From Neogemmobacter tilapiae (GTDB taxonomy: Bacteria > Pseudomonadota > Alphaproteobacteria > Rhodobacterales > Rhodobacteraceae), in NCBI RefSeq assembly GCF_014652215.1, contig NZ_BMYJ01000008.1, positions 62,001-126,000 on the forward strand: a stretch of DNA of 64,000 nt. The letters run 5' to 3'. The notes beneath the pieces are model-generated. The model did not search any database, had not been told where the DNA came from, and saw only the letters and a program-made list of their open reading frames with translations. The translations under genes and the position numbers were made by a program. Of this stretch, positions 1 through 64,000 are shown in pieces; the stretch's first letter is position 1; every line of letters starts with the position of its first letter.

Positions 1-1955
1 TTCTGGTGGACGATGCCATCGTCGTCATCGAAAACATTGCCCGCCATTGGGGGATGAAGGACGCCCGCAGCCGCAAACAGGCCGCCATTGATGCCGTGGG
101 CGAGGTGGGCAACCCCACCATCATCGCCACCCTGACGGTGGTCGCCGCCCTGCTGCCCATGCTTTTCGTGTCAGGCATGATGGGCCCCTATATGTCACCC
201 ATCCCCGCCAATGCCTCGGCGGCCATGCTCTTTTCCTTCTTTGTCGCGGTTATTGTCACGCCCTGGCTCATGCTGAAATTCGGCGGCGGCGCGGGCGGCC
301 ATGCGCAGGATCACGGCACGGGTGGCCGCTTGGGCGCGCTTTATCTTGCGGTTGCCCGTCCCATCCTCGCCACCCGCCGCCGCGCGGGCCTGTTCCTGCT
401 GCTGGTCACAATGGCCACCATCGGCTCCATGGGCCTGTTCTACACCCGCGATGTCACCGTCAAACTGCTGCCCTTCGACAACAAGTCCGAGCTTTCCATC
501 ATGGTCGATCTGCCGCGCGGCGCTGCGGTCGAAGAGACTGACCGCAGCCTTCAGCAGATCGCCGCCGCCTTGGCCCCGGTCGCGGAAATCGACACTATTC
601 AAAGCCATGCAGGCACCGCCTCGGCCTTCAACTTCAATGGCCTTGTCCGCCACTATTACCTCCGCAGCGAACCTCGCTATGGCGATCTTCAGATCAATTT
701 GCTGCCAAAAGGCGAACGCACGCGCGAAAGCCACGCCATTGCCCTGGATCTTCGGGCCCGCATCACAGCCCTCGATCTGCCCAAGGGCACGGTCGTCAAG
801 GTCGTCGAACCCCCGCCCGGCCCGCCGGTCATGGCCACGCTTCTGGCGGAAATCTACGGCCCCGATCCTGAAACCCGCCGCGCTGTCGCGACCAAACTGC
901 GCCAGATCTTCGCCAGCGTCTCCTTCATCGTCGATGTCGATGACAGTTTTGGCACCCCCGGCCCGCGTCAACGGCTGCTGCTGGATGACGCCCAACTCGC
1001 CTATCACCGCGTCGAACAGGGCGACGTTTTCCAAACCCTGCATCTGCTCTATCACGGCACCACCGTCGGCTATTCCCACCGCGACGGTGGCCGCCGGCCG
1101 CTGCCGATCACCCTTGCCCCCTCGAAGTCAGGCAAGGTTCTGGACGAACGTGCCTTGGCCACCCCCGTCCCCGCCAATCTTTTGCCCGGCGACCGGGCCG
1201 TGGTTGAACTGGGCGATGTCGTCACTCTGCGCCAGGAAACCCAATCCTTCCCCATCTTTCGCCACAACGGCAAAGCCGCCGAAATGGTCACCGCCGAGCT
1301 GGCCGGCGATTTTGAGGCCCCGCTCTACGGCATCATGGCGGTCAATCAGGCCATCGAACAGGCCGATTGGGGAACGCTGCCGAAACCTGAAATCCGCCTG
1401 AACGGTCAGCCGGACGCCACTGACAAACCCGTCATCCTCTGGGATGGCGAATGGGAGGTGACTTGGGTCACTTTCCGCGACATGGGGGCCGCGTTCATGG
1501 TCGCCTTGTTGGGGATCTATATCCTTGTCGTCCTGCAATTCGGCTCGTTCAAACTGCCGCTTGTGATCCTGACGCCAGTGCCCCTCACCTTTATCGGCAT
1601 TCTGGGCGGCCATTGGCTGTTCGGCGCACCTTTCTCGGCCACCTCCATGATCGGGTTCATCGCTTTGGCGGGCATCATCGTGCGCAATTCCATCCTCCTC
1701 GTGGATTTCATCCGCCATGCCCACAAACCGGGTGCCCCCCTTCTGCCCGTTTTGCTTGAGGCGGGGGCCATCCGCTTCAAGCCTATCCTGCTGACTGCCC
1801 TTGCCGCCATCATCGGGGCCATCACCATCCTGACCGATCCGATATTTCAGGGGCTGGCCATTTCGCTGCTCTTTGGCCTTGCCTCGTCAACGCTGTTGAC
1901 CGTTCTGGTCATTCCGGCGATTTATATCTTGCTGCGCGGGGGGCGTGCGGCATGA
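1..1955 (+). CDS. RND efflux pump permease, 5' end outside window
   Basis: C-terminal ~650 residues of an inner-membrane RND (AcrB-type) drug/proton antiporter; a full protein is ~1,050 residues, so the first ~400 lie upstream. The visible part opens with LVDDAIVVIENI, the TM4 motif carrying the paired proton-relay aspartates. A periplasmic porter region follows, then the C-terminal membrane bundle, including a segment ending GIIVRNSILLVDF. The frame is already open at base 3, and the GTG at base 6 is not a start. It overlaps the next gene by 4 bases (ATGA), so a SqrR-like ArsR repressor is translationally coupled to it. The adaptor subunit is presumably upstream, and the substrate cannot be read from sequence. 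Confidence 0.93.
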   Translation, partial: LVDDAIVVIENIARHWGMKDARSRKQAAIDAVGEVGNPTIIATLTVVAALLPMLFVSGMMGPYMSPIPANASAAMLFSFFVAVIVTPWLMLKFGGGAGGHAQDHGTGGRLGALYLAVARPILATRRRAGLFLLLVTMATIGSMGLFYTRDVTVKLLPFDNKSELSIMVDLPRGAAVEETDRSLQQIAAALAPVAEIDTIQSHAGTASAFNFNGLVRHYYLRSEPRYGDLQINLLPKGERTRESHAIALDLRARITALDLPKGTVVKVVEPPPGPPVMATLLAEIYGPDPETRRAVATKLRQIFASVSFIVDVDDSFGTPGPRQRLLLDDAQLAYHRVEQGDVFQTLHLLYHGTTVGYSHRDGGRRPLPITLAPSKSGKVLDERALATPVPANLLPGDRAVVELGDVVTLRQETQSFPIFRHNGKAAEMVTAELAGDFEAPLYGIMAVNQAIEQADWGTLPKPEIRLNGQPDATDKPVILWDGEWEVTWVTFRDMGAAFMVALLGIYILVVLQFGSFKLPLVILTPVPLTFIGILGGHWLFGAPFSATSMIGFIALAGIIVRNSILLVDFIRHAHKPGAPLLPVLLEAGAIRFKPILLTALAAIIGAITILTDPIFQGLAISLLFGLASSTLLTVLVIPAIYILLRGGRAA

Positions 1956-2299
1956 ACGGTGGGTGTTGGATGGACGGTGCAGTGAAACGGCGCAGTTTCA
2001 GCGACGAGGGTCCGCTGACCCCCGCCGCGCGCGAGGCGGCCGCGCTTTTAAAGGCGCTGGCGCATGAGGGGCGCTTGGAAATTCTTTGCCTCCTGCTGGA
2101 AAACCCCTGCACCGTGGGCGAGATGGAAGAGGCGCTGGGCCTGCCGCAGGCTGCGGTCTCGCAACAACTGATGCGCTTGCGCGGCGATGGCTTGGTCCGC
2201 GCCGAAAGGGAAGGGCGGCACATCCGCTACTCCCTGGAACGGCCCGAGGTGCGCGGCATCATCCAGGAATTGCAGCGCGCCTTCTGCCCGCCGGAATAG
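1952..2299 (+). CDS. ArsR-family repressor, SqrR/BigR-like persulfide sensor
   Basis: Small winged-helix repressor of 115 residues, with ArsR recognition helix near residues 54-77 (core LPQAAVSQQLMRLR) and a wing near GRHIRYSL. It has no metal-binding ELCVCDL motif. Cys46 in the second helix and Cys112 near the C-terminus are 66 residues apart, the same spacing as the reactive pair Cys41/Cys107 of Rhodobacter capsulatus SqrR and Cys42/Cys108 of Xylella BigR. That suggests control by a polysulfide bridge; the match is by position, not experiment. Cys5 and Cys53 are additional. The gene is coupled (ATGA) to the RND permease, so it probably autoregulates that operon. The ATG at 1952 is used; a second ATG lies six codons in. 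Confidence 0.87.
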   Translation: MNGGCWMDGAVKRRSFSDEGPLTPAAREAAALLKALAHEGRLEILCLLLENPCTVGEMEEALGLPQAAVSQQLMRLRGDGLVRAEREGRHIRYSLERPEVRGIIQELQRAFCPPE

Positions 2300-2323
2300 A
2301 GCAATGCCATTGCAAGACCGCCG

Positions 2324-2358
2324 CCGCGTCTGACCTCTGTCAGGCGCGGTTTTGCTTT
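2324..2358 (+). terminator. Intrinsic terminator after the RND/arsR operon
   Basis: Stem of 11 pairs (CCGCGTCTGAC with GTCAGGCGCGG, one G-U), loop CTCT, followed by TTTTGCTTT. It ends the efflux operon before dmeR. Confidence 0.85.
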
Positions 2359-2403
2359 GCCTTGCCGGGCAGGGGGCTTGCGCGCAAGCTTGGATGGATA
2401 TAC

Positions 2404-2424
2404 CCATACCCCCTATAGCTATGG
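2404..2424 (+). promoter_or_regulatory. Candidate DmeR (RcnR-type) operator
   Basis: Inverted arms CCATA and TATGG surround ATACCCCCTAT, a cytosine tract between short AT arms. RcnR/CsoR-family regulators bind G/C-tract sites flanked by AT inverted repeats. It sits 8-28 bases before the dmeR start codon. Operator identity is inferred. Confidence 0.5.
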
Positions 2425-2431
2425 AATCATC

Positions 2432-2704
2432 ATGTCCCACCTGCACCGCGACAAATCCAAACTCCTCGCACGGGTCAAACGCCTCAAGGGCCAGATCGAA
2501 GGCATTGAACGCGCTGTTCAGGCGGATGAGGATTGCGCCGCCCTGCTGCATCTGGTGGCCTCGGTTCGCGGTGCGATGCAGGGTTTTACAGCGGAACTGA
2601 TCGACGAACATCTGATCCACCATGTCCGCGATGTGACCGATGAACGGGCCCGCCAAAAGGGCGCCGATGAACTGGCCCGCGCCCTGCGGACCTATCTGAA
2701 ATAG
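2432..2704 (+). CDS. dmeR: Cobalt/nickel-responsive repressor DmeR (RcnR/CsoR family)
   Basis: All-helical repressor of 90 residues. His3, His5, Cys35, His60 and His64 are all present; in E. coli RcnR, His3, Cys35 and His64 form the Ni/Co site and His60 helps with Co. It lacks the Cys-His-Cys Cu(I) set of CsoR. The start at MSHLHRDK is preferred over longer forms because His3 must be near the N-terminus and GGAA precedes it. The CDF exporter gene starts 10 bases after its stop, the gene order of the rhizobial dmeRF system. By family it releases DNA when Co(II) or Ni(II) binds. Confidence 0.9.
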   Translation: MSHLHRDKSKLLARVKRLKGQIEGIERAVQADEDCAALLHLVASVRGAMQGFTAELIDEHLIHHVRDVTDERARQKGADELARALRTYLK

Positions 2705-2714
2705 GGGGGCTATC

Positions 2715-3620
2715 ATGCACGATCATCACCACGACCACGCGCATGACCATTCCGCCCTCCACAGCCATGATTTCCTCGGCGAAAACCACGACCGCAACGC
2801 CCGCCGCACCTGGGCCGTCATTGCCATCACCGCCGCCACCATGGGCATCGAAATCTCGGCGGGGCATCTTTACGGCTCTATGGCCCTCATTGCCGATGGC
2901 TGGCACATGTCCACCCACGCCGCCGCCTTGACCATCACCGCCCTCTCATACGGTTTCGCCCGCAGACACGCCCAAAACCCGCGCTTTGCCTTTGGCACCG
3001 GCAAGGTCGGCGATCTGGCAGGTTTTGCCAGCGCTGTCGTCCTCGCCATCGTCGCTTTGCTTATCGCTTGGGAAAGTTTCTGGCGGCTCGCTGACCCAAG
3101 CCCAATTCAATACGGGCAGGCCACACTTGTCGCCATCATTGGCCTCCTCATCAACCTGCTCTGCGCCTTCATCCTGCGCGATGATCCTCACGGCCATGAC
3201 CACGGCCCCGCCGACAACAATCTGCGCGCCGCCTATCTTCATGTTCTCGCCGATGCCCTGACCTCGGTCCTTGCCATCGCCGCCCTGCTTTTGGGCCGCG
3301 CCTACGGCTGGCTCTGGCTTGACCCCGCCATTGGCCTCCTTGGTGCGCTCATCATTGCCCGCTGGTCCTGGGGTCTCATCCGGCAGGCTGGGGCTGTCCT
3401 CGTTGACTATACCCCTCAATCAGAAGACATCACCCCCGACATCCGACGCGCGCTCGAACGGGACGGTGATACCATCACCGATCTCCATGTCTGGCAGCTT
3501 GGCCCCGGCCATCGCGCCGCCATCATCAACCTCAAATCCCCCCACAGCCCCAACGAATGCCGCGCCCGCCTTGCCGCCATTCCCGGCCTGTCCCATGTCA
3601 CGATCGAGGTTGCCCCCTAG
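2715..3620 (+). CDS. dmeF: CDF-family Co(II)/Ni(II) exporter DmeF
   Basis: Cation diffusion facilitator of 301 residues that exchanges cytoplasmic divalent metal for protons. The N-terminus is a His-rich metal tail (HDHHHDHAHDH type). Six membrane segments follow. The transport-site motifs lie in TM2 (LIADGWHMSTHA) and TM5 (HVLADALTS). A His-rich loop (DPHGHDHGP) lies between TM4 and TM5, and the C-terminal ~80 residues form the ferredoxin-like cytoplasmic domain. The HDFLGENHDRNARRTW segment is characteristic of DmeF rather than ZitB/CzcD. It follows dmeR in one operon. Its stop overlaps the convergent deoR-type gene's stop by 4 bases. Confidence 0.92.
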   Translation: MHDHHHDHAHDHSALHSHDFLGENHDRNARRTWAVIAITAATMGIEISAGHLYGSMALIADGWHMSTHAAALTITALSYGFARRHAQNPRFAFGTGKVGDLAGFASAVVLAIVALLIAWESFWRLADPSPIQYGQATLVAIIGLLINLLCAFILRDDPHGHDHGPADNNLRAAYLHVLADALTSVLAIAALLLGRAYGWLWLDPAIGLLGALIIARWSWGLIRQAGAVLVDYTPQSEDITPDIRRALERDGDTITDLHVWQLGPGHRAAIINLKSPHSPNECRARLAAIPGLSHVTIEVAP

Positions 3621-4375
3621 GCCAGCGTCAGTTCCACGCCTGCCGCCTCCAGCATCGCCCCCACATCACCGGGCGGCGGCGCATCCGTTACCAACCTCCG
3701 GATCGCCCCCGGCTCGCAAATCCGGATCGGTGCGCTTTGCCCGAACTTTGTTGCATCCACCACCATCACCGCCTCTTCCGCGCTGGCAATGATCGCCCGG
3801 CTGAATTCGGCCTCCCGCATATCTTGCAGCATAAAGCCTGAACGCGCATCCACCGCCTCGGCCGTCAACACTGCATGTTTGACCTTGAACTGCCCCACAA
3901 AGGCCAAAGCTTGTGCCCCAAACACCCCCCCGTCATGCGCCCGGATTTCACCGCCCGCCACAAAGACCCGATTGCCATTCCGCATCGCCAGCGCCTGGGC
4001 CACCATCAACGAATTCGTCACCACCATCAGATCGTGATGATCCCGCAAAGCCTGTGCCACATAGGTTGTCGTCGTTCCCACGTCCAGAAACAGCGACGCC
4101 CCGTTTTCCAGCATTCCCGCCAACCGTGCCGCAATCCGTCGCTTCGCCGTCGGGTTTACCCCCATCCGCACCGCAAAGGCCGCCTCATGCCCCGAATCCC
4201 GCAGATGCACGGCCCCATGCACCTTTGTTACCAGACCCTGCCCCTCCAGCCGCCGGATCGTCCGCCGGATCGTCTCTTCCGTCACATTCATCGCCCGCGC
4301 CAGATCCTGCACCCGCGCTTCTCCTGCCGGTTTCAGCAGCGCCAGCAATTGCCCTTCCCGTCGCGGTTCTGACAT
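3617..4375 (-). CDS. DeoR/GlpR-family transcriptional regulator
   Basis: Repressor of 252 residues. An N-terminal DeoR winged helix (residues ~5-58; VQDLARAMNVTEETIRRTIRRL) is followed by a DeoR C-terminal sensor domain with the phosphosugar-site segment FLDVGTTTTYVAQAL. The start at MSEPRREG is chosen because AGGA lies 7 bases upstream and homology begins there; an upstream in-frame extension is AT-rich and not protein-like. It is divergent from the phosphotransferase/flavoprotein genes and probably regulates them or itself. The effector is unknown; the family usually senses phosphorylated sugars or polyols. Confidence 0.88.
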   Translation of the reverse strand: MSEPRREGQLLALLKPAGEARVQDLARAMNVTEETIRRTIRRLEGQGLVTKVHGAVHLRDSGHEAAFAVRMGVNPTAKRRIAARLAGMLENGASLFLDVGTTTTYVAQALRDHHDLMVVTNSLMVAQALAMRNGNRVFVAGGEIRAHDGGVFGAQALAFVGQFKVKHAVLTAEAVDARSGFMLQDMREAEFSRAIIASAEEAVMVVDATKFGQSAPIRICEPGAIRRLVTDAPPPGDVGAMLEAAGVELTLA

Positions 4376-4809
4376 GTTGGAATTCCTGTTGTTATTTTGG
4401 TAATAGTAACGTTTACAATAGATAAAGCCACAACCATCCTGTAAAAACAACAAAAAACCCAAATTGGTTTTTGACACGACTCGCTTCCGGCGCGATGAAT
4501 TCTGTATTGGCCGGTGCCGGGGCATCCCGTGCAGACCCGCAACGTCCCATCAGGCGGGGACCGGTCGCGTGACAAAACTTTTTCCGGAAGATTCCCGCAT
4601 CTTGTGGACCGAGGATTGCGTATTGAGTGCCGGGATAGTGTGACCCGGATCTGATCTTGCCCCATGGGCTTGGTCAGCAACTTTTGGGGGGGAAGGCGCG
4701 TCTCTGCTTTCCCCCCAAATTGCCGCTAGGAACCTCTCGTCCAAATGCTTGAATTTGTGTCACTTTGCCTCAAGATGGGTTCGATGCCCGGCAAAGGAGT
4801 TTTGGCCGC
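4376..4809. other. Divergent promoter region with long structured leader
   Basis: No gene seen in these 434 bases. Bases ~4380-4480 are AT-rich and hold a near-palindrome GTAACGTTTAC (4407-4417). On the plus strand TTGACA near 4470, with ATGAAT about 18 bases on, looks like a promoter, giving a ~300-base leader for the phosphotransferase gene. The leader has a CCGGG/CCCGG hairpin near 4632-4650 and a 13-pair hairpin at 4683-4719 (one G-U), TTTGGGGGG pairing with CCCCCCAAA. No known riboswitch consensus was recognised. Confidence 0.5.
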
Positions 4810-5676
4810 ATGACGGCGATGGAAAAATTGCAGGCCCTGTCCTTCTGGCAGGGAAATGTGCGTGCTCAGCCTTTGAATGGTGGCATCACCAATGTGAATT
4901 TCGTGGCCGAAGATGACAGCGGCCGCTATGTCGTTCGCATCGGCGACGATATTCCCGTGCATCAGATCCTCCGTTTCAATGAACTGGCGGCCAGCCAGGC
5001 GGCCCATGCGGCCGGGGTTTCCCCAGCGGTCCGCCACGCCGAACAGGGTGCTCTGGTTCTCGATTTTATCGACGGTCGCACCTATGCCCCAGGCGATGTT
5101 CAAACCGATCTTGACAGTTGCATCAACCTTATCGCCCGCGCCCATCGCGACATCCCGAAATATCTGCGTGGTCCGGTCCTGTCGTTCTGGGTGTTCCATG
5201 TGATCCGCGACTACGCCAACCGCTTGATCGCCGAAGAAAGTCCCCACGCCCCCGCGCTCGCCCCCTTGCTGACCAAGGCCGAGGCGCTGGAACAGGCCGT
5301 CGGCCCCATCGACATCGTCTTTGGCCACAACGACCTTCTGCCCGCCAACTTCATGCGCGATGCGAACCGCCTTTGGCTGATTGACTGGGACTATGCCGGC
5401 TTCAACTCGCCGCTGTTCGATCTGGGCGGCCTCGCGGCCAACAACGCCCTTGCCGCGGATCAGGAAACCCACCTCCTCACCGCCTATTTCGACCGTCAGC
5501 CCGACCTTTCCCTGCTGCACCGCTATACTGCCATGAAAGCGGCCAGCGCATTGCGCGAAACCCTTTGGTCCATGGTCAGCGAAACCCATTCTGATCTCGA
5601 TTTCGACTATGCCCAATACACCGCCCAAAACCTTGCCACCTTCCAAGCCGCCTGGGATCACTTCATGCAAAGCTGA
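4810..5676 (+). CDS. Choline kinase-like phosphotransferase (APH fold)
   Basis: Small-molecule kinase of 288 residues. It has the aminoglycoside/choline-kinase catalytic loop GHNDLLPANFM (Brenner-type, catalytic Asp) and the Mg-binding segment LIDWDYAGFNSPLFDLG. It probably phosphorylates an alcohol such as choline or ethanolamine; the exact substrate is not readable. AAAGGAG lies about 10 bases before the ATG at 4810, which fixes this start over an upstream in-frame ATG. It is followed after 135 bases by the dimethylglycine-dehydrogenase-like gene, which supports a role in choline or methylamine metabolism (inference). Confidence 0.8.
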   Translation: MTAMEKLQALSFWQGNVRAQPLNGGITNVNFVAEDDSGRYVVRIGDDIPVHQILRFNELAASQAAHAAGVSPAVRHAEQGALVLDFIDGRTYAPGDVQTDLDSCINLIARAHRDIPKYLRGPVLSFWVFHVIRDYANRLIAEESPHAPALAPLLTKAEALEQAVGPIDIVFGHNDLLPANFMRDANRLWLIDWDYAGFNSPLFDLGGLAANNALAADQETHLLTAYFDRQPDLSLLHRYTAMKAASALRETLWSMVSETHSDLDFDYAQYTAQNLATFQAAWDHFMQS

Positions 5677-5743
5677 TCCTTTCATCTTGCCATAAATACC
5701 TGCGGGGAAGGGGCCCCTTGGCCCCTTGGGGGCCGCGCCCCCA

Positions 5744-5778
5744 CCGATCCAAGGGGGCTCGATGCCCCCGCGGATCGG
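5744..5778 (+). terminator. Nested hairpin between phosphotransferase and flavoprotein genes
   Basis: CCGATCC pairs with GGATCGG around an inner stem GGGGGC-TCGAT-GCCCCC. A second stem, GGGGGC-CGC-GCCCCC, lies just upstream at 5728-5742. No T-run follows, so it may attenuate or protect RNA ends rather than terminate fully. Confidence 0.5.
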
Positions 5779-5811
5779 CCCCTGCGCTGACATCACAAGC
5801 TTGAGGCCCCT

Positions 5812-8244
5812 ATGTCCGACTTCCCCAACACCGCCCGCGTCGTTGTCATCGGTGGTGGCATCATTGGCTGCTCCACCGCCTATCATCTGGCGAAACTCGG
5901 CCTGACCGACACCGTCCTTCTGGAACGCGCCAAGCTCACCTCGGGCACGACCTTTCATGCCGCAGGCCTTGTCGGCCAACTCCGCACCTCGGCCAACATC
6001 ACCCAGCTTCTGGGCTATTCCGTCGATCTTTACCGCCGTCTTGAACAGGAAACCGGGTTGCAAACCGGCTGGAAGATGAACGGCGGTCTGCGGCTGGCCT
6101 GCAATGCCGACCGCTGGACCGAGGTGAAGCGTCAGGCCACCACGGCCCATTCCTTCGGCCTCGACATGCATCTTCTGACGCCCAAGGAAGCCCAAGAACT
6201 CTGGCCCCTGATGTCCATCGACGATCTGGTTGGTGCCGCCTATCTGCCGACCGACGGGCAGGCGAACCCTTCCGACATCACGCAGAGCCTTGCCAAAGGC
6301 GCCCGCATGGCCGGTGCCCGGATTTTCGAGGATACCCCCGTCACCCGCATCCTCGTCGAAGGCGGCAAGATCAAGGGTGTCGAAACCGCCCATGGTCTGA
6401 TCGCCTGCGAAAAGGTCGTCCTTTGTGCCGGCCAATGGACCCGCGCCTTGGCCGCCACCGTGGGCGTCAACGTCCCCCTCGTCAGCGTCGAACACCAATA
6501 TATGGTCACCGAACGCATCGAAGGCGTCACTTCGACCCTCCCCACCCTGCGCGATCCCGACCGCCGCACCTATTGGAAGGAAGAGGTCGGCGGTCTGGTC
6601 TGGGGCGGCTATGAGCCGAACCCCAAGCCCTGGGCCCAAAACGGCATCCCCGAAGGCTTTACCTTCCAACTGCTCGACAGCGATTTCGACCACTATTCCC
6701 AGTTCATGGCCGACGCCATCGCCCGCGTCCCGGCGCTGGAAACTGCGGGTGTCAAGCAACTAATCAACGGCCCCGAAAGCTTTACCCCCGACGGCAACTT
6801 CATCCTGGGCGAGGCCCCCGAACAGACCGGCCTGTTCATCGGCGCGGGCTTCAACGCCTTTGGCATCGCCTCGGGCGGCGGCGCGGGTATGGCCTTGGCC
6901 GAATGGGTCGCCACGGGCGCTGCCCCCTTTGACCTTTGGCCCGTCGACATCCGCCGCTTTGGCCGCATCCACGGTTCCACCTCATGGGTGCGGGAACGCA
7001 CGCTCGAGGCTTATGGCAAACACTACACCATCGCCTGGCCGTCCGAGGAAATGCAATCCGCCCGCCCCACCCGCCGCTCACCGCTTTACGCGCATCTTCG
7101 GGCCGCAGGGGCCTGCTTTGGCGAAAAGCTGGGTTGGGAACGTCCCAATTGGTTTGCAGGCCCCGGCCAAGAACCCAAGGACCGCTATTCCTATGGCCGC
7201 CCCGGCTGGTTCGATGCCGTCGCCCGCGAACACCATGCGGCGCGGAACGCCGCCGTGGTCTTCGACCAAACCTCTTTCGCCAAATTCATCCTAAAAGGCC
7301 CCGACGTCGCTGCCCGCCTGAACTGGATCGCTGCGGGCAATGTCGATCGCGCCGTGGGCAGCCTCACCTACACCCAGATGCTGAACCAAAAGGGCGGCAT
7401 CGAATGCGACCTGACCGTCGCCCGTCTGGCGCAGGACGAGTTCTACATCGTGACCGGTACCGGCTTTGCCACCCATGATTTCGACTGGATCGCCCGAAAC
7501 CTTGCTGACGCCCGCGCCGAATTGGTCGATGTCACCGGGGCCAATGCCGTCCTCTCCCTGATGGGCCCAAAGGCCCGCGACATCCTCTCCCGCATCTGCC
7601 CCGACGAGCTTTCCGCCCCCTTCGGCACCGCACGCCGCCTTTCCGTCGCCAACTGCCCCGTGCTGGCCCTGCGCGTCACCTATGTCGGTGAACTCGGCTG
7701 GGAACTCCACATGCCGGTCGAGGTCGCGGTGACGGTTTATGAGGCGCTGATGCAGGCCGGGGCAGGGGACGGGTTGATCAACGCCGGCTACCGCGCCATC
7801 GAAACCCTGCGCCTGGAAAAAGCCTATCGCGCCTGGGGCTCCGACATCGGCCCCGATCATACCCCGGTCGAGGCCGGCCTTGCCTGGGCCATGAAAATGA
7901 AATCCGGCATCGATTTCCAAGGCCGCGCCGCCGTCGCCCGTCAGCTCGAACAAGGTGTCACCAAACGCTTTGCCGGTTTCACCGTTGACGATCCCAACGT
8001 CACCCTCTGGGGCCGCGAGACGATCCTTCGCAACGGCGAAAGGGTCGGTTGGCTCTCCTCCGGCGGCTATGGCCATACTGTCGGCAAGTCGATTGGCTTC
8101 GGCTATGTCCGCAACAAGGACGGCGTCACGCCAGAGATGCTGACAACGGGGGAATGGGCCCTGGAAGTCGCCAGCGAAATCATCCCGGCCCAGATCCATT
8201 TGGAACCGCTCTATGACCCGCAGAATCAGCGGGTCAAGGGGTAA
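5812..8244 (+). CDS. Dimethylglycine/sarcosine dehydrogenase-like flavoprotein
   Basis: Two-part enzyme of 810 residues. The N-terminal ~430 residues are a DAO-type FAD oxidoreductase with dinucleotide motif VVVIGGGIIGCSTAYHL at residues ~11-27. SGTTFHAAGL (~residue 45) matches the region where mammalian dimethylglycine dehydrogenase links FAD covalently to His. The C-terminal ~370 residues are the GcvT-like folate-binding domain plus its barrel. Known relatives oxidatively demethylate N-methyl amines and pass the one-carbon unit to tetrahydrofolate. Dimethylglycine, sarcosine or a related N-methyl amine is the likely substrate. GAGG precedes the ATG. Confidence 0.88.
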   Translation: MSDFPNTARVVVIGGGIIGCSTAYHLAKLGLTDTVLLERAKLTSGTTFHAAGLVGQLRTSANITQLLGYSVDLYRRLEQETGLQTGWKMNGGLRLACNADRWTEVKRQATTAHSFGLDMHLLTPKEAQELWPLMSIDDLVGAAYLPTDGQANPSDITQSLAKGARMAGARIFEDTPVTRILVEGGKIKGVETAHGLIACEKVVLCAGQWTRALAATVGVNVPLVSVEHQYMVTERIEGVTSTLPTLRDPDRRTYWKEEVGGLVWGGYEPNPKPWAQNGIPEGFTFQLLDSDFDHYSQFMADAIARVPALETAGVKQLINGPESFTPDGNFILGEAPEQTGLFIGAGFNAFGIASGGGAGMALAEWVATGAAPFDLWPVDIRRFGRIHGSTSWVRERTLEAYGKHYTIAWPSEEMQSARPTRRSPLYAHLRAAGACFGEKLGWERPNWFAGPGQEPKDRYSYGRPGWFDAVAREHHAARNAAVVFDQTSFAKFILKGPDVAARLNWIAAGNVDRAVGSLTYTQMLNQKGGIECDLTVARLAQDEFYIVTGTGFATHDFDWIARNLADARAELVDVTGANAVLSLMGPKARDILSRICPDELSAPFGTARRLSVANCPVLALRVTYVGELGWELHMPVEVAVTVYEALMQAGAGDGLINAGYRAIETLRLEKAYRAWGSDIGPDHTPVEAGLAWAMKMKSGIDFQGRAAVARQLEQGVTKRFAGFTVDDPNVTLWGRETILRNGERVGWLSSGGYGHTVGKSIGFGYVRNKDGVTPEMLTTGEWALEVASEIIPAQIHLEPLYDPQNQRVKG

Positions 8245-8253
8245 CCACCGTAG

Positions 8254-8272
8254 GATGGGCCATCGGCCCATC
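8254..8272. terminator. Bidirectional terminator hairpin, flavoprotein/epmA
   Basis: Perfect 8-pair stem GATGGGCC-ATC-GGCCCATC between two convergent genes. No long T-run on either side. Confidence 0.6.
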
Positions 8273-8280
8273 TTCCGGAT

Positions 8281-9315
8281 CTAACCCGCCGGAACCCACA
8301 TCACATCCTCGATCCGCGGCGCCCCCGTCGCCAGCATCACCAGCCGGTCAAACCCCATCGCACAGCCGCTCGCCGCCGGCATCACCTCCAAGGCCCTCAG
8401 AAAATCCTCGTCCAAGGGATACCGCTCCCCATAAACCCGCTGCTTTTCGTCCATCTCGGCATGGAACCGCCGCCGCTGTTCCCCCGCATCCGTCAATTCC
8501 CCAAACCCATTCGCCAATTCCACCCCACAGGCGTAAATCTCGAACCGCTCTGCCAGACGCCCATCATCCGCCGCAGGCCGCGCCAGGGCCGCCTCCGCCA
8601 CCGGATACCGATCCAGCACAGTCATCCGCCCATGCCCCAGATGCGGCTCCACCCGCGCCACCAACACCCGCGAAAGCAAATCCGACCAGGTATCATCCTC
8701 GGCCACCCGCAGCCCCGCCATCGCCACTTGCCCCCGCAAGGCCTGCACATCCGTCGTCCCATCCCCCCGGATCGTCGCCAAAAGGTCCACCCCCGCATAG
8801 CGCCCAAACGCCTCCACCACCCCCAACCGCTCTGCCTCCGCAAATGGATCGCAGACCACCCCCCCATAGCGCAGCACATCCGCCCCCGCTGCCCGCGCCG
8901 CCGCCCGCGCGAACCCCACACAATCCTCCATCAGCGCCGTATAATCCGCCCCCACCCGATACCATTCCAGCATCGTGAATTCCGGGCTGTGCAGCGCCCC
9001 CCGTTCCCTGTTCCGCCACACATGCGCAAAGGCAAAGATCTTCTCCTCCCCCCCCGCCAGCAGCTTTTTCATCGCAAACTCCGGGCTTGTATGCAGATAC
9101 ATCTTCCGCCCCTGCCCATCATTCCCGATCGCCACCGTTGCAAACCCATGCAGATGCGCCTCATTCCCCGGACTTGCCTGCAAACCCGCCGGGTCCACCT
9201 CCACGAACCCCTCTTCCCCCAGCATCCCCCGGATCGCCCCCTGCGTCCGGTTCCGCGCCAAAAGCAGCGGCCGCCGGTCGGCATGGCGCACAGGGGACCA
9301 GAACGGCGTTTCCAT
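8281..9315 (-). CDS. epmA: EF-P (R)-beta-lysine ligase EpmA
   Basis: Paralogue of the class II lysyl-tRNA synthetase catalytic core without the anticodon domain, 344 residues (E. coli EpmA 325). It attaches (R)-beta-lysine to EF-P. Class II motifs are visible: motif 2 around FAHVWRNRERGALHSPEFTM, the ELANGFGEL segment, and motif 3 ending AMGFDRLVML. The start at METPFW is preferred among three consecutive ATGs because AGAGAG lies 6 bases upstream. It is divergent from efp, its substrate gene. The partner aminomutase gene epmB is not in the window. Confidence 0.92.
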   Translation of the reverse strand: METPFWSPVRHADRRPLLLARNRTQGAIRGMLGEEGFVEVDPAGLQASPGNEAHLHGFATVAIGNDGQGRKMYLHTSPEFAMKKLLAGGEEKIFAFAHVWRNRERGALHSPEFTMLEWYRVGADYTALMEDCVGFARAAARAAGADVLRYGGVVCDPFAEAERLGVVEAFGRYAGVDLLATIRGDGTTDVQALRGQVAMAGLRVAEDDTWSDLLSRVLVARVEPHLGHGRMTVLDRYPVAEAALARPAADDGRLAERFEIYACGVELANGFGELTDAGEQRRRFHAEMDEKQRVYGERYPLDEDFLRALEVMPAASGCAMGFDRLVMLATGAPRIEDVMWVPAG

Positions 9316-9396
9316 CATCATCTCTCTTTCGACTGGCGATTTCATCGCAAATAGGCTATCCGCCACCCCAATTCCGGGCCGCAGGCCCTGACCATT

Positions 9397-9402
9397 AAGG
9401 AA
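9397..9402 (+). promoter_or_regulatory. Ribosome binding site fixing the GTG start of efp
   Basis: AAGGAA ends 7 bases before GTG at 9410. No ATG is available at the conserved N-terminus, so efp starts with GTG. Confidence 0.75.
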
Positions 9403-9409
9403 CAACCAC

Positions 9410-9976
9410 GTGAAAGTCATCGCCTCGTCTTTGCGCAAGGGCAATGTCGTCGATCTGGACGGCCGCCTTTACGTCGTCCTCTCTGCCGCCAACTTCCACC
9501 CCGGCAAAGGCACCCCCACCACCTCGGTCGACATGCGCCGCATTTCCGATGGCGTCAAAGTCTCCGAACGCTGGCGCACCACCGAACAGGTCGAAAAGGC
9601 CACCGTTGACGAACGCGGCTACAACTTCCTTTACGAAGACGGCGAAGGCTTCCACTTCATGGAGCCCGAGACCTATGAACAACTCGCCGTCAGCGCCGAT
9701 GTCGTCGGCGACGGCAAGGTTTACCTGCAAGAAGGCATGTCCTGCATGTTGAAAACATTCGAGGGCGTCTGCATCGCCATCGAATTCCCCCAGCGCATCA
9801 CGGTTGAGATTACGGAAACCGAGCCTGTCGTCAAAGGCCAGACCGCCTCCTCCTCCTACAAGCCCGCCATGACCGACAGCGGCCTGCGCATCATGGTCCC
9901 CCCCCATATCGGCGCCGGCACCCGCGTCATCATCAACACCGACGACAATTCCTATGTGGAACGCGCCAAGGATTGA
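9410..9976 (+). CDS. efp: Translation elongation factor P
   Basis: Full-length EF-P (188 residues) with a KOW-like N-terminal domain and two OB folds. EF-P enters the ribosomal E site and rescues stalling at consecutive prolines. The loop HPGKGTP keeps Lys33, equivalent to E. coli Lys34, the residue beta-lysylated by EpmA, in line with epmA lying divergently 94 bases away. The C-terminal signature [18 protein letters not shown] is present. Translation starts at GTG 9410. A strong terminator follows at 10011. Confidence 0.97.
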
Positions 9977-10010
9977 TTTTTAGGGCCGGATAAAGGCTCA
10001 ACGAAAGTAG

Positions 10011-10036
10011 GGTGCGCCTTTAGGCGCACCTTTTTC
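10011..10036 (+). terminator. Intrinsic terminator of efp
   Basis: GGTGCGCCT and AGGCGCACC form a 9-base inverted repeat followed by TTTTTC. The arm sequence resembles the inner part of the nearby 10-12 kb palindromes, so it may descend from one. Confidence 0.85.
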
Positions 10037-10066
10037 ATTGGTGATACCGGAGTAAAAATCGCGACC

Positions 10067-10132
10067 CGTAGGGTGCGCATTCATGGCGCACCATCACGCC
10101 GCAAAAGGTGCGCCGTGAAGGCGCACCCTACG
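10067..10132. repeat. Palindromic repeat copy A
   Basis: 66 bp imperfect palindrome. Outer arms CGTAGGGTGCGC and GCGCACCCTACG are perfect; inner arms ATTCATGGCGCACC and GGTGCGCCGTGAAG have two mismatches. It ends 7 bases past the stop codon of the minus-strand gene at 10139. Related copies are at 10926 and 11941. Confidence 0.85.
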
Positions 10133-10138
10133 GCTCGC

Positions 10139-10828
10139 TTAGTCCTTCATGTAAGACTGAATTTGGCCGCGAACTGCCTGATCGATTTCGATAAAGGGGG
10201 GGACTTCAACGTATATATCAAGCTTGAAGTCATATCTGATTTTAAGATGTTTCTTTAGCCTGTATGATACCACGCAGAGCAAAGTGCATTGTGCGGTGAT
10301 AAAGTCTCCGATGGGGCTTTTGTACCTATCGGGCCAAATCCAGCCTCCGCCGACTGGGGGTGTATTCTGCCATCGCTGATATCGAAAACCCTCAATGGTT
10401 TGCGGATTGGATGTGGCGATGTGTTCAAAGTGCCTGTTCGCATATTCATCTTCATATTCCGGATTATAATGGTCTATGCGTAATTGCCACATCTTTACAC
10501 CAAAAGGCACTTTGAACATGTCGGTGACTTGCCCCAAGCGCGGCTCCACGAAGGTTCCGATGATTCCTCCAACTTCTACCGGCTCTTTCTGGCATGGAAG
10601 CCAACGTAGTCCGTCTGTTTGGCCGACTGGATAGGCTTCCCACCCCTGCGGTTGGGGCAGTGAGAAATCTGTGCGCTCCAGTTCGATACCATCCTTATCT
10701 CGCGCAACAATCGAAACCTCAAGCGTTTCGCCATAGCAGGCGTTCATATCGGTTCTTGGCGGCGTTTCTGCCCAAGCGCCGCCCGCCCAAACGACCGCCA
10801 CCAACCCCAAAGCCCAAACCCGCATCAT
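10139..10828 (-). CDS. Orphan exported protein, cassette gene 1
   Basis: Not recognised. 229 residues with a clear signal peptide (MMRVWALGLVAVVWAGGAWA, cleavage before ETPP). The mature part contains Cys near the start and a QCTLLCVV segment, many aromatic residues, and a C-terminal stretch rich in Lys, Tyr and Ile. Function unknown; location periplasmic or secreted. An ATG two codons upstream (10834) is possible; 10828 is chosen because it aligns with the start of the gene at 12038. Promoter, leader and signal peptide match that gene, but the mature sequences do not. Base composition is less GC-rich than the flanks. Confidence 0.68.
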   Translation of the reverse strand: MMRVWALGLVAVVWAGGAWAETPPRTDMNACYGETLEVSIVARDKDGIELERTDFSLPQPQGWEAYPVGQTDGLRWLPCQKEPVEVGGIIGTFVEPRLGQVTDMFKVPFGVKMWQLRIDHYNPEYEDEYANRHFEHIATSNPQTIEGFRYQRWQNTPPVGGGWIWPDRYKSPIGDFITAQCTLLCVVSYRLKKHLKIRYDFKLDIYVEVPPFIEIDQAVRGQIQSYMKD

Positions 10829-10860
10829 CCTCATTCCGTTCCCAGAAGCCCCCCGCTCAC

Positions 10861-10889
10861 ACTATTCGCTTGCGCACAAGGGCGGGTAA
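10861..10889 (-). promoter_or_regulatory. Promoter of cassette gene 1
   Basis: On the minus strand TTACCC (10884-10889), 17-base spacer, AATAGT (10861-10866). The same layout occurs before cassette gene 3 (TTGCTC, 17 bases, GATAGT), so the elements are conserved between duplicates. Confidence 0.55.
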
Positions 10890-10925
10890 TACCCTGCATG
10901 CGTGTGCGGCATTCTGAAGTGAAAA

Positions 10926-10989
10926 GTAGGGTGCGCCTTCATGGCGCAACCTTTGCACCAAAATGGTGCGCCATGAATGCGCACCCTAC
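10926..10989. repeat. Palindromic repeat copy B
   Basis: 64 bp imperfect palindrome starting GTAGGGTGCGCC and ending GCGCACCCTAC, lying between cassette genes 1 and 2. Followed by AGCTTGCTGATC, also seen after copy C and, less exactly, after copy A. Confidence 0.85.
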
Positions 10990-10999
10990 AGCTTGCTGA

Positions 11000-11800
11000 T
11001 CACTTCAACAAAATCAGCTTTCCATCTAGAACTATAAACCCGAATCTGTTGTCGTAAAAATTATTACTCTCAAAGCGTGGGACCGTATAAGATCCGATAA
11101 ACCCACGTCTATCAAGGCTTCTGGCGACAGACCTGCGGCACTTGTTAAAGTCTTTTGCCGCAAGAGTTTCTTTCCGAATTTTCTCGGACGAGGACAAGAC
11201 ACTCGCGGCCAAATCCTTCTCTGCCATAGCCTTGTCGTAGCTGGACTCACAACTGATCCAATCTGGATTATCAAAAAAATAGGCCATCAGCTCTTTGACA
11301 AAGTGCCCTATGTTGCCGCTGTGATCTCTTGTCGTAAGAGGGTCGTGCTTTATAGCGTGTGCAAAAGAGGTGGTGAAACGATCTGGAGACAAGTCGCTGA
11401 TGCTCGCAAAGTAGGATATCCAGCAGTTGGAGCCTTTAATAATGGCATAGCGCGCCTCTATCGTCGCATCTGATGTTTCTGAATATTTTATGATCTTGCG
11501 CTCACCTCTTATTTCAAGATGAACAGGGCTTCTTGCGACGACTGGGCCGCGCGGGGGCGTGCCGCATTGTCGCGTTGGAATATAGGATGAATCTGGTTCA
11601 GTTTGGCCGTAGGCTTGGTGTGGTATTCCCAAAAAGATGAATATCGTAAATATAGCTTTAGCGAGATAAGATGACCTTGCGGTGAAGTGTCTTGTCTCGT
11701 CACAGGATGAATGTCCGTATGTTGATGCCGCCCGGTCCGACGTGTCGGGGCCAAAATCTTGATAAGGCCGGAGGAATTTCTGCAACATGGGTAATATCAT
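11000..11800 (-). CDS. Orphan protein, cassette gene 2
   Basis: Not recognised. Up to 266 residues, visibly richer in A+T than its surroundings. A hydrophobic stretch YLAKAIFTIFIFLGIPHQAYG at residues ~45-65 looks like a signal peptide, but no in-frame ATG, GTG or TTG sits close in front of it. Either the N-terminus is long or the true start is lost or unusual. The rest is Ser/Lys/Asp-rich with several Cys (CGTPP, NCWIS, SCESS, KCRRS). Codon use suggests recent acquisition. The stop is 11 bases from repeat copy B. Confidence 0.5.
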   Translation of the reverse strand: MILPMLQKFLRPYQDFGPDTSDRAASTYGHSSCDETRHFTARSSYLAKAIFTIFIFLGIPHQAYGQTEPDSSYIPTRQCGTPPRGPVVARSPVHLEIRGERKIIKYSETSDATIEARYAIIKGSNCWISYFASISDLSPDRFTTSFAHAIKHDPLTTRDHSGNIGHFVKELMAYFFDNPDWISCESSYDKAMAEKDLAASVLSSSEKIRKETLAAKDFNKCRRSVARSLDRRGFIGSYTVPRFESNNFYDNRFGFIVLDGKLILLK

Positions 11801-11940
11801 TTATGCTTCGTGGATTTATGATGATCGCAATCATAGCGACTTTCAGACAGATTTCAAGCCGCTGGACGGCCTAATTGTCGAGCCTTTGGGTTAAGACTTT
11901 TTGATTTTTCGTTGCAGGGTTAACTAGTGGATCATTGACC

Positions 11941-12007
11941 TGTAGGGTGCGCATTCATGGCGCTCCTTTTATGCTAAAAATGGTTCACCATGAATGCGCA
12001 CTCTATA
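11941..12007. repeat. Palindromic repeat copy C (degenerate)
   Basis: ~67 bp copy starting TGTAGGGTGCGC and ending GCGCACTCTATA. It has more mismatches than A and B. It lies between cassette genes 2 and 3. Confidence 0.8.
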
Positions 12008-12037
12008 GCTTGCTAATCGTGGTGATGAAAGCAAGTG

Positions 12038-12832
12038 TCATTTTATCATCCAAGTGCAGAAGGCCAGTTGAACGAAACCATCAGCGCGGACACCGAAAAT
12101 TTCCGCGCCAAACGAAGTTTCGCCTTGTTCTGGGTATTCAGAGTTTGTCGAATACAATGATGTGAGGGCGATTTTTGGTTGGGCCGATGTGAACAGCGCG
12201 ATGTCTATTGGCCCGTTCTGGGCTGTCTGCGCAGGTTCTGCGTGGAAAAAGACCGCTCCATAGCGGTAGCTAGTCAGTCCGCCGCTGCCATTGTCGGTTT
12301 CGCGATAATCCATTTCCCACATGAAGGTTTGAAAATGCGGCAAGCGTTCGTAACGCTGAAAATCCCGCATCTGATATCTGACGCTTCTTCCGTTATTAAA
12401 AATGTCCGAGTCACAGTACGATGTTCTCGGGTCGTCGAAATCGCAGAAAAGTGTCAGGCGATATTCATAGCGATACCGCCCTGGACCACCCTGAAGATAG
12501 TTTCCAAAAACGACCAACTCATCCTTGCCATTCGCATCAACGTCGGTGCTTTGATAGACCATCCGTTCATAGCTTAGAACGGGCTTCGGACTTTCCTGTT
12601 CGAAAGCATTTTCCACCATCCCGGTCGCTGCTTCAAAGGCGGGATCATGGACGCGCCAACCATACTTCTCGGCGACACCTTGGGTAAAAAGCGCCTTCCG
12701 GTCGGCGAAGGACTGTTCCAGGAGGTCCGTGGGCAGATTATCACACTCAGATCCATTTCGTGCAAGCCCTTCAGCCCCAGCACACCCAACCCAGACCACC
12801 GCTACCAACCCAAAAGCCCAAACCCGCATCAT
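12038..12832 (-). CDS. Orphan exported protein, cassette gene 3
   Basis: Not recognised. 264 residues with signal peptide MMRVWAFGLVAVVWVGCAGA. The mature region has DVDANGKDELVVFGNY, reminiscent of FG-GAP/VCBS-type calcium-binding loops, then an aromatic-rich beta-like C-terminal half. GGAAGGGA lies 6 bases before the ATG. Promoter and signal peptide are homologous to cassette gene 1 over ~140 bp (12781-12920 versus 10777-10915), while the mature proteins are unrelated by eye. It probably encodes a periplasmic or secreted protein of unknown role. Confidence 0.68.
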   Translation of the reverse strand: MMRVWAFGLVAVVWVGCAGAEGLARNGSECDNLPTDLLEQSFADRKALFTQGVAEKYGWRVHDPAFEAATGMVENAFEQESPKPVLSYERMVYQSTDVDANGKDELVVFGNYLQGGPGRYRYEYRLTLFCDFDDPRTSYCDSDIFNNGRSVRYQMRDFQRYERLPHFQTFMWEMDYRETDNGSGGLTSYRYGAVFFHAEPAQTAQNGPIDIALFTSAQPKIALTSLYSTNSEYPEQGETSFGAEIFGVRADGFVQLAFCTWMIK

Positions 12833-12865
12833 CCTGATTCCCTTCCCAGAATCCTGCCCGCTGAC

Positions 12866-12894
12866 ACTATCTGATTGCGCTAAGTGGGGAGCAA
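12866..12894 (-). promoter_or_regulatory. Promoter of cassette gene 3
   Basis: Minus strand TTGCTC (12889-12894), 17-base spacer, GATAGT (12866-12871); conserved before cassette gene 1. Confidence 0.55.
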
Positions 12895-13009
12895 TACCCT
12901 TTATGCGTGCGCAGCATTCTTTGGGAGGTCGAGGGGGGACTACAGTGGAAATCTGTTAACCATGCCACCCTTGCCACAATGTTTTTATGAAAAAACAATC
13001 CCTTGCACT

Positions 13010-13027
13010 CTTTTCACGCGTGAAAAG
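13010..13027. repeat. 18 bp palindrome with TTTCACGCGTGAAA core, copy 1
   Basis: Perfect 18-base palindrome. The same 14-base core recurs at 30933-30954 and 53546-53561, always outside genes. Confidence 0.8.
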
Positions 13028-13030
13028 CAA

Positions 13031-13054
13031 AACGCCGCCCCAAGGGGCGGCGTT
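13031..13054 (-). terminator. Terminator of the GH43/sugar operon
   Basis: Perfect 11-pair stem AACGCCGCCCC / GGGGCGGCGTT with loop of 2, followed on the minus strand by TTGCTTTTC. It lies just beyond the GH43 stop. Confidence 0.85.
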
Positions 13055-13073
13055 TCTTGCGGTCTTGAAAACC

Positions 13074-14639
13074 TCAGCCCGGCCAATATCCGAACCGGCT
13101 GAAATCGGCGGTCCAGCCTTGCCCGGTCACATCATGGGCGAACATCCCGACAAAGGCCCCGGTAAAGGACGCATGCTCCCCCTTGCCCCCCTCATCCGTG
13201 ATGATCTTGGCATCGAGTTCCGGCCCCACAGCCGCCCCGTTCAACGTGAACTGCTGGCTGGCCCCGCGAACCTCCACCCCAATCGTGACCGGCCCGGATT
13301 GCGGCATTTCATAGCGACCGTGATAGGTCAGTTTCGTGGTCTGCCAGTCCCCCAGACAAGAACAGACAACCAGCATCTTGCGGCCTTCTTCATGGCTGAC
13401 GAGGGCCATGTGGAACTTGTGGCGGTTATAATAGGTGGCCAACCCCGCCGCCTGCTGCCAGGTCTGCGGGTCCGCCTCGACCACACATTTCGCCCGATAA
13501 TGGTGATGCTCCTGCCGCCGCGCGACGAGGGCCTGCTCAAACCACGACCCCATACTCTCCCGCCCCGTCAGCCGCAGGGCTTGGCCGGTCAGCTTGAACA
13601 ACCGCTCCGGCTCGGGCGTCCGCAGCCACTGATAATCCATGGGAAGGTCGGCCATGGTGAAATCATGGACCACGGGCAGGTCGGGTTTCTTTTCGGCGGG
13701 CATCGGGATGGTCATCGGGGGCACAAACCCGCCGCCTTCCAGATAGAGCCAATCATCCCGCCATTCCACCCGCGCCAGCCCCGTCTCGCGACCCATCGGG
13801 CAATAGCGCCCCTCGGGCAGGGGGCGGCCGCACAGAAAGCTGTGCCAATGGCTGCCATCGGCGGCCTCGACATACTGGCCATGGCCCACCCGTTGCAGCG
13901 GGCTTTCCGGGTTGAAACGGGCGGTCAGCACATGTTTGTCTGGATGGGTTTCATAGGGGCCAGTGATCGAACGTGACCGGGCCAGGCTCACGGCATGGTC
14001 ATAGCCGGTGCCACCTTCGGCGATGGTCAGGTAATAGTAACCGTTGCGCTTGAACAGATGCGGCGCCTCGCCCAGACCCAGGTCAGTACCCTGCCAAAGG
14101 TCCACCACCGGCCCCATCAGCCCTTTGACCGGGTCCCATTCTTGCAGAATGATCCCATCAAAGCTGTCATTCTTCGGGTTGCCGCCCGTGCCCGAACCGC
14201 GATGGTTCCAGCGCATGTTGATGAAGTACTTGCGGCCATCATCATCATGGAACAGCGAAGGGTCAAAGCCCGAGGCGTTGACATAGATCGGGTCGGACCA
14301 TTCACCGTCAATCGTGTCGCAGGTGACGATATAGTTGTAGGCGTCCTTGAACGAACCCTCCAGCCGTTTCACGTCGGTATAGACCAGCCAGAATTTGCCG
14401 TCGGCATGGGAAAGGCAGGGCGCCCAGATGCCGCAGCTGTCCGGGTTGCCGCGCATGTCCAACTGCGCCTTGCGTCGCAGGGGGCGGCTGACCAGCGTCC
14501 AGTTCACCAGATCGCGGGAATGGTGGATCTGGACGCCGGGATACCATTCGAAGGTGGAGGTCGCGAGGTAGTAGTCATCCCCCACGCGGATAAAGGACGG
14601 GTCGGGGTTAAAACCGGGCAAGACGGGGTTCTGGATCAT
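13074..14639 (-). CDS. Glycoside hydrolase family 43 (beta-xylosidase/arabinofuranosidase-like)
   Basis: Cytoplasmic (no signal peptide) exo-glycosidase of 521 residues. A five-bladed GH43 propeller begins NPVLPGFNPDPSFIRVGDDYY (catalytic base Asp13). ASGFDPSLFHDDDGR carries the pKa-modulating Asp, and GLGEAPHLF the acid Glu. A C-terminal beta-sandwich of ~200 residues is typical of XynB-like GH43 xylosidases. Start at MIQNPV; AGGTAGGC precedes it. Last gene of the minus-strand sugar operon, with a terminator beyond. It probably releases xylose or arabinose units from imported oligosaccharides; specificity within GH43 is not decidable by eye. Confidence 0.85.
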   Translation of the reverse strand: MIQNPVLPGFNPDPSFIRVGDDYYLATSTFEWYPGVQIHHSRDLVNWTLVSRPLRRKAQLDMRGNPDSCGIWAPCLSHADGKFWLVYTDVKRLEGSFKDAYNYIVTCDTIDGEWSDPIYVNASGFDPSLFHDDDGRKYFINMRWNHRGSGTGGNPKNDSFDGIILQEWDPVKGLMGPVVDLWQGTDLGLGEAPHLFKRNGYYYLTIAEGGTGYDHAVSLARSRSITGPYETHPDKHVLTARFNPESPLQRVGHGQYVEAADGSHWHSFLCGRPLPEGRYCPMGRETGLARVEWRDDWLYLEGGGFVPPMTIPMPAEKKPDLPVVHDFTMADLPMDYQWLRTPEPERLFKLTGQALRLTGRESMGSWFEQALVARRQEHHHYRAKCVVEADPQTWQQAAGLATYYNRHKFHMALVSHEEGRKMLVVCSCLGDWQTTKLTYHGRYEMPQSGPVTIGVEVRGASQQFTLNGAAVGPELDAKIITDEGGKGEHASFTGAFVGMFAHDVTGQGWTADFSRFGYWPG

Positions 14640-14665
14640 GTGCCTACCTGTTGTTTTATGTGGTT

Positions 14666-14700
14666 GGGGCGGGGCCAAGGGTTTCCCCAAGCCCCGCCCC
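14666..14700 (-). terminator. GC hairpin between Gfo/Idh/MocA and GH43 genes
   Basis: Perfect 10-pair stem GGGGCGGGGC / GCCCCGCCCC with 15-base loop. No T-run; probably lowers or partitions GH43 expression within the operon. Confidence 0.5.
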
Positions 14701-14726
14701 GTCAGTCCGGGAGGGAGGTCCCGGAA

Positions 14727-15857
14727 TTACACCAGCAGTGCGCGGGCCTCATCCGGCCCCAGCGCTGCCGGGCGGGTGCAGGTGGTGGTCAGGGTGACGA
14801 ATTCGCCCGTTTCGCCCGATGTCAGGCAGGCGGTCATCACCTCAACCCCGTGCAGGGTGCGTTCCAGCGAGCAACGCGCATCGCGGCCCTGGGCCACAGC
14901 AATCGCCATATCGGCCAGACCGGCGGTGCGATAGTTCGCGACCGCGCCGCGCGGGTGTTCCTGGTTGTTTTTGCCGAAGGGGTGATCCCAGGCCTCAACC
15001 TCGGAAATGACGCCGTCGCGGCCCGCAATCTCCAGCTTGCCGCCAAAGAAGTTCGGATCGGGGACGTAAAGCGAACCTTCGGTGCCGTAGAATTCGAAAT
15101 GGTTGCGCTTGTGGCTCCAGACATCCCACGAGGTGGTCAGGTTCACCGTCGCGCCCGAATGGAATTCCAGCAGGGCGTGGATGTTCGTGGGCGTCTTGAC
15201 AGGAATCTCTTGCCCAGCCCGCGCCCCCGAACCGATGGTCCGCGTCGGCGTGGCGGATGTGGCCAGCGCGCCAACCCGTTTCACCGGGCCCAGCAGGTTG
15301 ATCAGGTTGGCGATGTAATAGGGGCCAAGGTCCAGCATCGGGCCAGCGCCCGGCAGGAAGAAGAATTCGGGCGAGGGGTGCCAGCCTTCCGGCCCGTGGT
15401 TCTGCACGCCGCAAACGGCAGCGGTGACGGTGCCAATTTTGCCTTCGTCGATGATCGCGCGGGCTTGCTGATGCGCGCCACCCAGGAAGGTGTCCGGCGC
15501 GCAGCCGACCGACAGGCCCTTGGACTTCGCCAGATCGCGCAAGGTCACGCCTTCTTCCAGCGTCAGAACCAGCGGCTTTTCCGAATAGGCGTGCTTTCCA
15601 GCCTCTAGGATGCGTTTCGACACCGCGTAATGGGCGTCGGGGATGGTCAGGTTGATGACCATATCGACATCCGGGTTTGCCAGCAGGTCATCGACCGACT
15701 GGGCGCGGGTGTTGAATTCGGCGGCGCGGGCGGTCGCCGCGTCCATGTTCATGTCGGCGACGGCGCGCACCTCCATCCCTTTGAACAGCGGGGCCAGCCG
15801 CAGATAGCTGGTGGAGATATTGCCGCAGCCGATGATGCCAATGCCAAGATTGCTCAT
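14727..15857 (-). CDS. Gfo/Idh/MocA-family NAD(P)-dependent sugar dehydrogenase (operon copy)
   Basis: 376 residues. N-terminal Rossmann fold with LGIGIIGCGNISTSYL at the start, then the family motif SEKPLVLT (catalytic Lys of EKP) near residue 95, and the C-terminal alpha/beta substrate domain. It oxidises or epimerises a sugar or sugar derivative using NAD(P). It sits between GH43 and a TIM-barrel isomerase gene in a beta-mannosidase/ABC operon, so it likely acts on a monosaccharide from the imported oligosaccharide. The substrate cannot be assigned. A second Gfo/isomerase pair lies at 55.4-57.7 kb. Confidence 0.85.
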   Translation of the reverse strand: MSNLGIGIIGCGNISTSYLRLAPLFKGMEVRAVADMNMDAATARAAEFNTRAQSVDDLLANPDVDMVINLTIPDAHYAVSKRILEAGKHAYSEKPLVLTLEEGVTLRDLAKSKGLSVGCAPDTFLGGAHQQARAIIDEGKIGTVTAAVCGVQNHGPEGWHPSPEFFFLPGAGPMLDLGPYYIANLINLLGPVKRVGALATSATPTRTIGSGARAGQEIPVKTPTNIHALLEFHSGATVNLTTSWDVWSHKRNHFEFYGTEGSLYVPDPNFFGGKLEIAGRDGVISEVEAWDHPFGKNNQEHPRGAVANYRTAGLADMAIAVAQGRDARCSLERTLHGVEVMTACLTSGETGEFVTLTTTCTRPAALGPDEARALLV

Positions 15858-15869
15858 ATTCTTATTTCC

Positions 15870-16619
15870 TTACAGAGCTTTAGCCGCCGCGATCGACCGC
15901 GTGGCGAAACGTTTGTGGTCCGAGGGGTTGTCATGTTCCATGACGAAATGTTTCACGCCAATGCCGCGCAGGGCGGCGATGATGGTTTTCCAATCGACGG
16001 TGCCTTGGCCCAGATCGGCCCAGCCGTCCTCATCCGTATTCTCGCCCTTGGGCGCAATGTCTTTGACATGGGCGGCGGTGATGCGATCCTTGTAATCGGC
16101 GATCCATTTCAGCGGATCAGCGCCACCGCGAACAACCCAAGCCACGTCCATTTCCCATTCCAGCGAAGGCCCGCCTTCGAACATCGCCGCTTGCGGGATG
16201 GTGCCATCGGGCAGGGCCACCAGTTCAAAGTCATGGTTGTGCCAGCCAAAGCCGTAACCTGCGGCCTTATAGGGTGCGCCAGCCTTTTCCAGCCGGGCAC
16301 CAAAAGCGCGCCAGCCGGCGGCATCGGTGGGGCGGTCTTCGGGCATCACATAGGGGCAATAGATTTTCGACATGTTCAGCGATTTCGCAATCGACAGAAC
16401 CTTATCCACTTCGGTTTCCAGCATCTGCAAACCGAAATGCCCGGTGGCCATCGACAGGCCCGTAGCCTTGAGCGCGGCCCCCAGTTCGGCGACAAGCTGG
16501 TCATTGGCATAAAGCGCGCCGTAGCCTTCGACGCCGGTATAGCCCGCCTCGGCCAGCATTTTCAGCGTGTCGGCCAAGGGCGGAAAGTTGCGCGAGGAGT
16601 AGAGTTGATAGCTGAACAT
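15870..16619 (-). CDS. Sugar phosphate isomerase/epimerase (TIM barrel, operon copy)
   Basis: AP-endonuclease-2/xylose-isomerase-like TIM barrel of 249 residues. Metal-ligand segments are visible: YGFGWHNHDFEL, EWEMDVAWV, ITAAHVKDI and the C-terminal FVMEHDNPSDHKRF. Such enzymes isomerise or epimerise sugars or keto-inositols with a divalent metal. It starts 12 bases upstream of the Gfo/Idh/MocA gene, and the two are commonly paired. No signal peptide, so cytoplasmic. Confidence 0.83.
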   Translation of the reverse strand: MFSYQLYSSRNFPPLADTLKMLAEAGYTGVEGYGALYANDQLVAELGAALKATGLSMATGHFGLQMLETEVDKVLSIAKSLNMSKIYCPYVMPEDRPTDAAGWRAFGARLEKAGAPYKAAGYGFGWHNHDFELVALPDGTIPQAAMFEGGPSLEWEMDVAWVVRGGADPLKWIADYKDRITAAHVKDIAPKGENTDEDGWADLGQGTVDWKTIIAALRGIGVKHFVMEHDNPSDHKRFATRSIAAAKAL

Positions 16620-16631
16620 CGTTCGTTCCTT

Positions 16632-19025
16632 TCAGGTGTTCTTTCCATAGGTCGCGCTGTGCAGATCCCGGAGGGTGAACTGCGGCTGGGCCTTGGGGTC
16701 TTTCGGGGTGAAGGTGATCGTCGCCGGATGGCCGGGGAACAGCGCCATCGCATTCTGGCTGAACCGCCCGTCACAGTCGGCTTCGACAGCAACGAAGAGC
16801 GCCAGCTTTTCGGCGGCGATGGTGATGGTCCAGACGGGGCCGGGTGTGATGGTGTGGCTTAGGCCTGCGTCCTGTAGATCATAGGCCTTGTAGGGCAGGG
16901 GGGCGAAATGGTCGCCACCCAAGCGGTTGCCAGCGGCATCGGTCCAAGTGAAGGCCAGCATGTCCTGCGGGCCAAGGGCGGATTTCGGTACCGTCAGCGC
17001 CAGTTTGGCGGCATCCGGGGCGACCGTGACCTGCGCTTTGTTTATCGCCCGTGTCGTCCCATCCATCGCCACGGCGACAGCGGAAACCACCAGATCGACG
17101 GCGGTCAGCGTGTCATTCACCGCGCGCAGTTCGATGTTGTCGCCCAAGGGCACGGCGGAAACCGTGATTGGGGCGAAGAAGGCTTTCGCCATATGGTGCA
17201 TCAGCTTCCAATCACCGCCGTGGTCCAGCGATGCCCAAGAACAGACGGGCCAGGTGTCGTTCAACTGCCAGTACAGTGCCCCCATGCAATGCGGTTTCAG
17301 ACTGCGCCACTGGGTGACGGCGGTCTTGATCGCAAGGCCCTGCTGGACTTGGGACAGATAGACAAAGTTCGGGAAATCCACCGGAAAGCGGAAATAGCGG
17401 AACATGGTTTCCGCGATGCGCGCATTGCCACCCTTGTTCTTTTGGTGGCTTTCCATGACGGGGGCGGCGATGTTCCAATCCTTTTCATCGGCAAAGCGGC
17501 GGATGGTGTTCATCGAAGGATAGGACTGGAACCCGAATTCCGAACAGAAGCGCGGCTTTACATCGCGGTAATGATCGAAATCGCGCCCCTCGTGCCAGAC
17601 GGACCAAAAGTGCATGTCGCCCGATGAATCATCATGCCAAGCGTCGCCGAAATTCATCGGGCCGGGGCTGGGCGAGGATGGCCACCAATTCGCATGGGGC
17701 AGAACCGACAGCATGGCGGTTTCGATGGTGCGGTTCAGACGGTCATAGTTCACCAGATAGCGGTCACGGTCTTTGCGCGTGACCTCGTACCAACTGATCG
17801 CGCCGATCAATTCGTTGTCGCCGCACCAGACGGCGATACAGGCATGGTGATTCATGCGGGCGACGACATCGCGCACCTCGGCGTCCACCTCGGCCAGATA
17901 GTCGGGGGTGGAGGGGTAGATGTTGCAAGAGAACATAAAGTCCTGCCAGACCATCAGCCCCAATTCGCTGCACAGGTCATAGAACCAATCCGGTTCATAG
18001 CGCCCGCCACCCCAGACGCGGATCATGTTCATATTCGCATCGACCGCCGATTGCAGCAAATCGCGCACGGCTTCGGGGGTGATCCGGCCTGCCAAGGCAT
18101 CGGCGGGAATCCAGTTTGCCCCGCGGGCAAAGACCGGATGGCCGTTGACCTTGAAACCAAAGCTCCGACCCGCCGCATCGGGTTCACTGACCAGTTGCAG
18201 GTCGCGCAGCCCGATCTTGCGGTGGGCCGAGGCCCCGTCGCAGGTAACGATCAGGTCGTGCAGGGTCTGCGGGCCAAGGCCAGCGGGCCACCAGAGGTCT
18301 GGCTTGTCGATCACCAGTTGCAGGTGCGCCTTGCCGGTGGCATCGGGCTGGGCGGTGGCCGTCACGCCGCAAAGCGTGGCGGTCACGGGTGCGGTGGTGT
18401 TCACGACCTGAACCGTCAGATCGACCGTCGCCTTGCCGCCGGAATGCGTCTGCTTGACGATGATATCGCCCACACGCGGGCCGATGGGCTCCAGCCGGAT
18501 CGCGCCATAAAGGCCAAAGGTCGCCAGCGCAATGTTCCAGTCCCAACCAAAATCGCATTGCTGTTTGCGCAGCAGGTTGCCGTTCGGGATGGGCGAGTTT
18601 GCATCGCTCCACGGCAGAAAGAACGGCTGGGCCGCCTGCCGCGCCGCCCCTTCGCGCACCGGGGATTTAAAGCGAATTTCGATGTTGTTCTTGCCCGCCC
18701 GCAGCGTTGTCGAAACGTTAATACGATAACGCCGAAACATGTTTTCCGCAGCCAGAACCTGAGACCCGTTGAGCCAGATTTCCGCCACGCAATCGAGTTC
18801 TTCGATCACCAGTTCCGACGCGGTTCCGGCGTGATCAAACTGCCGTGTCGCCGTCCAGTCGCGTTCGCCGATCCAGCGCAGGTCGTATTCGTTCCGACCC
18901 CAATAGGGGTCGGAAATCTTGCCAGCCTTGTGCAAGGCATCCACGCCATCGCCGGGCAGGGCGAATTCAGCTTTGATTTGGCCGCTTTCATCAGAAAGCG
19001 ACCAGATTCCGCTAAGGTCTTGCAT
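16632..19025 (-). CDS. Glycoside hydrolase family 2, beta-mannosidase
   Basis: 797 residues. An N-terminal sugar-binding jelly roll, a GH2 immunoglobulin domain, a TIM barrel and C-terminal beta domains follow in order. Acid/base Glu in CIAVWCGDNE (~residue 404) and nucleophile Glu in FCSEFGFQSYPS (~493) match beta-mannosidases rather than beta-galactosidases. No signal peptide, so it hydrolyses imported manno-oligosaccharides in the cytoplasm. Start MQDLSGIW overlaps the regulation of the ABC ATPase gene: the ATPase stop TAA and this ATG are one base apart (TAAGATG), implying coupling. Confidence 0.88.
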   Translation of the reverse strand: MQDLSGIWSLSDESGQIKAEFALPGDGVDALHKAGKISDPYWGRNEYDLRWIGERDWTATRQFDHAGTASELVIEELDCVAEIWLNGSQVLAAENMFRRYRINVSTTLRAGKNNIEIRFKSPVREGAARQAAQPFFLPWSDANSPIPNGNLLRKQQCDFGWDWNIALATFGLYGAIRLEPIGPRVGDIIVKQTHSGGKATVDLTVQVVNTTAPVTATLCGVTATAQPDATGKAHLQLVIDKPDLWWPAGLGPQTLHDLIVTCDGASAHRKIGLRDLQLVSEPDAAGRSFGFKVNGHPVFARGANWIPADALAGRITPEAVRDLLQSAVDANMNMIRVWGGGRYEPDWFYDLCSELGLMVWQDFMFSCNIYPSTPDYLAEVDAEVRDVVARMNHHACIAVWCGDNELIGAISWYEVTRKDRDRYLVNYDRLNRTIETAMLSVLPHANWWPSSPSPGPMNFGDAWHDDSSGDMHFWSVWHEGRDFDHYRDVKPRFCSEFGFQSYPSMNTIRRFADEKDWNIAAPVMESHQKNKGGNARIAETMFRYFRFPVDFPNFVYLSQVQQGLAIKTAVTQWRSLKPHCMGALYWQLNDTWPVCSWASLDHGGDWKLMHHMAKAFFAPITVSAVPLGDNIELRAVNDTLTAVDLVVSAVAVAMDGTTRAINKAQVTVAPDAAKLALTVPKSALGPQDMLAFTWTDAAGNRLGGDHFAPLPYKAYDLQDAGLSHTITPGPVWTITIAAEKLALFVAVEADCDGRFSQNAMALFPGHPATITFTPKDPKAQPQFTLRDLHSATYGKNT

Positions 19026-19026
19026 C

Positions 19027-20124
19027 TTACACCCGTGCCTCGGTTTCCGCGTCAAAGATCGAGGCCTTGGACATATCGACCTCCAGATGCACTGACGTGC
19101 CTGCGTTCAGCCGGTCTTCGACCGGAATCCGCACGCTGATCTGGTTGTCTCCGGCTTTCAGCCACAGCAGACTGTCGGCCCCAAGGTTTTCGTCAATCTC
19201 GACCGTGGCGGCGATGGTTTTGCCCGCGACGGCGGTGTTCGTCACCGTCAGATGTTCCGGGCGCAGGCCCAGAATGGCCTTGGGCCGGTCGATCAGCGCG
19301 CCGCCTTCGTAACCTGCAAGATCGACCACGATCCCCTCGGCATAGAACTTGCCGCCTTTGACCGCACCGTGGATGAAATTCATCGACGGGCTGCCGATGA
19401 AGCCTGCGACGAACAGGTTTGCCGGGCGGTTATAGATGGTCTGCGGTTCGTCCAATTGCTGAATGACCCCGCCGCGCATCACGGCGATCCGGTCGGCCAG
19501 CGTCAGCGCCTCGATCTGGTCATGCGTCACATAGACCATCGTGTTGTTCAGCTTGTTGTGCAGCCGCTTGATTTCCACCCGCAGTTCCGAACGCAGCTTT
19601 GCGTCCAGGTTCGACAGGGGTTCGTCAAACAGGAACACGTCTACATCCCGCACCAACGCCCGTCCGATGGCGACGCGCTGGCGCTGACCACCCGACAGGG
19701 CCCCCGGTTTGCGATCCAGCAAGGGCTGGATTTGCAGAATTTCGGCGGCGCGGGCCACCCGCGCGTCGATTTCCGCCTGCGGCATCTTTTGATTTTTCAG
19801 GCCGAAGGACATGTTCCCCCGCACCGTCATCTGCGGATACAGCGCATAGGATTGGAAAACCATCCCGATGCCCCGCTCGCTGGGCTCGGCCCAGGTCACG
19901 TTCTTGCCCTTGATCCAGATTTGCCCGTCGGTGATGTCCAAAAGGCCCGCGATGCAGTTCAGCAGCGTCGATTTGCCACAGCCCGACGGCCCCAGCAGCA
20001 CGATGAATTCGCCGGGTGCCACCTCAAGATCCATCCGTTTCAGCACTTGCACCGCGCCAAAGTTCAGCGTCAGGTCACGGATCGAGATGGAGGATTCCGT
20101 ATTCACAGCAGTCATGGTGTTCAT
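19027..20124 (-). CDS. Sugar ABC transporter ATPase (MalK/UgpC type)
   Basis: Cytoplasmic ATPase of a CUT1 importer, 365 residues. Walker A GPSGCGKST, signature LSGGQRQRVAIGRA, Walker B VFLFDEPLSNLD and the H-loop YVTHDQ are all intact. The C-terminal ~130 residues form the TOBE/OB regulatory domain (GLRPEHL motif). It energises the two permeases encoded immediately upstream. Start at the first ATG with AAAGG 10 bases ahead; 6 bases separate it from the preceding stop. Confidence 0.93.
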   Translation of the reverse strand: MNTMTAVNTESSISIRDLTLNFGAVQVLKRMDLEVAPGEFIVLLGPSGCGKSTLLNCIAGLLDITDGQIWIKGKNVTWAEPSERGIGMVFQSYALYPQMTVRGNMSFGLKNQKMPQAEIDARVARAAEILQIQPLLDRKPGALSGGQRQRVAIGRALVRDVDVFLFDEPLSNLDAKLRSELRVEIKRLHNKLNNTMVYVTHDQIEALTLADRIAVMRGGVIQQLDEPQTIYNRPANLFVAGFIGSPSMNFIHGAVKGGKFYAEGIVVDLAGYEGGALIDRPKAILGLRPEHLTVTNTAVAGKTIAATVEIDENLGADSLLWLKAGDNQISVRIPVEDRLNAGTSVHLEVDMSKASIFDAETEARV

Positions 20125-20130
20125 TTCAGG

Positions 20131-21099
20131 TCAGCCTTTCACAGCACCGGCGGCGATGCCGCGAACGAAAAGTTTGCCGGACACAAAGTAGACGATCAGC
20201 GGAACCAGACCCGTCAGCAGCGTCGCCGCCATGTTGACGTTGTATTCCTTGATCCCCTGGACCGAGTTGACGATGTTGTTCAACTGAACGGTCATCGGAT
20301 AAATTTCGGGCTTGGTGTAGATCACCCCGAACAGGAAGTCATTCCAGATCCCCGTCACCTGCAAGATCATGGCCACCACAAAGATGGGCAAGGACATGGG
20401 CAGCATGATGCGGAAGAAGATGCCCCAGAAACCAGCCCCATCGACACGGCCCGCCTTGAACAGCTCTTCGGGCAGCGATGCGAAATAGTTGCGGAACAGC
20501 AGGGTCAGGATCGGCATCCCAAAGATGGTATGGACGATGACCAACCCCCAAAGCGTGCCATAGACTTGGACCTTACCCAAACCGAGGGCCACGGTGAAAA
20601 AGCTGATCCCGTCGCCCAGATTCTTCAGCACCAGAACGATGGGGTAAAGCATCACCTGATAGGGGATGAAGGCCCCGATCAGCAGGACGGCAAAGAAAAA
20701 CTCCGATCCCTTGAACTTCCAGTTGGCAAGGGCATAGCCCGTCACGCTGGCGATGGTGATCGACACGACCACCGAAGGCACCAGAATCCAGACCGAGTTC
20801 CAGAAGCCGCGCGACAGGCCATCGCAGTTGATGCCGGTGCAGGCGGTGGACCAGGCCTTGACCCAAGGCTCGAACGTCACCTCCAGCGGCGGGGCAAAGA
20901 TGTTGCCCATACGGATTTCGGGCATACCCTTCAGCGATGTCACGATCATCACATACAGCGGCAGGGCATAATAGATCGCCACGATGATCAGCGTGCCATA
21001 CAGCATGATGTTGCGGGGCGCGAAAGCATTGCGCGGTTTGGCACCGCGCGGGCCGGGGCCGATGCCCACGGCAGGGGTGTTTGCGGTTGCGTCAGCCAC
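20131..21099 (-). CDS. Sugar ABC transporter permease (MalG type)
   Basis: 322 residues, six membrane segments after a ~25-residue polar N-terminus. The EAA loop SLPEELFKAGRVDGAGFWGIF contacts the ATPase. Member of the CUT1 carbohydrate permease family. Its start overlaps the preceding permease's stop by 8 bases, a sign of tight coupling. Works with the MalF-type partner and either binding protein. Confidence 0.92.
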   Translation of the reverse strand: MADATANTPAVGIGPGPRGAKPRNAFAPRNIMLYGTLIIVAIYYALPLYVMIVTSLKGMPEIRMGNIFAPPLEVTFEPWVKAWSTACTGINCDGLSRGFWNSVWILVPSVVVSITIASVTGYALANWKFKGSEFFFAVLLIGAFIPYQVMLYPIVLVLKNLGDGISFFTVALGLGKVQVYGTLWGLVIVHTIFGMPILTLLFRNYFASLPEELFKAGRVDGAGFWGIFFRIMLPMSLPIFVVAMILQVTGIWNDFLFGVIYTKPEIYPMTVQLNNIVNSVQGIKEYNVNMAATLLTGLVPLIVYFVSGKLFVRGIAAGAVKG

Positions 21100-22060
21100 G
21101 GCTCTTCTTGCCTCCGAATTCGAGATAGGCCCAAGGGATCAGGATGATGGCCACCGCGACCAACATCATGGTGGATGCGGCAAAGCCTTGGGCCAAGTTC
21201 TGATCCTTGAACATGCGGTCCATGACGTAAAGCGCAGGCATTTGGCTGGAGGTGCCGGGACCGCCAGAGGTTTGCGCGACGACGAGGTCATAGACCTTGA
21301 CGATACCGCTGGCGATCAGCACGACCGAGGTCACGATCACCGGGCGGATCATCGGGATGATGATTTGCACATAGGTCTTCCAGACGGGAATCCCCTCAAT
21401 CCGGCTGGCCTTCCAGATGTCTTCGTCGATGCCGCGGATGCCCGCCAGCATCAGGCACATGACAAGGCCCGTGCCTTGCCAAAGCCCGGCGATCAGGATG
21501 CCGTAGATCACAAATTGGTCGGAATGCAGCGGGTCAAAGACAAAGGATTCAAAGCCCAGATCGCGCACGACTTTCTCAATCCCGAAGTCAGGGTTGAGGA
21601 TCCATTGCCAGACAAGCCCCGTCACGATGAAGGACAGGGCGAAAGGGTAAAGGATGATGGTGCGGAAGGTGTTCTCGAACCGAATCTTGCGGTCCAGCAA
21701 GGCGGCCAGCGTAAAGCCGATGACCAGGCTAAAGATCATGGAGCAGGTGCCGTAGACGGCAAGGTTCTTGATCGAAACCATCCAACGGTCATTGCCCCAC
21801 AACCGTTCGTATTGGGCCAAGCCTACGAAATCCAGCTTGGGCAGCAGCTTGGAACTGGTAAAGGAATGGACCACCGTCCAGATGGTGCAGCCAACGAAAA
21901 TGACCAGAACGGTCAGGATCATGGGCACAAGCGCGATCTTTGAGGCGAGGTTGCGGAACAGCCGACTGGGTTTGCGGGCGATGGGTAAGGTTGCCTGTGT
22001 GGCAACGGAACCCGGCGCGCCGCGCGCCCCGGATGACGAAGAAATGCCGGTATCGGCCAT
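21092..22060 (-). CDS. Sugar ABC transporter permease (MalF type)
   Basis: 322 residues. About 30 disordered polar residues, then six membrane segments. The EAA loop is DEDIWKASRIEGIPVWKTYV. First permease of the CUT1 transporter, partner of the MalG-type protein encoded next. A ~110-base gap with a hairpin separates it from the binding-protein gene. Confidence 0.92.
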   Translation of the reverse strand: MADTGISSSSGARGAPGSVATQATLPIARKPSRLFRNLASKIALVPMILTVLVIFVGCTIWTVVHSFTSSKLLPKLDFVGLAQYERLWGNDRWMVSIKNLAVYGTCSMIFSLVIGFTLAALLDRKIRFENTFRTIILYPFALSFIVTGLVWQWILNPDFGIEKVVRDLGFESFVFDPLHSDQFVIYGILIAGLWQGTGLVMCLMLAGIRGIDEDIWKASRIEGIPVWKTYVQIIIPMIRPVIVTSVVLIASGIVKVYDLVVAQTSGGPGTSSQMPALYVMDRMFKDQNLAQGFAASTMMLVAVAIILIPWAYLEFGGKKSRG

Positions 22061-22122
22061 TGTACGATTTCCCCCTGGGTACTTCCCACCTTGACCGCAA
22101 GCGTATCATCAAAGCGGGTAGA

Positions 22123-22149
22123 CAAATAGGCCCGACCGTTTCCGGCCGG
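22123..22149 (-). terminator. Hairpin after first binding-protein gene
   Basis: Inverted repeat AGGCCCGACCG / CGGCCGGGCCT (one G-U) between the binding protein and permease genes. Such hairpins commonly let the binding protein be expressed above the permeases. Confidence 0.6.
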
Positions 22150-22170
22150 GCCTGCGATCCTAACGCCGGA

Positions 22171-23403
22171 TCATTCTGCGGCAGCGATGATTTCGACGTA
22201 TTTCGCTTGCGCGTCAGCCGCCGTCATCGTGTCCGAGTTCCAGAATTCGACCATCAGGTCTTCGATCTGGCCAGTGGTGTCGGGGGTCAGCAACTCGTCA
22301 CCCGACGGGATGATCGCGCCCGAAGCCAGGATTTCCAGACCTTGCTTCATGCAGTCGTTGGCAGCAGCCAGATCGACGTCGCCACGGATCGGCAGCGAGC
22401 CTTTCTTCAGGTTGAACGCCACTTGCACTTCCGGCGAGACCAACAGGGCGGCCAGGCGCTTTTGTGCTTCGGTGACTTCCGGATCGTCGTTCAGCGGGAA
22501 GTAGAAGGCGTCCCCGCCGGTCGAGATGATCTTGTTCACGCCCAGACCCGGCAGGCAGGTATAGTCGGTGCCGGCCACTTGGTTCGCGACCTGGAATTCA
22601 CCCTGCGCCCAGTCACCCATGATCTGGCCGCCGGCTGCGCCGGTGATAACCATGTTAGTCGCTTGGTTCCAGTCCTGGACGTTCGAGCCTTTCGCCATTT
22701 CGCGGGCTTCGACAGCCGCTTCAAAGACTTTGGTCATTTCCGGGCCGGCGGCCACGGCTTCGTCCTTGTCTTTGTTGACTTTCAGCCACACGTCCTGACC
22801 GGCGATGGCGACGTTCAACACGCCGAAGGCGCCCGACGACTGCCAAGGCTGCTGACCCATTGCCAGCGGCTGGATCCCGGCCTCGCGCAGTTTCGGCGCT
22901 GCGGCGGCAAATTCGGTCCAGTTGGTCGGAACCGCAACACCAGCTTTGGCGAAGGCGGCGTTCGACAGCCAGATCCACTGCCACGAGTGGATGTTCACCG
23001 GGGCGCAATAGATTTTGCCGTCCAGCGTGCAGGCGTCCAGCAGGCTCGGCGGGTTGATGACTTCCTTCCACTTGTTGGCTTCCGCCACTTCGGTCAGGTC
23101 CAGCATCAGGCCGGCTTCGATCAGCTCTTCAGCCTGCCGACCGTGGTTCAATTGGGTCGCGCCCATCGGGTCACCGCCCAGAATGCGGCTGATGATGATC
23201 GGACGCGCGGTGCCGCCCGAACCGGCAATAGCGCCGTCGATCCACTTGTCGCCCGAAGCGTCGAACGCTTTGGCGAATTCGGCCACGGCCGCGGCTTCAC
23301 CGCCCGAGGTCCACCAGTGGGTCACTTCCAATTCGGTGGCCGATGCCGACATCGGCAGCGCAACCGAAGCGAACAGCGCAGCGGCGATTTTGAAGTTCTT
23401 CAT
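22171..23403 (-). CDS. Sugar ABC transporter substrate-binding protein 1
   Basis: Periplasmic CUT1 solute-binding protein, 410 residues, signal peptide ~1-22 (ends SASA, mature ATELEV). The mature N-terminus TELEVTHWWTSGGE resembles glucose/mannose binding proteins of the GtsA group. Conserved ligand-region features include NIHSWQWIWLSN and Trp187 in QQPWQSS. First gene of the transporter operon, behind a LacI-type operator at 23441. A close paralogue is encoded 307 bases upstream. Confidence 0.92.
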   Translation of the reverse strand: MKNFKIAAALFASVALPMSASATELEVTHWWTSGGEAAAVAEFAKAFDASGDKWIDGAIAGSGGTARPIIISRILGGDPMGATQLNHGRQAEELIEAGLMLDLTEVAEANKWKEVINPPSLLDACTLDGKIYCAPVNIHSWQWIWLSNAAFAKAGVAVPTNWTEFAAAAPKLREAGIQPLAMGQQPWQSSGAFGVLNVAIAGQDVWLKVNKDKDEAVAAGPEMTKVFEAAVEAREMAKGSNVQDWNQATNMVITGAAGGQIMGDWAQGEFQVANQVAGTDYTCLPGLGVNKIISTGGDAFYFPLNDDPEVTEAQKRLAALLVSPEVQVAFNLKKGSLPIRGDVDLAAANDCMKQGLEILASGAIIPSGDELLTPDTTGQIEDLMVEFWNSDTMTAADAQAKYVEIIAAAE

Positions 23404-23440
23404 ATAGTCCTCCCAGACATGAAACGTTATGGCGTGATAG

Positions 23441-23454
23441 CTATAACGTTATAG
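23441..23454. promoter_or_regulatory. LacI-type operator before binding protein 1
   Basis: Perfect 14-base palindrome CTATAACGTTATAG with the central CG typical of LacI/GalR sites. A weaker related site (ATGAAACGTTATGG) is centred 22 bases away at 23419-23432. Matches the two sites at 24961-24995. Confidence 0.75.
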
Positions 23455-23653
23455 TTTTTAAGGGCAAGCCAAGTTTGCCCCGATTGTGCAGCTTTTCAAG
23501 GGTTCCAGCAGACCTTCCCAGAATCACACCGCTGTCACCGAATATGCACGGAAAACTGCCGCCCGTGCATCAAATCTTTGTCCTCAAGCGAATGTTAGCG
23601 GGGTTTCATGTTTGCGCAAACATTTTCCGCGCCTCCGCGAAAAGAAAATGAAA

Positions 23654-23682
23654 GCCCCGCCGGGCAGTTGCCACGGCGGGGC
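23654..23682 (-). terminator. Terminator of binding-protein gene 2
   Basis: 9-pair stem GCCCCGCCG / CGGCGGGGC, followed on the minus strand by TTTCATTTTC. It separates this gene from the main transporter operon. Confidence 0.8.
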
Positions 23683-23710
23683 CAAGGTGCAGGCCTGTTT
23701 CGCCTAAAAA

Positions 23711-24946
23711 CTATTGTGCCCTCGCAATGATTTCCGCGTATTTTGCCTGAAGATCAGTCGCCGTCATCTGGTCCGAATTCCAGAATTCGACGAGCAGATC
23801 CTCAATCTCACCATTGGTCTCGGGCGACAACAACATGTCGCCGCTGGGCAGGATGTTGCCCGAAGCAAGAATGTCGAGGCCCTGTTTCATGCAATCGTTT
23901 GCGCTCGCCAGGTCGATATCCCCCCGAATCGGCAGTGAGCCCTTCTTCAGGTTGAAGGCCACCTGAACCGCTGGCGAAACCAGCAGCGAGGCCAGGCGTT
24001 TCTGGGCGGCTGTAATGTCGGGGTCATCGTTGGTTGGGAAATAGAAGGCATCCCCCCCGGTCGAGATGATTCGGTTGACACCCAGTCCCGGCAGGCAGGT
24101 GTAATCTTGCCCTGCTGTCTGGCCCGCGACTTGGAATTCACCCTGCGCCCAATCGCCCACGATCTGCCCGGCGGCCTTGCCCTCGATCACCAGTTTTGTG
24201 GCGTGGTTCCATTGGTCAATGCGTTCTGGCACTTTGGACATGGCGCGCGCCATGTCGGCGGCTTCAAAGACCTTGGCCATTTCGGGGCCCGCCGCCACGG
24301 CTTCGTCCTTGTCGACGTTGACTTTGGCCCATACTTCTTTGCCCGCAATCGCGATCGACAGAACCTCGAACAACCCGCCGATTTGGCGCGGCTGATCTGG
24401 CACCGCCAACGGCAGGATACCCGCCGCCCGCAGGGCATCGGACGAGGCGACATATTCGTCCCAGTTTGTTGGCACCGGAACGCCGGCCTTTTCAAAGGCC
24501 TCGTTCGACAGCCAGAGCCATTGCCAGGAATGGATGTTCACCGGCGCGCAATAGACCTTGCCGTCAATCGTGCAGCTGTCCAGCAGACTCACCGGCTGGA
24601 TGATGTCCCGCCAACCTTCGGCCTCAGCCACATCGGTGATGTCTTGCAAGACCCCCGCGTCGATCAATTCTTGCGCCTGCAAGCCGTGGTTCAACTGGGT
24701 CGCTCCCATCGGGTCGCCCCCAAGGATCCGGCTGACGATGATCGGTCGCGCTGTGCCCCCCGAACCAAAGATGGCCTGATCCACCCAATGGTCGCCCGAA
24801 GCATCAAAAGCCTTGGCGAATTCGGCCACGGCCGCTGATTCTCCGCCCGACGTCCACCAATGGGTGACTTCCAATTCGGTCGCTTGCACGACCTGCGGCA
24901 GCAACGACAAAGTCAGCAACGAAGCCCCGCGAATTCCGCTTCTCAT
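23711..24946 (-). CDS. Sugar ABC transporter substrate-binding protein 2 (paralogue)
   Basis: 411-residue close paralogue of the binding protein at 22171; the mature parts align nearly end to end without large gaps. Signal peptide ~1-22 (MRSGIRG..QATELEV). Differences cluster around residues 165-195: QQPWQSSGAFGVLN in copy 1 is DQPRQIGGLFEVLS here, so Trp187 becomes Arg. It has its own paired operator and terminator, and no permease of its own. It probably feeds a different ligand to the same transporter. Confidence 0.9.
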   Translation of the reverse strand: MRSGIRGASLLTLSLLPQVVQATELEVTHWWTSGGESAAVAEFAKAFDASGDHWVDQAIFGSGGTARPIIVSRILGGDPMGATQLNHGLQAQELIDAGVLQDITDVAEAEGWRDIIQPVSLLDSCTIDGKVYCAPVNIHSWQWLWLSNEAFEKAGVPVPTNWDEYVASSDALRAAGILPLAVPDQPRQIGGLFEVLSIAIAGKEVWAKVNVDKDEAVAAGPEMAKVFEAADMARAMSKVPERIDQWNHATKLVIEGKAAGQIVGDWAQGEFQVAGQTAGQDYTCLPGLGVNRIISTGGDAFYFPTNDDPDITAAQKRLASLLVSPAVQVAFNLKKGSLPIRGDIDLASANDCMKQGLDILASGNILPSGDMLLSPETNGEIEDLLVEFWNSDQMTATDLQAKYAEIIARAQ

Positions 24947-24960
24947 AAAAGTCTCCGGCT

Positions 24961-24995
24961 CTACAACGATATAGTGATTCCCTATATCGTTGTAG
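24961..24995. promoter_or_regulatory. Paired LacI-type operators between binding protein 2 and lacI
   Basis: CTACAACGATATAG and CTATATCGTTGTAG are exact reverse complements separated by 7 bases. Each is also a near match to CTATAACGTTATAG. Their CG centres are 21 bases apart, two helical turns, so two dimers could sit on the same face. The position controls both divergent genes. Confidence 0.75.
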
Positions 24996-25183
24996 TAATA
25001 CCTTTCAAACGATCTTTTCGCTTGCGCGCGTTTACAAGCACATCATTGTAGAAGGTAAGGAATCAGAAGGTTCCAAGATTTGCTGCAAGAAACTGGTGTG
25101 TAAGAAGGTGCGTGAGTGTTGATAGATCAAGGTGTTGCTGGGCCGCGGGGGCCTGTTCTTGTATTGCGGGTGGGGGGGCGGGA

Positions 25184-26212
25184 ATGAACGGATCCGATCC
25201 GGAAATCGTGGTGGAACCGCCACGCCCCACGCTGAAAACGATCGCGCTTGAGACGGGGCTTGCCATAGCCACTGTCAGCCGGGCGCTGAAAGATGCCCCT
25301 GACATCGGCGAGGAAACCAAGCGCCGGGTGCGCGAGGTGGCGAAACGCGTCGGCTACCAGCCGAACCGGGCGGGGGTGCGCCTGCGGACGGGCAAGACGA
25401 ATGTCATCGCATTGGTGCTCTCGACCGAGGCGGATGTGATGAACCACACCTCGCAACTGATCTATTCGGTGGCGGCGGCCCTGCGGGGCACGCCCTATCA
25501 CATGGTGGTGATGCCCTTCTTTCCGGATCAGGATCCGATGGAGCCGGTGCGCTATATCGTGGAAACCGGCTCGGCGGACGGGATCATCATCAACCAGACC
25601 AAGCCGAACGATGCCCGGGTGGCCTATATGGCGTCGCATGGTTTTCCCTTTGCGGCGCATGGACGGACCGACATGGGGATCGAACATACCTATTTCGATT
25701 TCGACAACGAGAACTTCTCGCGTTTGGGGGCCGAGGTTCTGCTGGGTAAGGGGCGGCGCAAGCTGGCCATTCTGGCCCCGCCGCCGGAACACAGCTATGG
25801 GCGGCACATGATCGAAGGCTTTGCACAGGCCGCTTCCAAAGAGGGCTTGTCGATCGAGGTGCTAGAGGATGTGACCTCGGACAACCTTGCCGCCCATATC
25901 GACAATGTCATGCGGGTCAGGATGGCGCGCGAGGATCGGCCCGACGGCATCTTGTGCGGCTCGACGACCGCCGCGATGGCGGCGATTGCGGCGGCCGAGG
26001 CGGTGGGGCTGAAACTGGGCAAGGACTTTGACACGGTCGCGAAAGAGGCGTTCGGTCTGCTGCACCGTTTCCGGCCCGAGGTGATTGTGGTGCGGGAAAA
26101 CGTGTCCGAGGCGGGTGATTTTCTGGCGCGGGCCTTGGTATCGGAAATCGAACGGCGGGCCGAAGGCGTGTCGCAGTTCGTGGCCCAGCCCGTCATCTGG
26201 GAACGGGAATAA
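25184..26212 (+). CDS. LacI-family transcriptional regulator
   Basis: Repressor of 342 residues from MNGSDP. HTH at ~residues 16-40 (TLKTIALETGLAIATVSRALKD), hinge KRVGYQPNRAGVRLRTGKTN, then a periplasmic-binding-protein-like sensor domain. The start is chosen for the G-rich site just ahead and because homology begins near PTLKTIA; an in-frame ATG 72 bases earlier is possible. Divergent from binding protein 2, with operators between them, so it probably represses itself, that gene and the main sugar operon. Its last 20 bases overlap the convergent ABC ATPase gene. Confidence 0.88.
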   Translation: MNGSDPEIVVEPPRPTLKTIALETGLAIATVSRALKDAPDIGEETKRRVREVAKRVGYQPNRAGVRLRTGKTNVIALVLSTEADVMNHTSQLIYSVAAALRGTPYHMVVMPFFPDQDPMEPVRYIVETGSADGIIINQTKPNDARVAYMASHGFPFAAHGRTDMGIEHTYFDFDNENFSRLGAEVLLGKGRRKLAILAPPPEHSYGRHMIEGFAQAASKEGLSIEVLEDVTSDNLAAHIDNVMRVRMAREDRPDGILCGSTTAAMAAIAAAEAVGLKLGKDFDTVAKEAFGLLHRFRPEVIVVRENVSEAGDFLARALVSEIERRAEGVSQFVAQPVIWERE

Positions 26213-27218
26213 CCCAAAGCGCTGCGGGGGGCAGGTTCAACAGCATGTCCCCTGCAACAGGCGCGCCTGTCGGCAGAACGGCAGTCAGACGAATGTCGCC
26301 TGCCATAAGTTCCAGCCGTTTTTGTGCGCCCAGATCACGTTCCTGAAACAGCCTGGCCCGGACCGGGTTGGTCCCATCGCCCAGGCCGATGGCTTCAGGT
26401 CGGATGGTCAGCAGGCCGGGGCCGTTGGGCGCTGGGTGGTGCAGGGTCAGCGGGCCAAAGGGGCTCTGGAATATCTGGCCCTCGACCGTTCCCGCAATGA
26501 AATTGCAGCCACCGAAAAAGCGGGCCACCTGTTCATCGGCAGGTCGATCCAGAAAATCCCGCACCATGCCCTGCTGGCGCAGCCGACCGTCGAACATCAG
26601 GGCAATGTGATCGGCCAAGGCCGTGGCCTCGGCCTGATCATGCGTGACCATCAGCGTCGTGACGCCGGTCTGGCGTTGCAAATCGCGGATCAGGGACTGC
26701 ATCTCACCCCGCAGATGGGGGTCCAGACTGGCCAAAGGCTCGTCCAGCAACAAAACCTTGGGCCGCAGGATCAGGGCGCGGCCCAAGGCCACGCGCTGCG
26801 CCTGCCCACCGGAAAGCTGATCAGTGCGGACGTTTTCAAAACCGGGCAGGTGCAGGGCTTCCAGCATCGCGTGTACGCTGGCCGCAATGCGCGCGGCCGG
26901 TTCCCGCCGCATCCGCAGGCCAAAGCCCAGATTTTCGGCGACATTCATCTGCGGAAACAGCAATCCGTTTTGAAACACCATCACTGCCGCGCGCTTTTCC
27001 GGCGGAAGGGGGGCCTGATCGACCCCGTCAAAGAAGACATCCCCCGAATCCGCCGCCAAAAGCCCCGCAACAATCCGTAGCGCCGTCGTCTTGCCGCAGC
27101 CCGACGGCCCCAGCAGCGCGGTGATCTCTCCTGGCACCAGCGTCAGGTCCAATCCGTCCAAGGCGCGGCGCTTCGGCCAGCCTTTGGTCAGCCCCCGCAA
27201 TTCGACCCGAACGCTCAT
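26193..27218 (-). CDS. ABC transporter ATPase (YnjD/PotA-like)
   Basis: 341 residues. Walker A GPSGCGKTT, signature LSGGQAQRVALGRA, Walker B VLLLDEPLASLD, H-loop MVTHDQ, and a C-terminal TOBE-like domain (TIRPEAIGLGDG). Start MSVRVELRG overlaps the upstream permease stop (ATGA). Last gene of a four-gene importer operon. It overlaps the lacI gene tail to tail by 20 bases, with no visible terminator between them. Substrate unknown. Confidence 0.9.
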   Translation of the reverse strand: MSVRVELRGLTKGWPKRRALDGLDLTLVPGEITALLGPSGCGKTTALRIVAGLLAADSGDVFFDGVDQAPLPPEKRAAVMVFQNGLLFPQMNVAENLGFGLRMRREPAARIAASVHAMLEALHLPGFENVRTDQLSGGQAQRVALGRALILRPKVLLLDEPLASLDPHLRGEMQSLIRDLQRQTGVTTLMVTHDQAEATALADHIALMFDGRLRQQGMVRDFLDRPADEQVARFFGGCNFIAGTVEGQIFQSPFGPLTLHHPAPNGPGLLTIRPEAIGLGDGTNPVRARLFQERDLGAQKRLELMAGDIRLTAVLPTGAPVAGDMLLNLPPAALWVIPVPR

Positions 27219-27973
27219 TTCCGCACCGTCAGGGCAAGGATGATCAAACCCGGCAGGATGTAGATCAGGCCCAAGGCCCCCGTCAAATCGTTCCGTCCGG
27301 CGGACAGGGTGGAAAACAGCAGCAAGGGCAGGGTTTCGACCCGCCCACCGCCTATCATCAGAGTCAGGGCATATTGGCCCCAAGAAACAAGGAAGGTCAG
27401 GGCAAAGGCCAGCATCAGCCCCGGTCGGATCATCGGCAAAGTCACGCGGACAAAGGCCTGCCAAGGGCTGGCCCCCAGACTGCGGGCTTGGGCCACATAG
27501 CCGCGGTCTAGGCGGGCAAAGAGGGCGGCAAGGATGAAAATGGCATAGGGCAGGGCGGGAATCAGATGGGCAAGGATCACGCCCGTCCGTGTGCCGGTCA
27601 GATGCAGCCGCGCGAACAACCCATGTAGGCCCATCAGCGCGGCAAAGGGCGGCAGCAAAAGGGGCAGGGCGATCAGGGCCAGCAGCAGGCCCTTGCCGCG
27701 AAAATTATGTTGCCCGATCAGCTGGGCCGGGGGCAGGGCGACCACCACCGAAATCAGGGCCACCATCAGGGCGATGATCACCGTCTCGGCCAAGGCAGGG
27801 CCAGTGCCCGCGCCAGAGGAAAAGGCAAAGGCCCAGGCGCGCAGGCTAAATTGCTGCGGCCAAAGATCCGGAAAGCGCCAGCCATGGGCGATGGACCTAA
27901 AGATCAAGGGCAGCAGCGGCAGGATCAGCAGCAGACTGACCGCCGCACCCGAAAGCGGCACCAAGCGTTTCAT
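27215..27973 (-). CDS. ABC transporter permease, second half of YnjC-like pair
   Basis: 252 residues with about six membrane segments. The BPD EAA-type loop is GYVAQARSLGASPWQAFVRV. Related to the ThiP/YnjC branch of iron/spermidine-type permeases. In E. coli YnjC is a single ~511-residue fused protein; here the two halves are separate genes. Overlaps neighbours by 4 bases at both ends. Confidence 0.85.
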   Translation of the reverse strand: MKRLVPLSGAAVSLLLILPLLPLIFRSIAHGWRFPDLWPQQFSLRAWAFAFSSGAGTGPALAETVIIALMVALISVVVALPPAQLIGQHNFRGKGLLLALIALPLLLPPFAALMGLHGLFARLHLTGTRTGVILAHLIPALPYAIFILAALFARLDRGYVAQARSLGASPWQAFVRVTLPMIRPGLMLAFALTFLVSWGQYALTLMIGGGRVETLPLLLFSTLSAGRNDLTGALGLIYILPGLIILALTVRK

Positions 27974-28785
27974 GGCGTCCCCCTTGCCAACCAGAACAGC
28001 AGCGGCAACAGTAGGGCCGCCGCCGCCCCCGTCAGCAGCAGGGCCATGGCCACCGCCTGCGGTTGGCGCGTCAGGTCGGCATCAGCAAAGGCCTGCCAAG
28101 CCAGCACCGGCAGGGCCTGCGGATCATGCGTCCCTAGGATCAAGGGCACTTCATAGGCCCCCAGCGCAAAGCCGAAGGTGATGACCGAAGCCCCCAGCAG
28201 GGCCGGGGCCAAGGCGGGCAAAGTCACATGCCGGAACGCCCCCCAAGCCCCCGCGCCAAGGGAACGCGCCGCCTGTTCCTGTTCGACAATCCGCCCCCGC
28301 AACGCGGCCAGCAGCACCAATGCGACAAAGGGCGCCTCCTTCCACGCATAATGCAGAATGATGCCAAGCCCCCAGCCATCATGGGTCAATGCCGGGAAAT
28401 CGGCTGGGGCATCGGTCAGGCCCAAGGCAAAGGCCAGCCGCGACAGCCAACCCGATTGCGACAACAGGAACAGCATCCCCACCGCCACCACCGCATGGGG
28501 CAGGGTCAGGCTGGCGGCGACCATGCCGCCCACGACCCTGCGCCCGCGAAACGACTGCCGCAGCAGCATCGCCAAAGCCAGCCCCAGAACCGCCGCCAGC
28601 AGGCTGGAGGCCAAGGCGATCCACAGGCTGAACCCCAGCGCGGCCCAGACGCGCCCATCGGGCAGAACCGCCGCCCAATCGGCCCAGCCCACCCGGCCCA
28701 AGGCAAGAGCTAGCCCGCCCCCCGACAGGCCCGCCAACACCAACAGCGCGGGCAGCAGTGCCCACAAGGGCGGGGCCGTCCTCAC
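27970..28785 (-). CDS. ABC transporter permease, first half of YnjC-like pair
   Basis: 271 residues, six predicted membrane segments, with EAA loop EQEQAARSLGAGAWGAFRHV. Pairs with the 252-residue permease encoded next. It starts within the end of the binding-protein gene (4-base overlap), so the operon is tightly coupled. Confidence 0.85.
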   Translation of the reverse strand: MRTAPPLWALLPALLVLAGLSGGGLALALGRVGWADWAAVLPDGRVWAALGFSLWIALASSLLAAVLGLALAMLLRQSFRGRRVVGGMVAASLTLPHAVVAVGMLFLLSQSGWLSRLAFALGLTDAPADFPALTHDGWGLGIILHYAWKEAPFVALVLLAALRGRIVEQEQAARSLGAGAWGAFRHVTLPALAPALLGASVITFGFALGAYEVPLILGTHDPQALPVLAWQAFADADLTRQPQAVAMALLLTGAAAALLLPLLFWLARGTP

Positions 28786-30008
28786 TTCTGGCCGACCTCG
28801 GCAATCCAGCCCCTTTCGATGGCCGCGATCCAGTCGGCCTGCAATTCGGGCAGGGCCAACTCTGCCAGCTCATTTGGCGAAACGACCGAGGGATGCTGCG
28901 GCAAGGCCTGAAACTGTGCAGCCAGTTCCGCTCCCGCCTGATCCATCGACAGCACGGTGGCCGCCCCCCAGACCGCCGGATCGGCCTTGGCCAGTTGCGC
29001 TTCCCACGACAGCAGCACATCCTGCGCCACCATCGCCGCCGCCTTGTTCGGCGAATTGAACGGGATCAGCGTGTAGTTGGTGTTCCCGATCGTCCCATCC
29101 GCCAGCCCATAGCTCCGCACCGTATCTGGATAAATCCCGGCATCCACCGCCTGCCCGAACTGCGCTGCATCATAGTTGAAGGTCAGCGCCACCTCGCCAT
29201 TGGCGAACAGGTCGTTCAACTGCGCCACCGTCGTCGGATAGGTCTTGCCCTGGCGCCAAAGGAAGGGCTCGATCTCGTTCAAAATCGCCCAGGTCTTTGC
29301 CGCCGCCGCATCATATTTTGCCTGATCAAACGGCCCCATCAAGGCCGCTGGCCCCCCCGCCGCATGATAAAAGACATGCCGCACAAACACCGATCCGGTA
29401 AAATCCGGCGGGGCCGGATAGGTGAATTGACCGGGGTTCGCCTTGATCCAGTCCAGCAGCGCGGCGATGTCTTGCGGCGGTTCCGCCAGGGTGGCGCTAT
29501 CATGGGCAAAGGCGAACTGCGCCCGGTTCCATGGCACCTCGCATCCCTCCACCGGCACGCCGAAATCATGGGCGATGCTGGCATCCGTCCAATCCACCAG
29601 CGCATTCGCGGGCAGGGTTTCGACATAGCCGCAGAAAGCCAATCCCTCGGCCTTCATCGCCTTGAAATTCTCGCCGTTGATCCAGATCAGATCGACGGTG
29701 CCCGCATCGACATTGCCTACCTGCTTTTCCGCCGCGATCAGCGCCACCACTTCGGCCGCATCCGCCACCGGCACGGAATTCAGCGTGATCCCGTATTCGG
29801 CCTGCAAACGCCCACCGATGTTTTCCACGATATAGCGGTTGATCGTGTCCGACCCGCCCCAGTGGAAAAAGTTCACCTCGCCGCCCTTGGCCATTTCCGC
29901 AATCTTGGCCCAATCCTGCCCGATCAGCGCCGCGCCATCCGCGGTCTCGGCCTGCGCGTGCAGGGAAAGGCTGCCGACAAGGGCGGTGGCGATCAACAGG
30001 GGGCGCAT
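28782..30008 (-). CDS. ABC transporter substrate-binding protein, YnjB-like
   Basis: Periplasmic binding protein of 408 residues, signal peptide ~1-20 (MRPLLIATALVGSLSLHAQA). The mature segment DWAKIAEMAKGGEVNFFHWGG and the following SDTINRYI are typical of the YnjB group. The ynjBCD substrate has not been established to my knowledge. First gene of the importer operon. The start at MRPLL is supported by the signal peptide; the longer open frame upstream has no such character. Confidence 0.87.
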   Translation of the reverse strand: MRPLLIATALVGSLSLHAQAETADGAALIGQDWAKIAEMAKGGEVNFFHWGGSDTINRYIVENIGGRLQAEYGITLNSVPVADAAEVVALIAAEKQVGNVDAGTVDLIWINGENFKAMKAEGLAFCGYVETLPANALVDWTDASIAHDFGVPVEGCEVPWNRAQFAFAHDSATLAEPPQDIAALLDWIKANPGQFTYPAPPDFTGSVFVRHVFYHAAGGPAALMGPFDQAKYDAAAAKTWAILNEIEPFLWRQGKTYPTTVAQLNDLFANGEVALTFNYDAAQFGQAVDAGIYPDTVRSYGLADGTIGNTNYTLIPFNSPNKAAAMVAQDVLLSWEAQLAKADPAVWGAATVLSMDQAGAELAAQFQALPQHPSVVSPNELAELALPELQADWIAAIERGWIAEVGQK

Positions 30009-30196
30009 AGCAACTCCATGAAAAGCAAGGTTGCAGGTTTGTGGCGGGGTGGGGGCCTTGGCGTCAAGCGCGGCGTCGGGCCCACACCGAAGCGTGATCT
30101 GGCACCTTGGTCGGTCATTCCTGCGGTTGCGCCTGTTCGCCGCGCGGTCTATCCTTGGGCAAGACCTGCCCGTCAACGGATGTGGAACCCCAGCCC

Positions 30197-30934
30197 GTGA
30201 ACCAGCAAGTGATCCCCAACCTTTCCATCCATTGCGGGGATTGCCCGATCCGCCACCGTGCGATTTGCGCGCGCTGTGACAGCGATGAGATCGCAAAGCT
30301 GGACCAGATGAAATACTATCGCAGTTTTGAGGCGGGGCAGACCATTGCTTGGGCGGGTGATCCTTTGGAATTCGTCGCCTCCGTTGTCTTCGGCACGGCC
30401 AAGCTGACGCGGACGCTGGAGGATGGGCGGACCCAGATGGTGGGGATGTTGCTGCCGTCAGATTTTCTGGGCCGGCCGGGGCGTTCGACGGTGGGCTATA
30501 CCGTGACGGCGGTGACGGATGTTTTGATGTGCTGTTTCCGCAGGAAGCCGTTTGAAGGGCTGGTGCAGACCATGCCCCATGTGGCCGAGACCCTGCTGGA
30601 CAAGACGATGGACGAGCTGGAGGCGGCGCGGGAGTGGATGCTTTTGCTGGGCCGCAAGACGGCGCGGGAAAAGATTGCGAGCCTGCTAGTGATCCTGGCC
30701 CGGCGTGAGGCGGAGCTGTCGGTCAAAAAGCCCGAGGGGCGGGTTCATGTCGATCTGGTCCTGACCCGCGAGGCGATGGCGGATTATCTGGGGCTGACTT
30801 TGGAAACCGTCAGCCGTCAGTTTTCCGCGCTGAAAAAGGACGGGGTGATCGATCTGGATGGGAACCGTCATGTCACGGTGCCGGACTTTGACCGGCTGCT
30901 GGACGAGGCGCAGGATGATGGGGTGATGGGATAG
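30197..30934 (+). CDS. fnrL: Anaerobic regulator FnrL
   Basis: CRP/FNR-family oxygen sensor, 245 residues from a GTG start. Cys13, Cys16 and Cys24 (in HCGDCPIRHRAICARC) plus Cys112 match the [4Fe-4S] ligands of Rhodobacter FnrL (Cys14, 17, 25, 113). C-terminal HTH is LTREAMADYLGLTLETVSRQ. When oxygen is low the cluster-bound dimer binds TTGAY-N4-RTCAA sites, found here before ccoN, ccoG and hemN. No FNR box seen before fnrL itself. A GTG 15 bases earlier is an alternative start. Confidence 0.94.
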   Translation: MNQQVIPNLSIHCGDCPIRHRAICARCDSDEIAKLDQMKYYRSFEAGQTIAWAGDPLEFVASVVFGTAKLTRTLEDGRTQMVGMLLPSDFLGRPGRSTVGYTVTAVTDVLMCCFRRKPFEGLVQTMPHVAETLLDKTMDELEAAREWMLLLGRKTAREKIASLLVILARREAELSVKKPEGRVHVDLVLTREAMADYLGLTLETVSRQFSALKKDGVIDLDGNRHVTVPDFDRLLDEAQDDGVMG

Positions 30935-30954
30935 GATTTCACGCGTGAAATCCT
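30933..30954. repeat. 22 bp palindrome with TTTCACGCGTGAAA core, copy 2
   Basis: Perfect 22-base palindrome overlapping the last two bases of the fnrL stop codon, between convergent fnrL and the VOC gene. No T-run, so it is not a standard terminator. Confidence 0.8.
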
Positions 30955-31033
30955 GATTACCCCGCTGAATAGGCTGGAAAACCCCGAATCTCATTCTTCG
31001 CGGCATCACCTTGGTTAACGCCTTGGATCCAAC

Positions 31034-31513
31034 CTATCCCCGCCGCGCCGCCTCGATCTTAGCGACGTCGATCTTGCCCATTTCCATCATCGCGGCAAAA
31101 ACTCGTTCCGCCTCGGCCCCGCCTGCGGCCATCCCTTCCGTCAGGGCTTTGGGCGTGATCTGCCAGTTCAGGCCCCATTTGTCCTTGCACCAGCCACAGG
31201 CACTTTCCTGCCCGCCATTCCCGACAATGGCATTCCAGTAGCGGTCGGTTTCTTCCTGATCTTCGGTGGCGATCTGAAAGGAAAACGCCTCGGACTGCGG
31301 AAAGATCGGGCCGCCGTTGAGGCCCATGCAGGGAATGCCGCAGACGGTGAAATCGACGGTCAGCACATCGCCCTTTTTGCCCGAAGGATGATTGCCCGGC
31401 GCGCGATGAACGGCGAGGACGGCGCTGTCGGGAAAGGTTTCGGCATAAAACCGGGCGGCGGCCTCGGCGTCTTTTTCATACCAAAGGCAGATCGTGTTCT
31501 TGGCGATGGCCAT
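31034..31513 (-). CDS. VOC-family protein (PhnB / 3-dmu-9 3-mt group)
   Basis: 159 residues, one glyoxalase-fold domain. Family features include ICLWYEKDAEAAARFYAETFPDS at the N-terminus, the MGLNGGP segment, and GWCKDKWGLNWQITP at the C-terminus. No catalytic role is established for most members. Start MAIAKN has AAAGGA 7 bases upstream. It is convergent to fnrL and probably not part of the respiration genes. Confidence 0.82.
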   Translation of the reverse strand: MAIAKNTICLWYEKDAEAAARFYAETFPDSAVLAVHRAPGNHPSGKKGDVLTVDFTVCGIPCMGLNGGPIFPQSEAFSFQIATEDQEETDRYWNAIVGNGGQESACGWCKDKWGLNWQITPKALTEGMAAGGAEAERVFAAMMEMGKIDVAKIEAARRG

Positions 31514-31646
31514 GGCGCGTCCTTTCGCTTGCAAAGGCGGATCGGTCAGGGATCAACGGGAAGACCCCGCATGGGTTCCCATGCGGGGCATCCTGCACCA
31601 GAATTGGCTGTTGGCAAAGACCGCGAGAGCCCAGGCGAGCCCCGGC

Positions 31647-32489
31647 CTACCGCGCCATCAGCACGGGCAGGTTGGCCTTTTGCAGCATGTCGCGGGTGGC
31701 CCCGCCCAGCAGGGTTTCGCGCAGGCGGGAATGGCCGTAGGCGCCCATCACCAGCAGGTCCGCCGCACTTTCGCGGGCTTGGCGCAGCAGGGTTTCGGCC
31801 ACTGGATCGCTGCCCTTGGCCAGCACGATGATGTTGCAGGAAACGCCATGCCGCGCCAGCATCTGCGCCAAGGCCCCGCCCGGATCGGACCGGCCTGCGC
31901 CATAAACCGGCGGGTCGATCACCACGATCGAGACTTCGCTGGCCCCCCGCAGTACGGGAAGGGCGGCGCGGACGGCGGCCAAAGCCTCATCCCCGTCGTT
32001 CCAGCCGATCATCACATGCAGACCGGGCAGGGGCAGTCTGCTGGCCTTGGGCGTGATCAGCACGGGGATGCGGCCATCGAACAAGGCGGCCTCGACCACC
32101 GCCTCATCCTCGGACCCGCCACGGGGGCCGAGCGGCGGGGCGGAAATCAGCAGGTCGGCAAAGCGGGCATATTGGCCCACGACTTGCCCGATGTTGCCCA
32201 TGGGGGCGATGGCTTTTTCCACGGCCCAACGGATGTCTTCGGCCTGAAGCCGGGCAGTGGCTTGTGCGGCCAGTTTGTCCGACGCCTCGCGCACCTGATC
32301 CAGCAAGGACGCGTGGACGATGACGCCGCCACCGGCGATTCCCATCACATCAACCTGCGTTCGGTCGATGCCCAGGCAAAGCACATCCAGATGCGCGCCA
32401 TCGGCGCGGGCAAGGCCGATGGCGGCGTCCAAGGGTTCGCTGGCGTCGGACGCGCCGGTCAGCACGACGAGCAGGGATTTAAAGGCCAT
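31647..32489 (-). CDS. Universal stress protein, tandem-domain UspA family
   Basis: 280 residues, two UspA-like domains. The C-terminal one keeps the ATP-binding motif GAYGHSRLRETLLGGATR (G-x2-G-x9-G[ST] type); the N-terminal one is degenerate. Such proteins help survival under oxygen limitation or stress. It is divergent from ccoN, and an FNR box (32552) lies between the two genes, so it may be induced with the oxidase. Confidence 0.87.
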   Translation of the reverse strand: MAFKSLLVVLTGASDASEPLDAAIGLARADGAHLDVLCLGIDRTQVDVMGIAGGGVIVHASLLDQVREASDKLAAQATARLQAEDIRWAVEKAIAPMGNIGQVVGQYARFADLLISAPPLGPRGGSEDEAVVEAALFDGRIPVLITPKASRLPLPGLHVMIGWNDGDEALAAVRAALPVLRGASEVSIVVIDPPVYGAGRSDPGGALAQMLARHGVSCNIIVLAKGSDPVAETLLRQARESAADLLVMGAYGHSRLRETLLGGATRDMLQKANLPVLMAR

Positions 32490-32551
32490 GGCGACCTCCT
32501 GTCATTTGGGATGAAGACGCCCAAGGGTGCGCCGAGGTTCCCCTGACTGCT

Positions 32552-32565
32552 TTGACGCAGATCAA
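32552..32565. promoter_or_regulatory. FNR box before ccoNOQP (and uspA)
   Basis: TTGACGCAGATCAA fits TTGAY-N4-RTCAA. It lies 108 bases before ccoN and 63 bases before the divergent stress-protein gene. Confidence 0.85.
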
Positions 32566-32672
32566 AGCCACCCCTCACAGCGGCGTGACAGAAGGGGGTC
32601 AAGATGCCCCCGGTCCGTCTGCACGATGGAATCGGGGCGGCTTGATTGTTGCCAAGGAAGGGACGGCCCGTC

Positions 32673-34271
32673 ATGTGGGATTATTTCAAACTGATCATAC
32701 TGGGGTTGATCACCCTGGGGGCGGCGATTGCAGCCAATTATGCGCGTGATCTGGCCTATCAGGTGAATATGCTGACCGTGATGCTGGCGGCCGGTCTGAC
32801 CTTTCTTTGGACCTTGCGCCAGACGGATGAGGAAAAGCCGAACCTTTCCCACGAATACAACGATGGCGTCGTGCGGGCTGGGGTGATTGCCACGGTGGTC
32901 TGGGGCGTGGTGGGGTTTCTGGCGGGCACCTTCATCGCGTTTCAGCTGGCCTTTCCGGCGCTGAACTTTGAATGGGCGCAGGGCTATTTGAACTTTGGCA
33001 AGCTGCGGCCCTTGCACACCTCGGCGGTGATTTTTGCCTTTGGCGGCAATGCGCTGATCGCGTCGAGCTTTTATGTCGTGCAGCGGACCAGTGCGGCGCG
33101 GCTTTGGGGCGGGAATGCCGGGTGGTTCGTGTTCTGGGGTTATCAGCTGTTCATCGTGCTGGCGGCGAGCGGCTATATTCTGGGGGCGACGCAGTCCAAA
33201 GAATATGCGGAACCGGAATGGTTGGTGGATTGGTGGCTGACCGTGGTCTGGGTGACCTATCTGCTGGTGTTCCTGGGCACGATTCTAAAGCGGAAAGAGC
33301 CGCATATCTATGTGGCGAACTGGTTCTATCTGTCGTTCATCGTGACAGTGGCGATGCTGCATGTGGTGAACAACCTGTCGATCCCCGTCTCGATCTGGGG
33401 TTCCAAATCGGTGCAGGTTTTCGCGGGCGTTCAGGATGCGATGACGCAGTGGTGGTATGGGCACAATGCGGTGGGGTTCTTTCTGACCGCCGGGTTTCTG
33501 GCCATGATGTATTACTTTGTGCCGAAACAGGCGGAGCGTCCGGTTTACAGCTATAAGTTGTCGATCATCCACTTCTGGGCGCTGATCTTCCTGTATATCT
33601 GGGCCGGTCCGCACCATTTGCACTATACCGCCTTGCCCGAATGGGCGGCGACCTTGGGCATGGTGTTTTCGATCATCCTTTGGATGCCGTCCTGGGGTGG
33701 GGCGATCAACGGGCTGATGACGCTGTCGGGGGCCTGGGACAAGCTGCGGACCGATCCGATCCTGCGGATGATGGTGATCAGCATCGGCTTCTATGCGATG
33801 TCGACCTTTGAAGGGCCGATGATGAGCATCAAGGCCGTGAACTCCTTGAGCCACTACACCGACTGGACCATCGGCCATGTGCATTCGGGGGCGCTGGGCT
33901 GGAACGGGATGATCACCTTTGGGGTGCTGTATTATCTGGTGCCGAAGCTGTGGGCGCGGGAGCGGCTGTATTCGCTGTCCTTGGTCAACTGGCACTTCTG
34001 GTTGGCGACAATTGGCATCGTGCTTTACGCGGCATCGATGTGGGTCACGGGGATCATGGAAGGGCTGATGTGGCGTGAGGTGGATGCGCAGGGTTTCCTT
34101 GTGAACGCGTTCAGCGACACGGTGGCGGCGAAATTCCCGATGTATGTCGTCCGCGCCTTGGGCGGGGTGATGTATCTGACCGGGGCCTTGATCATGACGT
34201 ATAACCTTTGGGCCACGGTCGCCCGGCAACCGCAGCGCGGTGCCGTGTCGGTCGCGGTTCCGGCTGAATAG
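32673..34271 (+). CDS. ccoN: cbb3-type cytochrome c oxidase subunit I
   Basis: Catalytic haem-copper subunit, 532 residues, twelve membrane segments. It reduces oxygen to water with high affinity and pumps protons. Haem/CuB ligands are visible: [24 protein letters not shown], the His pair in [10 protein letters not shown], and [11 protein letters not shown]. Start MWDYFKL matches Rhodobacter CcoN; an in-frame TTG 27 bases earlier is less likely. First gene of ccoNOQP. Confidence 0.96.
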
Positions 34272-34283
34272 GGGGGCCGGACC

Positions 34284-35009
34284 ATGGGCATTCTAGACAA
34301 ACACAAGATCCTTGAAACCAATGCGACGCTGCTGCTGGCGGGTTCGCTGTTCGTGGTGACGATCGGGGGGATCGTGGAAATCGCGCCCCTGTTCTATCTG
34401 GAGAATACGATCGAAAAGGTGGAAGGGGTGCGGCCCTATTCGCCGTTGGAGCTGGCGGGGCGGGATATCTATATCCGTGAGGGTTGCTATGTCTGCCACA
34501 GCCAGATGATCCGCCCGATGCGGGACGAGGTGGAGCGGTATGGGCATTACTCGCTGGCCGCGGAGTCGATGTATGACCATCCGTTCCAATGGGGGTCAAA
34601 GCGGACGGGGCCGGATCTGGCGCGTGTGGGGGGGCGGTATTCGGATGCCTGGCATGTGGATCACCTGATCAACCCGCAATCGGTGGTGCCGGAATCGATC
34701 ATGCCGAAATACGGGTTCCTGATGGATCGGGTGATCGAGCCGGAATTCATCGTGGAACGGCTGGAGACCGACCGGATGGTGGGGGTGCCCTATAGCGATG
34801 AGATGCTGGCGGAAGCGGCGGCGGATTTCATGGCGCAGGCCAATCCCGATGCCGATACCGAAGGGCTGATGGCGCGCTATCCGAAGGCGGTGGTGTCCAA
34901 TTTCGATGGGCAGGCGAGCCTGACGGAAATGGATGCGCTGGTGGCTTATCTGCAAGTTCTGGGCACGATGGTCGATTTTTCGACCTTCCAGCCTGATCCG
35001 ATGCGTTGA
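34284..35009 (+). CDS. ccoO: cbb3 oxidase subunit II, mono-haem cytochrome c
   Basis: 241 residues. An N-terminal membrane anchor (residues ~15-38) is followed by a periplasmic domain with one haem c site, CYVCH (Cys68, Cys71, His72). An axial Met is likely in the [10 protein letters not shown] segment. Carries electrons from CcoP to CcoN. 12 bases after ccoN. Confidence 0.96.
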
Positions 35010-35021
35010 GGGGGGCAAGAG

Positions 35022-35219
35022 ATGGATATGTATTCGATCCTGCGCCATTTCGCGGACAGCTGGTTTCTGATTGCGATGACGCTGTTTTTTCTGGGGACGG
35101 TGCTTTGGGCTTTCCGGCCCGGATCGCGCGCTGTGCATCAGGAAACCGCCAGCATTCCGTTCCGTCATGAAGATCGGCCCGCCGTGGCCGCGCCCGACCA
35201 GAAAGGGGGGGCAAAATGA
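35022..35219 (+). CDS. ccoQ: cbb3 oxidase small subunit
   Basis: 65 residues: one membrane segment (~12-32, [18 protein letters not shown]) and a short polar tail. Known in the family to stabilise CcoP in the complex. Overlaps ccoP by 4 bases. Confidence 0.93.
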
Positions 35220-36085
35220 GCCGTAAACCCGTTGTGAAAAAGCCTGATCCTGAAACCACCGGCCATGAATGGGACGGGATTCAGGAGTTCAACAACCCGC
35301 TGCCGCGCTGGTGGCTGTGGACCTTTTACCTGACGATTGTCTGGGGGATTGGCTATACGATTGCCTATCCCGCCTGGCCGATGCTGACCCATGCGACACG
35401 GGGGTTTATCGGCACTTCGACAAGGGATGATGTCGCGGCTGAAATCGCGGCCTTTGACGCGGCGAATGCGCCTTTGGAGGCGAAGCTGGTCGCCGCCGAT
35501 CTGGGGGGCATTGCGGCCGATCCGGAGCTGGCGAACTTTACCCGCAACGCGGGCGCGGCGGTGTTTCGCACCAATTGTGCCACCTGCCATGGCGCAGGGG
35601 CGGCGGGGGCCAAGGGCTATCCGAACCTGCTGGACAACGACTGGCTTTGGGGCGGCAGCATCGACGACATCGTGCTGACGATCAGCCACGGCATTCGCAA
35701 CACCACCGACGCGGATGCGCGCTATTCCCAGATGCCCGCCTTTGGCAAGGATGGCATTCTGGAGCGTGGCCAGATCGAGGCTGTCGTCGAATATGTCTTG
35801 TCGCTGTCCAGCGCCGAACATGATGCGGCCAAGGCGACCGAGGGGCTGACGGTCTTTGCGGACAATTGCGCCGCCTGCCATGGCGAGGATGCCAAGGGGA
35901 TGCGCGAACAGGGCGCGCCCAATCTGGTCGATGCGATCTGGCTTTATGGCGGCAGCCGTGCAGCCATCACCGAAAGCGTGATGAACGCCCGATTCGGCGT
36001 GATGCCCGCCTGGGCCGACCGCCTGTCCGAGGCCGAAATCCGTGCGGTCGCGGCCTATGTTCACCAATTGGGCGGCGGCGAATAG
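35216..36085 (+). CDS. ccoP: cbb3 oxidase subunit III, di-haem cytochrome c
   Basis: 289 residues. N-terminal cytoplasm-membrane portion (Fix[23 protein letters not shown]), then two cytochrome c domains with CATCH (121-125) and CAACH (218-222). Likely axial Met residues are [10 protein letters not shown] and GVMPAW. Accepts electrons from soluble cytochrome c and passes them to CcoO. Last gene before the terminator at 36169. Confidence 0.96.
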
Positions 36086-36168
36086 CCGCGGCCCGGTCCT
36101 CCGCGCTGTTTCCCGCGCGGTGTTGTCGGCGGCAGGTCGGGCCCAGGTTCCCCGATTTGCCGAAACTT

Positions 36169-36199
36169 CCGGTCCGGTCGCAAGATCGGGCCGGTTTTT
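36169..36199 (+). terminator. Intrinsic terminator of ccoNOQP
   Basis: CCGGTCCG pairs with CGGGCCGG (one G-U), followed by TTTTT. A smaller CCGCGC/GCGCGG hairpin lies earlier at 36101-36120. Confidence 0.8.
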
Positions 36200-36208
36200 C
36201 CCTGTCTC

Positions 36209-36222
36209 TTGACCCAGATCAA
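36209..36222 (+). promoter_or_regulatory. FNR box before ccoGHIS
   Basis: TTGACCCAGATCAA fits TTGAY-N4-RTCAA, 52 bases before the ccoG start. Confidence 0.87.
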
Positions 36223-36274
36223 CACGGGTCGGGGCTGGGGGCCCTAGGGTAAGGCCAATGAAAGGCCCCTTCTG

Positions 36275-37699
36275 ATGTCTGATTCCGCGCCAGCGCCCCT
36301 GTATCAAGCCCGCGAGCCGATTTTTCCCCGCAAGGTGAAAGGCAAGTTCCGCACGCTGAAATGGTGGATCATGGGGTTCACGCTGGGCATCTATTACCTG
36401 ACGCCCTTTCTGCGCTGGGACCGGGGGCCCAGCCTGCCGGATCAGGCGGTGCTGGTGGATCTGGCCAGCCGTCGCTTTTTCTTTTTTATGATCGAAATCT
36501 GGCCGCATGAGTTTTACTTTGTCGCCGGTCTGCTGATCATGGCGGGGCTTGGCCTGTTCCTGTTCACCTCGGCCTTGGGACGGGTCTGGTGCGGCTATGC
36601 CTGCCCGCAAACCGTTTGGACCGACCTTTTCATGCTGGTGGAGCGTTGGATCGAGGGGGACCGCAACGCGCAGGTGCGGCTGTGGAAGCAGAAATGGGAT
36701 CTGCACAAATGGCGGCTGCGGCTGTTCAAATGGGCGATCTGGTTGCTGATCGGTCTGGCCACGGGGGGTGCTTGGGTCTTTTACTTCACCGACGCGCCGA
36801 CGCTGGCGCGCGATCTGCTGGCAGGCACCGCCCATCCGGCGGCCTATACCACGATGGCGATCCTGACGCTGACCACCTTTACCTTTGGCGGCTTTTTCCG
36901 CGAACAGATCTGCATCTATGCCTGCCCCTGGCCGCGCATTCAGGCGGCGATGATGGACGAAGACACGCTGACGGTGGCCTACCGCGAATGGCGGGGCGAG
37001 CCGCGCGGGAAAGCGACGGTCGAAGGCAACGGCGATTGCATCGACTGCATGGCTTGCGTGAACGTCTGCCCGATGGGGATCGACATCCGCAACGGGCAAC
37101 AGTTGGAATGCATCACCTGTGCGCTGTGCATCGACGCCTGTGATGATGTGATGGACAAGATCGGCAAACCGCGGGGCCTGATCGACTATCTGGCGCTGAA
37201 AGATGAGCCGTTAGAGCGGGCAGGGATGCAGCCGCGCCCCATCTGGCAGCATATCCTGCGGCCAAGGACGATGGTTTACACGGTGCTGTGGTCGCTGATC
37301 GGGATTGGGCTGGTGGTGGCGCTGTTCCTGCGGACGCCCATCGGTGTGAATGTGACGCCCGTGCGGAACCCGGAATATGTGACTTTGTCGGATGGGCGGA
37401 TCCGCAACATCTATGAACTGCGCTTGCAGAACAAGCATGGCGAGGCGCGGACCTTTCATCTGTCGATTGCCAGCGACGAAGTCATTCGGATCGGGCTGGA
37501 GGGCACGAATGAATTGACGGTGCAGGTGCCGCCGGATGGTATGGTGATGCAAAGGGTGTATCTTTCGGCCGAGGCGGGCAGTGCGGCGGCCTTGGCGGAC
37601 AGAACCGACGTGCGGTTCTGGGTGGAAGACTTGGGCAGTACGGACCGGGTTCATGTCGATACGGGTTTCAACGGAACGGGGGCGGGCGATGGCAACTAA
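36275..37699 (+). CDS. ccoG: cbb3 oxidase accessory protein CcoG (RdxB)
   Basis: 474-residue membrane iron-sulfur protein. Several membrane segments in the first 215 residues carry CGYACP (106-111) and CIYACP (213-218). Two [4Fe-4S] ferredoxin motifs follow (CIDCMACVNVCP 255-266; CITCALCIDACD 279-290), then a C-terminal periplasmic Ig-like domain. Family work links CcoG to Cu(II) reduction for oxidase CuB insertion. First gene of ccoGHIS, with its own FNR box. Confidence 0.95.
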   Translation: MSDSAPAPLYQAREPIFPRKVKGKFRTLKWWIMGFTLGIYYLTPFLRWDRGPSLPDQAVLVDLASRRFFFFMIEIWPHEFYFVAGLLIMAGLGLFLFTSALGRVWCGYACPQTVWTDLFMLVERWIEGDRNAQVRLWKQKWDLHKWRLRLFKWAIWLLIGLATGGAWVFYFTDAPTLARDLLAGTAHPAAYTTMAILTLTTFTFGGFFREQICIYACPWPRIQAAMMDEDTLTVAYREWRGEPRGKATVEGNGDCIDCMACVNVCPMGIDIRNGQQLECITCALCIDACDDVMDKIGKPRGLIDYLALKDEPLERAGMQPRPIWQHILRPRTMVYTVLWSLIGIGLVVALFLRTPIGVNVTPVRNPEYVTLSDGRIRNIYELRLQNKHGEARTFHLSIASDEVIRIGLEGTNELTVQVPPDGMVMQRVYLSAEAGSAAALADRTDVRFWVEDLGSTDRVHVDTGFNGTGAGDGN

Positions 37700-38168
37700 G
37701 GTGGAACGGCCTTTGACCGGCTGGCATGTGCTGGCGATTTGTGTGGGGGCCTTTGGGGTGATCATCGGGGTGAACATCACGATGGCCTTCAAGGCGGTCA
37801 GCACCTTTCCGGGGTTGGAGGTGGGCAATTCCTATGTCGCCTCGCAGACATTCGATGCGGAACGGCAGGCGCAGATGGCTTTGGGCTGGGTGCTGACGCC
37901 GACCTATGACGACGGGCGGTTGGCGCTGGGCTTTGCCGATGCCTCGGGTGTGGCGGTGGTGCCGGAAGGGCTGAGCGCGATGGTCGGGCGGACGACCGAG
38001 GCGAAGGATGATCAGACCCTGGCCTTTCGGGCCGAAGGCGGGGCGCAGGTGGCGGATGTGGCGCTGGCGCCGGGCAAATGGATGCTGCGGGTGGAGGCTT
38101 TGGCGCCAGACGGGACGGTGTTCCGGCAAAGAATTGATCTGTTCGTTGAACCGGGGCAGGGGGGCTGA
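37689..38168 (+). CDS. ccoH: cbb3 oxidase assembly protein CcoH (FixH)
   Basis: 159 residues, one N-terminal membrane segment (~12-34) and a periplasmic FixH domain. Start MATKVERP overlaps the end of ccoG by 11 bases. Required for cbb3 oxidase assembly in relatives. Confidence 0.9.
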   Translation: MATKVERPLTGWHVLAICVGAFGVIIGVNITMAFKAVSTFPGLEVGNSYVASQTFDAERQAQMALGWVLTPTYDDGRLALGFADASGVAVVPEGLSAMVGRTTEAKDDQTLAFRAEGGAQVADVALAPGKWMLRVEALAPDGTVFRQRIDLFVEPGQGG

Positions 38169-38171
38169 GGT

Positions 38172-40343
38172 ATGAGTGCCGTTCCCGCCGCCAGTGCCTG
38201 CCCGGCCTGTCTTGCCGCGCCTGCGGCCGAGGCTTTGGCGCAGGGCCCGACCCAGGCGCGGCTGATGCTGGCGCTGCCGACGGCGCATTGCGCCGCCTGC
38301 ATTTCGGATGTGGAGGCGGCGATGCTGGCCACGCCGGGGGTGCGGACAGCGCGGGTGAACCTGACCCTAAAGCGGGTGGCGGTGGATGCCGAGGCGGCGG
38401 TGACGGCGGAAAGCCTGATCGAACGGCTGGCGGCGGTTGGCTTTCCGGCGCATGAGCTGGACCCGGACGCGTTGAGCTTGACAGAAAACGACCGGCAGGG
38501 GCGGGATCTTTTGATGCGGCTGGCGGTGGCCGGGTTTGCGATGATGAACATCATGCTGCTGTCCGTGGCGGTCTGGTCGGGGGCCGAGGCTGCGACGCGT
38601 GATCTGTTCCACTGGATCAGCGCGGCCATTGCCTTTCCGACCTTGGCCTTTTCCGGCCAGCCGTTCTTTCGTTCGGCCTGGGCGTCGATCAAGGTGCGGC
38701 GTCTGGGGATGGATGTGCCGATTTCGCTGGCGTTGATTCTGGCGTCATCGGTGTCTTTGGCGGAAACGGCGCTGGGCGGGCATCATGCCTATTTCGATGC
38801 GGCGGTGTCGCTGTGCTTTTTCCTGCTGATCGGGCGCTATCTGGAATACCGCAGCCGCGCTGTGGCGCGTTCGGCGGCCGAGGAACTGGCAGCTTTGGAG
38901 GTGCCGCGGGCGATCCGGCTGGAGGCGGAGGGGGAGGTTGTGGTGGCGGTGGCGGCGCTGCGGCCCGGTGATCTGGTGCTGGTGCGTCCGGGCGCGCGTC
39001 TGCCTGCGGATGGGGTGGTGGAGGAGGGCGCGTCGGAACTGGACCGTTCGCTGCTGACGGGGGAAACCGCGCCTGTGGCGGTGGGGCCCGGGGCGGTGTT
39101 GAGCGCGGGCGAGGTCAACCTGACGGGGCCGTTGGTCCTGCGGGTGACGGCGGCGGGGGCGGATTCCTCGCTGGCGCGGATGGCGGCGCTGGTGGCGGCG
39201 GCAGAGGGGGCGAAGGGGCGGTATCGGTCTTTGGCGGATCGGATGGCGCGGGGCTATTCGCCGATGGTGCATCTGCTGGCGGCGGGGTCGTTTGGGGCCT
39301 GGCTTTATCTGTCGGGCGATCTGCGGCTGTCGGTGAACATTGCGGCGGCGGTGCTGATCATCACCTGCCCCTGTGCCTTGGCCTTGGCGGTGCCTGCGGT
39401 GGTGACTTCGGCCAGCGGCCGGTTGTTCCGCAAGGGGTTGCTGATCAAGGACGGCACGGCGCTGGAACGGCTGGCCGAGGTGGATGTGGTGGTGTTTGAC
39501 AAGACGGGGACGCTGACACTGGGCGCGCCTGTGGCGCATGTGCCTGTGCTGGCGGATGCCACCGATCTGGCGATTGCGCGGGCTTTGGGCGAGGCTTCGG
39601 CCCATCCGCATGCGCGGGCCTTGGCGGGGGCGCTGGCCGCGCGGGGGATTGCGCCGGTGCGGCTGGATGCGATGGAGGAAGTGCCGGGCAAGGGGATTCA
39701 AGCGCGGTGGCATGGGCAGCCGGTGCGGCTGGGGCGGGCGGATTGGGTGGGGGCGAAGGCGGGGGAGATGTCGTCGAGCCATCTGTCGGTGGCGGGGCGG
39801 ATCACGGATTTCAGCTTTGCTGATGCGCTGCGGCCCGGTGCCGCAGAACTGGTGCAGGCGCTGCAAGGGCAGGGCAAGCGGGTTGTTCTGCTGTCGGGCG
39901 ATCAGCCGGGGCCGGTGGGGCGGTTGGCGGGGGAACTGGGCATCCGGGACTTTCATGCAGGCGTCAGCCCTGCCGAAAAGGCGGCCCATGTGGCCGGGCT
40001 GGTGCGCAACGGCGCCAAGGTGCTGATGGTGGGCGATGGGCTGAATGATACAGCAGCGCTGGCCTCGGCCCATGTGTCCATCTCACCCGCCTCGGCCCTT
40101 GATGCGGCACGGGCGGCGTCGGATATTGTGCTGCTGGGGGCGTCTTTGGAACCCGTTGCCGATGCGCTTCGCATTGCGCGGCAGGCCCGTCGCCGGATCA
40201 AAGAGAACTTTGCCCTATCGCTGGGCTATAACCTGCTGGCCGTGCCCGTGGCGATGATCGGGCTGGCGACCCCCCTCATCGCGGCCTTGGCGATGTCCTC
40301 CTCCTCGATCATCGTCTCGGTCAACTCCCTGCGTTTGAAGTAA
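38172..40343 (+). CDS. ccoI: Copper P1B-type ATPase CcoI
   Basis: 723 residues. N-terminal CPAC (10-13) and an HMA domain with CAAC (40-43), eight membrane segments, the transport motif CPC (~398-400), phosphorylation motif DKTGTLT (~440), and hinge GDGLNDTAALA. Exports Cu(I) to the periplasm for cbb3 oxidase rather than for detoxification, as inferred from the ccoGHIS setting. Confidence 0.95.
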   Translation: MSAVPAASACPACLAAPAAEALAQGPTQARLMLALPTAHCAACISDVEAAMLATPGVRTARVNLTLKRVAVDAEAAVTAESLIERLAAVGFPAHELDPDALSLTENDRQGRDLLMRLAVAGFAMMNIMLLSVAVWSGAEAATRDLFHWISAAIAFPTLAFSGQPFFRSAWASIKVRRLGMDVPISLALILASSVSLAETALGGHHAYFDAAVSLCFFLLIGRYLEYRSRAVARSAAEELAALEVPRAIRLEAEGEVVVAVAALRPGDLVLVRPGARLPADGVVEEGASELDRSLLTGETAPVAVGPGAVLSAGEVNLTGPLVLRVTAAGADSSLARMAALVAAAEGAKGRYRSLADRMARGYSPMVHLLAAGSFGAWLYLSGDLRLSVNIAAAVLIITCPCALALAVPAVVTSASGRLFRKGLLIKDGTALERLAEVDVVVFDKTGTLTLGAPVAHVPVLADATDLAIARALGEASAHPHARALAGALAARGIAPVRLDAMEEVPGKGIQARWHGQPVRLGRADWVGAKAGEMSSSHLSVAGRITDFSFADALRPGAAELVQALQGQGKRVVLLSGDQPGPVGRLAGELGIRDFHAGVSPAEKAAHVAGLVRNGAKVLMVGDGLNDTAALASAHVSISPASALDAARAASDIVLLGASLEPVADALRIARQARRRIKENFALSLGYNLLAVPVAMIGLATPLIAALAMSSSSIIVSVNSLRLK

Positions 40344-40353
40344 GGATCACACC

Positions 40354-40512
40354 ATGGAAATGCTGGTCATCCTGATCCCCGTCTCCTTGCTGCTGGGTGG
40401 TCTTGGCCTTGCAGCCTTTGTCTGGGCGGTGCGGGGGCGGCAGTATGAGGATCCTTCCGGCGATGCCGCAAGGATCTTGGTCAAGGATTGGGACGAGCGG
40501 CCAAAGCCCTAG
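40354..40512 (+). CDS. ccoS: cbb3 oxidase maturation protein CcoS
   Basis: Small protein of 52 residues, easily missed by length cut-offs. One membrane segment (~3-25, MLVILIPVSLLLGGLGLAA), then the CcoS signature RGRQYEDPSGDAARIL. Needed for cofactor insertion into cbb3 oxidase in relatives. Starts 10 bases after ccoI and overlaps the convergent hemN stop by 4 bases. Confidence 0.92.
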   Translation: MEMLVILIPVSLLLGGLGLAAFVWAVRGRQYEDPSGDAARILVKDWDERPKP

Positions 40513-41864
40513 ACAGCCAGCGAATGCTGGCCTTTGCGGGGTTGCAGATAGGCATCGAAACGCGCGGCCAGGGTGCGCAGAAACGGGCGGCCTGCGGGGG
40601 TGACGGTGAAACCCTGCGGGGTTTCCAGAACAAAACCATCCATATCATCGGCGATGATTTGTGCGGCAATCTGCCGCATCGCGGCGGCGGCTTCGCCAAA
40701 ATGGGCGGTCAGGGCCGCGCCGTCAAAGGCCAGATCGCACATCAGCCGTTCGATGACATGGCCGCGCAGGCGGTCTTGGTCCGTCAACGCCCGGCCCTTG
40801 ACCGTGGCCAAACGCCCAGCCTGCACGGCGCGGCCATAGCGGCCCATCGCGGCGTCATTCTGCACATAGCCCTGCGGCAAACGCCCGATGGACGAGGCCC
40901 CCAGCCCGATCAGCGCATCGGCGGGATCCACCGTATAGCCCTGAAAATTCCGCTGCACGCGGTTTTCCTGCGCCGCCAAGGCCAGTTCATCGCCGGGGCG
41001 CGCGAAATGGTCGATGCCGACGCGCAAATAGCCTGCCGCCATTAGCAATTCCGCCGCGCGTTCGGCATGGTCGTGGCGTTCCACCGGACCGGCCAGCGCC
41101 TCTTCGGGGATCAGGCGCTGGTGGGGTTTCATCCAAGGCACATGGGCATAGCCAAACAGGGCAATGCGGTCGGGGGACAGGGCCAGCACCTGATCCAGTG
41201 TCGCGGACAGTTCGGCCCAGCCTTGATGGGGCAGGCCATAGACCGCATCAATGTTCAGGGACCGAACGCCATTGGCGCGGAAACGGTCGATCACCGCCTT
41301 GGTCTCCGCAAAGCTTTGCACCCGGTTGATGGCCTTTTGCACCTTTGGGTCAAAATCCTGCACGCCCAGACTGACCCTTGTCAGCCCCGCCGCGCAAAGC
41401 GCGTCGATGCGGTCATTGTCCATGCCGCGGGGGTCAACCTCTACCGCGAAATCGGTTTCCTCTAAGGTGAAATGGTCGCGCAGATGGTTCATCAGAGCGG
41501 CGCTGTCTTGGGCCGTCAGGATGGTCGGCGAGCCGCCGCCCCAGTGGATGTGATGGACCCGCGCCTTAGCGGGGATCAACGAGGCCACCAGCGCAATCTC
41601 GGCCATCAGGCTGTCGAGATAGCTGCGGATCGGGGCATATTGCCGGGTGATCTTGGTCTGGCAGCCGCAGAACCAGCAAAGGGAATCGCAAAAAGGCACA
41701 TGCAGATAAAGCGACAGCTTGGCCTGATCGGGCAGTTCCCCCAGCCAGCGGCGATAAAGCTCTGGCCCGACATCGGTGTTGAAATGCGGTGCGGTCGGAT
41801 AGCTGGTGTAGCGCGGCACAGGTTGGCTGGCGTGGCGTTGCACGGTGGCTGCATCAAGCGGCAT
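40509..41864 (-). CDS. hemN: Oxygen-independent coproporphyrinogen III oxidase
   Basis: Radical SAM enzyme, 451 residues. The cluster motif CDSLCWFC (Cys59, Cys63, Cys66) and the HemN pattern RYTSYPTAPHF near the N-terminus are present. Converts coproporphyrinogen III to protoporphyrinogen IX without oxygen for haem synthesis. Start MPLDAA has AAAAGG about 8 bases ahead. Lies convergent to ccoS, with an FNR box at 41922, so it is co-regulated with the oxidase genes. Confidence 0.95.
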   Translation of the reverse strand: MPLDAATVQRHASQPVPRYTSYPTAPHFNTDVGPELYRRWLGELPDQAKLSLYLHVPFCDSLCWFCGCQTKITRQYAPIRSYLDSLMAEIALVASLIPAKARVHHIHWGGGSPTILTAQDSAALMNHLRDHFTLEETDFAVEVDPRGMDNDRIDALCAAGLTRVSLGVQDFDPKVQKAINRVQSFAETKAVIDRFRANGVRSLNIDAVYGLPHQGWAELSATLDQVLALSPDRIALFGYAHVPWMKPHQRLIPEEALAGPVERHDHAERAAELLMAAGYLRVGIDHFARPGDELALAAQENRVQRNFQGYTVDPADALIGLGASSIGRLPQGYVQNDAAMGRYGRAVQAGRLATVKGRALTDQDRLRGHVIERLMCDLAFDGAALTAHFGEAAAAMRQIAAQIIADDMDGFVLETPQGFTVTPAGRPFLRTLAARFDAYLQPRKGQHSLAV

Positions 41865-41921
41865 GGGGTGGCCTTTTCGGTAGAAACTGCGCAGTTCTTG
41901 CACAGACCGCCTTTCCGCCCC

Positions 41922-41935
41922 TTGATTTGGGTCAA
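41922..41935 (-). promoter_or_regulatory. FNR box before hemN
   Basis: TTGATTTGGGTCAA fits TTGAY-N4-RTCAA, 58 bases before the hemN start on the minus strand. Confidence 0.87.
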
Positions 41936-41952
41936 GCCCAGCATCAGATCGC

Positions 41953-41995
41953 TTGACAGTTGCGTGATCTCTGCTAAGTGAATGAATGTTCATTC
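41953..41995 (+). promoter_or_regulatory. TetR promoter and operator
   Basis: TTGACA at 41953-41958 with a weak -10 (TAAGTG) near 41975. GAATGAA-TG-TTCATTC at 41980-41995 is a perfect inverted repeat with 2-base spacer, as in AcrR-like operators. It overlaps the likely transcription start. Confidence 0.7.
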
Positions 41996-42060
41996 GCGCC
42001 GCGATGCAGCATAAGTCTGCCGTGCGGGCCAGTTCTGATATAGAAAGGTGCCTCCTGCCC

Positions 42061-42693
42061 ATGCAACTTGCCGTCACCCCCGCCGACGCACGCAGTGCCG
42101 AAATCCTGCAAAGCATCCGCAAGATGTTTGCAGACAAAGGCTTTGACGGCGCGTCGATGCAGGATCTGGCGCGCGCCGCTGGGATGAGTGTGGGCAATTT
42201 CTATCGCTATTTCCCGTCCAAGGCCGCGATTGTCGAGGCTTTGGTGATGTATGACGTCAAGGATGTGTCTCGGGAATTCGAAAAGGTGATGGAAGCACCC
42301 GATCCACTGGCGGCGGTGCGGTTCGCGCTTGAGGAACATGTGCGCGGCCATCTGTGTGATGAAGATATTGACGCCCCCCTCTGGGCCGAAATGTCGGCGG
42401 CAGCGATGCGCAAGGTGGAAATCGCGACGGCGATGCACCGGATGGAAGACGAGATCAAAAACTACTTCTTTCGCGTTTTTGCCAAGGTAACGGGCCTTTC
42501 CGTCGAGGAATGTGCCGCGCGGTTCAACGCGCATGTGCTGTTTATGATGTTGATGATCAAAGGCTCGGCGATGGTCTGTCCACCCTCGCTGCGCACCGAA
42601 CCCGGCCTGCAAGCACTGATCATGCGGGCTGTCGATGATGTTCTGGCGGATATTTCCGCCGCAAAACTCTCTGCCCAGCGGGCGAAAGGCTGA
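42061..42693 (+). CDS. TetR/AcrR-family repressor of the RND pump
   Basis: 210 residues. N-terminal HTH (MQDLARAAGMSVGNFYRYFPSK at ~35-56) and a helical ligand domain. GAAAGG precedes MQLAVTP; an upstream in-frame ATG (41986) falls inside the operator and is disfavoured. Three bases separate its stop from the adaptor gene, so it is cotranscribed with the pump and probably autoregulates it. Ligand unknown. Confidence 0.88.
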   Translation: MQLAVTPADARSAEILQSIRKMFADKGFDGASMQDLARAAGMSVGNFYRYFPSKAAIVEALVMYDVKDVSREFEKVMEAPDPLAAVRFALEEHVRGHLCDEDIDAPLWAEMSAAAMRKVEIATAMHRMEDEIKNYFFRVFAKVTGLSVEECAARFNAHVLFMMLMIKGSAMVCPPSLRTEPGLQALIMRAVDDVLADISAAKLSAQRAKG

Positions 42694-42696
42694 AAA

Positions 42697-43905
42697 ATGC
42701 GTATGTCGACGAAAATTGTGCTGTCGGTCTCGGTGCTGGCCCTGATGGTCGGTCTGGGGACTATCGCGCCGGTTCTGGCGCAGGAAACCGAAGCGGCGGA
42801 AACCGGGGGCGAGGCGCAGATCGTGCTGCCGGCGATCACGGTTTCGACGGTGACGAAACGCCCGCTGCGCGACATGGTGCTGGCCTCGGGCCTGATTGGC
42901 GCCGTAGAAGAAGTGCAGGTGCAGCCGCTGATCGAGGGCCAGCCGATCGAGACGCTTCAGGCCGAAGTGGGCGATGTGGTGACCGAAGGGCAGGTTCTGG
43001 CAACGCTGTCGCTGTCGACGCTGGAATTGCAGAAAAGCCAGTTTGTCGCCTCCTTGGAATCGGCCAAGGCCACCATTGCGCAGGCCGAGGCGCAGGTGCT
43101 TGAGGCACAATCCAGCGCGGATGAGGCGCAGCGGGTGAACGAGCGGACCGAAAAGCTGCGTGAGCAGGGAACCGCAAGCCAGGCGCAGGCCGATACCGCC
43201 CAATCGGCGGCGATTTCGGCGACGGCGCGGGTGACGGTGGCGCGGCAATCGCTAGAGGCGGCCCGGGCGCAGCTGGCGCTGGCGCAGGCGCAACTGGCGA
43301 ATGTGGAACTGCAATTGCAGCGGACCAAGGTGGTGGCCCCGGTGTCCGGGGAAATCATCCAGCGCAATGCGCTGGTCGGTGGGATTGCGACGGCAGCAGG
43401 GCAGCCGATGTTCGTGATCGTCAAGGAAGGGGCGTTGGAACTGCGGGCCGACGTGACCGAGGCCGATCTGGCACGGATCAAGGCAGGACAGACCGTGACA
43501 ATCAAGGCCGTGGGGGCGACTGAAACCTTGACGGGGCAGGTCCATCTGGTGGAGCCGCGGATTGATACGGCAACCCGGCTGGGAACGGCGCGGATTCGGA
43601 TCGACCATCCGGAACTGGTGCGTTCGGGCATGTTCGCCGAAGCCAATATTCTCGCCGCAGAACATGAGGCGGTGGCCGTTCCGGTGACCGCCGTGGGATC
43701 AGGGCCCGATGGCGCCAGCGTGATGCGCATTTCAGCGGATGGGGCGGTGGAAAGGGTTCTGGTCAAGACCGGTATTCGCGACGGCGGTTTTGTGGAAATC
43801 GTTGAAGGTTTGGCCGACGGGCAGGTGGTGGTGACGAAGGCAGGGGCCTTTGTGCGGCCCGGTGACAAAATCAACCCGGTGCCCGACACCGCCGCGACGA
43901 ACTGA
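42697..43905 (+). CDS. RND efflux periplasmic adaptor (membrane fusion protein)
   Basis: 402 residues, signal peptide ~1-29 (cleavage after PVLA). Lipoyl-like half near VQVQPLIEGQPIETL, a long coiled coil ~115-210 rich in Ala/Gln/Glu, second lipoyl half VVAPVSGEIIQRN, then beta-barrel and membrane-proximal domains. Connects the permease to an outer-membrane channel; no TolC gene lies in the operon. Confidence 0.92.
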   Translation: MRMSTKIVLSVSVLALMVGLGTIAPVLAQETEAAETGGEAQIVLPAITVSTVTKRPLRDMVLASGLIGAVEEVQVQPLIEGQPIETLQAEVGDVVTEGQVLATLSLSTLELQKSQFVASLESAKATIAQAEAQVLEAQSSADEAQRVNERTEKLREQGTASQAQADTAQSAAISATARVTVARQSLEAARAQLALAQAQLANVELQLQRTKVVAPVSGEIIQRNALVGGIATAAGQPMFVIVKEGALELRADVTEADLARIKAGQTVTIKAVGATETLTGQVHLVEPRIDTATRLGTARIRIDHPELVRSGMFAEANILAAEHEAVAVPVTAVGSGPDGASVMRISADGAVERVLVKTGIRDGGFVEIVEGLADGQVVVTKAGAFVRPGDKINPVPDTAATN

Positions 43906-43915
43906 GGGATAGAAC

Positions 43916-46900
43916 ATGAACTTCTCAGCCTGGGCCATCCGCAACCCCGTTGCGCCGCTGCTGGCCTTTTTCTTGCTGCTGTTGTTGGGTTGGCAGTCTT
44001 TCAACGTGCTGCCCATCACGCGGTTCCCGAACATTGATGTGCCATTGGTGGCCGTGTCAGTGGCGCAGCCCGGTGCGGCACCGGCCGAGATGGAAACCCA
44101 GATCACCAAGGAAATCGAAGACGCGGTGGCGGGGATCAACGGGGTGAAGAACGTCACCTCGAATCTGTCCGACGGGCTTTCGACGACGGCGATCGAGTTC
44201 CGTATGGAGATTCCCACGGACAAGGCGGTGCAGGACACGAAGGATGCGATTGACCGCATTCGGGGCGACCTGCCGGGGGATATTGAGGCCCCCATCGTCA
44301 GCCGGATCGACATTGAAGGTCAGGCGATCATGACCTTTGCCGTGTCGGCGCCGAACATGACCATCGAGGAACTGTCGTGGTTTGTCGATGATACGGTGAC
44401 GCGCGCCTTGCAGGGCCGTCCGGGGATTGGCCGGGTGGACCGTTACGGCGGCGCGGAACGGGAGATTCGGGTAGAACTGGATCCGGTAAAACTGGCCAGC
44501 CAAGGCATCACGGCGCTGGCCGTCAGCCAGCAATTGTCGCAGACCAACGCCGATCTGGGCGCAGGTAAGCTGGAAATCGGTTCGGGCGAACAGGCGATCC
44601 GCACCCTGGGCGATCAGGATACGGTCGAGCAGCTGGCAAATACGACGATTGCTTTGCCGTCGGGCCGTTTTGTGCGGCTGACCGATCTGGGCACGGTCGT
44701 CGACACTTACGAAGAACTGCGCAGCTTTTCGCGGCTGAATGGCGAGCCGATTGTCGTCTTCTCGGTCTTTCGGTCAAAAGGCGCATCCGAGGTCAGCGCG
44801 GCCGAGGTGGTGAACGAACAGCTTGAAACCCTGCGCGAGGATAACCCCGGCATTCGCATCGAGCTGATCGACGACACCGTTTACTATACCCACGGCAACT
44901 ATGAGGCCGCCCTGCATACGCTGATCGAAGGCTCGATCCTGGCGGTTCTGGTGGTGCTGGCCTTTCTGAAAAACTGGCGCGCCACCCTGATTGCCGCCGT
45001 GGCCTTGCCGCTTTCGGCCATCCCCACCTTCTGGTTCATGGATTTCATCGGCTTTTCCCTGAACCTTGTCAGCTTCCTAGCACTGACGCTGGCCACAGGG
45101 ATTCTGGTCGACGATGCCATTGTCGAGATCGAGAACATCGCCAGACACATGCGCATGGGCAAATCCGCCTATCGCGCCTCGATTGAGGCGGCGGATGAAA
45201 TCGGTTTGGCGGTGATCGCCACCACATCGACGATCATCGCGGTCTTCGTGCCGGTGTCGTTCATGCCGGGCATTCCGGGGCAATACTTCCGGCAATTCGG
45301 CCTGACGGTCGCCATTGCCGTGCTGTTCTCGCTGCTGGTCGCCCGTCTGATCACGCCGATGATGGCGGCCTACCTTATGCGCGACAAGGATGCGGTCGAA
45401 GAACACGAAAGCGAAGGCCCGTTCATGCGGGGCTATATGTGGGTGGTCAAGGCGACCACTGCCAGCTGGTACTATTATCTGACGTTGGTGGGCGCCATTG
45501 CGGCTGTTTTCGTCTCGGTCTACTTCATGTTCCAGGTGCCGGGCAGCCTTTTCCCGCCAGAAGACGAAAGCCGGATCGCGCTGTCGGTGGAACTGCCGCC
45601 GGGCACGACGCTGGAACAGACCGATGCCACGACCGAAGCCATGCGCGCCGCGATTGCCGACATCGAAGGCATCGAACGCGTGGTCGTCGTCGGTGGCGCT
45701 TCACCCACCGGCGATGTCGATATCCGCCGCGCCAGCGTCACGGTCATTCTGGAACGGCTCGACAGCGGCTTCTTGCGGAAAATTTCCGATCTGGGGCAGG
45801 CTTTGCCACTGATCGGGGGGATTTTGCCCGAAGCGCCGCCGCATGGCCGGATCATTCCGCAAAACATGATCGAGGCGGAAATCACCAAGCGTCTGGCGCT
45901 GATCCCTGACCAGCGGTCGTTCAAGCTGGCCGGTGGGGGCGGTGGTGGTCGTGCGCTGACCTACAACATCCTGTCAACGGATGAGGCCCAGCTGAACCAG
46001 GCGATCCAGATGATCGAACGCGCCTTGGCGGGCGAACCGCTGCTGGCCAACGTCTCGACCGAAAGCGCCATGCCGCGGCCGGAAATTCAGATTACACCAC
46101 GCCTGGAAGAGGCCGCCCGTCTGGGGATTACGACCCAGGCCATCGCCTCGGTCATCCGTGTGGCAACCATTGGCGATGTCGATGCGGCCTTGGCAAAATT
46201 GTCCATCGACAACCGCTTGATCCCGGTCCGTGTGCGGCTCGACGATGCCTCACGCGAAAATCTGGCGCGGATCGGGGCCCTGCGTCTGCAAACGGTGATG
46301 GGCGGCACGGTACCCCTGTCGGCTGTGGCGGACATTGCCATTGCCGAAGGGCCGGCCAATATCAAGCGTCTGAACCGTGAACGGGTTGCCACCGTCGGCG
46401 CTGACCTGCCTGTGGGTGTTGCCCTGGATACGGCGACGGCGCGCTTTGTTGAACTGACCAAGGCGCTGGACCTGCCGCCCAAGGTGCGGCTCGTGCCCTC
46501 GGGCGACGCCGAGATTCAGGCAGAATTGGTCAGCAGCTTTGGCAATGCGATGCTGATGGGCCTGCTGTTGGTCCTGACCGTGCTGATCTTGCTGTTCCGT
46601 TCGGTGATTCAGCCTTTCACCATCCTCTTCTCATTGCCTTTGGCGATTGGTGGGGTGGCGGCGGCGCTGATCATCACGGCGAACCCCTTCTCGATGCCGG
46701 TGATGATCGGGATGCTGATGCTGATGGGGATCGTGACCAAGAACGCCATCCTGCTGGTCGATTTCGCCATCGAGATGCGGGCGCGGGGGATGGACCGGGT
46801 CGCGGCGGTGGTCGAGGCTGGGCACAAGCGGGCGCGTCCGATCGTCATGACCTCGATCGCCATGTCGGCGGGCATGTTGCCCTCGGCTTTGGGGGTGGGC

Positions 46901-47200
46901 GAGGGCGGTTCCTTCCGTGCGCCAATGGCCATTGCGGTGACGGGGGGGATCATCATGTCGACGATCCTCAGCCTTGTGGTCGTGCCGTCGTTCTTTTTGA
47001 TCATGGACGATCTGTCACGCCTGATGGCCTGGATCTTCAGCCCGCTGATCGGGCCGAAAGAGGCCGAGCCGGAAAATCCGGAGGGGCATGTGCTGGCCGA
47101 GCGGATCGAACAGGGCAATCGCGCCTTGGCCGAGCGGATCGAGGCGCTAGAAAACGCGACGGGCAAAAGGGGCGGTCCTGCCCTGCACGTCGCCGAATAG
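43916..47200 (+). CDS. RND multidrug efflux permease (HAE1 type)
   Basis: Full-length 1,094-residue AcrB-like proton/drug antiporter. Twelve membrane segments and two large periplasmic loops. TM4 LVDDAIVEIENIARHMRMG keeps both proton-relay Asp. The periplasmic start FPNIDVPLVAVSVAQPGA is typical of HAE1. A C-terminal cytoplasmic tail of ~45 charged residues is longer than AcrB's. Drug range cannot be predicted. Ends at a bidirectional terminator. Confidence 0.95.
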   Translation: MNFSAWAIRNPVAPLLAFFLLLLLGWQSFNVLPITRFPNIDVPLVAVSVAQPGAAPAEMETQITKEIEDAVAGINGVKNVTSNLSDGLSTTAIEFRMEIPTDKAVQDTKDAIDRIRGDLPGDIEAPIVSRIDIEGQAIMTFAVSAPNMTIEELSWFVDDTVTRALQGRPGIGRVDRYGGAEREIRVELDPVKLASQGITALAVSQQLSQTNADLGAGKLEIGSGEQAIRTLGDQDTVEQLANTTIALPSGRFVRLTDLGTVVDTYEELRSFSRLNGEPIVVFSVFRSKGASEVSAAEVVNEQLETLREDNPGIRIELIDDTVYYTHGNYEAALHTLIEGSILAVLVVLAFLKNWRATLIAAVALPLSAIPTFWFMDFIGFSLNLVSFLALTLATGILVDDAIVEIENIARHMRMGKSAYRASIEAADEIGLAVIATTSTIIAVFVPVSFMPGIPGQYFRQFGLTVAIAVLFSLLVARLITPMMAAYLMRDKDAVEEHESEGPFMRGYMWVVKATTASWYYYLTLVGAIAAVFVSVYFMFQVPGSLFPPEDESRIALSVELPPGTTLEQTDATTEAMRAAIADIEGIERVVVVGGASPTGDVDIRRASVTVILERLDSGFLRKISDLGQALPLIGGILPEAPPHGRIIPQNMIEAEITKRLALIPDQRSFKLAGGGGGGRALTYNILSTDEAQLNQAIQMIERALAGEPLLANVSTESAMPRPEIQITPRLEEAARLGITTQAIASVIRVATIGDVDAALAKLSIDNRLIPVRVRLDDASRENLARIGALRLQTVMGGTVPLSAVADIAIAEGPANIKRLNRERVATVGADLPVGVALDTATARFVELTKALDLPPKVRLVPSGDAEIQAELVSSFGNAMLMGLLLVLTVLILLFRSVIQPFTILFSLPLAIGGVAAALIITANPFSMPVMIGMLMLMGIVTKNAILLVDFAIEMRARGMDRVAAVVEAGHKRARPIVMTSIAMSAGMLPSALGVGEGGSFRAPMAIAVTGGIIMSTILSLVVVPSFFLIMDDLSRLMAWIFSPLIGPKEAEPENPEGHVLAERIEQGNRALAERIEALENATGKRGGPALHVAE

Positions 47201-47214
47201 GGCGCCCAGAGAAT

Positions 47215-47246
47215 CAAGACGCCGGGCTCTAAGGTCCGGCGTCTTG
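47215..47246. terminator. Bidirectional terminator, RND pump / FAD oxidase
   Basis: Perfect 11-pair stem CAAGACGCCGG / CCGGCGTCTTG with 10-base loop between convergent genes. Confidence 0.8.
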
Positions 47247-47248
47247 CG

Positions 47249-48649
47249 TTAGGGCAAAACCTTGCCCGGGTTCATCACACCCTTTGGGTCCAGCGCCGAC
47301 TTGATGTTGGCCATCACCGCCAATGCCACCGGATCCTTGCGCCGTGCCATGCTGGGCTTTTTCGACAGGCCCACCCCATGTTCGGCGGAAAAGCTGCCAC
47401 CCAGATCCTGCACCACATCCTCAATCGCGCTGACAATCCGGTCGGACAGTGCCGCGTCCTCGCGCGAAGGGAAGACCGTGTAATGCACATTGCCATCCCC
47501 CAGATGCGCCACCGCCAGATCACTGGCCCCCGCATCCAGCCCCGGCAGACGCGCGGCAATTCCGGTCAGGAATGCCTCAACCCCATCCAGCGGCAGGGCC
47601 ACATCGGTATCAATCGCCGGTTTCTTGGCAAAGGTGATCTCGGCGGCCAATTCCCGGCGCTGCCACAGCGCCCGCCTTTGCGCCTCGTTCTGGGCCAGAA
47701 CGGCATCCTCGATCAGGCCTTGTTCCATCATCGGGGCCAACACCCCTTCCAGCAGCCCCGTCAGCGCCACCTGCCCATCTGGCCCCGCCTCGGCCAAATG
47801 CGGGGCCGTGGCCCCCAGTTCGACCAGAATGTTCACCGGATAGCGCCCGGCAAAGGGGGCCCCCACATCGGGCCGCACCGCAACCAGCCGCTCGATGTAA
47901 CTGGCGGGCATGAACTCAAACGCTTCCACCAAACCGCCGCTTTCGCCTTGCAAGCGGTTCAGCAAGTCCAAGGCATCGCCCAACCGCGCCATGCCCAGCA
48001 TCGCCGTTGCATGGGCGCGGGGGGCAGGCACCAGCCGCATGATCGCGCTGGTGATCACGCCCAAGGTGCCTTCGGCCCCGATGAACAGGTCTTTCAGATC
48101 ATAGCCGGAATTGTCCTTGTGCAGTTCCGATTGCAGGTTCAGCACCCGTCCATCGGCCAGAACCACCTCCAGCCCCAGACAAAGCCCCCTTGTCGAGCCA
48201 TAGCGCAGCACGTTCGACCCGCCCGCATTGGTGGACAAAACGCCGCCAATCGTCGCCGACCCCCGCGCGCCGAACCACAGCGGAAAATACAGGCCCTCGG
48301 CCTCCGCCGCCTCGTGCAGGCTGGACAGGATCACCCCCGCCTCCACCCGCGCAAGGCGCGAGGCTGCCCGAATCTCATGAATCCGGTTCATCCGCTCTAG
48401 GGAAAGCATCACGCCGCCGCGCGTCATAAGGCCCCCAACAAGGCCCGTCCGCCCGCCCGCCGGAACAATCGCCCCGCCCGCTGCTGCAACCGCCTTGACC
48501 ACCGCCGCGACGTCATCGGTGTTGGCTGGCCGCACCACCGCCAGAGGCTCCGCCTGATATTTCCCCGTCCAATCGCCGCAATAGGGGGCCATGTCCCGCC
48601 CCGTCAGCACATGGTCGCGCCCGACCAACCCCTGCAATGTTTCGATCAT
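47249..48649 (-). CDS. FAD-binding oxidase (GlcD/D-lactate dehydrogenase-like)
   Basis: 466 residues. N-terminal PCMH-type FAD domain (VVRPANTDDVAAVV; PAGGRTGLVGG; GGVLSTNAGGSNVLRYG) and the FAD_oxidase_C domain with the metal-binding VAHLGDGNVHYTVFP and EHGVGLSKK. Oxidises a D-2-hydroxy acid such as D-lactate, D-2-hydroxyglutarate or glycolate. Start MIETLQG is chosen because AAAGGGG lies 6 bases upstream; an in-frame ATG two codons earlier is too close. Stands alone, divergent from the YceI gene. Confidence 0.88.
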   Translation of the reverse strand: MIETLQGLVGRDHVLTGRDMAPYCGDWTGKYQAEPLAVVRPANTDDVAAVVKAVAAAGGAIVPAGGRTGLVGGLMTRGGVMLSLERMNRIHEIRAASRLARVEAGVILSSLHEAAEAEGLYFPLWFGARGSATIGGVLSTNAGGSNVLRYGSTRGLCLGLEVVLADGRVLNLQSELHKDNSGYDLKDLFIGAEGTLGVITSAIMRLVPAPRAHATAMLGMARLGDALDLLNRLQGESGGLVEAFEFMPASYIERLVAVRPDVGAPFAGRYPVNILVELGATAPHLAEAGPDGQVALTGLLEGVLAPMMEQGLIEDAVLAQNEAQRRALWQRRELAAEITFAKKPAIDTDVALPLDGVEAFLTGIAARLPGLDAGASDLAVAHLGDGNVHYTVFPSREDAALSDRIVSAIEDVVQDLGGSFSAEHGVGLSKKPSMARRKDPVALAVMANIKSALDPKGVMNPGKVLP

Positions 48650-48722
48650 GCCCATCCCCTTTGCGCCGAATCTAGCCGCCTGCCGCGCGTACCGCCAGCC
48701 ATGGCTTGACAATCCTGCGGCT

Positions 48723-48750
48723 TATACTTAGCTTTAATGCTAAGTATAAG
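48723..48750. promoter_or_regulatory. Perfect inverted repeat before the YceI gene
   Basis: TTATACTTAGC and GCTAAGTATAA, 11-base perfect arms with 6-base spacer TTTAAT. The TTAGC/GCTAA halves resemble MarR/SlyA-type sites. TTGACA lies upstream at 48706. Its right arm abuts the AAGGAG of the YceI gene, so binding could block translation start as well as transcription. Confidence 0.65.
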
Positions 48751-48759
48751 GAGTCGACC

Positions 48760-49398
48760 ATGCGCCACCTGCTTCTGACCGCCGCCCTGCTGCTGGCCAC
48801 ACCGCTTGAAGCGCAAGAGGCCGCCGAAAAGCCGACCGACCTGCCCGCGGGCGAATACAAAGCCGACCTTGGCCACACCCGCCTGCTGTTCAAGGTGAAC
48901 CACCTTGGCTTTTCCAACTACTACGGCCTGTTCAAGCAAATCGACGCGACCCTGCAATTCGACCCTGCGGCCCCCGAAACGATGCAGCTTTCGGTGACGA
49001 TAGACCCCAAGTCAGTCGAAACGCATTATCCCGACCCGGCGATGGATTTTAACGGCGTCCTTGCGGGACCAGAGCTGCTGGACGCGGACAAGTTCCCCAC
49101 CATCACCTATCAATCCACCAAGATCACCCTCACCGGCCCGACCAGCGCCGATGTCACGGGCGATCTGACACTGCATGGCGTAACGAAACCCGTGACGCTG
49201 CAAGTGACGTTCAACGGCGGCTGGCCCGACCACCCGATGGACCCCGGCGCAAGGATCGGCTTTTCCGCGACGGGTTTCTTGAACCGCTCCGACTTTGGCA
49301 TCGCCTACGGCATCCCCGCTGAAGGCAGCACGATGGGCGTCAGCAACCGCGTCGATCTGATTATCGAGACGGAAATGAAACGCGCGCCGGGGCCGTGA
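48760..49398 (+). CDS. YceI-family periplasmic protein
   Basis: 212 residues with signal peptide ~1-20 (MRHLLLTAALLLATPLEAQ). The mature part is the lipocalin-like YceI barrel that binds isoprenoid/polyisoprenoid lipids in relatives: GEYKADLGHTRLLFKVNHLG at the start and FNRSDFGIAYG near the end. AAGGAG lies 6 bases before this ATG. Role in the cell not defined; possibly stress or quinone-related. Confidence 0.88.
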   Translation: MRHLLLTAALLLATPLEAQEAAEKPTDLPAGEYKADLGHTRLLFKVNHLGFSNYYGLFKQIDATLQFDPAAPETMQLSVTIDPKSVETHYPDPAMDFNGVLAGPELLDADKFPTITYQSTKITLTGPTSADVTGDLTLHGVTKPVTLQVTFNGGWPDHPMDPGARIGFSATGFLNRSDFGIAYGIPAEGSTMGVSNRVDLIIETEMKRAPGP

Positions 49399-49431
49399 AT
49401 CACGCGAAACTTGCCCGGCGACCAGCCGGGC

Positions 49432-49459
49432 CGCGCACGCCGCCCCCAGGGCGTGCGCG
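49432..49459 (+). terminator. Hairpin after the YceI gene
   Basis: Perfect 10-pair stem CGCGCACGCC / GGCGTGCGCG, loop of 8, then TTT. Nothing else is seen in the gap to the tesA-like gene end. Confidence 0.6.
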
Positions 49460-49591
49460 TTTGGAGCGTCAGCCAAAAGCGCCACGTCTTTCGGGGTTGA
49501 ACCATAAATCAAGGGGAACAGCCGTGGCTGCGCACACCCGCGGCGCGCGCGGCCCTCACCTCTGCCGCCGCCGCCATTGGCGCCATCCGGG

Positions 49592-50266
49592 TCAAGGGCT
49601 AGTTTTCCCCGCCAACTCCACCACCCTCGGCCCCAGCCCCTGCACAATCAGCCCCACCCCTTCCGCATTCGGATGAATCCCATCCGCCTGCAACAAGGCC
49701 CCCAATTCCCCCAGATCATCCCCCATCAGCCGAAACAGGCTCGGCTCCAGCAAGGCCCCATATTCCCCCGCCAAGGCCGCATACATCCCATCAAACGACG
49801 CCTTATACGCCGCCCCATAGTTCCCCGGCGCTTCCATCCCCACCAGCAGCACCGGCAACCCCCGCTCCCGCGCCTTCTCCAGAATAGCCGCCAGATTCCC
49901 CCGCGCCTCGGCCGGATCAATCCCCCGCAGCATGTCATTCCCGCCCAGAATGACCATCAGCGCATCCGCATCCGCCCCCAAAGCCCAGTCCAGCCGCGAC
50001 AGCCCCCCCGCCGTCGTATCCCCCGATACCCCCGCATTCTGCACCACAACCTCCGCCCCCGCCGCCTCCAGCCAGCCCTGCAACTGCGGCACCAACCCCT
50101 CTTCCGGCGGCAGACCATAGCCCGCCGTCAGACTGTCCCCCAGTGCCACAACGGTCACAGGTTCCGCCCAAACCGGCATCGCCAGAAAAATGAACCCGAA
50201 AGTGCAGTTGGCAAGTCGCTCGCGAAACCCATATGCAAAGGAACGGAACTTGGGGAAGAATGGCAT
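49592..50266 (-). CDS. tesA: SGNH/GDSL esterase, TesA-like (arylesterase)
   Basis: 224 residues. N-terminal export signal ending FIFLAMPVWA, then blocks I (ALGDSLTAGYG, Ser nucleophile), III (GGNDMLRGI) and V (DGIHPNAEG, Asp/His). A periplasmic multifunctional esterase/lysophospholipase in relatives. Its only plausible ATG (50264-50266) lies on the same bases as the ATG of the divergent ABC gene (50265-50267). AGG sits 8 bases ahead. The start remains uncertain because the N-terminus before the hydrophobic stretch is long. Confidence 0.85.
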   Translation of the reverse strand: MPFFPKFRSFAYGFRERLANCTFGFIFLAMPVWAEPVTVVALGDSLTAGYGLPPEEGLVPQLQGWLEAAGAEVVVQNAGVSGDTTAGGLSRLDWALGADADALMVILGGNDMLRGIDPAEARGNLAAILEKARERGLPVLLVGMEAPGNYGAAYKASFDGMYAALAGEYGALLEPSLFRLMGDDLGELGALLQADGIHPNAEGVGLIVQGLGPRVVELAGKTSP

Positions 50267-50957
50267 GGCAGAACCTGTGATCGCGCTGGACGGGGCGCGG
50301 CTGACCTTGGCGGGCAATGCCGGTCCGGTGGAAATTCTCAAAGGTCTTAACCTCTCCGTCCCCAAAGGGCAAAGCCTTGGTCTGATTGGCCCCTCCGGTT
50401 CGGGCAAATCTTCGTTACTCATGGTCATGGGCGGGCTCGAGGCCGCCACCGGTGGCCGCGTTCTGGCCATGGGCCAGGATCTGACCGCCATGACCGAGGA
50501 TGATCTCGCCCGCTTTCGCCAGCGCCACATGGGCGTCGTCTTTCAGTCCTTTCACCTGATCCCCACCATGACCGCCTTGGAAAACGTCGCTGTCCCCTTG
50601 GAACTCGCCGGCCACCGCGATGCCTTTGACCGCGCCGCCGATGAACTGCGTTCTGTCGGCCTCGGCCACCGTCTTGACCACTATCCCCGCCAGCTTTCCG
50701 GCGGTGAACAGCAAAGGGTCGCCTTGGCCCGCGCCGCAGCCCCGCGCCCCGCCATCCTTTTGGCCGACGAACCCACCGGCAACCTTGATGGCGTCAACGG
50801 GCAGGCCATCATGGACCTGCTCTTCGGCCTGCGCGACCGCCATGGCGCCACCCTCATCCTTGTCACCCATGCCCCCGAACTCGCCGAACGCTGTGACCGG
50901 ATCGTAAGGCTCGCCGATGGGCTGATCGTCGGCGACGAATTGCGGGCCGCAGCATGA
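50265..50957 (+). CDS. ABC transporter ATPase, YbbA/LolD type
   Basis: 230 residues. Walker A GPSGSGKSS, signature LSGGEQQRVALARA, Walker B ILLADEP, H-loop LVTHAPE. Partners the FtsX-like permease encoded 4 bases overlapping downstream. In E. coli ybbA/ybbP also lie next to tesA. GGGGAAG is 7 bases before the ATG. Likely a mechanotransducing or lipid-related exporter; substrate not established. Confidence 0.9.
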   Translation: MAEPVIALDGARLTLAGNAGPVEILKGLNLSVPKGQSLGLIGPSGSGKSSLLMVMGGLEAATGGRVLAMGQDLTAMTEDDLARFRQRHMGVVFQSFHLIPTMTALENVAVPLELAGHRDAFDRAADELRSVGLGHRLDHYPRQLSGGEQQRVALARAAAPRPAILLADEPTGNLDGVNGQAIMDLLFGLRDRHGATLILVTHAPELAERCDRIVRLADGLIVGDELRAAA

Positions 50958-53458
50958 GCCTCTCTTTGGCCGCCCGTCTGGCCCGGCGGGAATTGCGCGG
51001 CGGTCTGGCCGGGTTCCGCGTCTTTCTCGCCTGCCTTGCCCTTGGCGTCGCGGCCATCGCCGCCGTCGGCCTTGTGCGTTCCGGCATTCAGGCGGGCCTT
51101 TCTGATCAGGGCGCTGTGCTGCTCGGTGGTGATGCGGAACTCTCCTTCACCTACCGCTTTGCCGATGAACAAGAACGCGCTTTCATCGACAGCACGGCCA
51201 TCGCCCATTCCGAAATCGTCGATTTCCGTTCCATGGCCGTCGTGGGCGAGGATCGCGCCCTGACCCAAGTCAAGGCGGTGGACAGCGCCTATCCCCTGAC
51301 CGGCACCGTCGAACTTGACCCAAGCATACCCTTGGCAAAGGCTCTGGCCGACAAGGGCGCGGTCATGGATCGCATCTTGGCCGACCGGCTGGGCCTGCAA
51401 CCCGGCGATACGTTCCGCTTGGGTGAGGGGGATTTTCGCCTTTCCGCCATTCTGACCCGCGAACCCGACAGCGCCAGCGGCGGCTTTGCCCTTGGCCCGC
51501 GCACCCTTGTGCTGACGACCTCGCTCGACGGTTCCGGCCTGATCCAGCCCGGCTCGCTGTTTGACACCTCTTACCGCATGATGTTGCCCCCCGGCACCGA
51601 TCTGGACGCGCTGAAAGCCCAAGCCGAAAGCCAATTCCGCGACAAGGGCCTGCGCTGGGCCGACAGCCGCCGCGCTGCCCCCGGCGTGGACCGCTTTGTC
51701 GAACGCATGGGCGCGTTCCTGATCCTTGTGGGCCTTGCGGGCCTCGCCGTGGGCGGCGTCGGCATCCAATCGGCGGTAAGGGCCTATCTCGAAGGCAAAA
51801 TCCCCACCATCGCCACCCTGCGCACGCTGGGCGCACCATCAGGCCTGATCTTCCGGCTTTACCTGATCCAGATCGGCGCACTGGCCCTTGTCGGCATTCT
51901 GGCCGGGCTGATCCTTGGCGCGCTGGCCATCCTGATCGCCGCCCCCCTGATCGCCGCGGCCTTGCCCTTTCCGGTCGACTTTGGCCTCTATCCCATGCCC
52001 CTGATCGAGGCTGCCTTCTACGGCGCCATGACGGCCCTTGTCTTTACCCTTTGGCCCTTGGCCCGCAGCGAAAACATCCGCGCGGCGGCGCTGTATCGCG
52101 GGGCAGATCGCGGCCATTGGCCGAATCTCCGCCGCATCGCGCTGATCCTTGGCGCGGTGGCGGTCCTGCTGGCGGGGGCCGTCTGGTTTTCCGACAATTG
52201 GAAACTGGCGCTGGGCTCGGCCTTGGGCGTCGTGCTTTCTCTGATCCTTCTGGCCTTGGCCGCGCTGGCTCTGCGCTGGCTTTGCCGCCGTTTGGCCCGT
52301 TCCCGCCTGACCCGTGGCCGCACCGCCCTGCGTCTGGCGCTCGCCGCCATCGGCGGCCCAAGGGACGAGGCGATGCCCGTTGTCCTGTCGTTGGGCCTTG
52401 GTCTGACGGTTCTGGCGGCCGTGGGGCAGATCGATTCCAACTTGCGCACGGCCATCGCGACCGATCTGCCGACCCGGGCGCCTTCGTTCTTTTTCGTCGA
52501 TATTCAGCCCGATCAGATCGACGGCTTTCTGGAACGGGTGAAATCTGACCCCGCCGTCACCGATGTTGAAACCGCCCCCATGCTGCGCGGTATCATTACC
52601 CTGATCAACGGTCGTCCCGCGCGCGAAGTCGCAGGCCCCCATTGGGTGCTGAACGGTGATCGTGGCATTTCCTATGCCGATGCTTTGCCGGATGGGACGA
52701 CCATCACCGCTGGGCAGTTCTGGCCACAGGGCTATGAGGGCCCGCCACAACTGTCCTTCGGTGCCGACGAGGCGATGGAACTGGGTCTGACCTTGGGCGA
52801 CCGCATGACGGTGAACATTCTGGGGCGGGATATCGAGGCGGAAATCACCAGCCTGCGGGCCGTGGATTTTTCCGACGCTGGCATGGGCTTTGTGATGCTG
52901 ATGAATGCCGGCGCGCTGCGGGGGGCGCCGCATTCCCACATCGCGACCGTCTATATGGGCGAACAGGCCGAGGCGGCTCTGCTGCGCGATCTGTCCAAAG
53001 CCTATCCGAACCTGACCGCTATCCGCGTGAAAGAGGCGATCGACCGCGTGACCGAGGCTTTGTCGGCCATTGCGACGGCCACCGCCTGGGCGGCGGCGGC
53101 CACGCTGCTGACCGGCTTTGTCGTGTTGATCGGCGCTGCGGCGGCTGGCGAAAAGGCGCGGGTCTATGAGGCGGCGGTTCTGAAAACGCTGGGGGCCACG
53201 CGCGGGCGCATTCTGGCCAGCTTTGCCCTGCGTTCGGCCCTGACCGGGGCGGCGGCAGGGATGGTCGCTGTTCTGGCGGCAGCACTGTCGGCCTGGGCCG
53301 TGCTGGAACTGGTGATGGAGGTAGATTACCGCTTTGAACCCTGGTCCGCCTTGGGCGTGGTAGGGGCGGGCCTGGTGGTGACCTTGCTGGCCGGCCTCGG
53401 CTTCGCCGCCCGTCCCTTGGGCGTAAAACCCGCCCGCATCCTCAGAAACGAAGCGTAG
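50954..53458 (+). CDS. ABC transporter permease, YbbP-like FtsX family
   Basis: 834 residues. N-terminal membrane segment (~17-40), large periplasmic domain, then FtsX domain around 255-375, further central segments ~395-445, a second periplasmic domain (~480-690) and a last FtsX domain at 700-820. This ten-segment layout fits YbbP. Coupled to the ATPase by ATGA. Presumed to move or sense envelope lipids or lipoproteins with the neighbouring TesA-like esterase (inference). Confidence 0.9.
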   Translation: MSLSLAARLARRELRGGLAGFRVFLACLALGVAAIAAVGLVRSGIQAGLSDQGAVLLGGDAELSFTYRFADEQERAFIDSTAIAHSEIVDFRSMAVVGEDRALTQVKAVDSAYPLTGTVELDPSIPLAKALADKGAVMDRILADRLGLQPGDTFRLGEGDFRLSAILTREPDSASGGFALGPRTLVLTTSLDGSGLIQPGSLFDTSYRMMLPPGTDLDALKAQAESQFRDKGLRWADSRRAAPGVDRFVERMGAFLILVGLAGLAVGGVGIQSAVRAYLEGKIPTIATLRTLGAPSGLIFRLYLIQIGALALVGILAGLILGALAILIAAPLIAAALPFPVDFGLYPMPLIEAAFYGAMTALVFTLWPLARSENIRAAALYRGADRGHWPNLRRIALILGAVAVLLAGAVWFSDNWKLALGSALGVVLSLILLALAALALRWLCRRLARSRLTRGRTALRLALAAIGGPRDEAMPVVLSLGLGLTVLAAVGQIDSNLRTAIATDLPTRAPSFFFVDIQPDQIDGFLERVKSDPAVTDVETAPMLRGIITLINGRPAREVAGPHWVLNGDRGISYADALPDGTTITAGQFWPQGYEGPPQLSFGADEAMELGLTLGDRMTVNILGRDIEAEITSLRAVDFSDAGMGFVMLMNAGALRGAPHSHIATVYMGEQAEAALLRDLSKAYPNLTAIRVKEAIDRVTEALSAIATATAWAAAATLLTGFVVLIGAAAAGEKARVYEAAVLKTLGATRGRILASFALRSALTGAAAGMVAVLAAALSAWAVLELVMEVDYRFEPWSALGVVGAGLVVTLLAGLGFAARPLGVKPARILRNEA

Positions 53459-53545
53459 GTCGGGCCTCGGCCCGGCTCAACCCTCCCCCAAAAAAAGAGA
53501 ATTCAAAATACTGAATATAACAACTAAATCAATACATTGACCGCA

Positions 53546-53561
53546 ATTTCACGCGTGAAAT
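53546..53561. repeat. 16 bp palindrome with TTTCACGCGTGAAA core, copy 3
   Basis: Perfect palindrome in the AT-rich gap between two convergent genes. Same core as 13010 and 30933. Confidence 0.8.
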
Positions 53562-53582
53562 CTTTCACAAATGGGGCCGCCC

Positions 53583-54194
53583 TCATTCCAGCCCCCCAAT
53601 CCCTCGCAAATATTCCAAAGCCCCGTCATTCATCCGGTAATGCCCCGTCATCTCCCAAGCAAACAACCCCGCCTCCTCCCGCGCCCCCGCCCCGATATTG
53701 TGCAGAATCAGAGGCGTCCCATCCTCGGCCTGCCGGTCCGAAACCACGGCAATATGGGGCAGATTTCCCGGCAACAGATAGCTGACCAGATCGCCCGGCT
53801 CAAAATCCGCAGGATCGCTGGAAACCGCCAGCTCCGCCCCGGCCCGCTGGAACAGCTTTTGCAGGTTCGGAACCCGGCGGTGATCAATATTCCGGTCCGT
53901 GGTCTTCAGCCCCCAATTCGCCGGATAGGCCGCGAAATCCGCCTTCATATCCCGGTTCACCGCCAGTTGTAGATCAATCCCCAACCCCTGCCGAAACGCC
54001 CGGATGATCACATCCGTACAAACCCCCCGATCCAGCGGCACATCCCCCGCCGGAAAATCCAGGCTGACGTAAGCCGGATCATAGATCAGCGTGACCCCCA
54101 CCTGCCACCGCGCGGCGGCAGGCAGGTCAGCGATGGCCTGCGCGATGGCAGGCATGGGAAGCAGGGCAAGGGTCAGCGCGATGAAATGTTTCAT
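53583..54194 (-). CDS. DUF1287 domain protein, exported
   Basis: 203 residues, signal peptide ~1-18 (MKHFIALTLALLPMPAIA). DUF1287 looks NlpC/P60-like: Cys in DRGVCTDVIIRAFR near residue 59, the segment GDLVSYLLPGNLPHIAVVSD with candidate His, and a conserved ILHNIGAG. A periplasmic cysteine peptidase or amidase is suggested by fold only. Convergent to the YbbP-like gene. Function not shown in any relative I know of. Confidence 0.82.
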   Translation of the reverse strand: MKHFIALTLALLPMPAIAQAIADLPAAARWQVGVTLIYDPAYVSLDFPAGDVPLDRGVCTDVIIRAFRQGLGIDLQLAVNRDMKADFAAYPANWGLKTTDRNIDHRRVPNLQKLFQRAGAELAVSSDPADFEPGDLVSYLLPGNLPHIAVVSDRQAEDGTPLILHNIGAGAREEAGLFAWEMTGHYRMNDGALEYLRGIGGLE

Positions 54195-54306
54195 GCCCCC
54201 GTCTTAGCCCCCGTCCTTCGTTCTGCCTATCATCTCGCCCAGGCATGAACGGAAACCCGCCGATGCGGGGCTTTCCGGTCCCGGCAAAGCCCGCTAGGCT
54301 AACCCC

Positions 54307-55365
54307 ATGCCCGTGACCCTGACCCAGCTTTCCGATCTTGCCACCCTTGGCTTTGACGCGATCATCGACGTCCGCGCCCCCGCCGAATATGCCGAAGATC
54401 ATCTGCCCGGCGCGATCAGCCTGCCTGTCCTGTCTGATGCCGAGCGGGCCGAGGTGGGGACGATCTACAAACAGGAAAGCCCCTTCAAGGCGCGCAAAGT
54501 GGGCGGGGCCCTGGTGGCGGCCAACGCCGCCAAACATCTGCAAGGCCCGCTTGCCGACAAGGAAGGCGGCTGGCGGCCGCTCGTCTATTGCTGGCGCGGC
54601 GGGCAAAGGTCGGGCTCTTTCGCCACGATCCTGTCGCAGGTCGGCTGGCGGGTCGACACCATCGCCGGCGGCTACAGAGCTTGGCGCGGCCTGGTCGTTC
54701 AGGCTCTCTATCACGCACCTTTCCGCCATCGGTTGATCCTGCTGGATGGCAACACCGGATCGGCCAAAACGGAACTGCTGGCCCGGATGGCGGCCAAGGG
54801 CGCGCAGGTGATTGATCTGGAGAGGCTGGCCCGCCACCGCGGCAGCCTCTTTGGCGCGATGCCCGGCGGGCAGCCCAGCCAGAAAGCGTTCGAGGGTGCC
54901 TTGGCGCTGGAACTGGCGCGGCTGGACCCGGCGCGACCGGTCTTGGTCGAGGCGGAAAGCGCCAAGATCGGGAGTTGTCGCTTGCCGCCACGCCTTTGGC
55001 AGGCGATGCAAGTCGCACCACGCCTTTCGATTGCGGCCGCCGCCTCAGAACGTGCAGCCTATCTTTGCCGATCCTATGCCGACCTGACATCGGACCGCGA
55101 TCGGCTGGTCCGCATCGTGGCCAGCCTGCGCCCCCTGCATGCGGCCGAACAGATCGACGAATGGATTGGTCTCGCGGAGCGGGGCGATTTCCCAACGCTG
55201 GCGGAGGGTTTGATGATAAGACACTACGATCCGCGCTATACTCGCCACAGAGCTCGAGCTGCGGTACCGGTCATCGACCTCACCGCTCAGCGCTTGGATG
55301 AGTCGGGACTGGTCGATCTGACGGAACGTCTGATGGAGAGTATGGCACGGCTTGCCGTCCAATAG
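54307..55365 (+). CDS. mnmH: tRNA 2-selenouridine synthase
   Basis: 352 residues (also called SelU/YbbB). N-terminal rhodanese domain with active Cys95 in VYCWRGGQRSG, then a P-loop domain DGNTGSAKTELL (~147-158). Converts 2-thiouridine at tRNA wobble position 34 to 2-selenouridine using selenophosphate. The selenophosphate synthetase gene selD is not seen in the window. Start ATG 54307; no strong ribosome site is apparent. Confidence 0.92.
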   Translation: MPVTLTQLSDLATLGFDAIIDVRAPAEYAEDHLPGAISLPVLSDAERAEVGTIYKQESPFKARKVGGALVAANAAKHLQGPLADKEGGWRPLVYCWRGGQRSGSFATILSQVGWRVDTIAGGYRAWRGLVVQALYHAPFRHRLILLDGNTGSAKTELLARMAAKGAQVIDLERLARHRGSLFGAMPGGQPSQKAFEGALALELARLDPARPVLVEAESAKIGSCRLPPRLWQAMQVAPRLSIAAAASERAAYLCRSYADLTSDRDRLVRIVASLRPLHAAEQIDEWIGLAERGDFPTLAEGLMIRHYDPRYTRHRARAAVPVIDLTAQRLDESGLVDLTERLMESMARLAVQ

Positions 55366-55404
55366 CGGGGGCCAACAATATGCTGGCCCCCTAAGTTAGC
55401 CTAT

Positions 55405-56574
55405 TTACAGCGTGACCCAAGCCGCATTCTTGGCCGAAGAGCGCACGCAGGCATCGACAAACGCGACACCTGCGACGCCATCGGCCATGGTCGGGAAATG
55501 CACATCGGCGGGCAGGGGCAGGCCTGCCATGCGCGCCCGGATAGCGCGGGCCGCTTCGGCATAGATGTTGGCGAAGCCCTCCAGATAGCCCTCGGGATGG
55601 CCGGGGGGAATGCGGCTGACCCGCGCCGCTGCCGCGCCCGAACCTGCGCCGCCACGGGTGATCAGTTGCTTGGGCTGGCCGAGTTTGGTGAACCACAGCA
55701 GGTTCGGGTTCTCCTGATCCCATTCTATGCCGCCCTTGTCGCCATAGACTTGCAAACGCAGCGCGTTTTCATTGCCGGGGGAAACCTGCGAACACCACAG
55801 CATACCCCTGGCCCCGCCCTTGTAGCGCAGCAGGACATGGCCGTTGTCGTCAAGCTGCCGGCCCGGAACAAAGCGGTGCAGATCGGCGGCCAAAGCCTCG
55901 GTTTCCAGCCCCGTGACGAAAGACGCCAGGTTCTGCGCATGGGTGCCGATGTCGCCGACGGCCCCGCCGCCGCCTGAACGCGCCGGATCGGTCCGCCATT
56001 CGGCCTGTTTCGATCCGGTCTGTTCCAGCGGCGTAGAAAGCCAGTCCTGCACATATTGCACATGGAGGACGCGGATTTCGCCCAGTTCGCCGCTGGCGAC
56101 CATCTCTTGCGCCTGACGGATCATGGGATAGCCGGTGTAATTGTGCGTCAGGATGAACAAAGCGTCCGACTTTTCGGCAGCCTTGGCAAGCGATTTGGCA
56201 TCGGCCAAGGTGCCGGTCAGGGGCTTGTCGCAGATGACATGGATGCCGCGTTTCAGGAATTCCTTGGCGACCGGCGCATGCAGATGGTTTGGTGTCACGA
56301 TCGACACCGCGTTGATCCCATCCTTGCGCCGGGCCTCACGCTGGGCCATTTCGGCATAGGATGAATAGACGCGGGCCGGGTTCAGGCCGAGATCCGCGCC
56401 CGAGGCCGCCGATTTTTCGGGGGTCGAGGAAAAGCACCCCGCGACCAGTTCATATTCGCCGTCGATCCGCGCTGCGATCCGGTGGACGGCGCCGATAAAG
56501 GCATCACGCCCGCCGCCGACCATCCCTAACCGCAGTTTGGCCCCTCTGGCCACATGGGCTGCATCAATTGCCAT
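55405..56574 (-). CDS. Gfo/Idh/MocA-family oxidoreductase (second copy)
   Basis: 389 residues. Rossmann motif [18 protein letters not shown] near the N-terminus, catalytic Lys in [10 protein letters not shown] (~135), C-terminal substrate domain with [23 protein letters not shown](P)-dependent sugar, inositol or related dehydrogenase. Follows a TIM-barrel isomerase gene; a hairpin with TTTTC tail lies between them. Confidence 0.87.
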
Positions 56575-56620
56575 CTCTCATCTCCTCGCCGCAGGCCTAT
56601 GCCTGCCTTGTCTTGTGAAA

Positions 56621-56643
56621 AGACGGGGGCAGGGCCCCCGTCT
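56621..56643 (-). terminator. Attenuator/terminator between isomerase and dehydrogenase genes
   Basis: Perfect 10-pair stem AGACGGGGGC / GCCCCCGTCT with 3-base loop, followed on the minus strand by TTTTC. Confidence 0.75.
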
Positions 56644-56652
56644 GGAACGGTG

Positions 56653-57705
56653 CTAAAGGCCCAGCATCCGCCGGTTCGCTGCTTGATCGGTGCCGCCATC
56701 GGCGAAATCGTCGAACGCCTTTTCTGTCACGCGGATGATGTGGTTTTTGACGAATTCCGCGCCTTCGCGTGCGCCATCCTCGGGGTGTTTCAGGCAGCAT
56801 TCCCATTCGACCACGGCCCAGCCTGCGAAATCATTTGCGGCCATTTTCGAGAAGATCGCGCTGAAATCGACTTGGCCGTCGCCCAAGGACCGGAAGCGTC
56901 CCGCGCGGTCCACCCAAGGGGCATAGCCCGAATAGACGCCCTGACGGCCGGTCGGGTTGAATTCGGCATCCTTGACGTGGAACATCTTGATCCGGTCTTT
57001 GTAGATGTCGATGTGGTCCAGATAATCCAAGCATTGCAGCACGTAATGCGAGGGATCGTAGAGCATATTCGCCCGTTTGTGCCCTTTGACGCGGTCAAGG
57101 AACATTTCAAACGTCGTGCCATCGAACAGGTCTTCGCCGGGGTGGATTTCGTAGCAGATGTCCACGCCGTTTTCTTCGGCCACGTTCAGGATCGGCAGCC
57201 AACGCTTGGCCAATTCATCAAAGGCGGTTTCGATCAGACCCGCCGGGCGCTGCGGCCAAGGGTAGAGATAGGGCCAAGCCAAAGCGCCCGAGAAAGACGC
57301 CATCGCGTTCAGGCCCAGACGGTTCGACGCTTTCAGCGCCTTTTTCACCTGATCGACCGCCCATTCCTGCCGCGCCTTGGGGTTGCCCCGGACGCCCGGT
57401 GCCGCAAAGCCGTCAAAGCCTGCGTCATAGGCCGGATGGACGGCGACCAACTGCCCTTGCAGGTGGGTCGAAAGCTCTGTCACCTCGATCCCGTTCGCCG
57501 CGGCCTGACCTTTGAAGTCGTCGCAATAGGTCTGGCTTTCGGCGGCCTTGTCGAGGTCGATCAGCCGACCGTCCCATGACGGCACCTGAACGCCCTTATA
57601 GCCGCAATCAGCGGCCCATTTCGTGATGCTGTCCCAGGAATTGAACGGCGCTGCATCGCCCGCGAACTGCGCCAGAAACAGCGCCGGGCCCTTGATCGTT
57701 TTCAT
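56653..57705 (-). CDS. Sugar phosphate isomerase/epimerase (second copy)
   Basis: 350 residues, TIM barrel with metal-site segments VDICYEIHPGEDLFDG, MLYDPSHYVLQ, IKMFHVKDAEF and VVEWECCLKHPE. GGAGGAG lies about 5 bases before MKTIKGP. Works with the adjacent Gfo/Idh/MocA protein, by analogy with inositol/levoglucosan-type pathways; exact substrate unknown. A LacI/GalR-like site (57776) precedes it. Confidence 0.87.
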   Translation of the reverse strand: MKTIKGPALFLAQFAGDAAPFNSWDSITKWAADCGYKGVQVPSWDGRLIDLDKAAESQTYCDDFKGQAAANGIEVTELSTHLQGQLVAVHPAYDAGFDGFAAPGVRGNPKARQEWAVDQVKKALKASNRLGLNAMASFSGALAWPYLYPWPQRPAGLIETAFDELAKRWLPILNVAEENGVDICYEIHPGEDLFDGTTFEMFLDRVKGHKRANMLYDPSHYVLQCLDYLDHIDIYKDRIKMFHVKDAEFNPTGRQGVYSGYAPWVDRAGRFRSLGDGQVDFSAIFSKMAANDFAGWAVVEWECCLKHPEDGAREGAEFVKNHIIRVTEKAFDDFADGGTDQAANRRMLGL

Positions 57706-57775
57706 CTGAACTCCTCCGATGAGTGCTGCAAGCCGCGACCCGTCCTCCCCCGTGGCGGCGGTTGGGCACACACTA

Positions 57776-57785
57776 AAAACGTTTT
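57776..57785. promoter_or_regulatory. LacI/GalR-like operator before the isomerase pair
   Basis: Palindrome AAAACGTTTT with central CG, about 71 bases before the isomerase start. Different from the 23-25 kb LacI sites, so probably a different regulator. Confidence 0.5.
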
Positions 57786-57820
57786 CATCGCGGATCAACC
57801 GCCCATCGAAGGGAATTGTT

Positions 57821-57839
57821 TCCGACTAAAAGAATCGGA
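57821..57839. promoter_or_regulatory. Candidate iron-regulator site before hemP
   Basis: Inverted repeat TCCGA-N9-TCGGA with an A-rich centre. Regulator identity (Fur, Irr or RirA) cannot be decided by eye. Confidence 0.35.
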
Positions 57840-58017
57840 CTTTACAAAACCAAGTGAATCAATCAGAAATGCGGCGAAGCCAAGCCAACCTTTGCAGGTC
57901 AGCCCGGAGAAAAGGAACAGCAAGCGAGGATGAAGGGGCATGCCGAACCCCGGTTCCGCAGATGCCCGCACCCCCGCCCAAACCGGGCCTGATGCGGCTG
58001 TAGAGGAGACGCTGAAG

Positions 58018-58179
58018 ATGAACGCCTATGTCGAAGCCCAGACCTTGATTCAGGACACGACCCCGATCCATGACGCGATGAACCTGACCTCGGGCGGTTC
58101 GCTGGCACGGATCGTGTTGAACGGTCAGGTCTATTCGCTGCGGATCACCCGCGCGGGCAAATTGATTCTGACCAAGTAA
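58018..58179 (+). CDS. hemP: Hemin uptake protein HemP
   Basis: 53 residues. The C-terminal half matches HemP: GGSLARIVLNGQVYSLRITR followed by AGKLILTK. Start MNAYVEA has GAGGAG about 10 bases ahead; longer upstream frames lack family similarity. In other bacteria hemP marks iron/haem uptake operons. It leads the seven-gene iron cluster here; the imelysin gene starts 11 bases on. No haem receptor lies nearby. Confidence 0.88.
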   Translation: MNAYVEAQTLIQDTTPIHDAMNLTSGGSLARIVLNGQVYSLRITRAGKLILTK

Positions 58180-58190
58180 CGGATAACGAA

Positions 58191-59444
58191 ATGAAACGTC
58201 TGACCGCTGCCTTGCTGATCACCACCCTGATGCCCTTGCCGCTGCTGGCGGCAACGCCCGAAGGTGTCGTGGCAAACTATGCCAATATCGCTGAAGCCAA
58301 GTTTCAGGACAGCCTGACCACGGCGCAGGCGCTGAAAGTGGCGGTGGATGCGCTGGTGGCCAACCCGTCAGACGAAACGCTGCAAGCGGCGCGCACGGCT
58401 TGGCTTGCCGCCCGTGTGCCCTATCAGCAGACCGAAGCCTATCGTTTCGGCAATGCGGCGGTGGACGACTGGGAAGGCAAGGTCAACGCCTGGCCCTTGG
58501 ACGAAGGCCTGATCGATTATGTCGAAGGCGCGGAAGTGGGGGGTGAAAACCCGCTGGCGACCGCCAATGTCATTGCGAACCCGAAGCTGACGATTGCCGG
58601 AGCCGAGGTGGACGCCAGCGCCATCACGCCGGAACTGCTGGGCGGCACGCTGCAAGAGGCGGACGGGATCGAATCGAATGTCGCCACCGGCTATCACGCC
58701 ATCGAATTCCTGCTGTGGGGGCAGGATCTGAACGGAACGGGCCCCGGTGCGGGGGCCCGTCCGGCCAGCGATTTCGTGCAAGGCGATGCCTGCACGGGCG
58801 GCAATTGTGACCGCCGGGTGGCCTATCTGGTGGCTGCGACCGACCTTTTGATTACCGATCTGGAAGAAATGGTTGCCGCTTGGGGTGCCGATGGGGTGGC
58901 CCGTGCCGCCGTGACCACCGATCCGAAGGCAGGCTTGACGGCGATGCTGACGGGGATGGGCAGCCTTTCCTATGGCGAACTGGCCGGCGAGCGGATCAAG
59001 CTGGGCCTGATGCTGAATGACCCGGAAGAGGAACACGACTGCTTCTCGGACAACACGCACAACAGCCACTACTATGACGGTGTGGGCATTCAGGGCGTCT
59101 ATCTGGGCAGCTATACCCGCATTGATGGCTCGGTTGTGTCGGGCGAGTCTTTGGCGGAACTGGTGGCCGCAAAGGATGCGGCGCTGGACACGCAGTTGAA
59201 GGCGGAACTCGACGCTTCGGTCGCGGCCTTGGGGGCGATCAAGACGGCGGCGGAAGAAGGCTTTGCCTATGACCAGATGCTGGCGACCGGCGATGCCAAA
59301 GGCGAAGCCTTGATCATGGGTGCGGTTGACGCGCTTGTGACGCAGACGAAATCCATCGAACGGGCGGTTGTGGCTTTGGAACTGGACGCGATTGCCGTCG
59401 AAGGTTCCGACAGCCTTGATAACCCGAACGCTGTTTTCCAATAG
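58191..59444 (+). CDS. Imelysin-family iron-regulated protein (long form)
   Basis: 417 residues with signal peptide ~1-20 (ends LLAA). Imelysin helical fold; the GxHxxE signature is present as GYHAIEFLLWGQD (~164). The second half includes the HDCFSDNTHNSHYYD segment typical of the IrpA/ICMP branch. Iron-regulated periplasmic proteins, now thought to bind iron or act in iron uptake rather than as peptidases. First of two imelysins in this cluster. Confidence 0.9.
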   Translation: MKRLTAALLITTLMPLPLLAATPEGVVANYANIAEAKFQDSLTTAQALKVAVDALVANPSDETLQAARTAWLAARVPYQQTEAYRFGNAAVDDWEGKVNAWPLDEGLIDYVEGAEVGGENPLATANVIANPKLTIAGAEVDASAITPELLGGTLQEADGIESNVATGYHAIEFLLWGQDLNGTGPGAGARPASDFVQGDACTGGNCDRRVAYLVAATDLLITDLEEMVAAWGADGVARAAVTTDPKAGLTAMLTGMGSLSYGELAGERIKLGLMLNDPEEEHDCFSDNTHNSHYYDGVGIQGVYLGSYTRIDGSVVSGESLAELVAAKDAALDTQLKAELDASVAALGAIKTAAEEGFAYDQMLATGDAKGEALIMGAVDALVTQTKSIERAVVALELDAIAVEGSDSLDNPNAVFQ

Positions 59445-59453
59445 GAACATCCG

Positions 59454-59729
59454 GTGATCGTCTGTTCCTGCCAGAACATCAGCGATACGGACATCCGGCG
59501 CGCCGTCCAATGGATGCGCGCGTCGGACCCCTTGACGCTGGTGACAGCGGGCAAGATTTACCATGCCTTGGGTAAACGCGCGGATTGCGGCGGCTGTATG
59601 CCGCTTTTCGTCGATCAGATGCGAAAATCCGAAGGCTTCCAAGTGCCTGCAACTTTGCGTAATCTTCGCGTGACAGCAAACGCCATCAGCGAGGAGATTG
59701 CAGATGAAGGGCGACGCCAAGGTTATTGA
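59454..59729 (+). CDS. bfd: Bacterioferritin-associated ferredoxin
   Basis: 91 residues from a GTG start. [2Fe-2S] ligands CSC at residues 4-6 and CGGC at 45-48 ([21 protein letters not shown]). Reduces bacterioferritin to release stored iron. Overlaps bfr by 26 bases. The C-terminal ~20 residues are an extension beyond most Bfd proteins. Confidence 0.9.
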
Positions 59730-60189
59730 GTATCTGAACGCGGCCTTGCGGTCGGAACTGACGGCGGTCAGCCAATATTGGCTGCATTATCGTCTGCAAG
59801 ACGACTGGGGCTATGGCAAGATTGCCGCGAAAAGCCGGGCGGAAAGCATTGAAGAGATGAACCATGCGGATCGTCTGATCACGCGGATCATTTTCCTTGA
59901 GGGGCATCCGAACCTGCAAAAGCTGGACCCGCTGCGCATCGGGCAGAACCTCCGGGAAACGATGGAATGTGACCTTGCGGGGGAGCATGACGCGCGAAAC
60001 CTTTATATGGAAGCGCGGGATTACTGCGAAAAGGTGGGCGACCATGTGTCGAAAGCCCTGTTCGAGGCGCTGATTGCCGATGAAGAGGGGCATATCGACT
60101 TTCTGGAAACCCAGATCGGTCTGCATGACCGGCTGGGGGCCGAAAACTATGGCCTGCTGAACGCCAATTCGGCGGATCAGGCGGAGTAA
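59704..60189 (+). CDS. bfr: Bacterioferritin
   Basis: 161 residues, four-helix ferritin fold. Ferroxidase residues are in [16 protein letters not shown] (Glu18), EEMNHADRL (Glu51/His54) and [10 protein letters not shown]. Haem axial Met is likely within the EEMNHAD segment. Stores iron as a 24-mer. Start ATG 59704 has GAGGAG 7 bases ahead, inside the end of bfd. Confidence 0.95.
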
Positions 60190-60194
60190 CCCTG

Positions 60195-61682
60195 ATGCGG
60201 CCCTTGTTTTTATGCGCAGGGGCCGCGTTCGTTTGGGCCAGTGTTGCAGGGGGGCAGATTGGCCCTTTGGACCCCCATCTGAACTGGCAGGCCTGGGATC
60301 AGGGGCAGGCCGAACGGGCGGAGAACGCCCTTGTGCCGCCTGAGGCGTTTGATCTTCCGCAACCGTTTGAAGGCCTGTCCGGGGGGGCGGGGAGCATTCG
60401 GGCGGATGAGAGCCGGGATGTGTTTTCCGAACCTTCGGCGAATATGGGTTTTGACCGGTTGATGGATTTCCAACTGGGCAACGCCTTGTTTCGCAAGCTT
60501 TGGGTGGCGTCGCCCGCCTCGACCAAGGCGTCGGATGGGTTGGGGCCGCTTTACAATTCGCGATCTTGTCAGGATTGCCACATCCGCGACGGGCGGGGGA
60601 TGATGCCGGAAGCGGGGCAGGTGCCGATGGCGCTGCTGGTGCGGCTGGGGATGGTGGGGGATGGGGTTTTGCCGGGTGCGCCGGTGCCGCCGCATCCGGT
60701 GCTGGGCTATCAGGTGCAGACCTTTGCCGCGCCGGGTTTGCAAGCCGAGGCGGTGGTGGGGCTGGAATGGGCCGAGGAAAGCGTTCGTTTGGGGGATGGG
60801 ACCACGGTTTCGCTGCGGCGCCCGCTGGTTTCGGTGACGGGGGCGGAGGGGGCGGCTTTGTCGGCGCGATTGGCGCCGCAGATGATCGGGCTGGGGCTGC
60901 TGGAAGCTATTCCGATGTTGGTTCTGGCGGAACGGGTGGACCCGGACGATGCCGATGGCAACGGGATTTCGGGGCGGTTGAACATGGTCTGGTCGGCGGC
61001 GCATCAACAGATGCTGCCGGGGCGTTTTGGATGGAAGGCGGGGCGGGCGACTCTGGCGGATCAGACGGCCTCGGCGCTGTTCGGCGACATGGGGCTGTCG
61101 AACCCTTTGGTGCCGCTGCCGCAGGGGGATTGCACCGCCGCGCAAAAGGATTGTCTGGCGCTGCCGAACGGGCAAGAGGCGGGCGTGCGTGATGGGTTGG
61201 AGGTGGATCAGACCTCATTCGATCTGATCAACTTTTATTCGCGCAATCTGGCGGTGCCCCGGCGGCGGGGCGAGGGGGATGCGCAGGTTTTGCAGGGCAA
61301 GGCCTTGTTCAACGCGATTGGTTGCGTGGATTGCCACCGGCCTGCCTATGTGACCCATGCTTTGCCGGATCAGCCGGAGCAATCGTTCCAGCTGATCTGG
61401 CCCTATTCCGACCTTTTGCTGCATGACATGGGGCCGGGGCTGGCGGATGATCTGCCGGAAGGGCTGGCCATGGGTTCGGAATGGCGGACCGCGCCTTTGT
61501 GGGGGCTGGGGCTGACGGCGCAGGTTTCAGGGCAGTTTACGCTGCTGCATGATGGTCGGGCGCGGTCGATCTTGGAAGCTGTGCTTTGGCATGGCGGCGA
61601 GGCGCAAGGGCCGCGTGATGCCGTGGTGTCGATGCCTGCGGAAGACCGCGCGGCTTTGTTGAAATTTCTGGAGTCGCTGTGA
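60195..61682 (+). CDS. Di-haem oxidoreductase (DHOR/DUF1111 family)
   Basis: 495 residues with N-terminal signal sequence (~1-20). Two c-type haem motifs: SCQDCHIRDG (~120) and GCVDCHRP (~378). Related to MauG/cytochrome c peroxidases and often found next to imelysins. It may oxidise iron or deliver electrons in periplasmic iron uptake, inferred only from context. Its stop overlaps the next start by one base (TGATG). Confidence 0.87.
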   Translation: MRPLFLCAGAAFVWASVAGGQIGPLDPHLNWQAWDQGQAERAENALVPPEAFDLPQPFEGLSGGAGSIRADESRDVFSEPSANMGFDRLMDFQLGNALFRKLWVASPASTKASDGLGPLYNSRSCQDCHIRDGRGMMPEAGQVPMALLVRLGMVGDGVLPGAPVPPHPVLGYQVQTFAAPGLQAEAVVGLEWAEESVRLGDGTTVSLRRPLVSVTGAEGAALSARLAPQMIGLGLLEAIPMLVLAERVDPDDADGNGISGRLNMVWSAAHQQMLPGRFGWKAGRATLADQTASALFGDMGLSNPLVPLPQGDCTAAQKDCLALPNGQEAGVRDGLEVDQTSFDLINFYSRNLAVPRRRGEGDAQVLQGKALFNAIGCVDCHRPAYVTHALPDQPEQSFQLIWPYSDLLLHDMGPGLADDLPEGLAMGSEWRTAPLWGLGLTAQVSGQFTLLHDGRARSILEAVLWHGGEAQGPRDAVVSMPAEDRAALLKFLESL

Positions 61683-62644
61683 TGCGTCTGATGCTTGGCT
61701 TTTGTTTTGCGCTGGCGACCCCGGCGGCCGCCGATGTGGCGGATGCGCTGAATACGGTGATCCTGCCGGGCTATGCGGGTTTTGCCACGGCGACGGCGGC
61801 TTTGGATCAGGCGGCGCAGGCGGATTGTGCGCCGGAAGGGTTGCAGGACGAATGGAACGCGGCCTTTGACGCCTGGATGCGGGTGGGTTTTCTGCGGCTG
61901 GGGCCGGGAGAGGGCGAGGGGCGCAATCTGGCGATTGCTTTCTGGCCCGACCCGAAAGGGCTGGGGGCCAAGGCGCAGGCGGGGATGCTGAAATCGGGGG
62001 AGATTCCGGCGGAATTTGGCGAAGTCTCGGTCGCGGCGCGGGGGCTGTTCGGATTGGAACGGTTGCTTTACCCGCAGGATGCGATTTTCAAGGCTGAGGC
62101 CGCCTGCCGGCTGATCCGCGCGACAACCGCCGATCTGGCGCGGATGGCGGCGGAACTGTCCGCCGAATGGCCCCCCTATGCGGCGCGGATGCAAGCGCCG
62201 GGTGCAGTTGGGGAGACGGAGTTCTTGACCGAGGCCGAGGTGAAACGCGCCCTGTTGACGGCGTTGGTGACGGGGGTGGAATTCCAAAAGGACAGCCGAT
62301 TGGGCCGCCCCTTGGGGGATTTTGATCGGCCCCGACCGGAGCGGGCGGAGGCGCGGGCCTCTGGCCGTTCCGCGCGCAATGTGGATCTGTCGCTGCGCGC
62401 CTTGCGCGACCTGACGGCGGCGCTGGCCCCCGAGGCGGCGGTGACACTGGCAGCTTTGGACAAGGCGATTGCGACGGCGGAGGGGCTGGATGATCCGGTC
62501 TTTGCGGGGGTGGCCGAGCCGGGCAGTCGGTTGAAGGTGGAAATTCTGCAACAGCAGGTGACGGCGGCGAAGGATGCGATGATGGCCGAACTGGTGCCCG
62601 CCTTGGGCGTCGGCACCGGGTTCAACGCGGCGGATGGGGACTGA
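61682..62644 (+). CDS. Imelysin-family protein (short form)
   Basis: 320 residues with signal peptide (~1-18, ends AAA-DVA). Imelysin domain, but the signature region reads GLFGLE instead of GxHxxE, so the His is Phe. Start ATG overlaps the previous stop by one base. The second imelysin beside DHOR and DUF1513 is a common arrangement; metal binding may differ from the long form. Confidence 0.85.
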   Translation: MRLMLGFCFALATPAAADVADALNTVILPGYAGFATATAALDQAAQADCAPEGLQDEWNAAFDAWMRVGFLRLGPGEGEGRNLAIAFWPDPKGLGAKAQAGMLKSGEIPAEFGEVSVAARGLFGLERLLYPQDAIFKAEAACRLIRATTADLARMAAELSAEWPPYAARMQAPGAVGETEFLTEAEVKRALLTALVTGVEFQKDSRLGRPLGDFDRPRPERAEARASGRSARNVDLSLRALRDLTAALAPEAAVTLAALDKAIATAEGLDDPVFAGVAEPGSRLKVEILQQQVTAAKDAMMAELVPALGVGTGFNAADGD

Positions 62645-62645
62645 C

Positions 62646-63719
62646 ATGGCCACGCGGCGCGGCTTTCTGGCGGGGCTTTTGGTCAGCGGCGCTTTGCCAC
62701 GGCTGGCTTGGGCCGATGTCGGGGGCCCGGCCTTTCTGGCGGCGGCCAAGGACGCGGCGGGGGAATACGCCCTGCACGCGCTTTCGGCGCGGGGCGAAAG
62801 CCTGTTCCACCTGCCGCTGCCGGGCCGGGGCCATGCCGCCTGCGCCCATCCGGTGCGGGCGGAAGCGGTGGCTTTTGCCCGCCGTCCGGGGACATTCGCG
62901 CTTGTGCTGGATGCCGGAACAGGGCGCGAATTGGCGCGGCTGACCCCGCCCGAGGGGCGGCAGTTCAACGGGCATGGCGCCTATTCGGCGGATGGTTCGG
63001 TGCTTTATACATCCGAAGTGGTGGCCCAAGGTTCGGCGGGGCGGGTGGGGCTGTGGGACAGTGAAAGCTGGCAGCGGATCGGCGAATGGCACAGCGGTGG
63101 CATTGGCCCGCATGAGCTGCGCCTGAGGCCCGAGGGCGGGCTGGTGGTGGCGAATGGCGGGATCGAGACGGACCCCGAGGATCGAGCCAAGCTGAACCTT
63201 GAAGCGATGCAGCCGAATTTGACTTGGCTGGATGGGATAGGCGGGATTGTCGCGCAGGCGGCGCTGGAGCCGGGGTTGAACAAGAATTCGATCCGCCATC
63301 TGGCCTTGGGGCCAGAGGGGCAGGTGGCCTTTGCCATGCAATGGGAAGGCGACCCTGCCGAGGTGGTGCCTTTGCTGGGGCTTTGCGCGGCGGGTGAGAG
63401 CCCCGCACTTTGCCCGCCCTTGGAGGCGGAAGCCCTGCTGATGCAGGGCTATGCCGGGTCGATTGCCTGGAATCGGAGTGTCGGGCGGATTGTCCTGACC
63501 TCGCCGCGTGGTGGGGTGGCGATGGTTTTTGATGGGGCGGGGCGGCCCGTGGCGAGTCATCGGCGAGCGGATATTTGCGGGGCGGCGGCGTTGGGGGATG
63601 GGTTTGTGCTGACGGATGGGGGCGGGGCGATCTGGGCCTTGGACGACAGGGGACTAAGCCTGTTGGCCCAACATGCGCTGTCTTGGGACAACCATCTGGT
63701 GGCTTTGCAAACAGCGTGA
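62646..63719 (+). CDS. DUF1513 protein, Tat-exported
   Basis: 357 residues. Starts MATRRGFLAGLLVSGALP, a twin-arginine signal with RR at 4-5. The rest has a WD40/beta-propeller feel (repeated short beta segments such as GHGAYSADGSVLYTSE). Usually the last gene of imelysin/DHOR clusters. Function unknown; the Tat signal suggests folding or cofactor loading before export. One base after the preceding stop. Confidence 0.87.
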   Translation: MATRRGFLAGLLVSGALPRLAWADVGGPAFLAAAKDAAGEYALHALSARGESLFHLPLPGRGHAACAHPVRAEAVAFARRPGTFALVLDAGTGRELARLTPPEGRQFNGHGAYSADGSVLYTSEVVAQGSAGRVGLWDSESWQRIGEWHSGGIGPHELRLRPEGGLVVANGGIETDPEDRAKLNLEAMQPNLTWLDGIGGIVAQAALEPGLNKNSIRHLALGPEGQVAFAMQWEGDPAEVVPLLGLCAAGESPALCPPLEAEALLMQGYAGSIAWNRSVGRIVLTSPRGGVAMVFDGAGRPVASHRRADICGAAALGDGFVLTDGGGAIWALDDRGLSLLAQHALSWDNHLVALQTA

Positions 63720-63960
63720 TTTGGCGGTGTGCCTGCGGCACAAGCCTATGCATTCGGGGGGGCTTTGCCCCCCATCCTTCGGATTCCCCCCAGGATGTAT
63801 GTGAAGAAAAGATGGGATTTGCTGTTTGCGGCTATTTTGGGCGTTCTTGGTATTTCAGGTGAAGATTTAGGCGATGCGTGGCCGGGGCATTTTGTTCCTT
63901 GGGCCTTTGGTTGCGGGGCAGGGCTGGGGCATGGTCTGACCGGAGGCAAGGGGAGAGCCG
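63720..63960. other. Gap after the iron cluster
   Basis: No convincing gene. A GGGGGGC-TTT-GCCCCCC hairpin at 63757-63773 follows the DUF1513 gene. Confidence 0.5.
63757..63773 (+). terminator. Hairpin after the iron cluster
   Basis: Perfect 7-pair stem GGGGGGC / GCCCCCC, loop TTT. No T-run. Confidence 0.5.
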
Positions 63961-64000
63961 ATGTTTGATGCCGCACCAATCAGGATGGAACGCAGCCGGG
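63961..64000 (+). CDS. Start of an unidentified gene, cut by the window end
   Basis: ATG at 63961 with GGGGAGAG 4 bases upstream opens MFDAAPIRMERSR. Only 13 residues are visible, too few to identify. Confidence 0.35.
   Translation, partial: MFDAAPIRMERSR

Follow-up and report, generated by a model that had tools for sequence, protein, structure and literature searches.

Organization of the array in the window

The window, a 64,000-nucleotide stretch corresponding to C8:62001-126000 of the Neogemmobacter tilapiae genome (3.62 Mb in 27 contigs), has a GC content of 62.0% and contains three minus-strand genes, referred to here as genes 1, 2 and 3, whose features are listed in Table 1. As the first-pass annotation had proposed, each of the three genes has a palindrome behind its stop codon, at a distance of 7 bases for gene 1, 10 bases for gene 2 and about 30 bases for gene 3. 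Genes 1 and 3 also share a common 5' stretch, here termed the head, and comparison of positions 10766-10915 with 12770-12920 gave 79.5% identity over 151 columns (E value 4e-32). The mature proteins behind these two heads are dissimilar, with nothing above noise found using blastp or phmmer. None of the three proteins matched a Pfam or NCBIfam family at E values up to 1, and the seven Rfam matches obtained with a loose threshold between positions 9900 and 13100 each fell under the gathering score of their family. The original observation holds and extends further, to three more heads and two more repeats on contig C7 and to the single REP at the efp-proximal end of the array.

The single REP probably doubles as the terminator of the gene named efp in the first-pass annotation (9410-9976), judging from its hairpin and the T-run that follows. 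At the other end of the array, a GC-rich hairpin (13030-13055) lies behind a minus-strand gene (13074-14690), of which it is probably the terminator. A short palindrome, TTTCACGCGTGAAA, is present at positions 13010-13027 and recurs intergenically at L059:5176-5192 (contig C2) and near L057:5914 (contig C7) and L058:9394 (contig C5).

Table 1. Features of the array in the window (positions are those of the window)
Feature	Position	Strand	Basis or remark
Single REP, behind the gene named efp	10007-10034		93% over 29 columns to one arm of the REPIN at 10068
REPIN behind gene 1	10068-10131		Palindrome search, folding, REPIN model
Gene 1, head (signal peptide) plus orphan mature part, 231 aa	10139-10834	-	ORF; no family
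Head of gene 1: promoter-like region, ribosome-binding region, signal peptide	10766-10916	-	Head model and alignment
REPIN behind gene 2, directly before the head of gene 1	10926-10989		Palindrome search, folding, REPIN model
REPIN-head composite	10766-11000	-	86.9% over 237 columns to L057:8115-8351, contig C7
Gene 2, orphan without the shared head, GC 46.9%	11000-11800	-	ORF; no family
REPIN behind gene 3	11942-12005		Palindrome search, folding, REPIN model
Gene 3, head plus orphan mature part, 264 aa	12038-12832	-	ORF; no family
Head of gene 3	12769-12920	-	Head model and alignment
Upstream region common only to the head of gene 3 and the first head of the C7 array	12921-13033	-	Whole match 12804-13033, 77.8%, 234 columns

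The palindromes are REPINs

Each half of the palindrome is a REP, consisting of GTAG followed by a short hairpin, and two such REPs in inverted orientation form one long hairpin. The GTAG was unchanged in all 11 aligned REPIN copies, and an isolated REP folds as a hairpin behind its GTAG. Folded as single-stranded DNA, the three REPINs of the window gave z scores of -9.2, -10.6 and -7.1 against shuffled sequences, and for none of them did any of 200 shuffles reach the same stability. The palindromes are REPINs, in which two REPs with GTAG at the foot are paired in inverted order; they show the structural REPIN features that were tested, and the copy number is low. Using a REPIN model, 16 places were identified in the genome at E values up to 1e-3 and 19 at E values up to 1, and 30 REP half-sites were found with up to one mismatch. 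REP copy number is given as usually over 100 (PMC2817692), with many REP families described as having 20 to 100 copies or fewer (PMC3733652). REPs are also described as sitting close behind the 3' ends of genes (PMC3733652), so the position of the REPINs just behind the genes of the array is ordinary.

The REPIN model matched 34 of 393 other genomes of the family at E values up to 1e-6, and at 5 of 29 such loci examined (one per genome) a RAYT relative sharing 51 to 70% identity was located beside the match. In the genome studied here, a RAYT open reading frame on contig C2 (L059:5377-5844) has REPINs on both sides. It was assigned to NCBIfam NF047646 (183 bits, cut-off 80) and matched the structure of E. 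coli TnpA-REP (PDB 4er8) with an E value of 2.5e-40; against Pfam it scored 20.5 bits, under the cut-off of 23. A search of the genome for the Y1 transposase family returned one match, a second RAYT on contig C9 (L084; C9:130385-130738), which is 52% identical to the C2 RAYT. Enzymes related to RAYT are described as cleaving single-stranded DNA at CT close to REPs and joining strands in vitro (PMC8266576). RAYT would account for the REPINs, and it is possible that it moved the head too. The notion of the repeat as a cassette boundary stands in that the repeat recurs as the edge of a unit, and falls in that the repeat is not special to genes 1 to 3, being a REPIN with a RAYT in the genome.

REPINs are arranged in four arrays

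Twelve of the 16 REPIN places fall in four arrays, located in the window and on contigs C7 (L057), C5 (L058) and C2 (L059), with intervals from REPIN to REPIN of about one gene each. Eight pairs of neighboring REPINs were observed within 1.1 kb, compared with 0.07 expected at random and at most 2 such pairs in 20,000 runs of a random-placement simulation, which ignores the preference of REPs for intergenic DNA and consequently overstates the surprise. The C5 array contains two small orphans followed by two zinc-ribbon-like paralogs that score just under the Pfam cut-off, while the C2 array consists of the RAYT followed by a 100-aa orphan. As REPINs and REPs outside the arrays also adjoin ordinary genes, the association between REPINs and orphans is incomplete. 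Among the matches listed for other genomes there was a single REPIN pair within 1.1 kb (G293, 185 bp apart), in a search that scored 13 candidates per genome under stricter filters, recovered 13 of the genome's own 35 matches and could have missed arrays elsewhere.

Two further genes were observed beside REPs or REPINs. On contig C14, a 380-aa gene with 40% GC (L061:4163-5305, minus strand) lies between a REP and a REPIN (region 3846-5490), next to what we take to be lepA. On contig C1 (L060:4601-5106), about five bases separate the end of a REPIN from the 3' terminus of a 145-aa open reading frame with a signal-like start (4669-5106, minus strand), and the gene beside it is presumably prfC.

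A proposed promoter-export head shared by different genes

A search of the genome with a sequence model of the head identified five copies with E values from 3e-39 to 1e-22, the next best match having an E value of 0.08. Two copies are in the window and three in the C7 array, in tandem within each array. Those on C7 precede a protein of the FGE-sulfatase family and a 177-aa orphan, while the third is not followed by a gene: it has the promoter-like and ribosome-binding regions, lacks a start codon and continues into an opposite-strand gene at that gene's 3' end. Local alignments between pairs of heads were 77 to 94% identical, some extending into the upstream repeat or region. The four coding heads agree at every base of their first six codons. 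Head similarity ends variously at the start codon, inside the signal peptide or at the end of the signal peptide. The promoter was called by eye from two hexamer-like stretches and is accordingly described as promoter-like. By eye, the signal peptides have end sites of the A-x-A type and no clear lipobox. In two of the C7 heads a run of nine C residues (L057:6048-6056 and 8230-8238) lies between the promoter-like hexamers, and this run is possibly a spacer of variable length.

The suggestion that the head might precede other, unrelated bodies was borne out, in the host genome only. No head was seen in 393 other genomes of the family, with two candidates scored per genome, so the arrangement is not invariant across relatives. 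The head pattern was not found in viral contigs, nor the REPIN-head stretch in plasmids. Five matches of 21 to 50 bp outside the host genome were rejected, as they look like unrelated sequence on reading. The head core pattern also hit two loci in a species collection (Pseudomonas and Sandaracinaceae), and these too were discarded, being alike over only 24 to 32 bp around the pattern; the collection may omit the host genome or near genomes. The case is so far seen in this genome only, with one genome of the genus compared.

Bodies behind the heads

No pairwise similarity above noise was identified by blastp or phmmer among the ten bodies of the arrays in this genome. The anticipated counterevidence, homology of genes 1 and 3 by profile, did not appear with Pfam, NCBIfam, blastp or phmmer. 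Predicted structures of the mature parts were of low confidence, with pLDDT values of 38 for gene 3 and 35 for gene 1. GC contents of the window bodies are 49.2% for gene 1 and 51.0% for gene 3, gene 2 having the value given in Table 1; those of the C7 bodies are 57.7% for the FGE-sulfatase family body, 46.2% for a reversed gene and 48.6% for the 177-aa body.

Relatives of the FGE-sulfatase family body (PF03781, E value 1.2e-39) were identified in 19 of 294 other genomes at E values up to 1e-20, the best sharing 69% identity, and there are two paralogs in its own genome. Inspection by eye of ten FGE loci (nine from other genomes and one own paralog) revealed no head DNA. Gene 1 had one weak match in 294 other family genomes, 38% over 64 residues including the signal peptide. 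The eight further bodies, those of C5 and C2 among them, were searched as one joined query against 393 other genomes with two candidates scored per genome, a search that recovered the own copies of three of the eight, namely genes 2 and 3 and the reversed C7 gene. Within this limit, absence of relatives applies to genes 2 and 3 alone; relatives of the reversed C7 gene, at 28 to 31% identity, occurred in four genomes, and a 56-residue part of the 177-aa C7 body was matched in one other genome. Genes 1, 2 and 3 were not found in plasmids, and no match of gene 3 was confirmed in viral contigs.

Behind the 177-aa head gene on C7, an overlapping 244-aa open reading frame has an HExxH-like motif (by eye) and continues in another frame as a 504-aa repeat-rich open reading frame (L057:8819-10991). 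The interruption falls at seven consecutive G residues (9506-9512) and represents a frameshift, a switch or a sequence error.

Junction between REPIN and head

A REPIN is located directly upstream of three of the five heads, and by eye the junction is the same in all three: CCCTAC or CCTTAC, followed by TTTTMAC..CAGAATGC. The border present on that side of other REPINs was, by eye, absent at these junctions. The match between the composite in the window and its counterpart on C7 is unbroken (Table 1). The sharing of one junction by three of the five heads suggests that REPIN and head were copied together, as a piece of about 235 bp. The remaining two heads, each the first of its array, have a different upstream region in common (Table 1).

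The REPIN beside the head of gene 1 shares 91 to 92% identity with two C5 REPINs and 88% with the head-linked C7 REPIN, which argues against a simple joint move of REPIN and head. For the head-linked C7 REPIN, on the other hand, the nearest is the one beside the head of gene 1 (88%), the others reaching at most 85%. The common junction is the stronger argument of the two.

Origin of the array

We interpret the locus as a REPIN-punctuated array of mostly low-GC orphans in which one promoter and signal peptide head has been copied before different bodies, a reading to which we assign a probability of roughly 60%. The likeliest course of events is that, within this lineage, different bodies received copies of the head or the bodies following a head were exchanged for others. 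The identity of the first six codons in front of unrelated bodies argues for copying of the head, as do the GC contents of the bodies (46 to 51%, with the FGE-sulfatase family body above this range) relative to that of the window, and the head before an opposite-strand gene, as an imprecise event would leave. The absence of the head at the FGE loci adds weak support, since signal peptides change fast. Selection on the promoter and signal peptide could, however, have kept the heads alike. The proposal of modular exchange in the first-pass annotation agrees with one head preceding four bodies without detectable relation, one of them in a named family; the repeat to which it was tied is not specific to these genes. 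The repeat does act as a boundary of units, as the REPIN-head composite recurs and a tandem duplication in the C5 array (777 columns, 90%) extends approximately from one repeat to another.

The array may have started from an exported-protein gene with the longer upstream region now found first in each array. A REPIN would then have come to lie just upstream of one copy of the head, and the combined piece would have been copied elsewhere, most simply by homologous recombination or gene conversion, for which REPINs and heads would offer the homology. Alternatively, in the last step whole genes may have been duplicated and their bodies then replaced. A point against this account is that head similarity ends at different places, leaving no defined far end. 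By either route, incoming genes of foreign make-up would acquire an export signal together with a promoter and ribosome-binding site.

Plain tandem or segmental duplication of one exported-protein gene could also give heads in tandem and the longer upstream region common to the first heads of both arrays. Mature parts would then have diverged past recognition while promoter and signal peptide were kept, with REPINs, which commonly settle behind genes (PMC3733652), inserted later; with structural models of low confidence, the mature parts may have a common fold. Such an origin sits poorly with the occurrence of an FGE-sulfatase family body, with relatives at up to 69% identity in other family genomes, beside bodies that match no family, with the conservation of noncoding parts and synonymous positions in the heads while the bodies show nothing, and with the single junction common to the REPIN-head fusions, and we consider it rather unlikely. 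Movement by RAYT itself, taking REPIN and head as one-ended single-strand cargo and placing a start kit before other genes, would draw on the GTAG-footed REPINs and RAYT in the genome, on the composite and on the in vitro activities of related enzymes (PMC8266576). No common site was identified at the far end of the head, however, REPIN similarity does not clearly track head similarity and target-site evidence was not obtained, leaving this mechanism quite improbable.

A locus of phase or antigenic variation in the manner of mycoplasma Vpma/Vsp, with conserved 5' regions recombining to switch bodies, was also considered. The layout, in which a conserved 5' region with signal peptide is followed by proteins that differ (PMC2268961), the head without a gene and the nine-C run between hexamers in two heads are in keeping with it, but each head has its own promoter-like sequence, and differences of 6 to 23% in local alignments of the heads are not suggestive of frequent exchange; switching of this kind is very improbable here. 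Copying of one head before different bodies, in an array punctuated by REPINs, remains the preferred reading. A more ambitious form of it would have REPINs delimit gene cassettes, with REPIN, promoter, ribosome-binding site and signal peptide forming a mobile start kit, placed before new genes by RAYT or by REPIN-guided recombination and so building arrays of exported orphans; we put this forward tentatively, as an unlikely extension.

Comparison with known systems

The array bears on the question of how genes that are foreign or newly born come to have a functional promoter and an export signal. The head, seen in this genome only, stands before four bodies that show no detectable relation to one another, and three of its five copies are fused to a REPIN, which makes it a concrete case for the comparison of strains. 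It also gives a hint of a possible use of REPIN/RAYT systems, which are described as having little evidence of a benefit to the host (PMC8049555). Among the literature matches listed, no report was found of a REPIN joined to a promoter and signal peptide module, to cassettes or to orphan genes. Sequence-variable mosaics of phytoplasmas were dropped as a parallel, since they are described as mobile gene clusters.

In integron cassette arrays each unit holds about one gene and ends in a palindrome; here the palindromes are REPINs, and the heads carry promoter-like sequence. In mobile promoters, reportedly described by Matus-Garcia and others in 2012, promoter sequence is copied within a genome before different genes, whereas the piece copied here includes a signal peptide and, in three of the five copies, a REPIN. 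As in the mycoplasma Vpma/Vsp loci (PMC2268961), bodies that differ from one another follow a conserved 5' region with signal peptide and lie in clusters. In contrast to Vpma/Vsp, there is a promoter-like sequence in each head, the copies occupy two separate loci, REPINs act as separators and there is no known switching. REPtrons, that is, GTAG-type REPs and REPINs with their RAYT, are alike in the GTAG foot, the paired inverted REPs, the bracketed RAYT and the place behind gene 3' ends, and differ from the present system in its low copy number, its four arrays with about one gene per interval and its three places fused to a promoter and signal peptide head. Compared with the tandem REPIN clusters described for Pseudomonas fluorescens (PMC3116915), the REPINs of these arrays are spaced by single genes.
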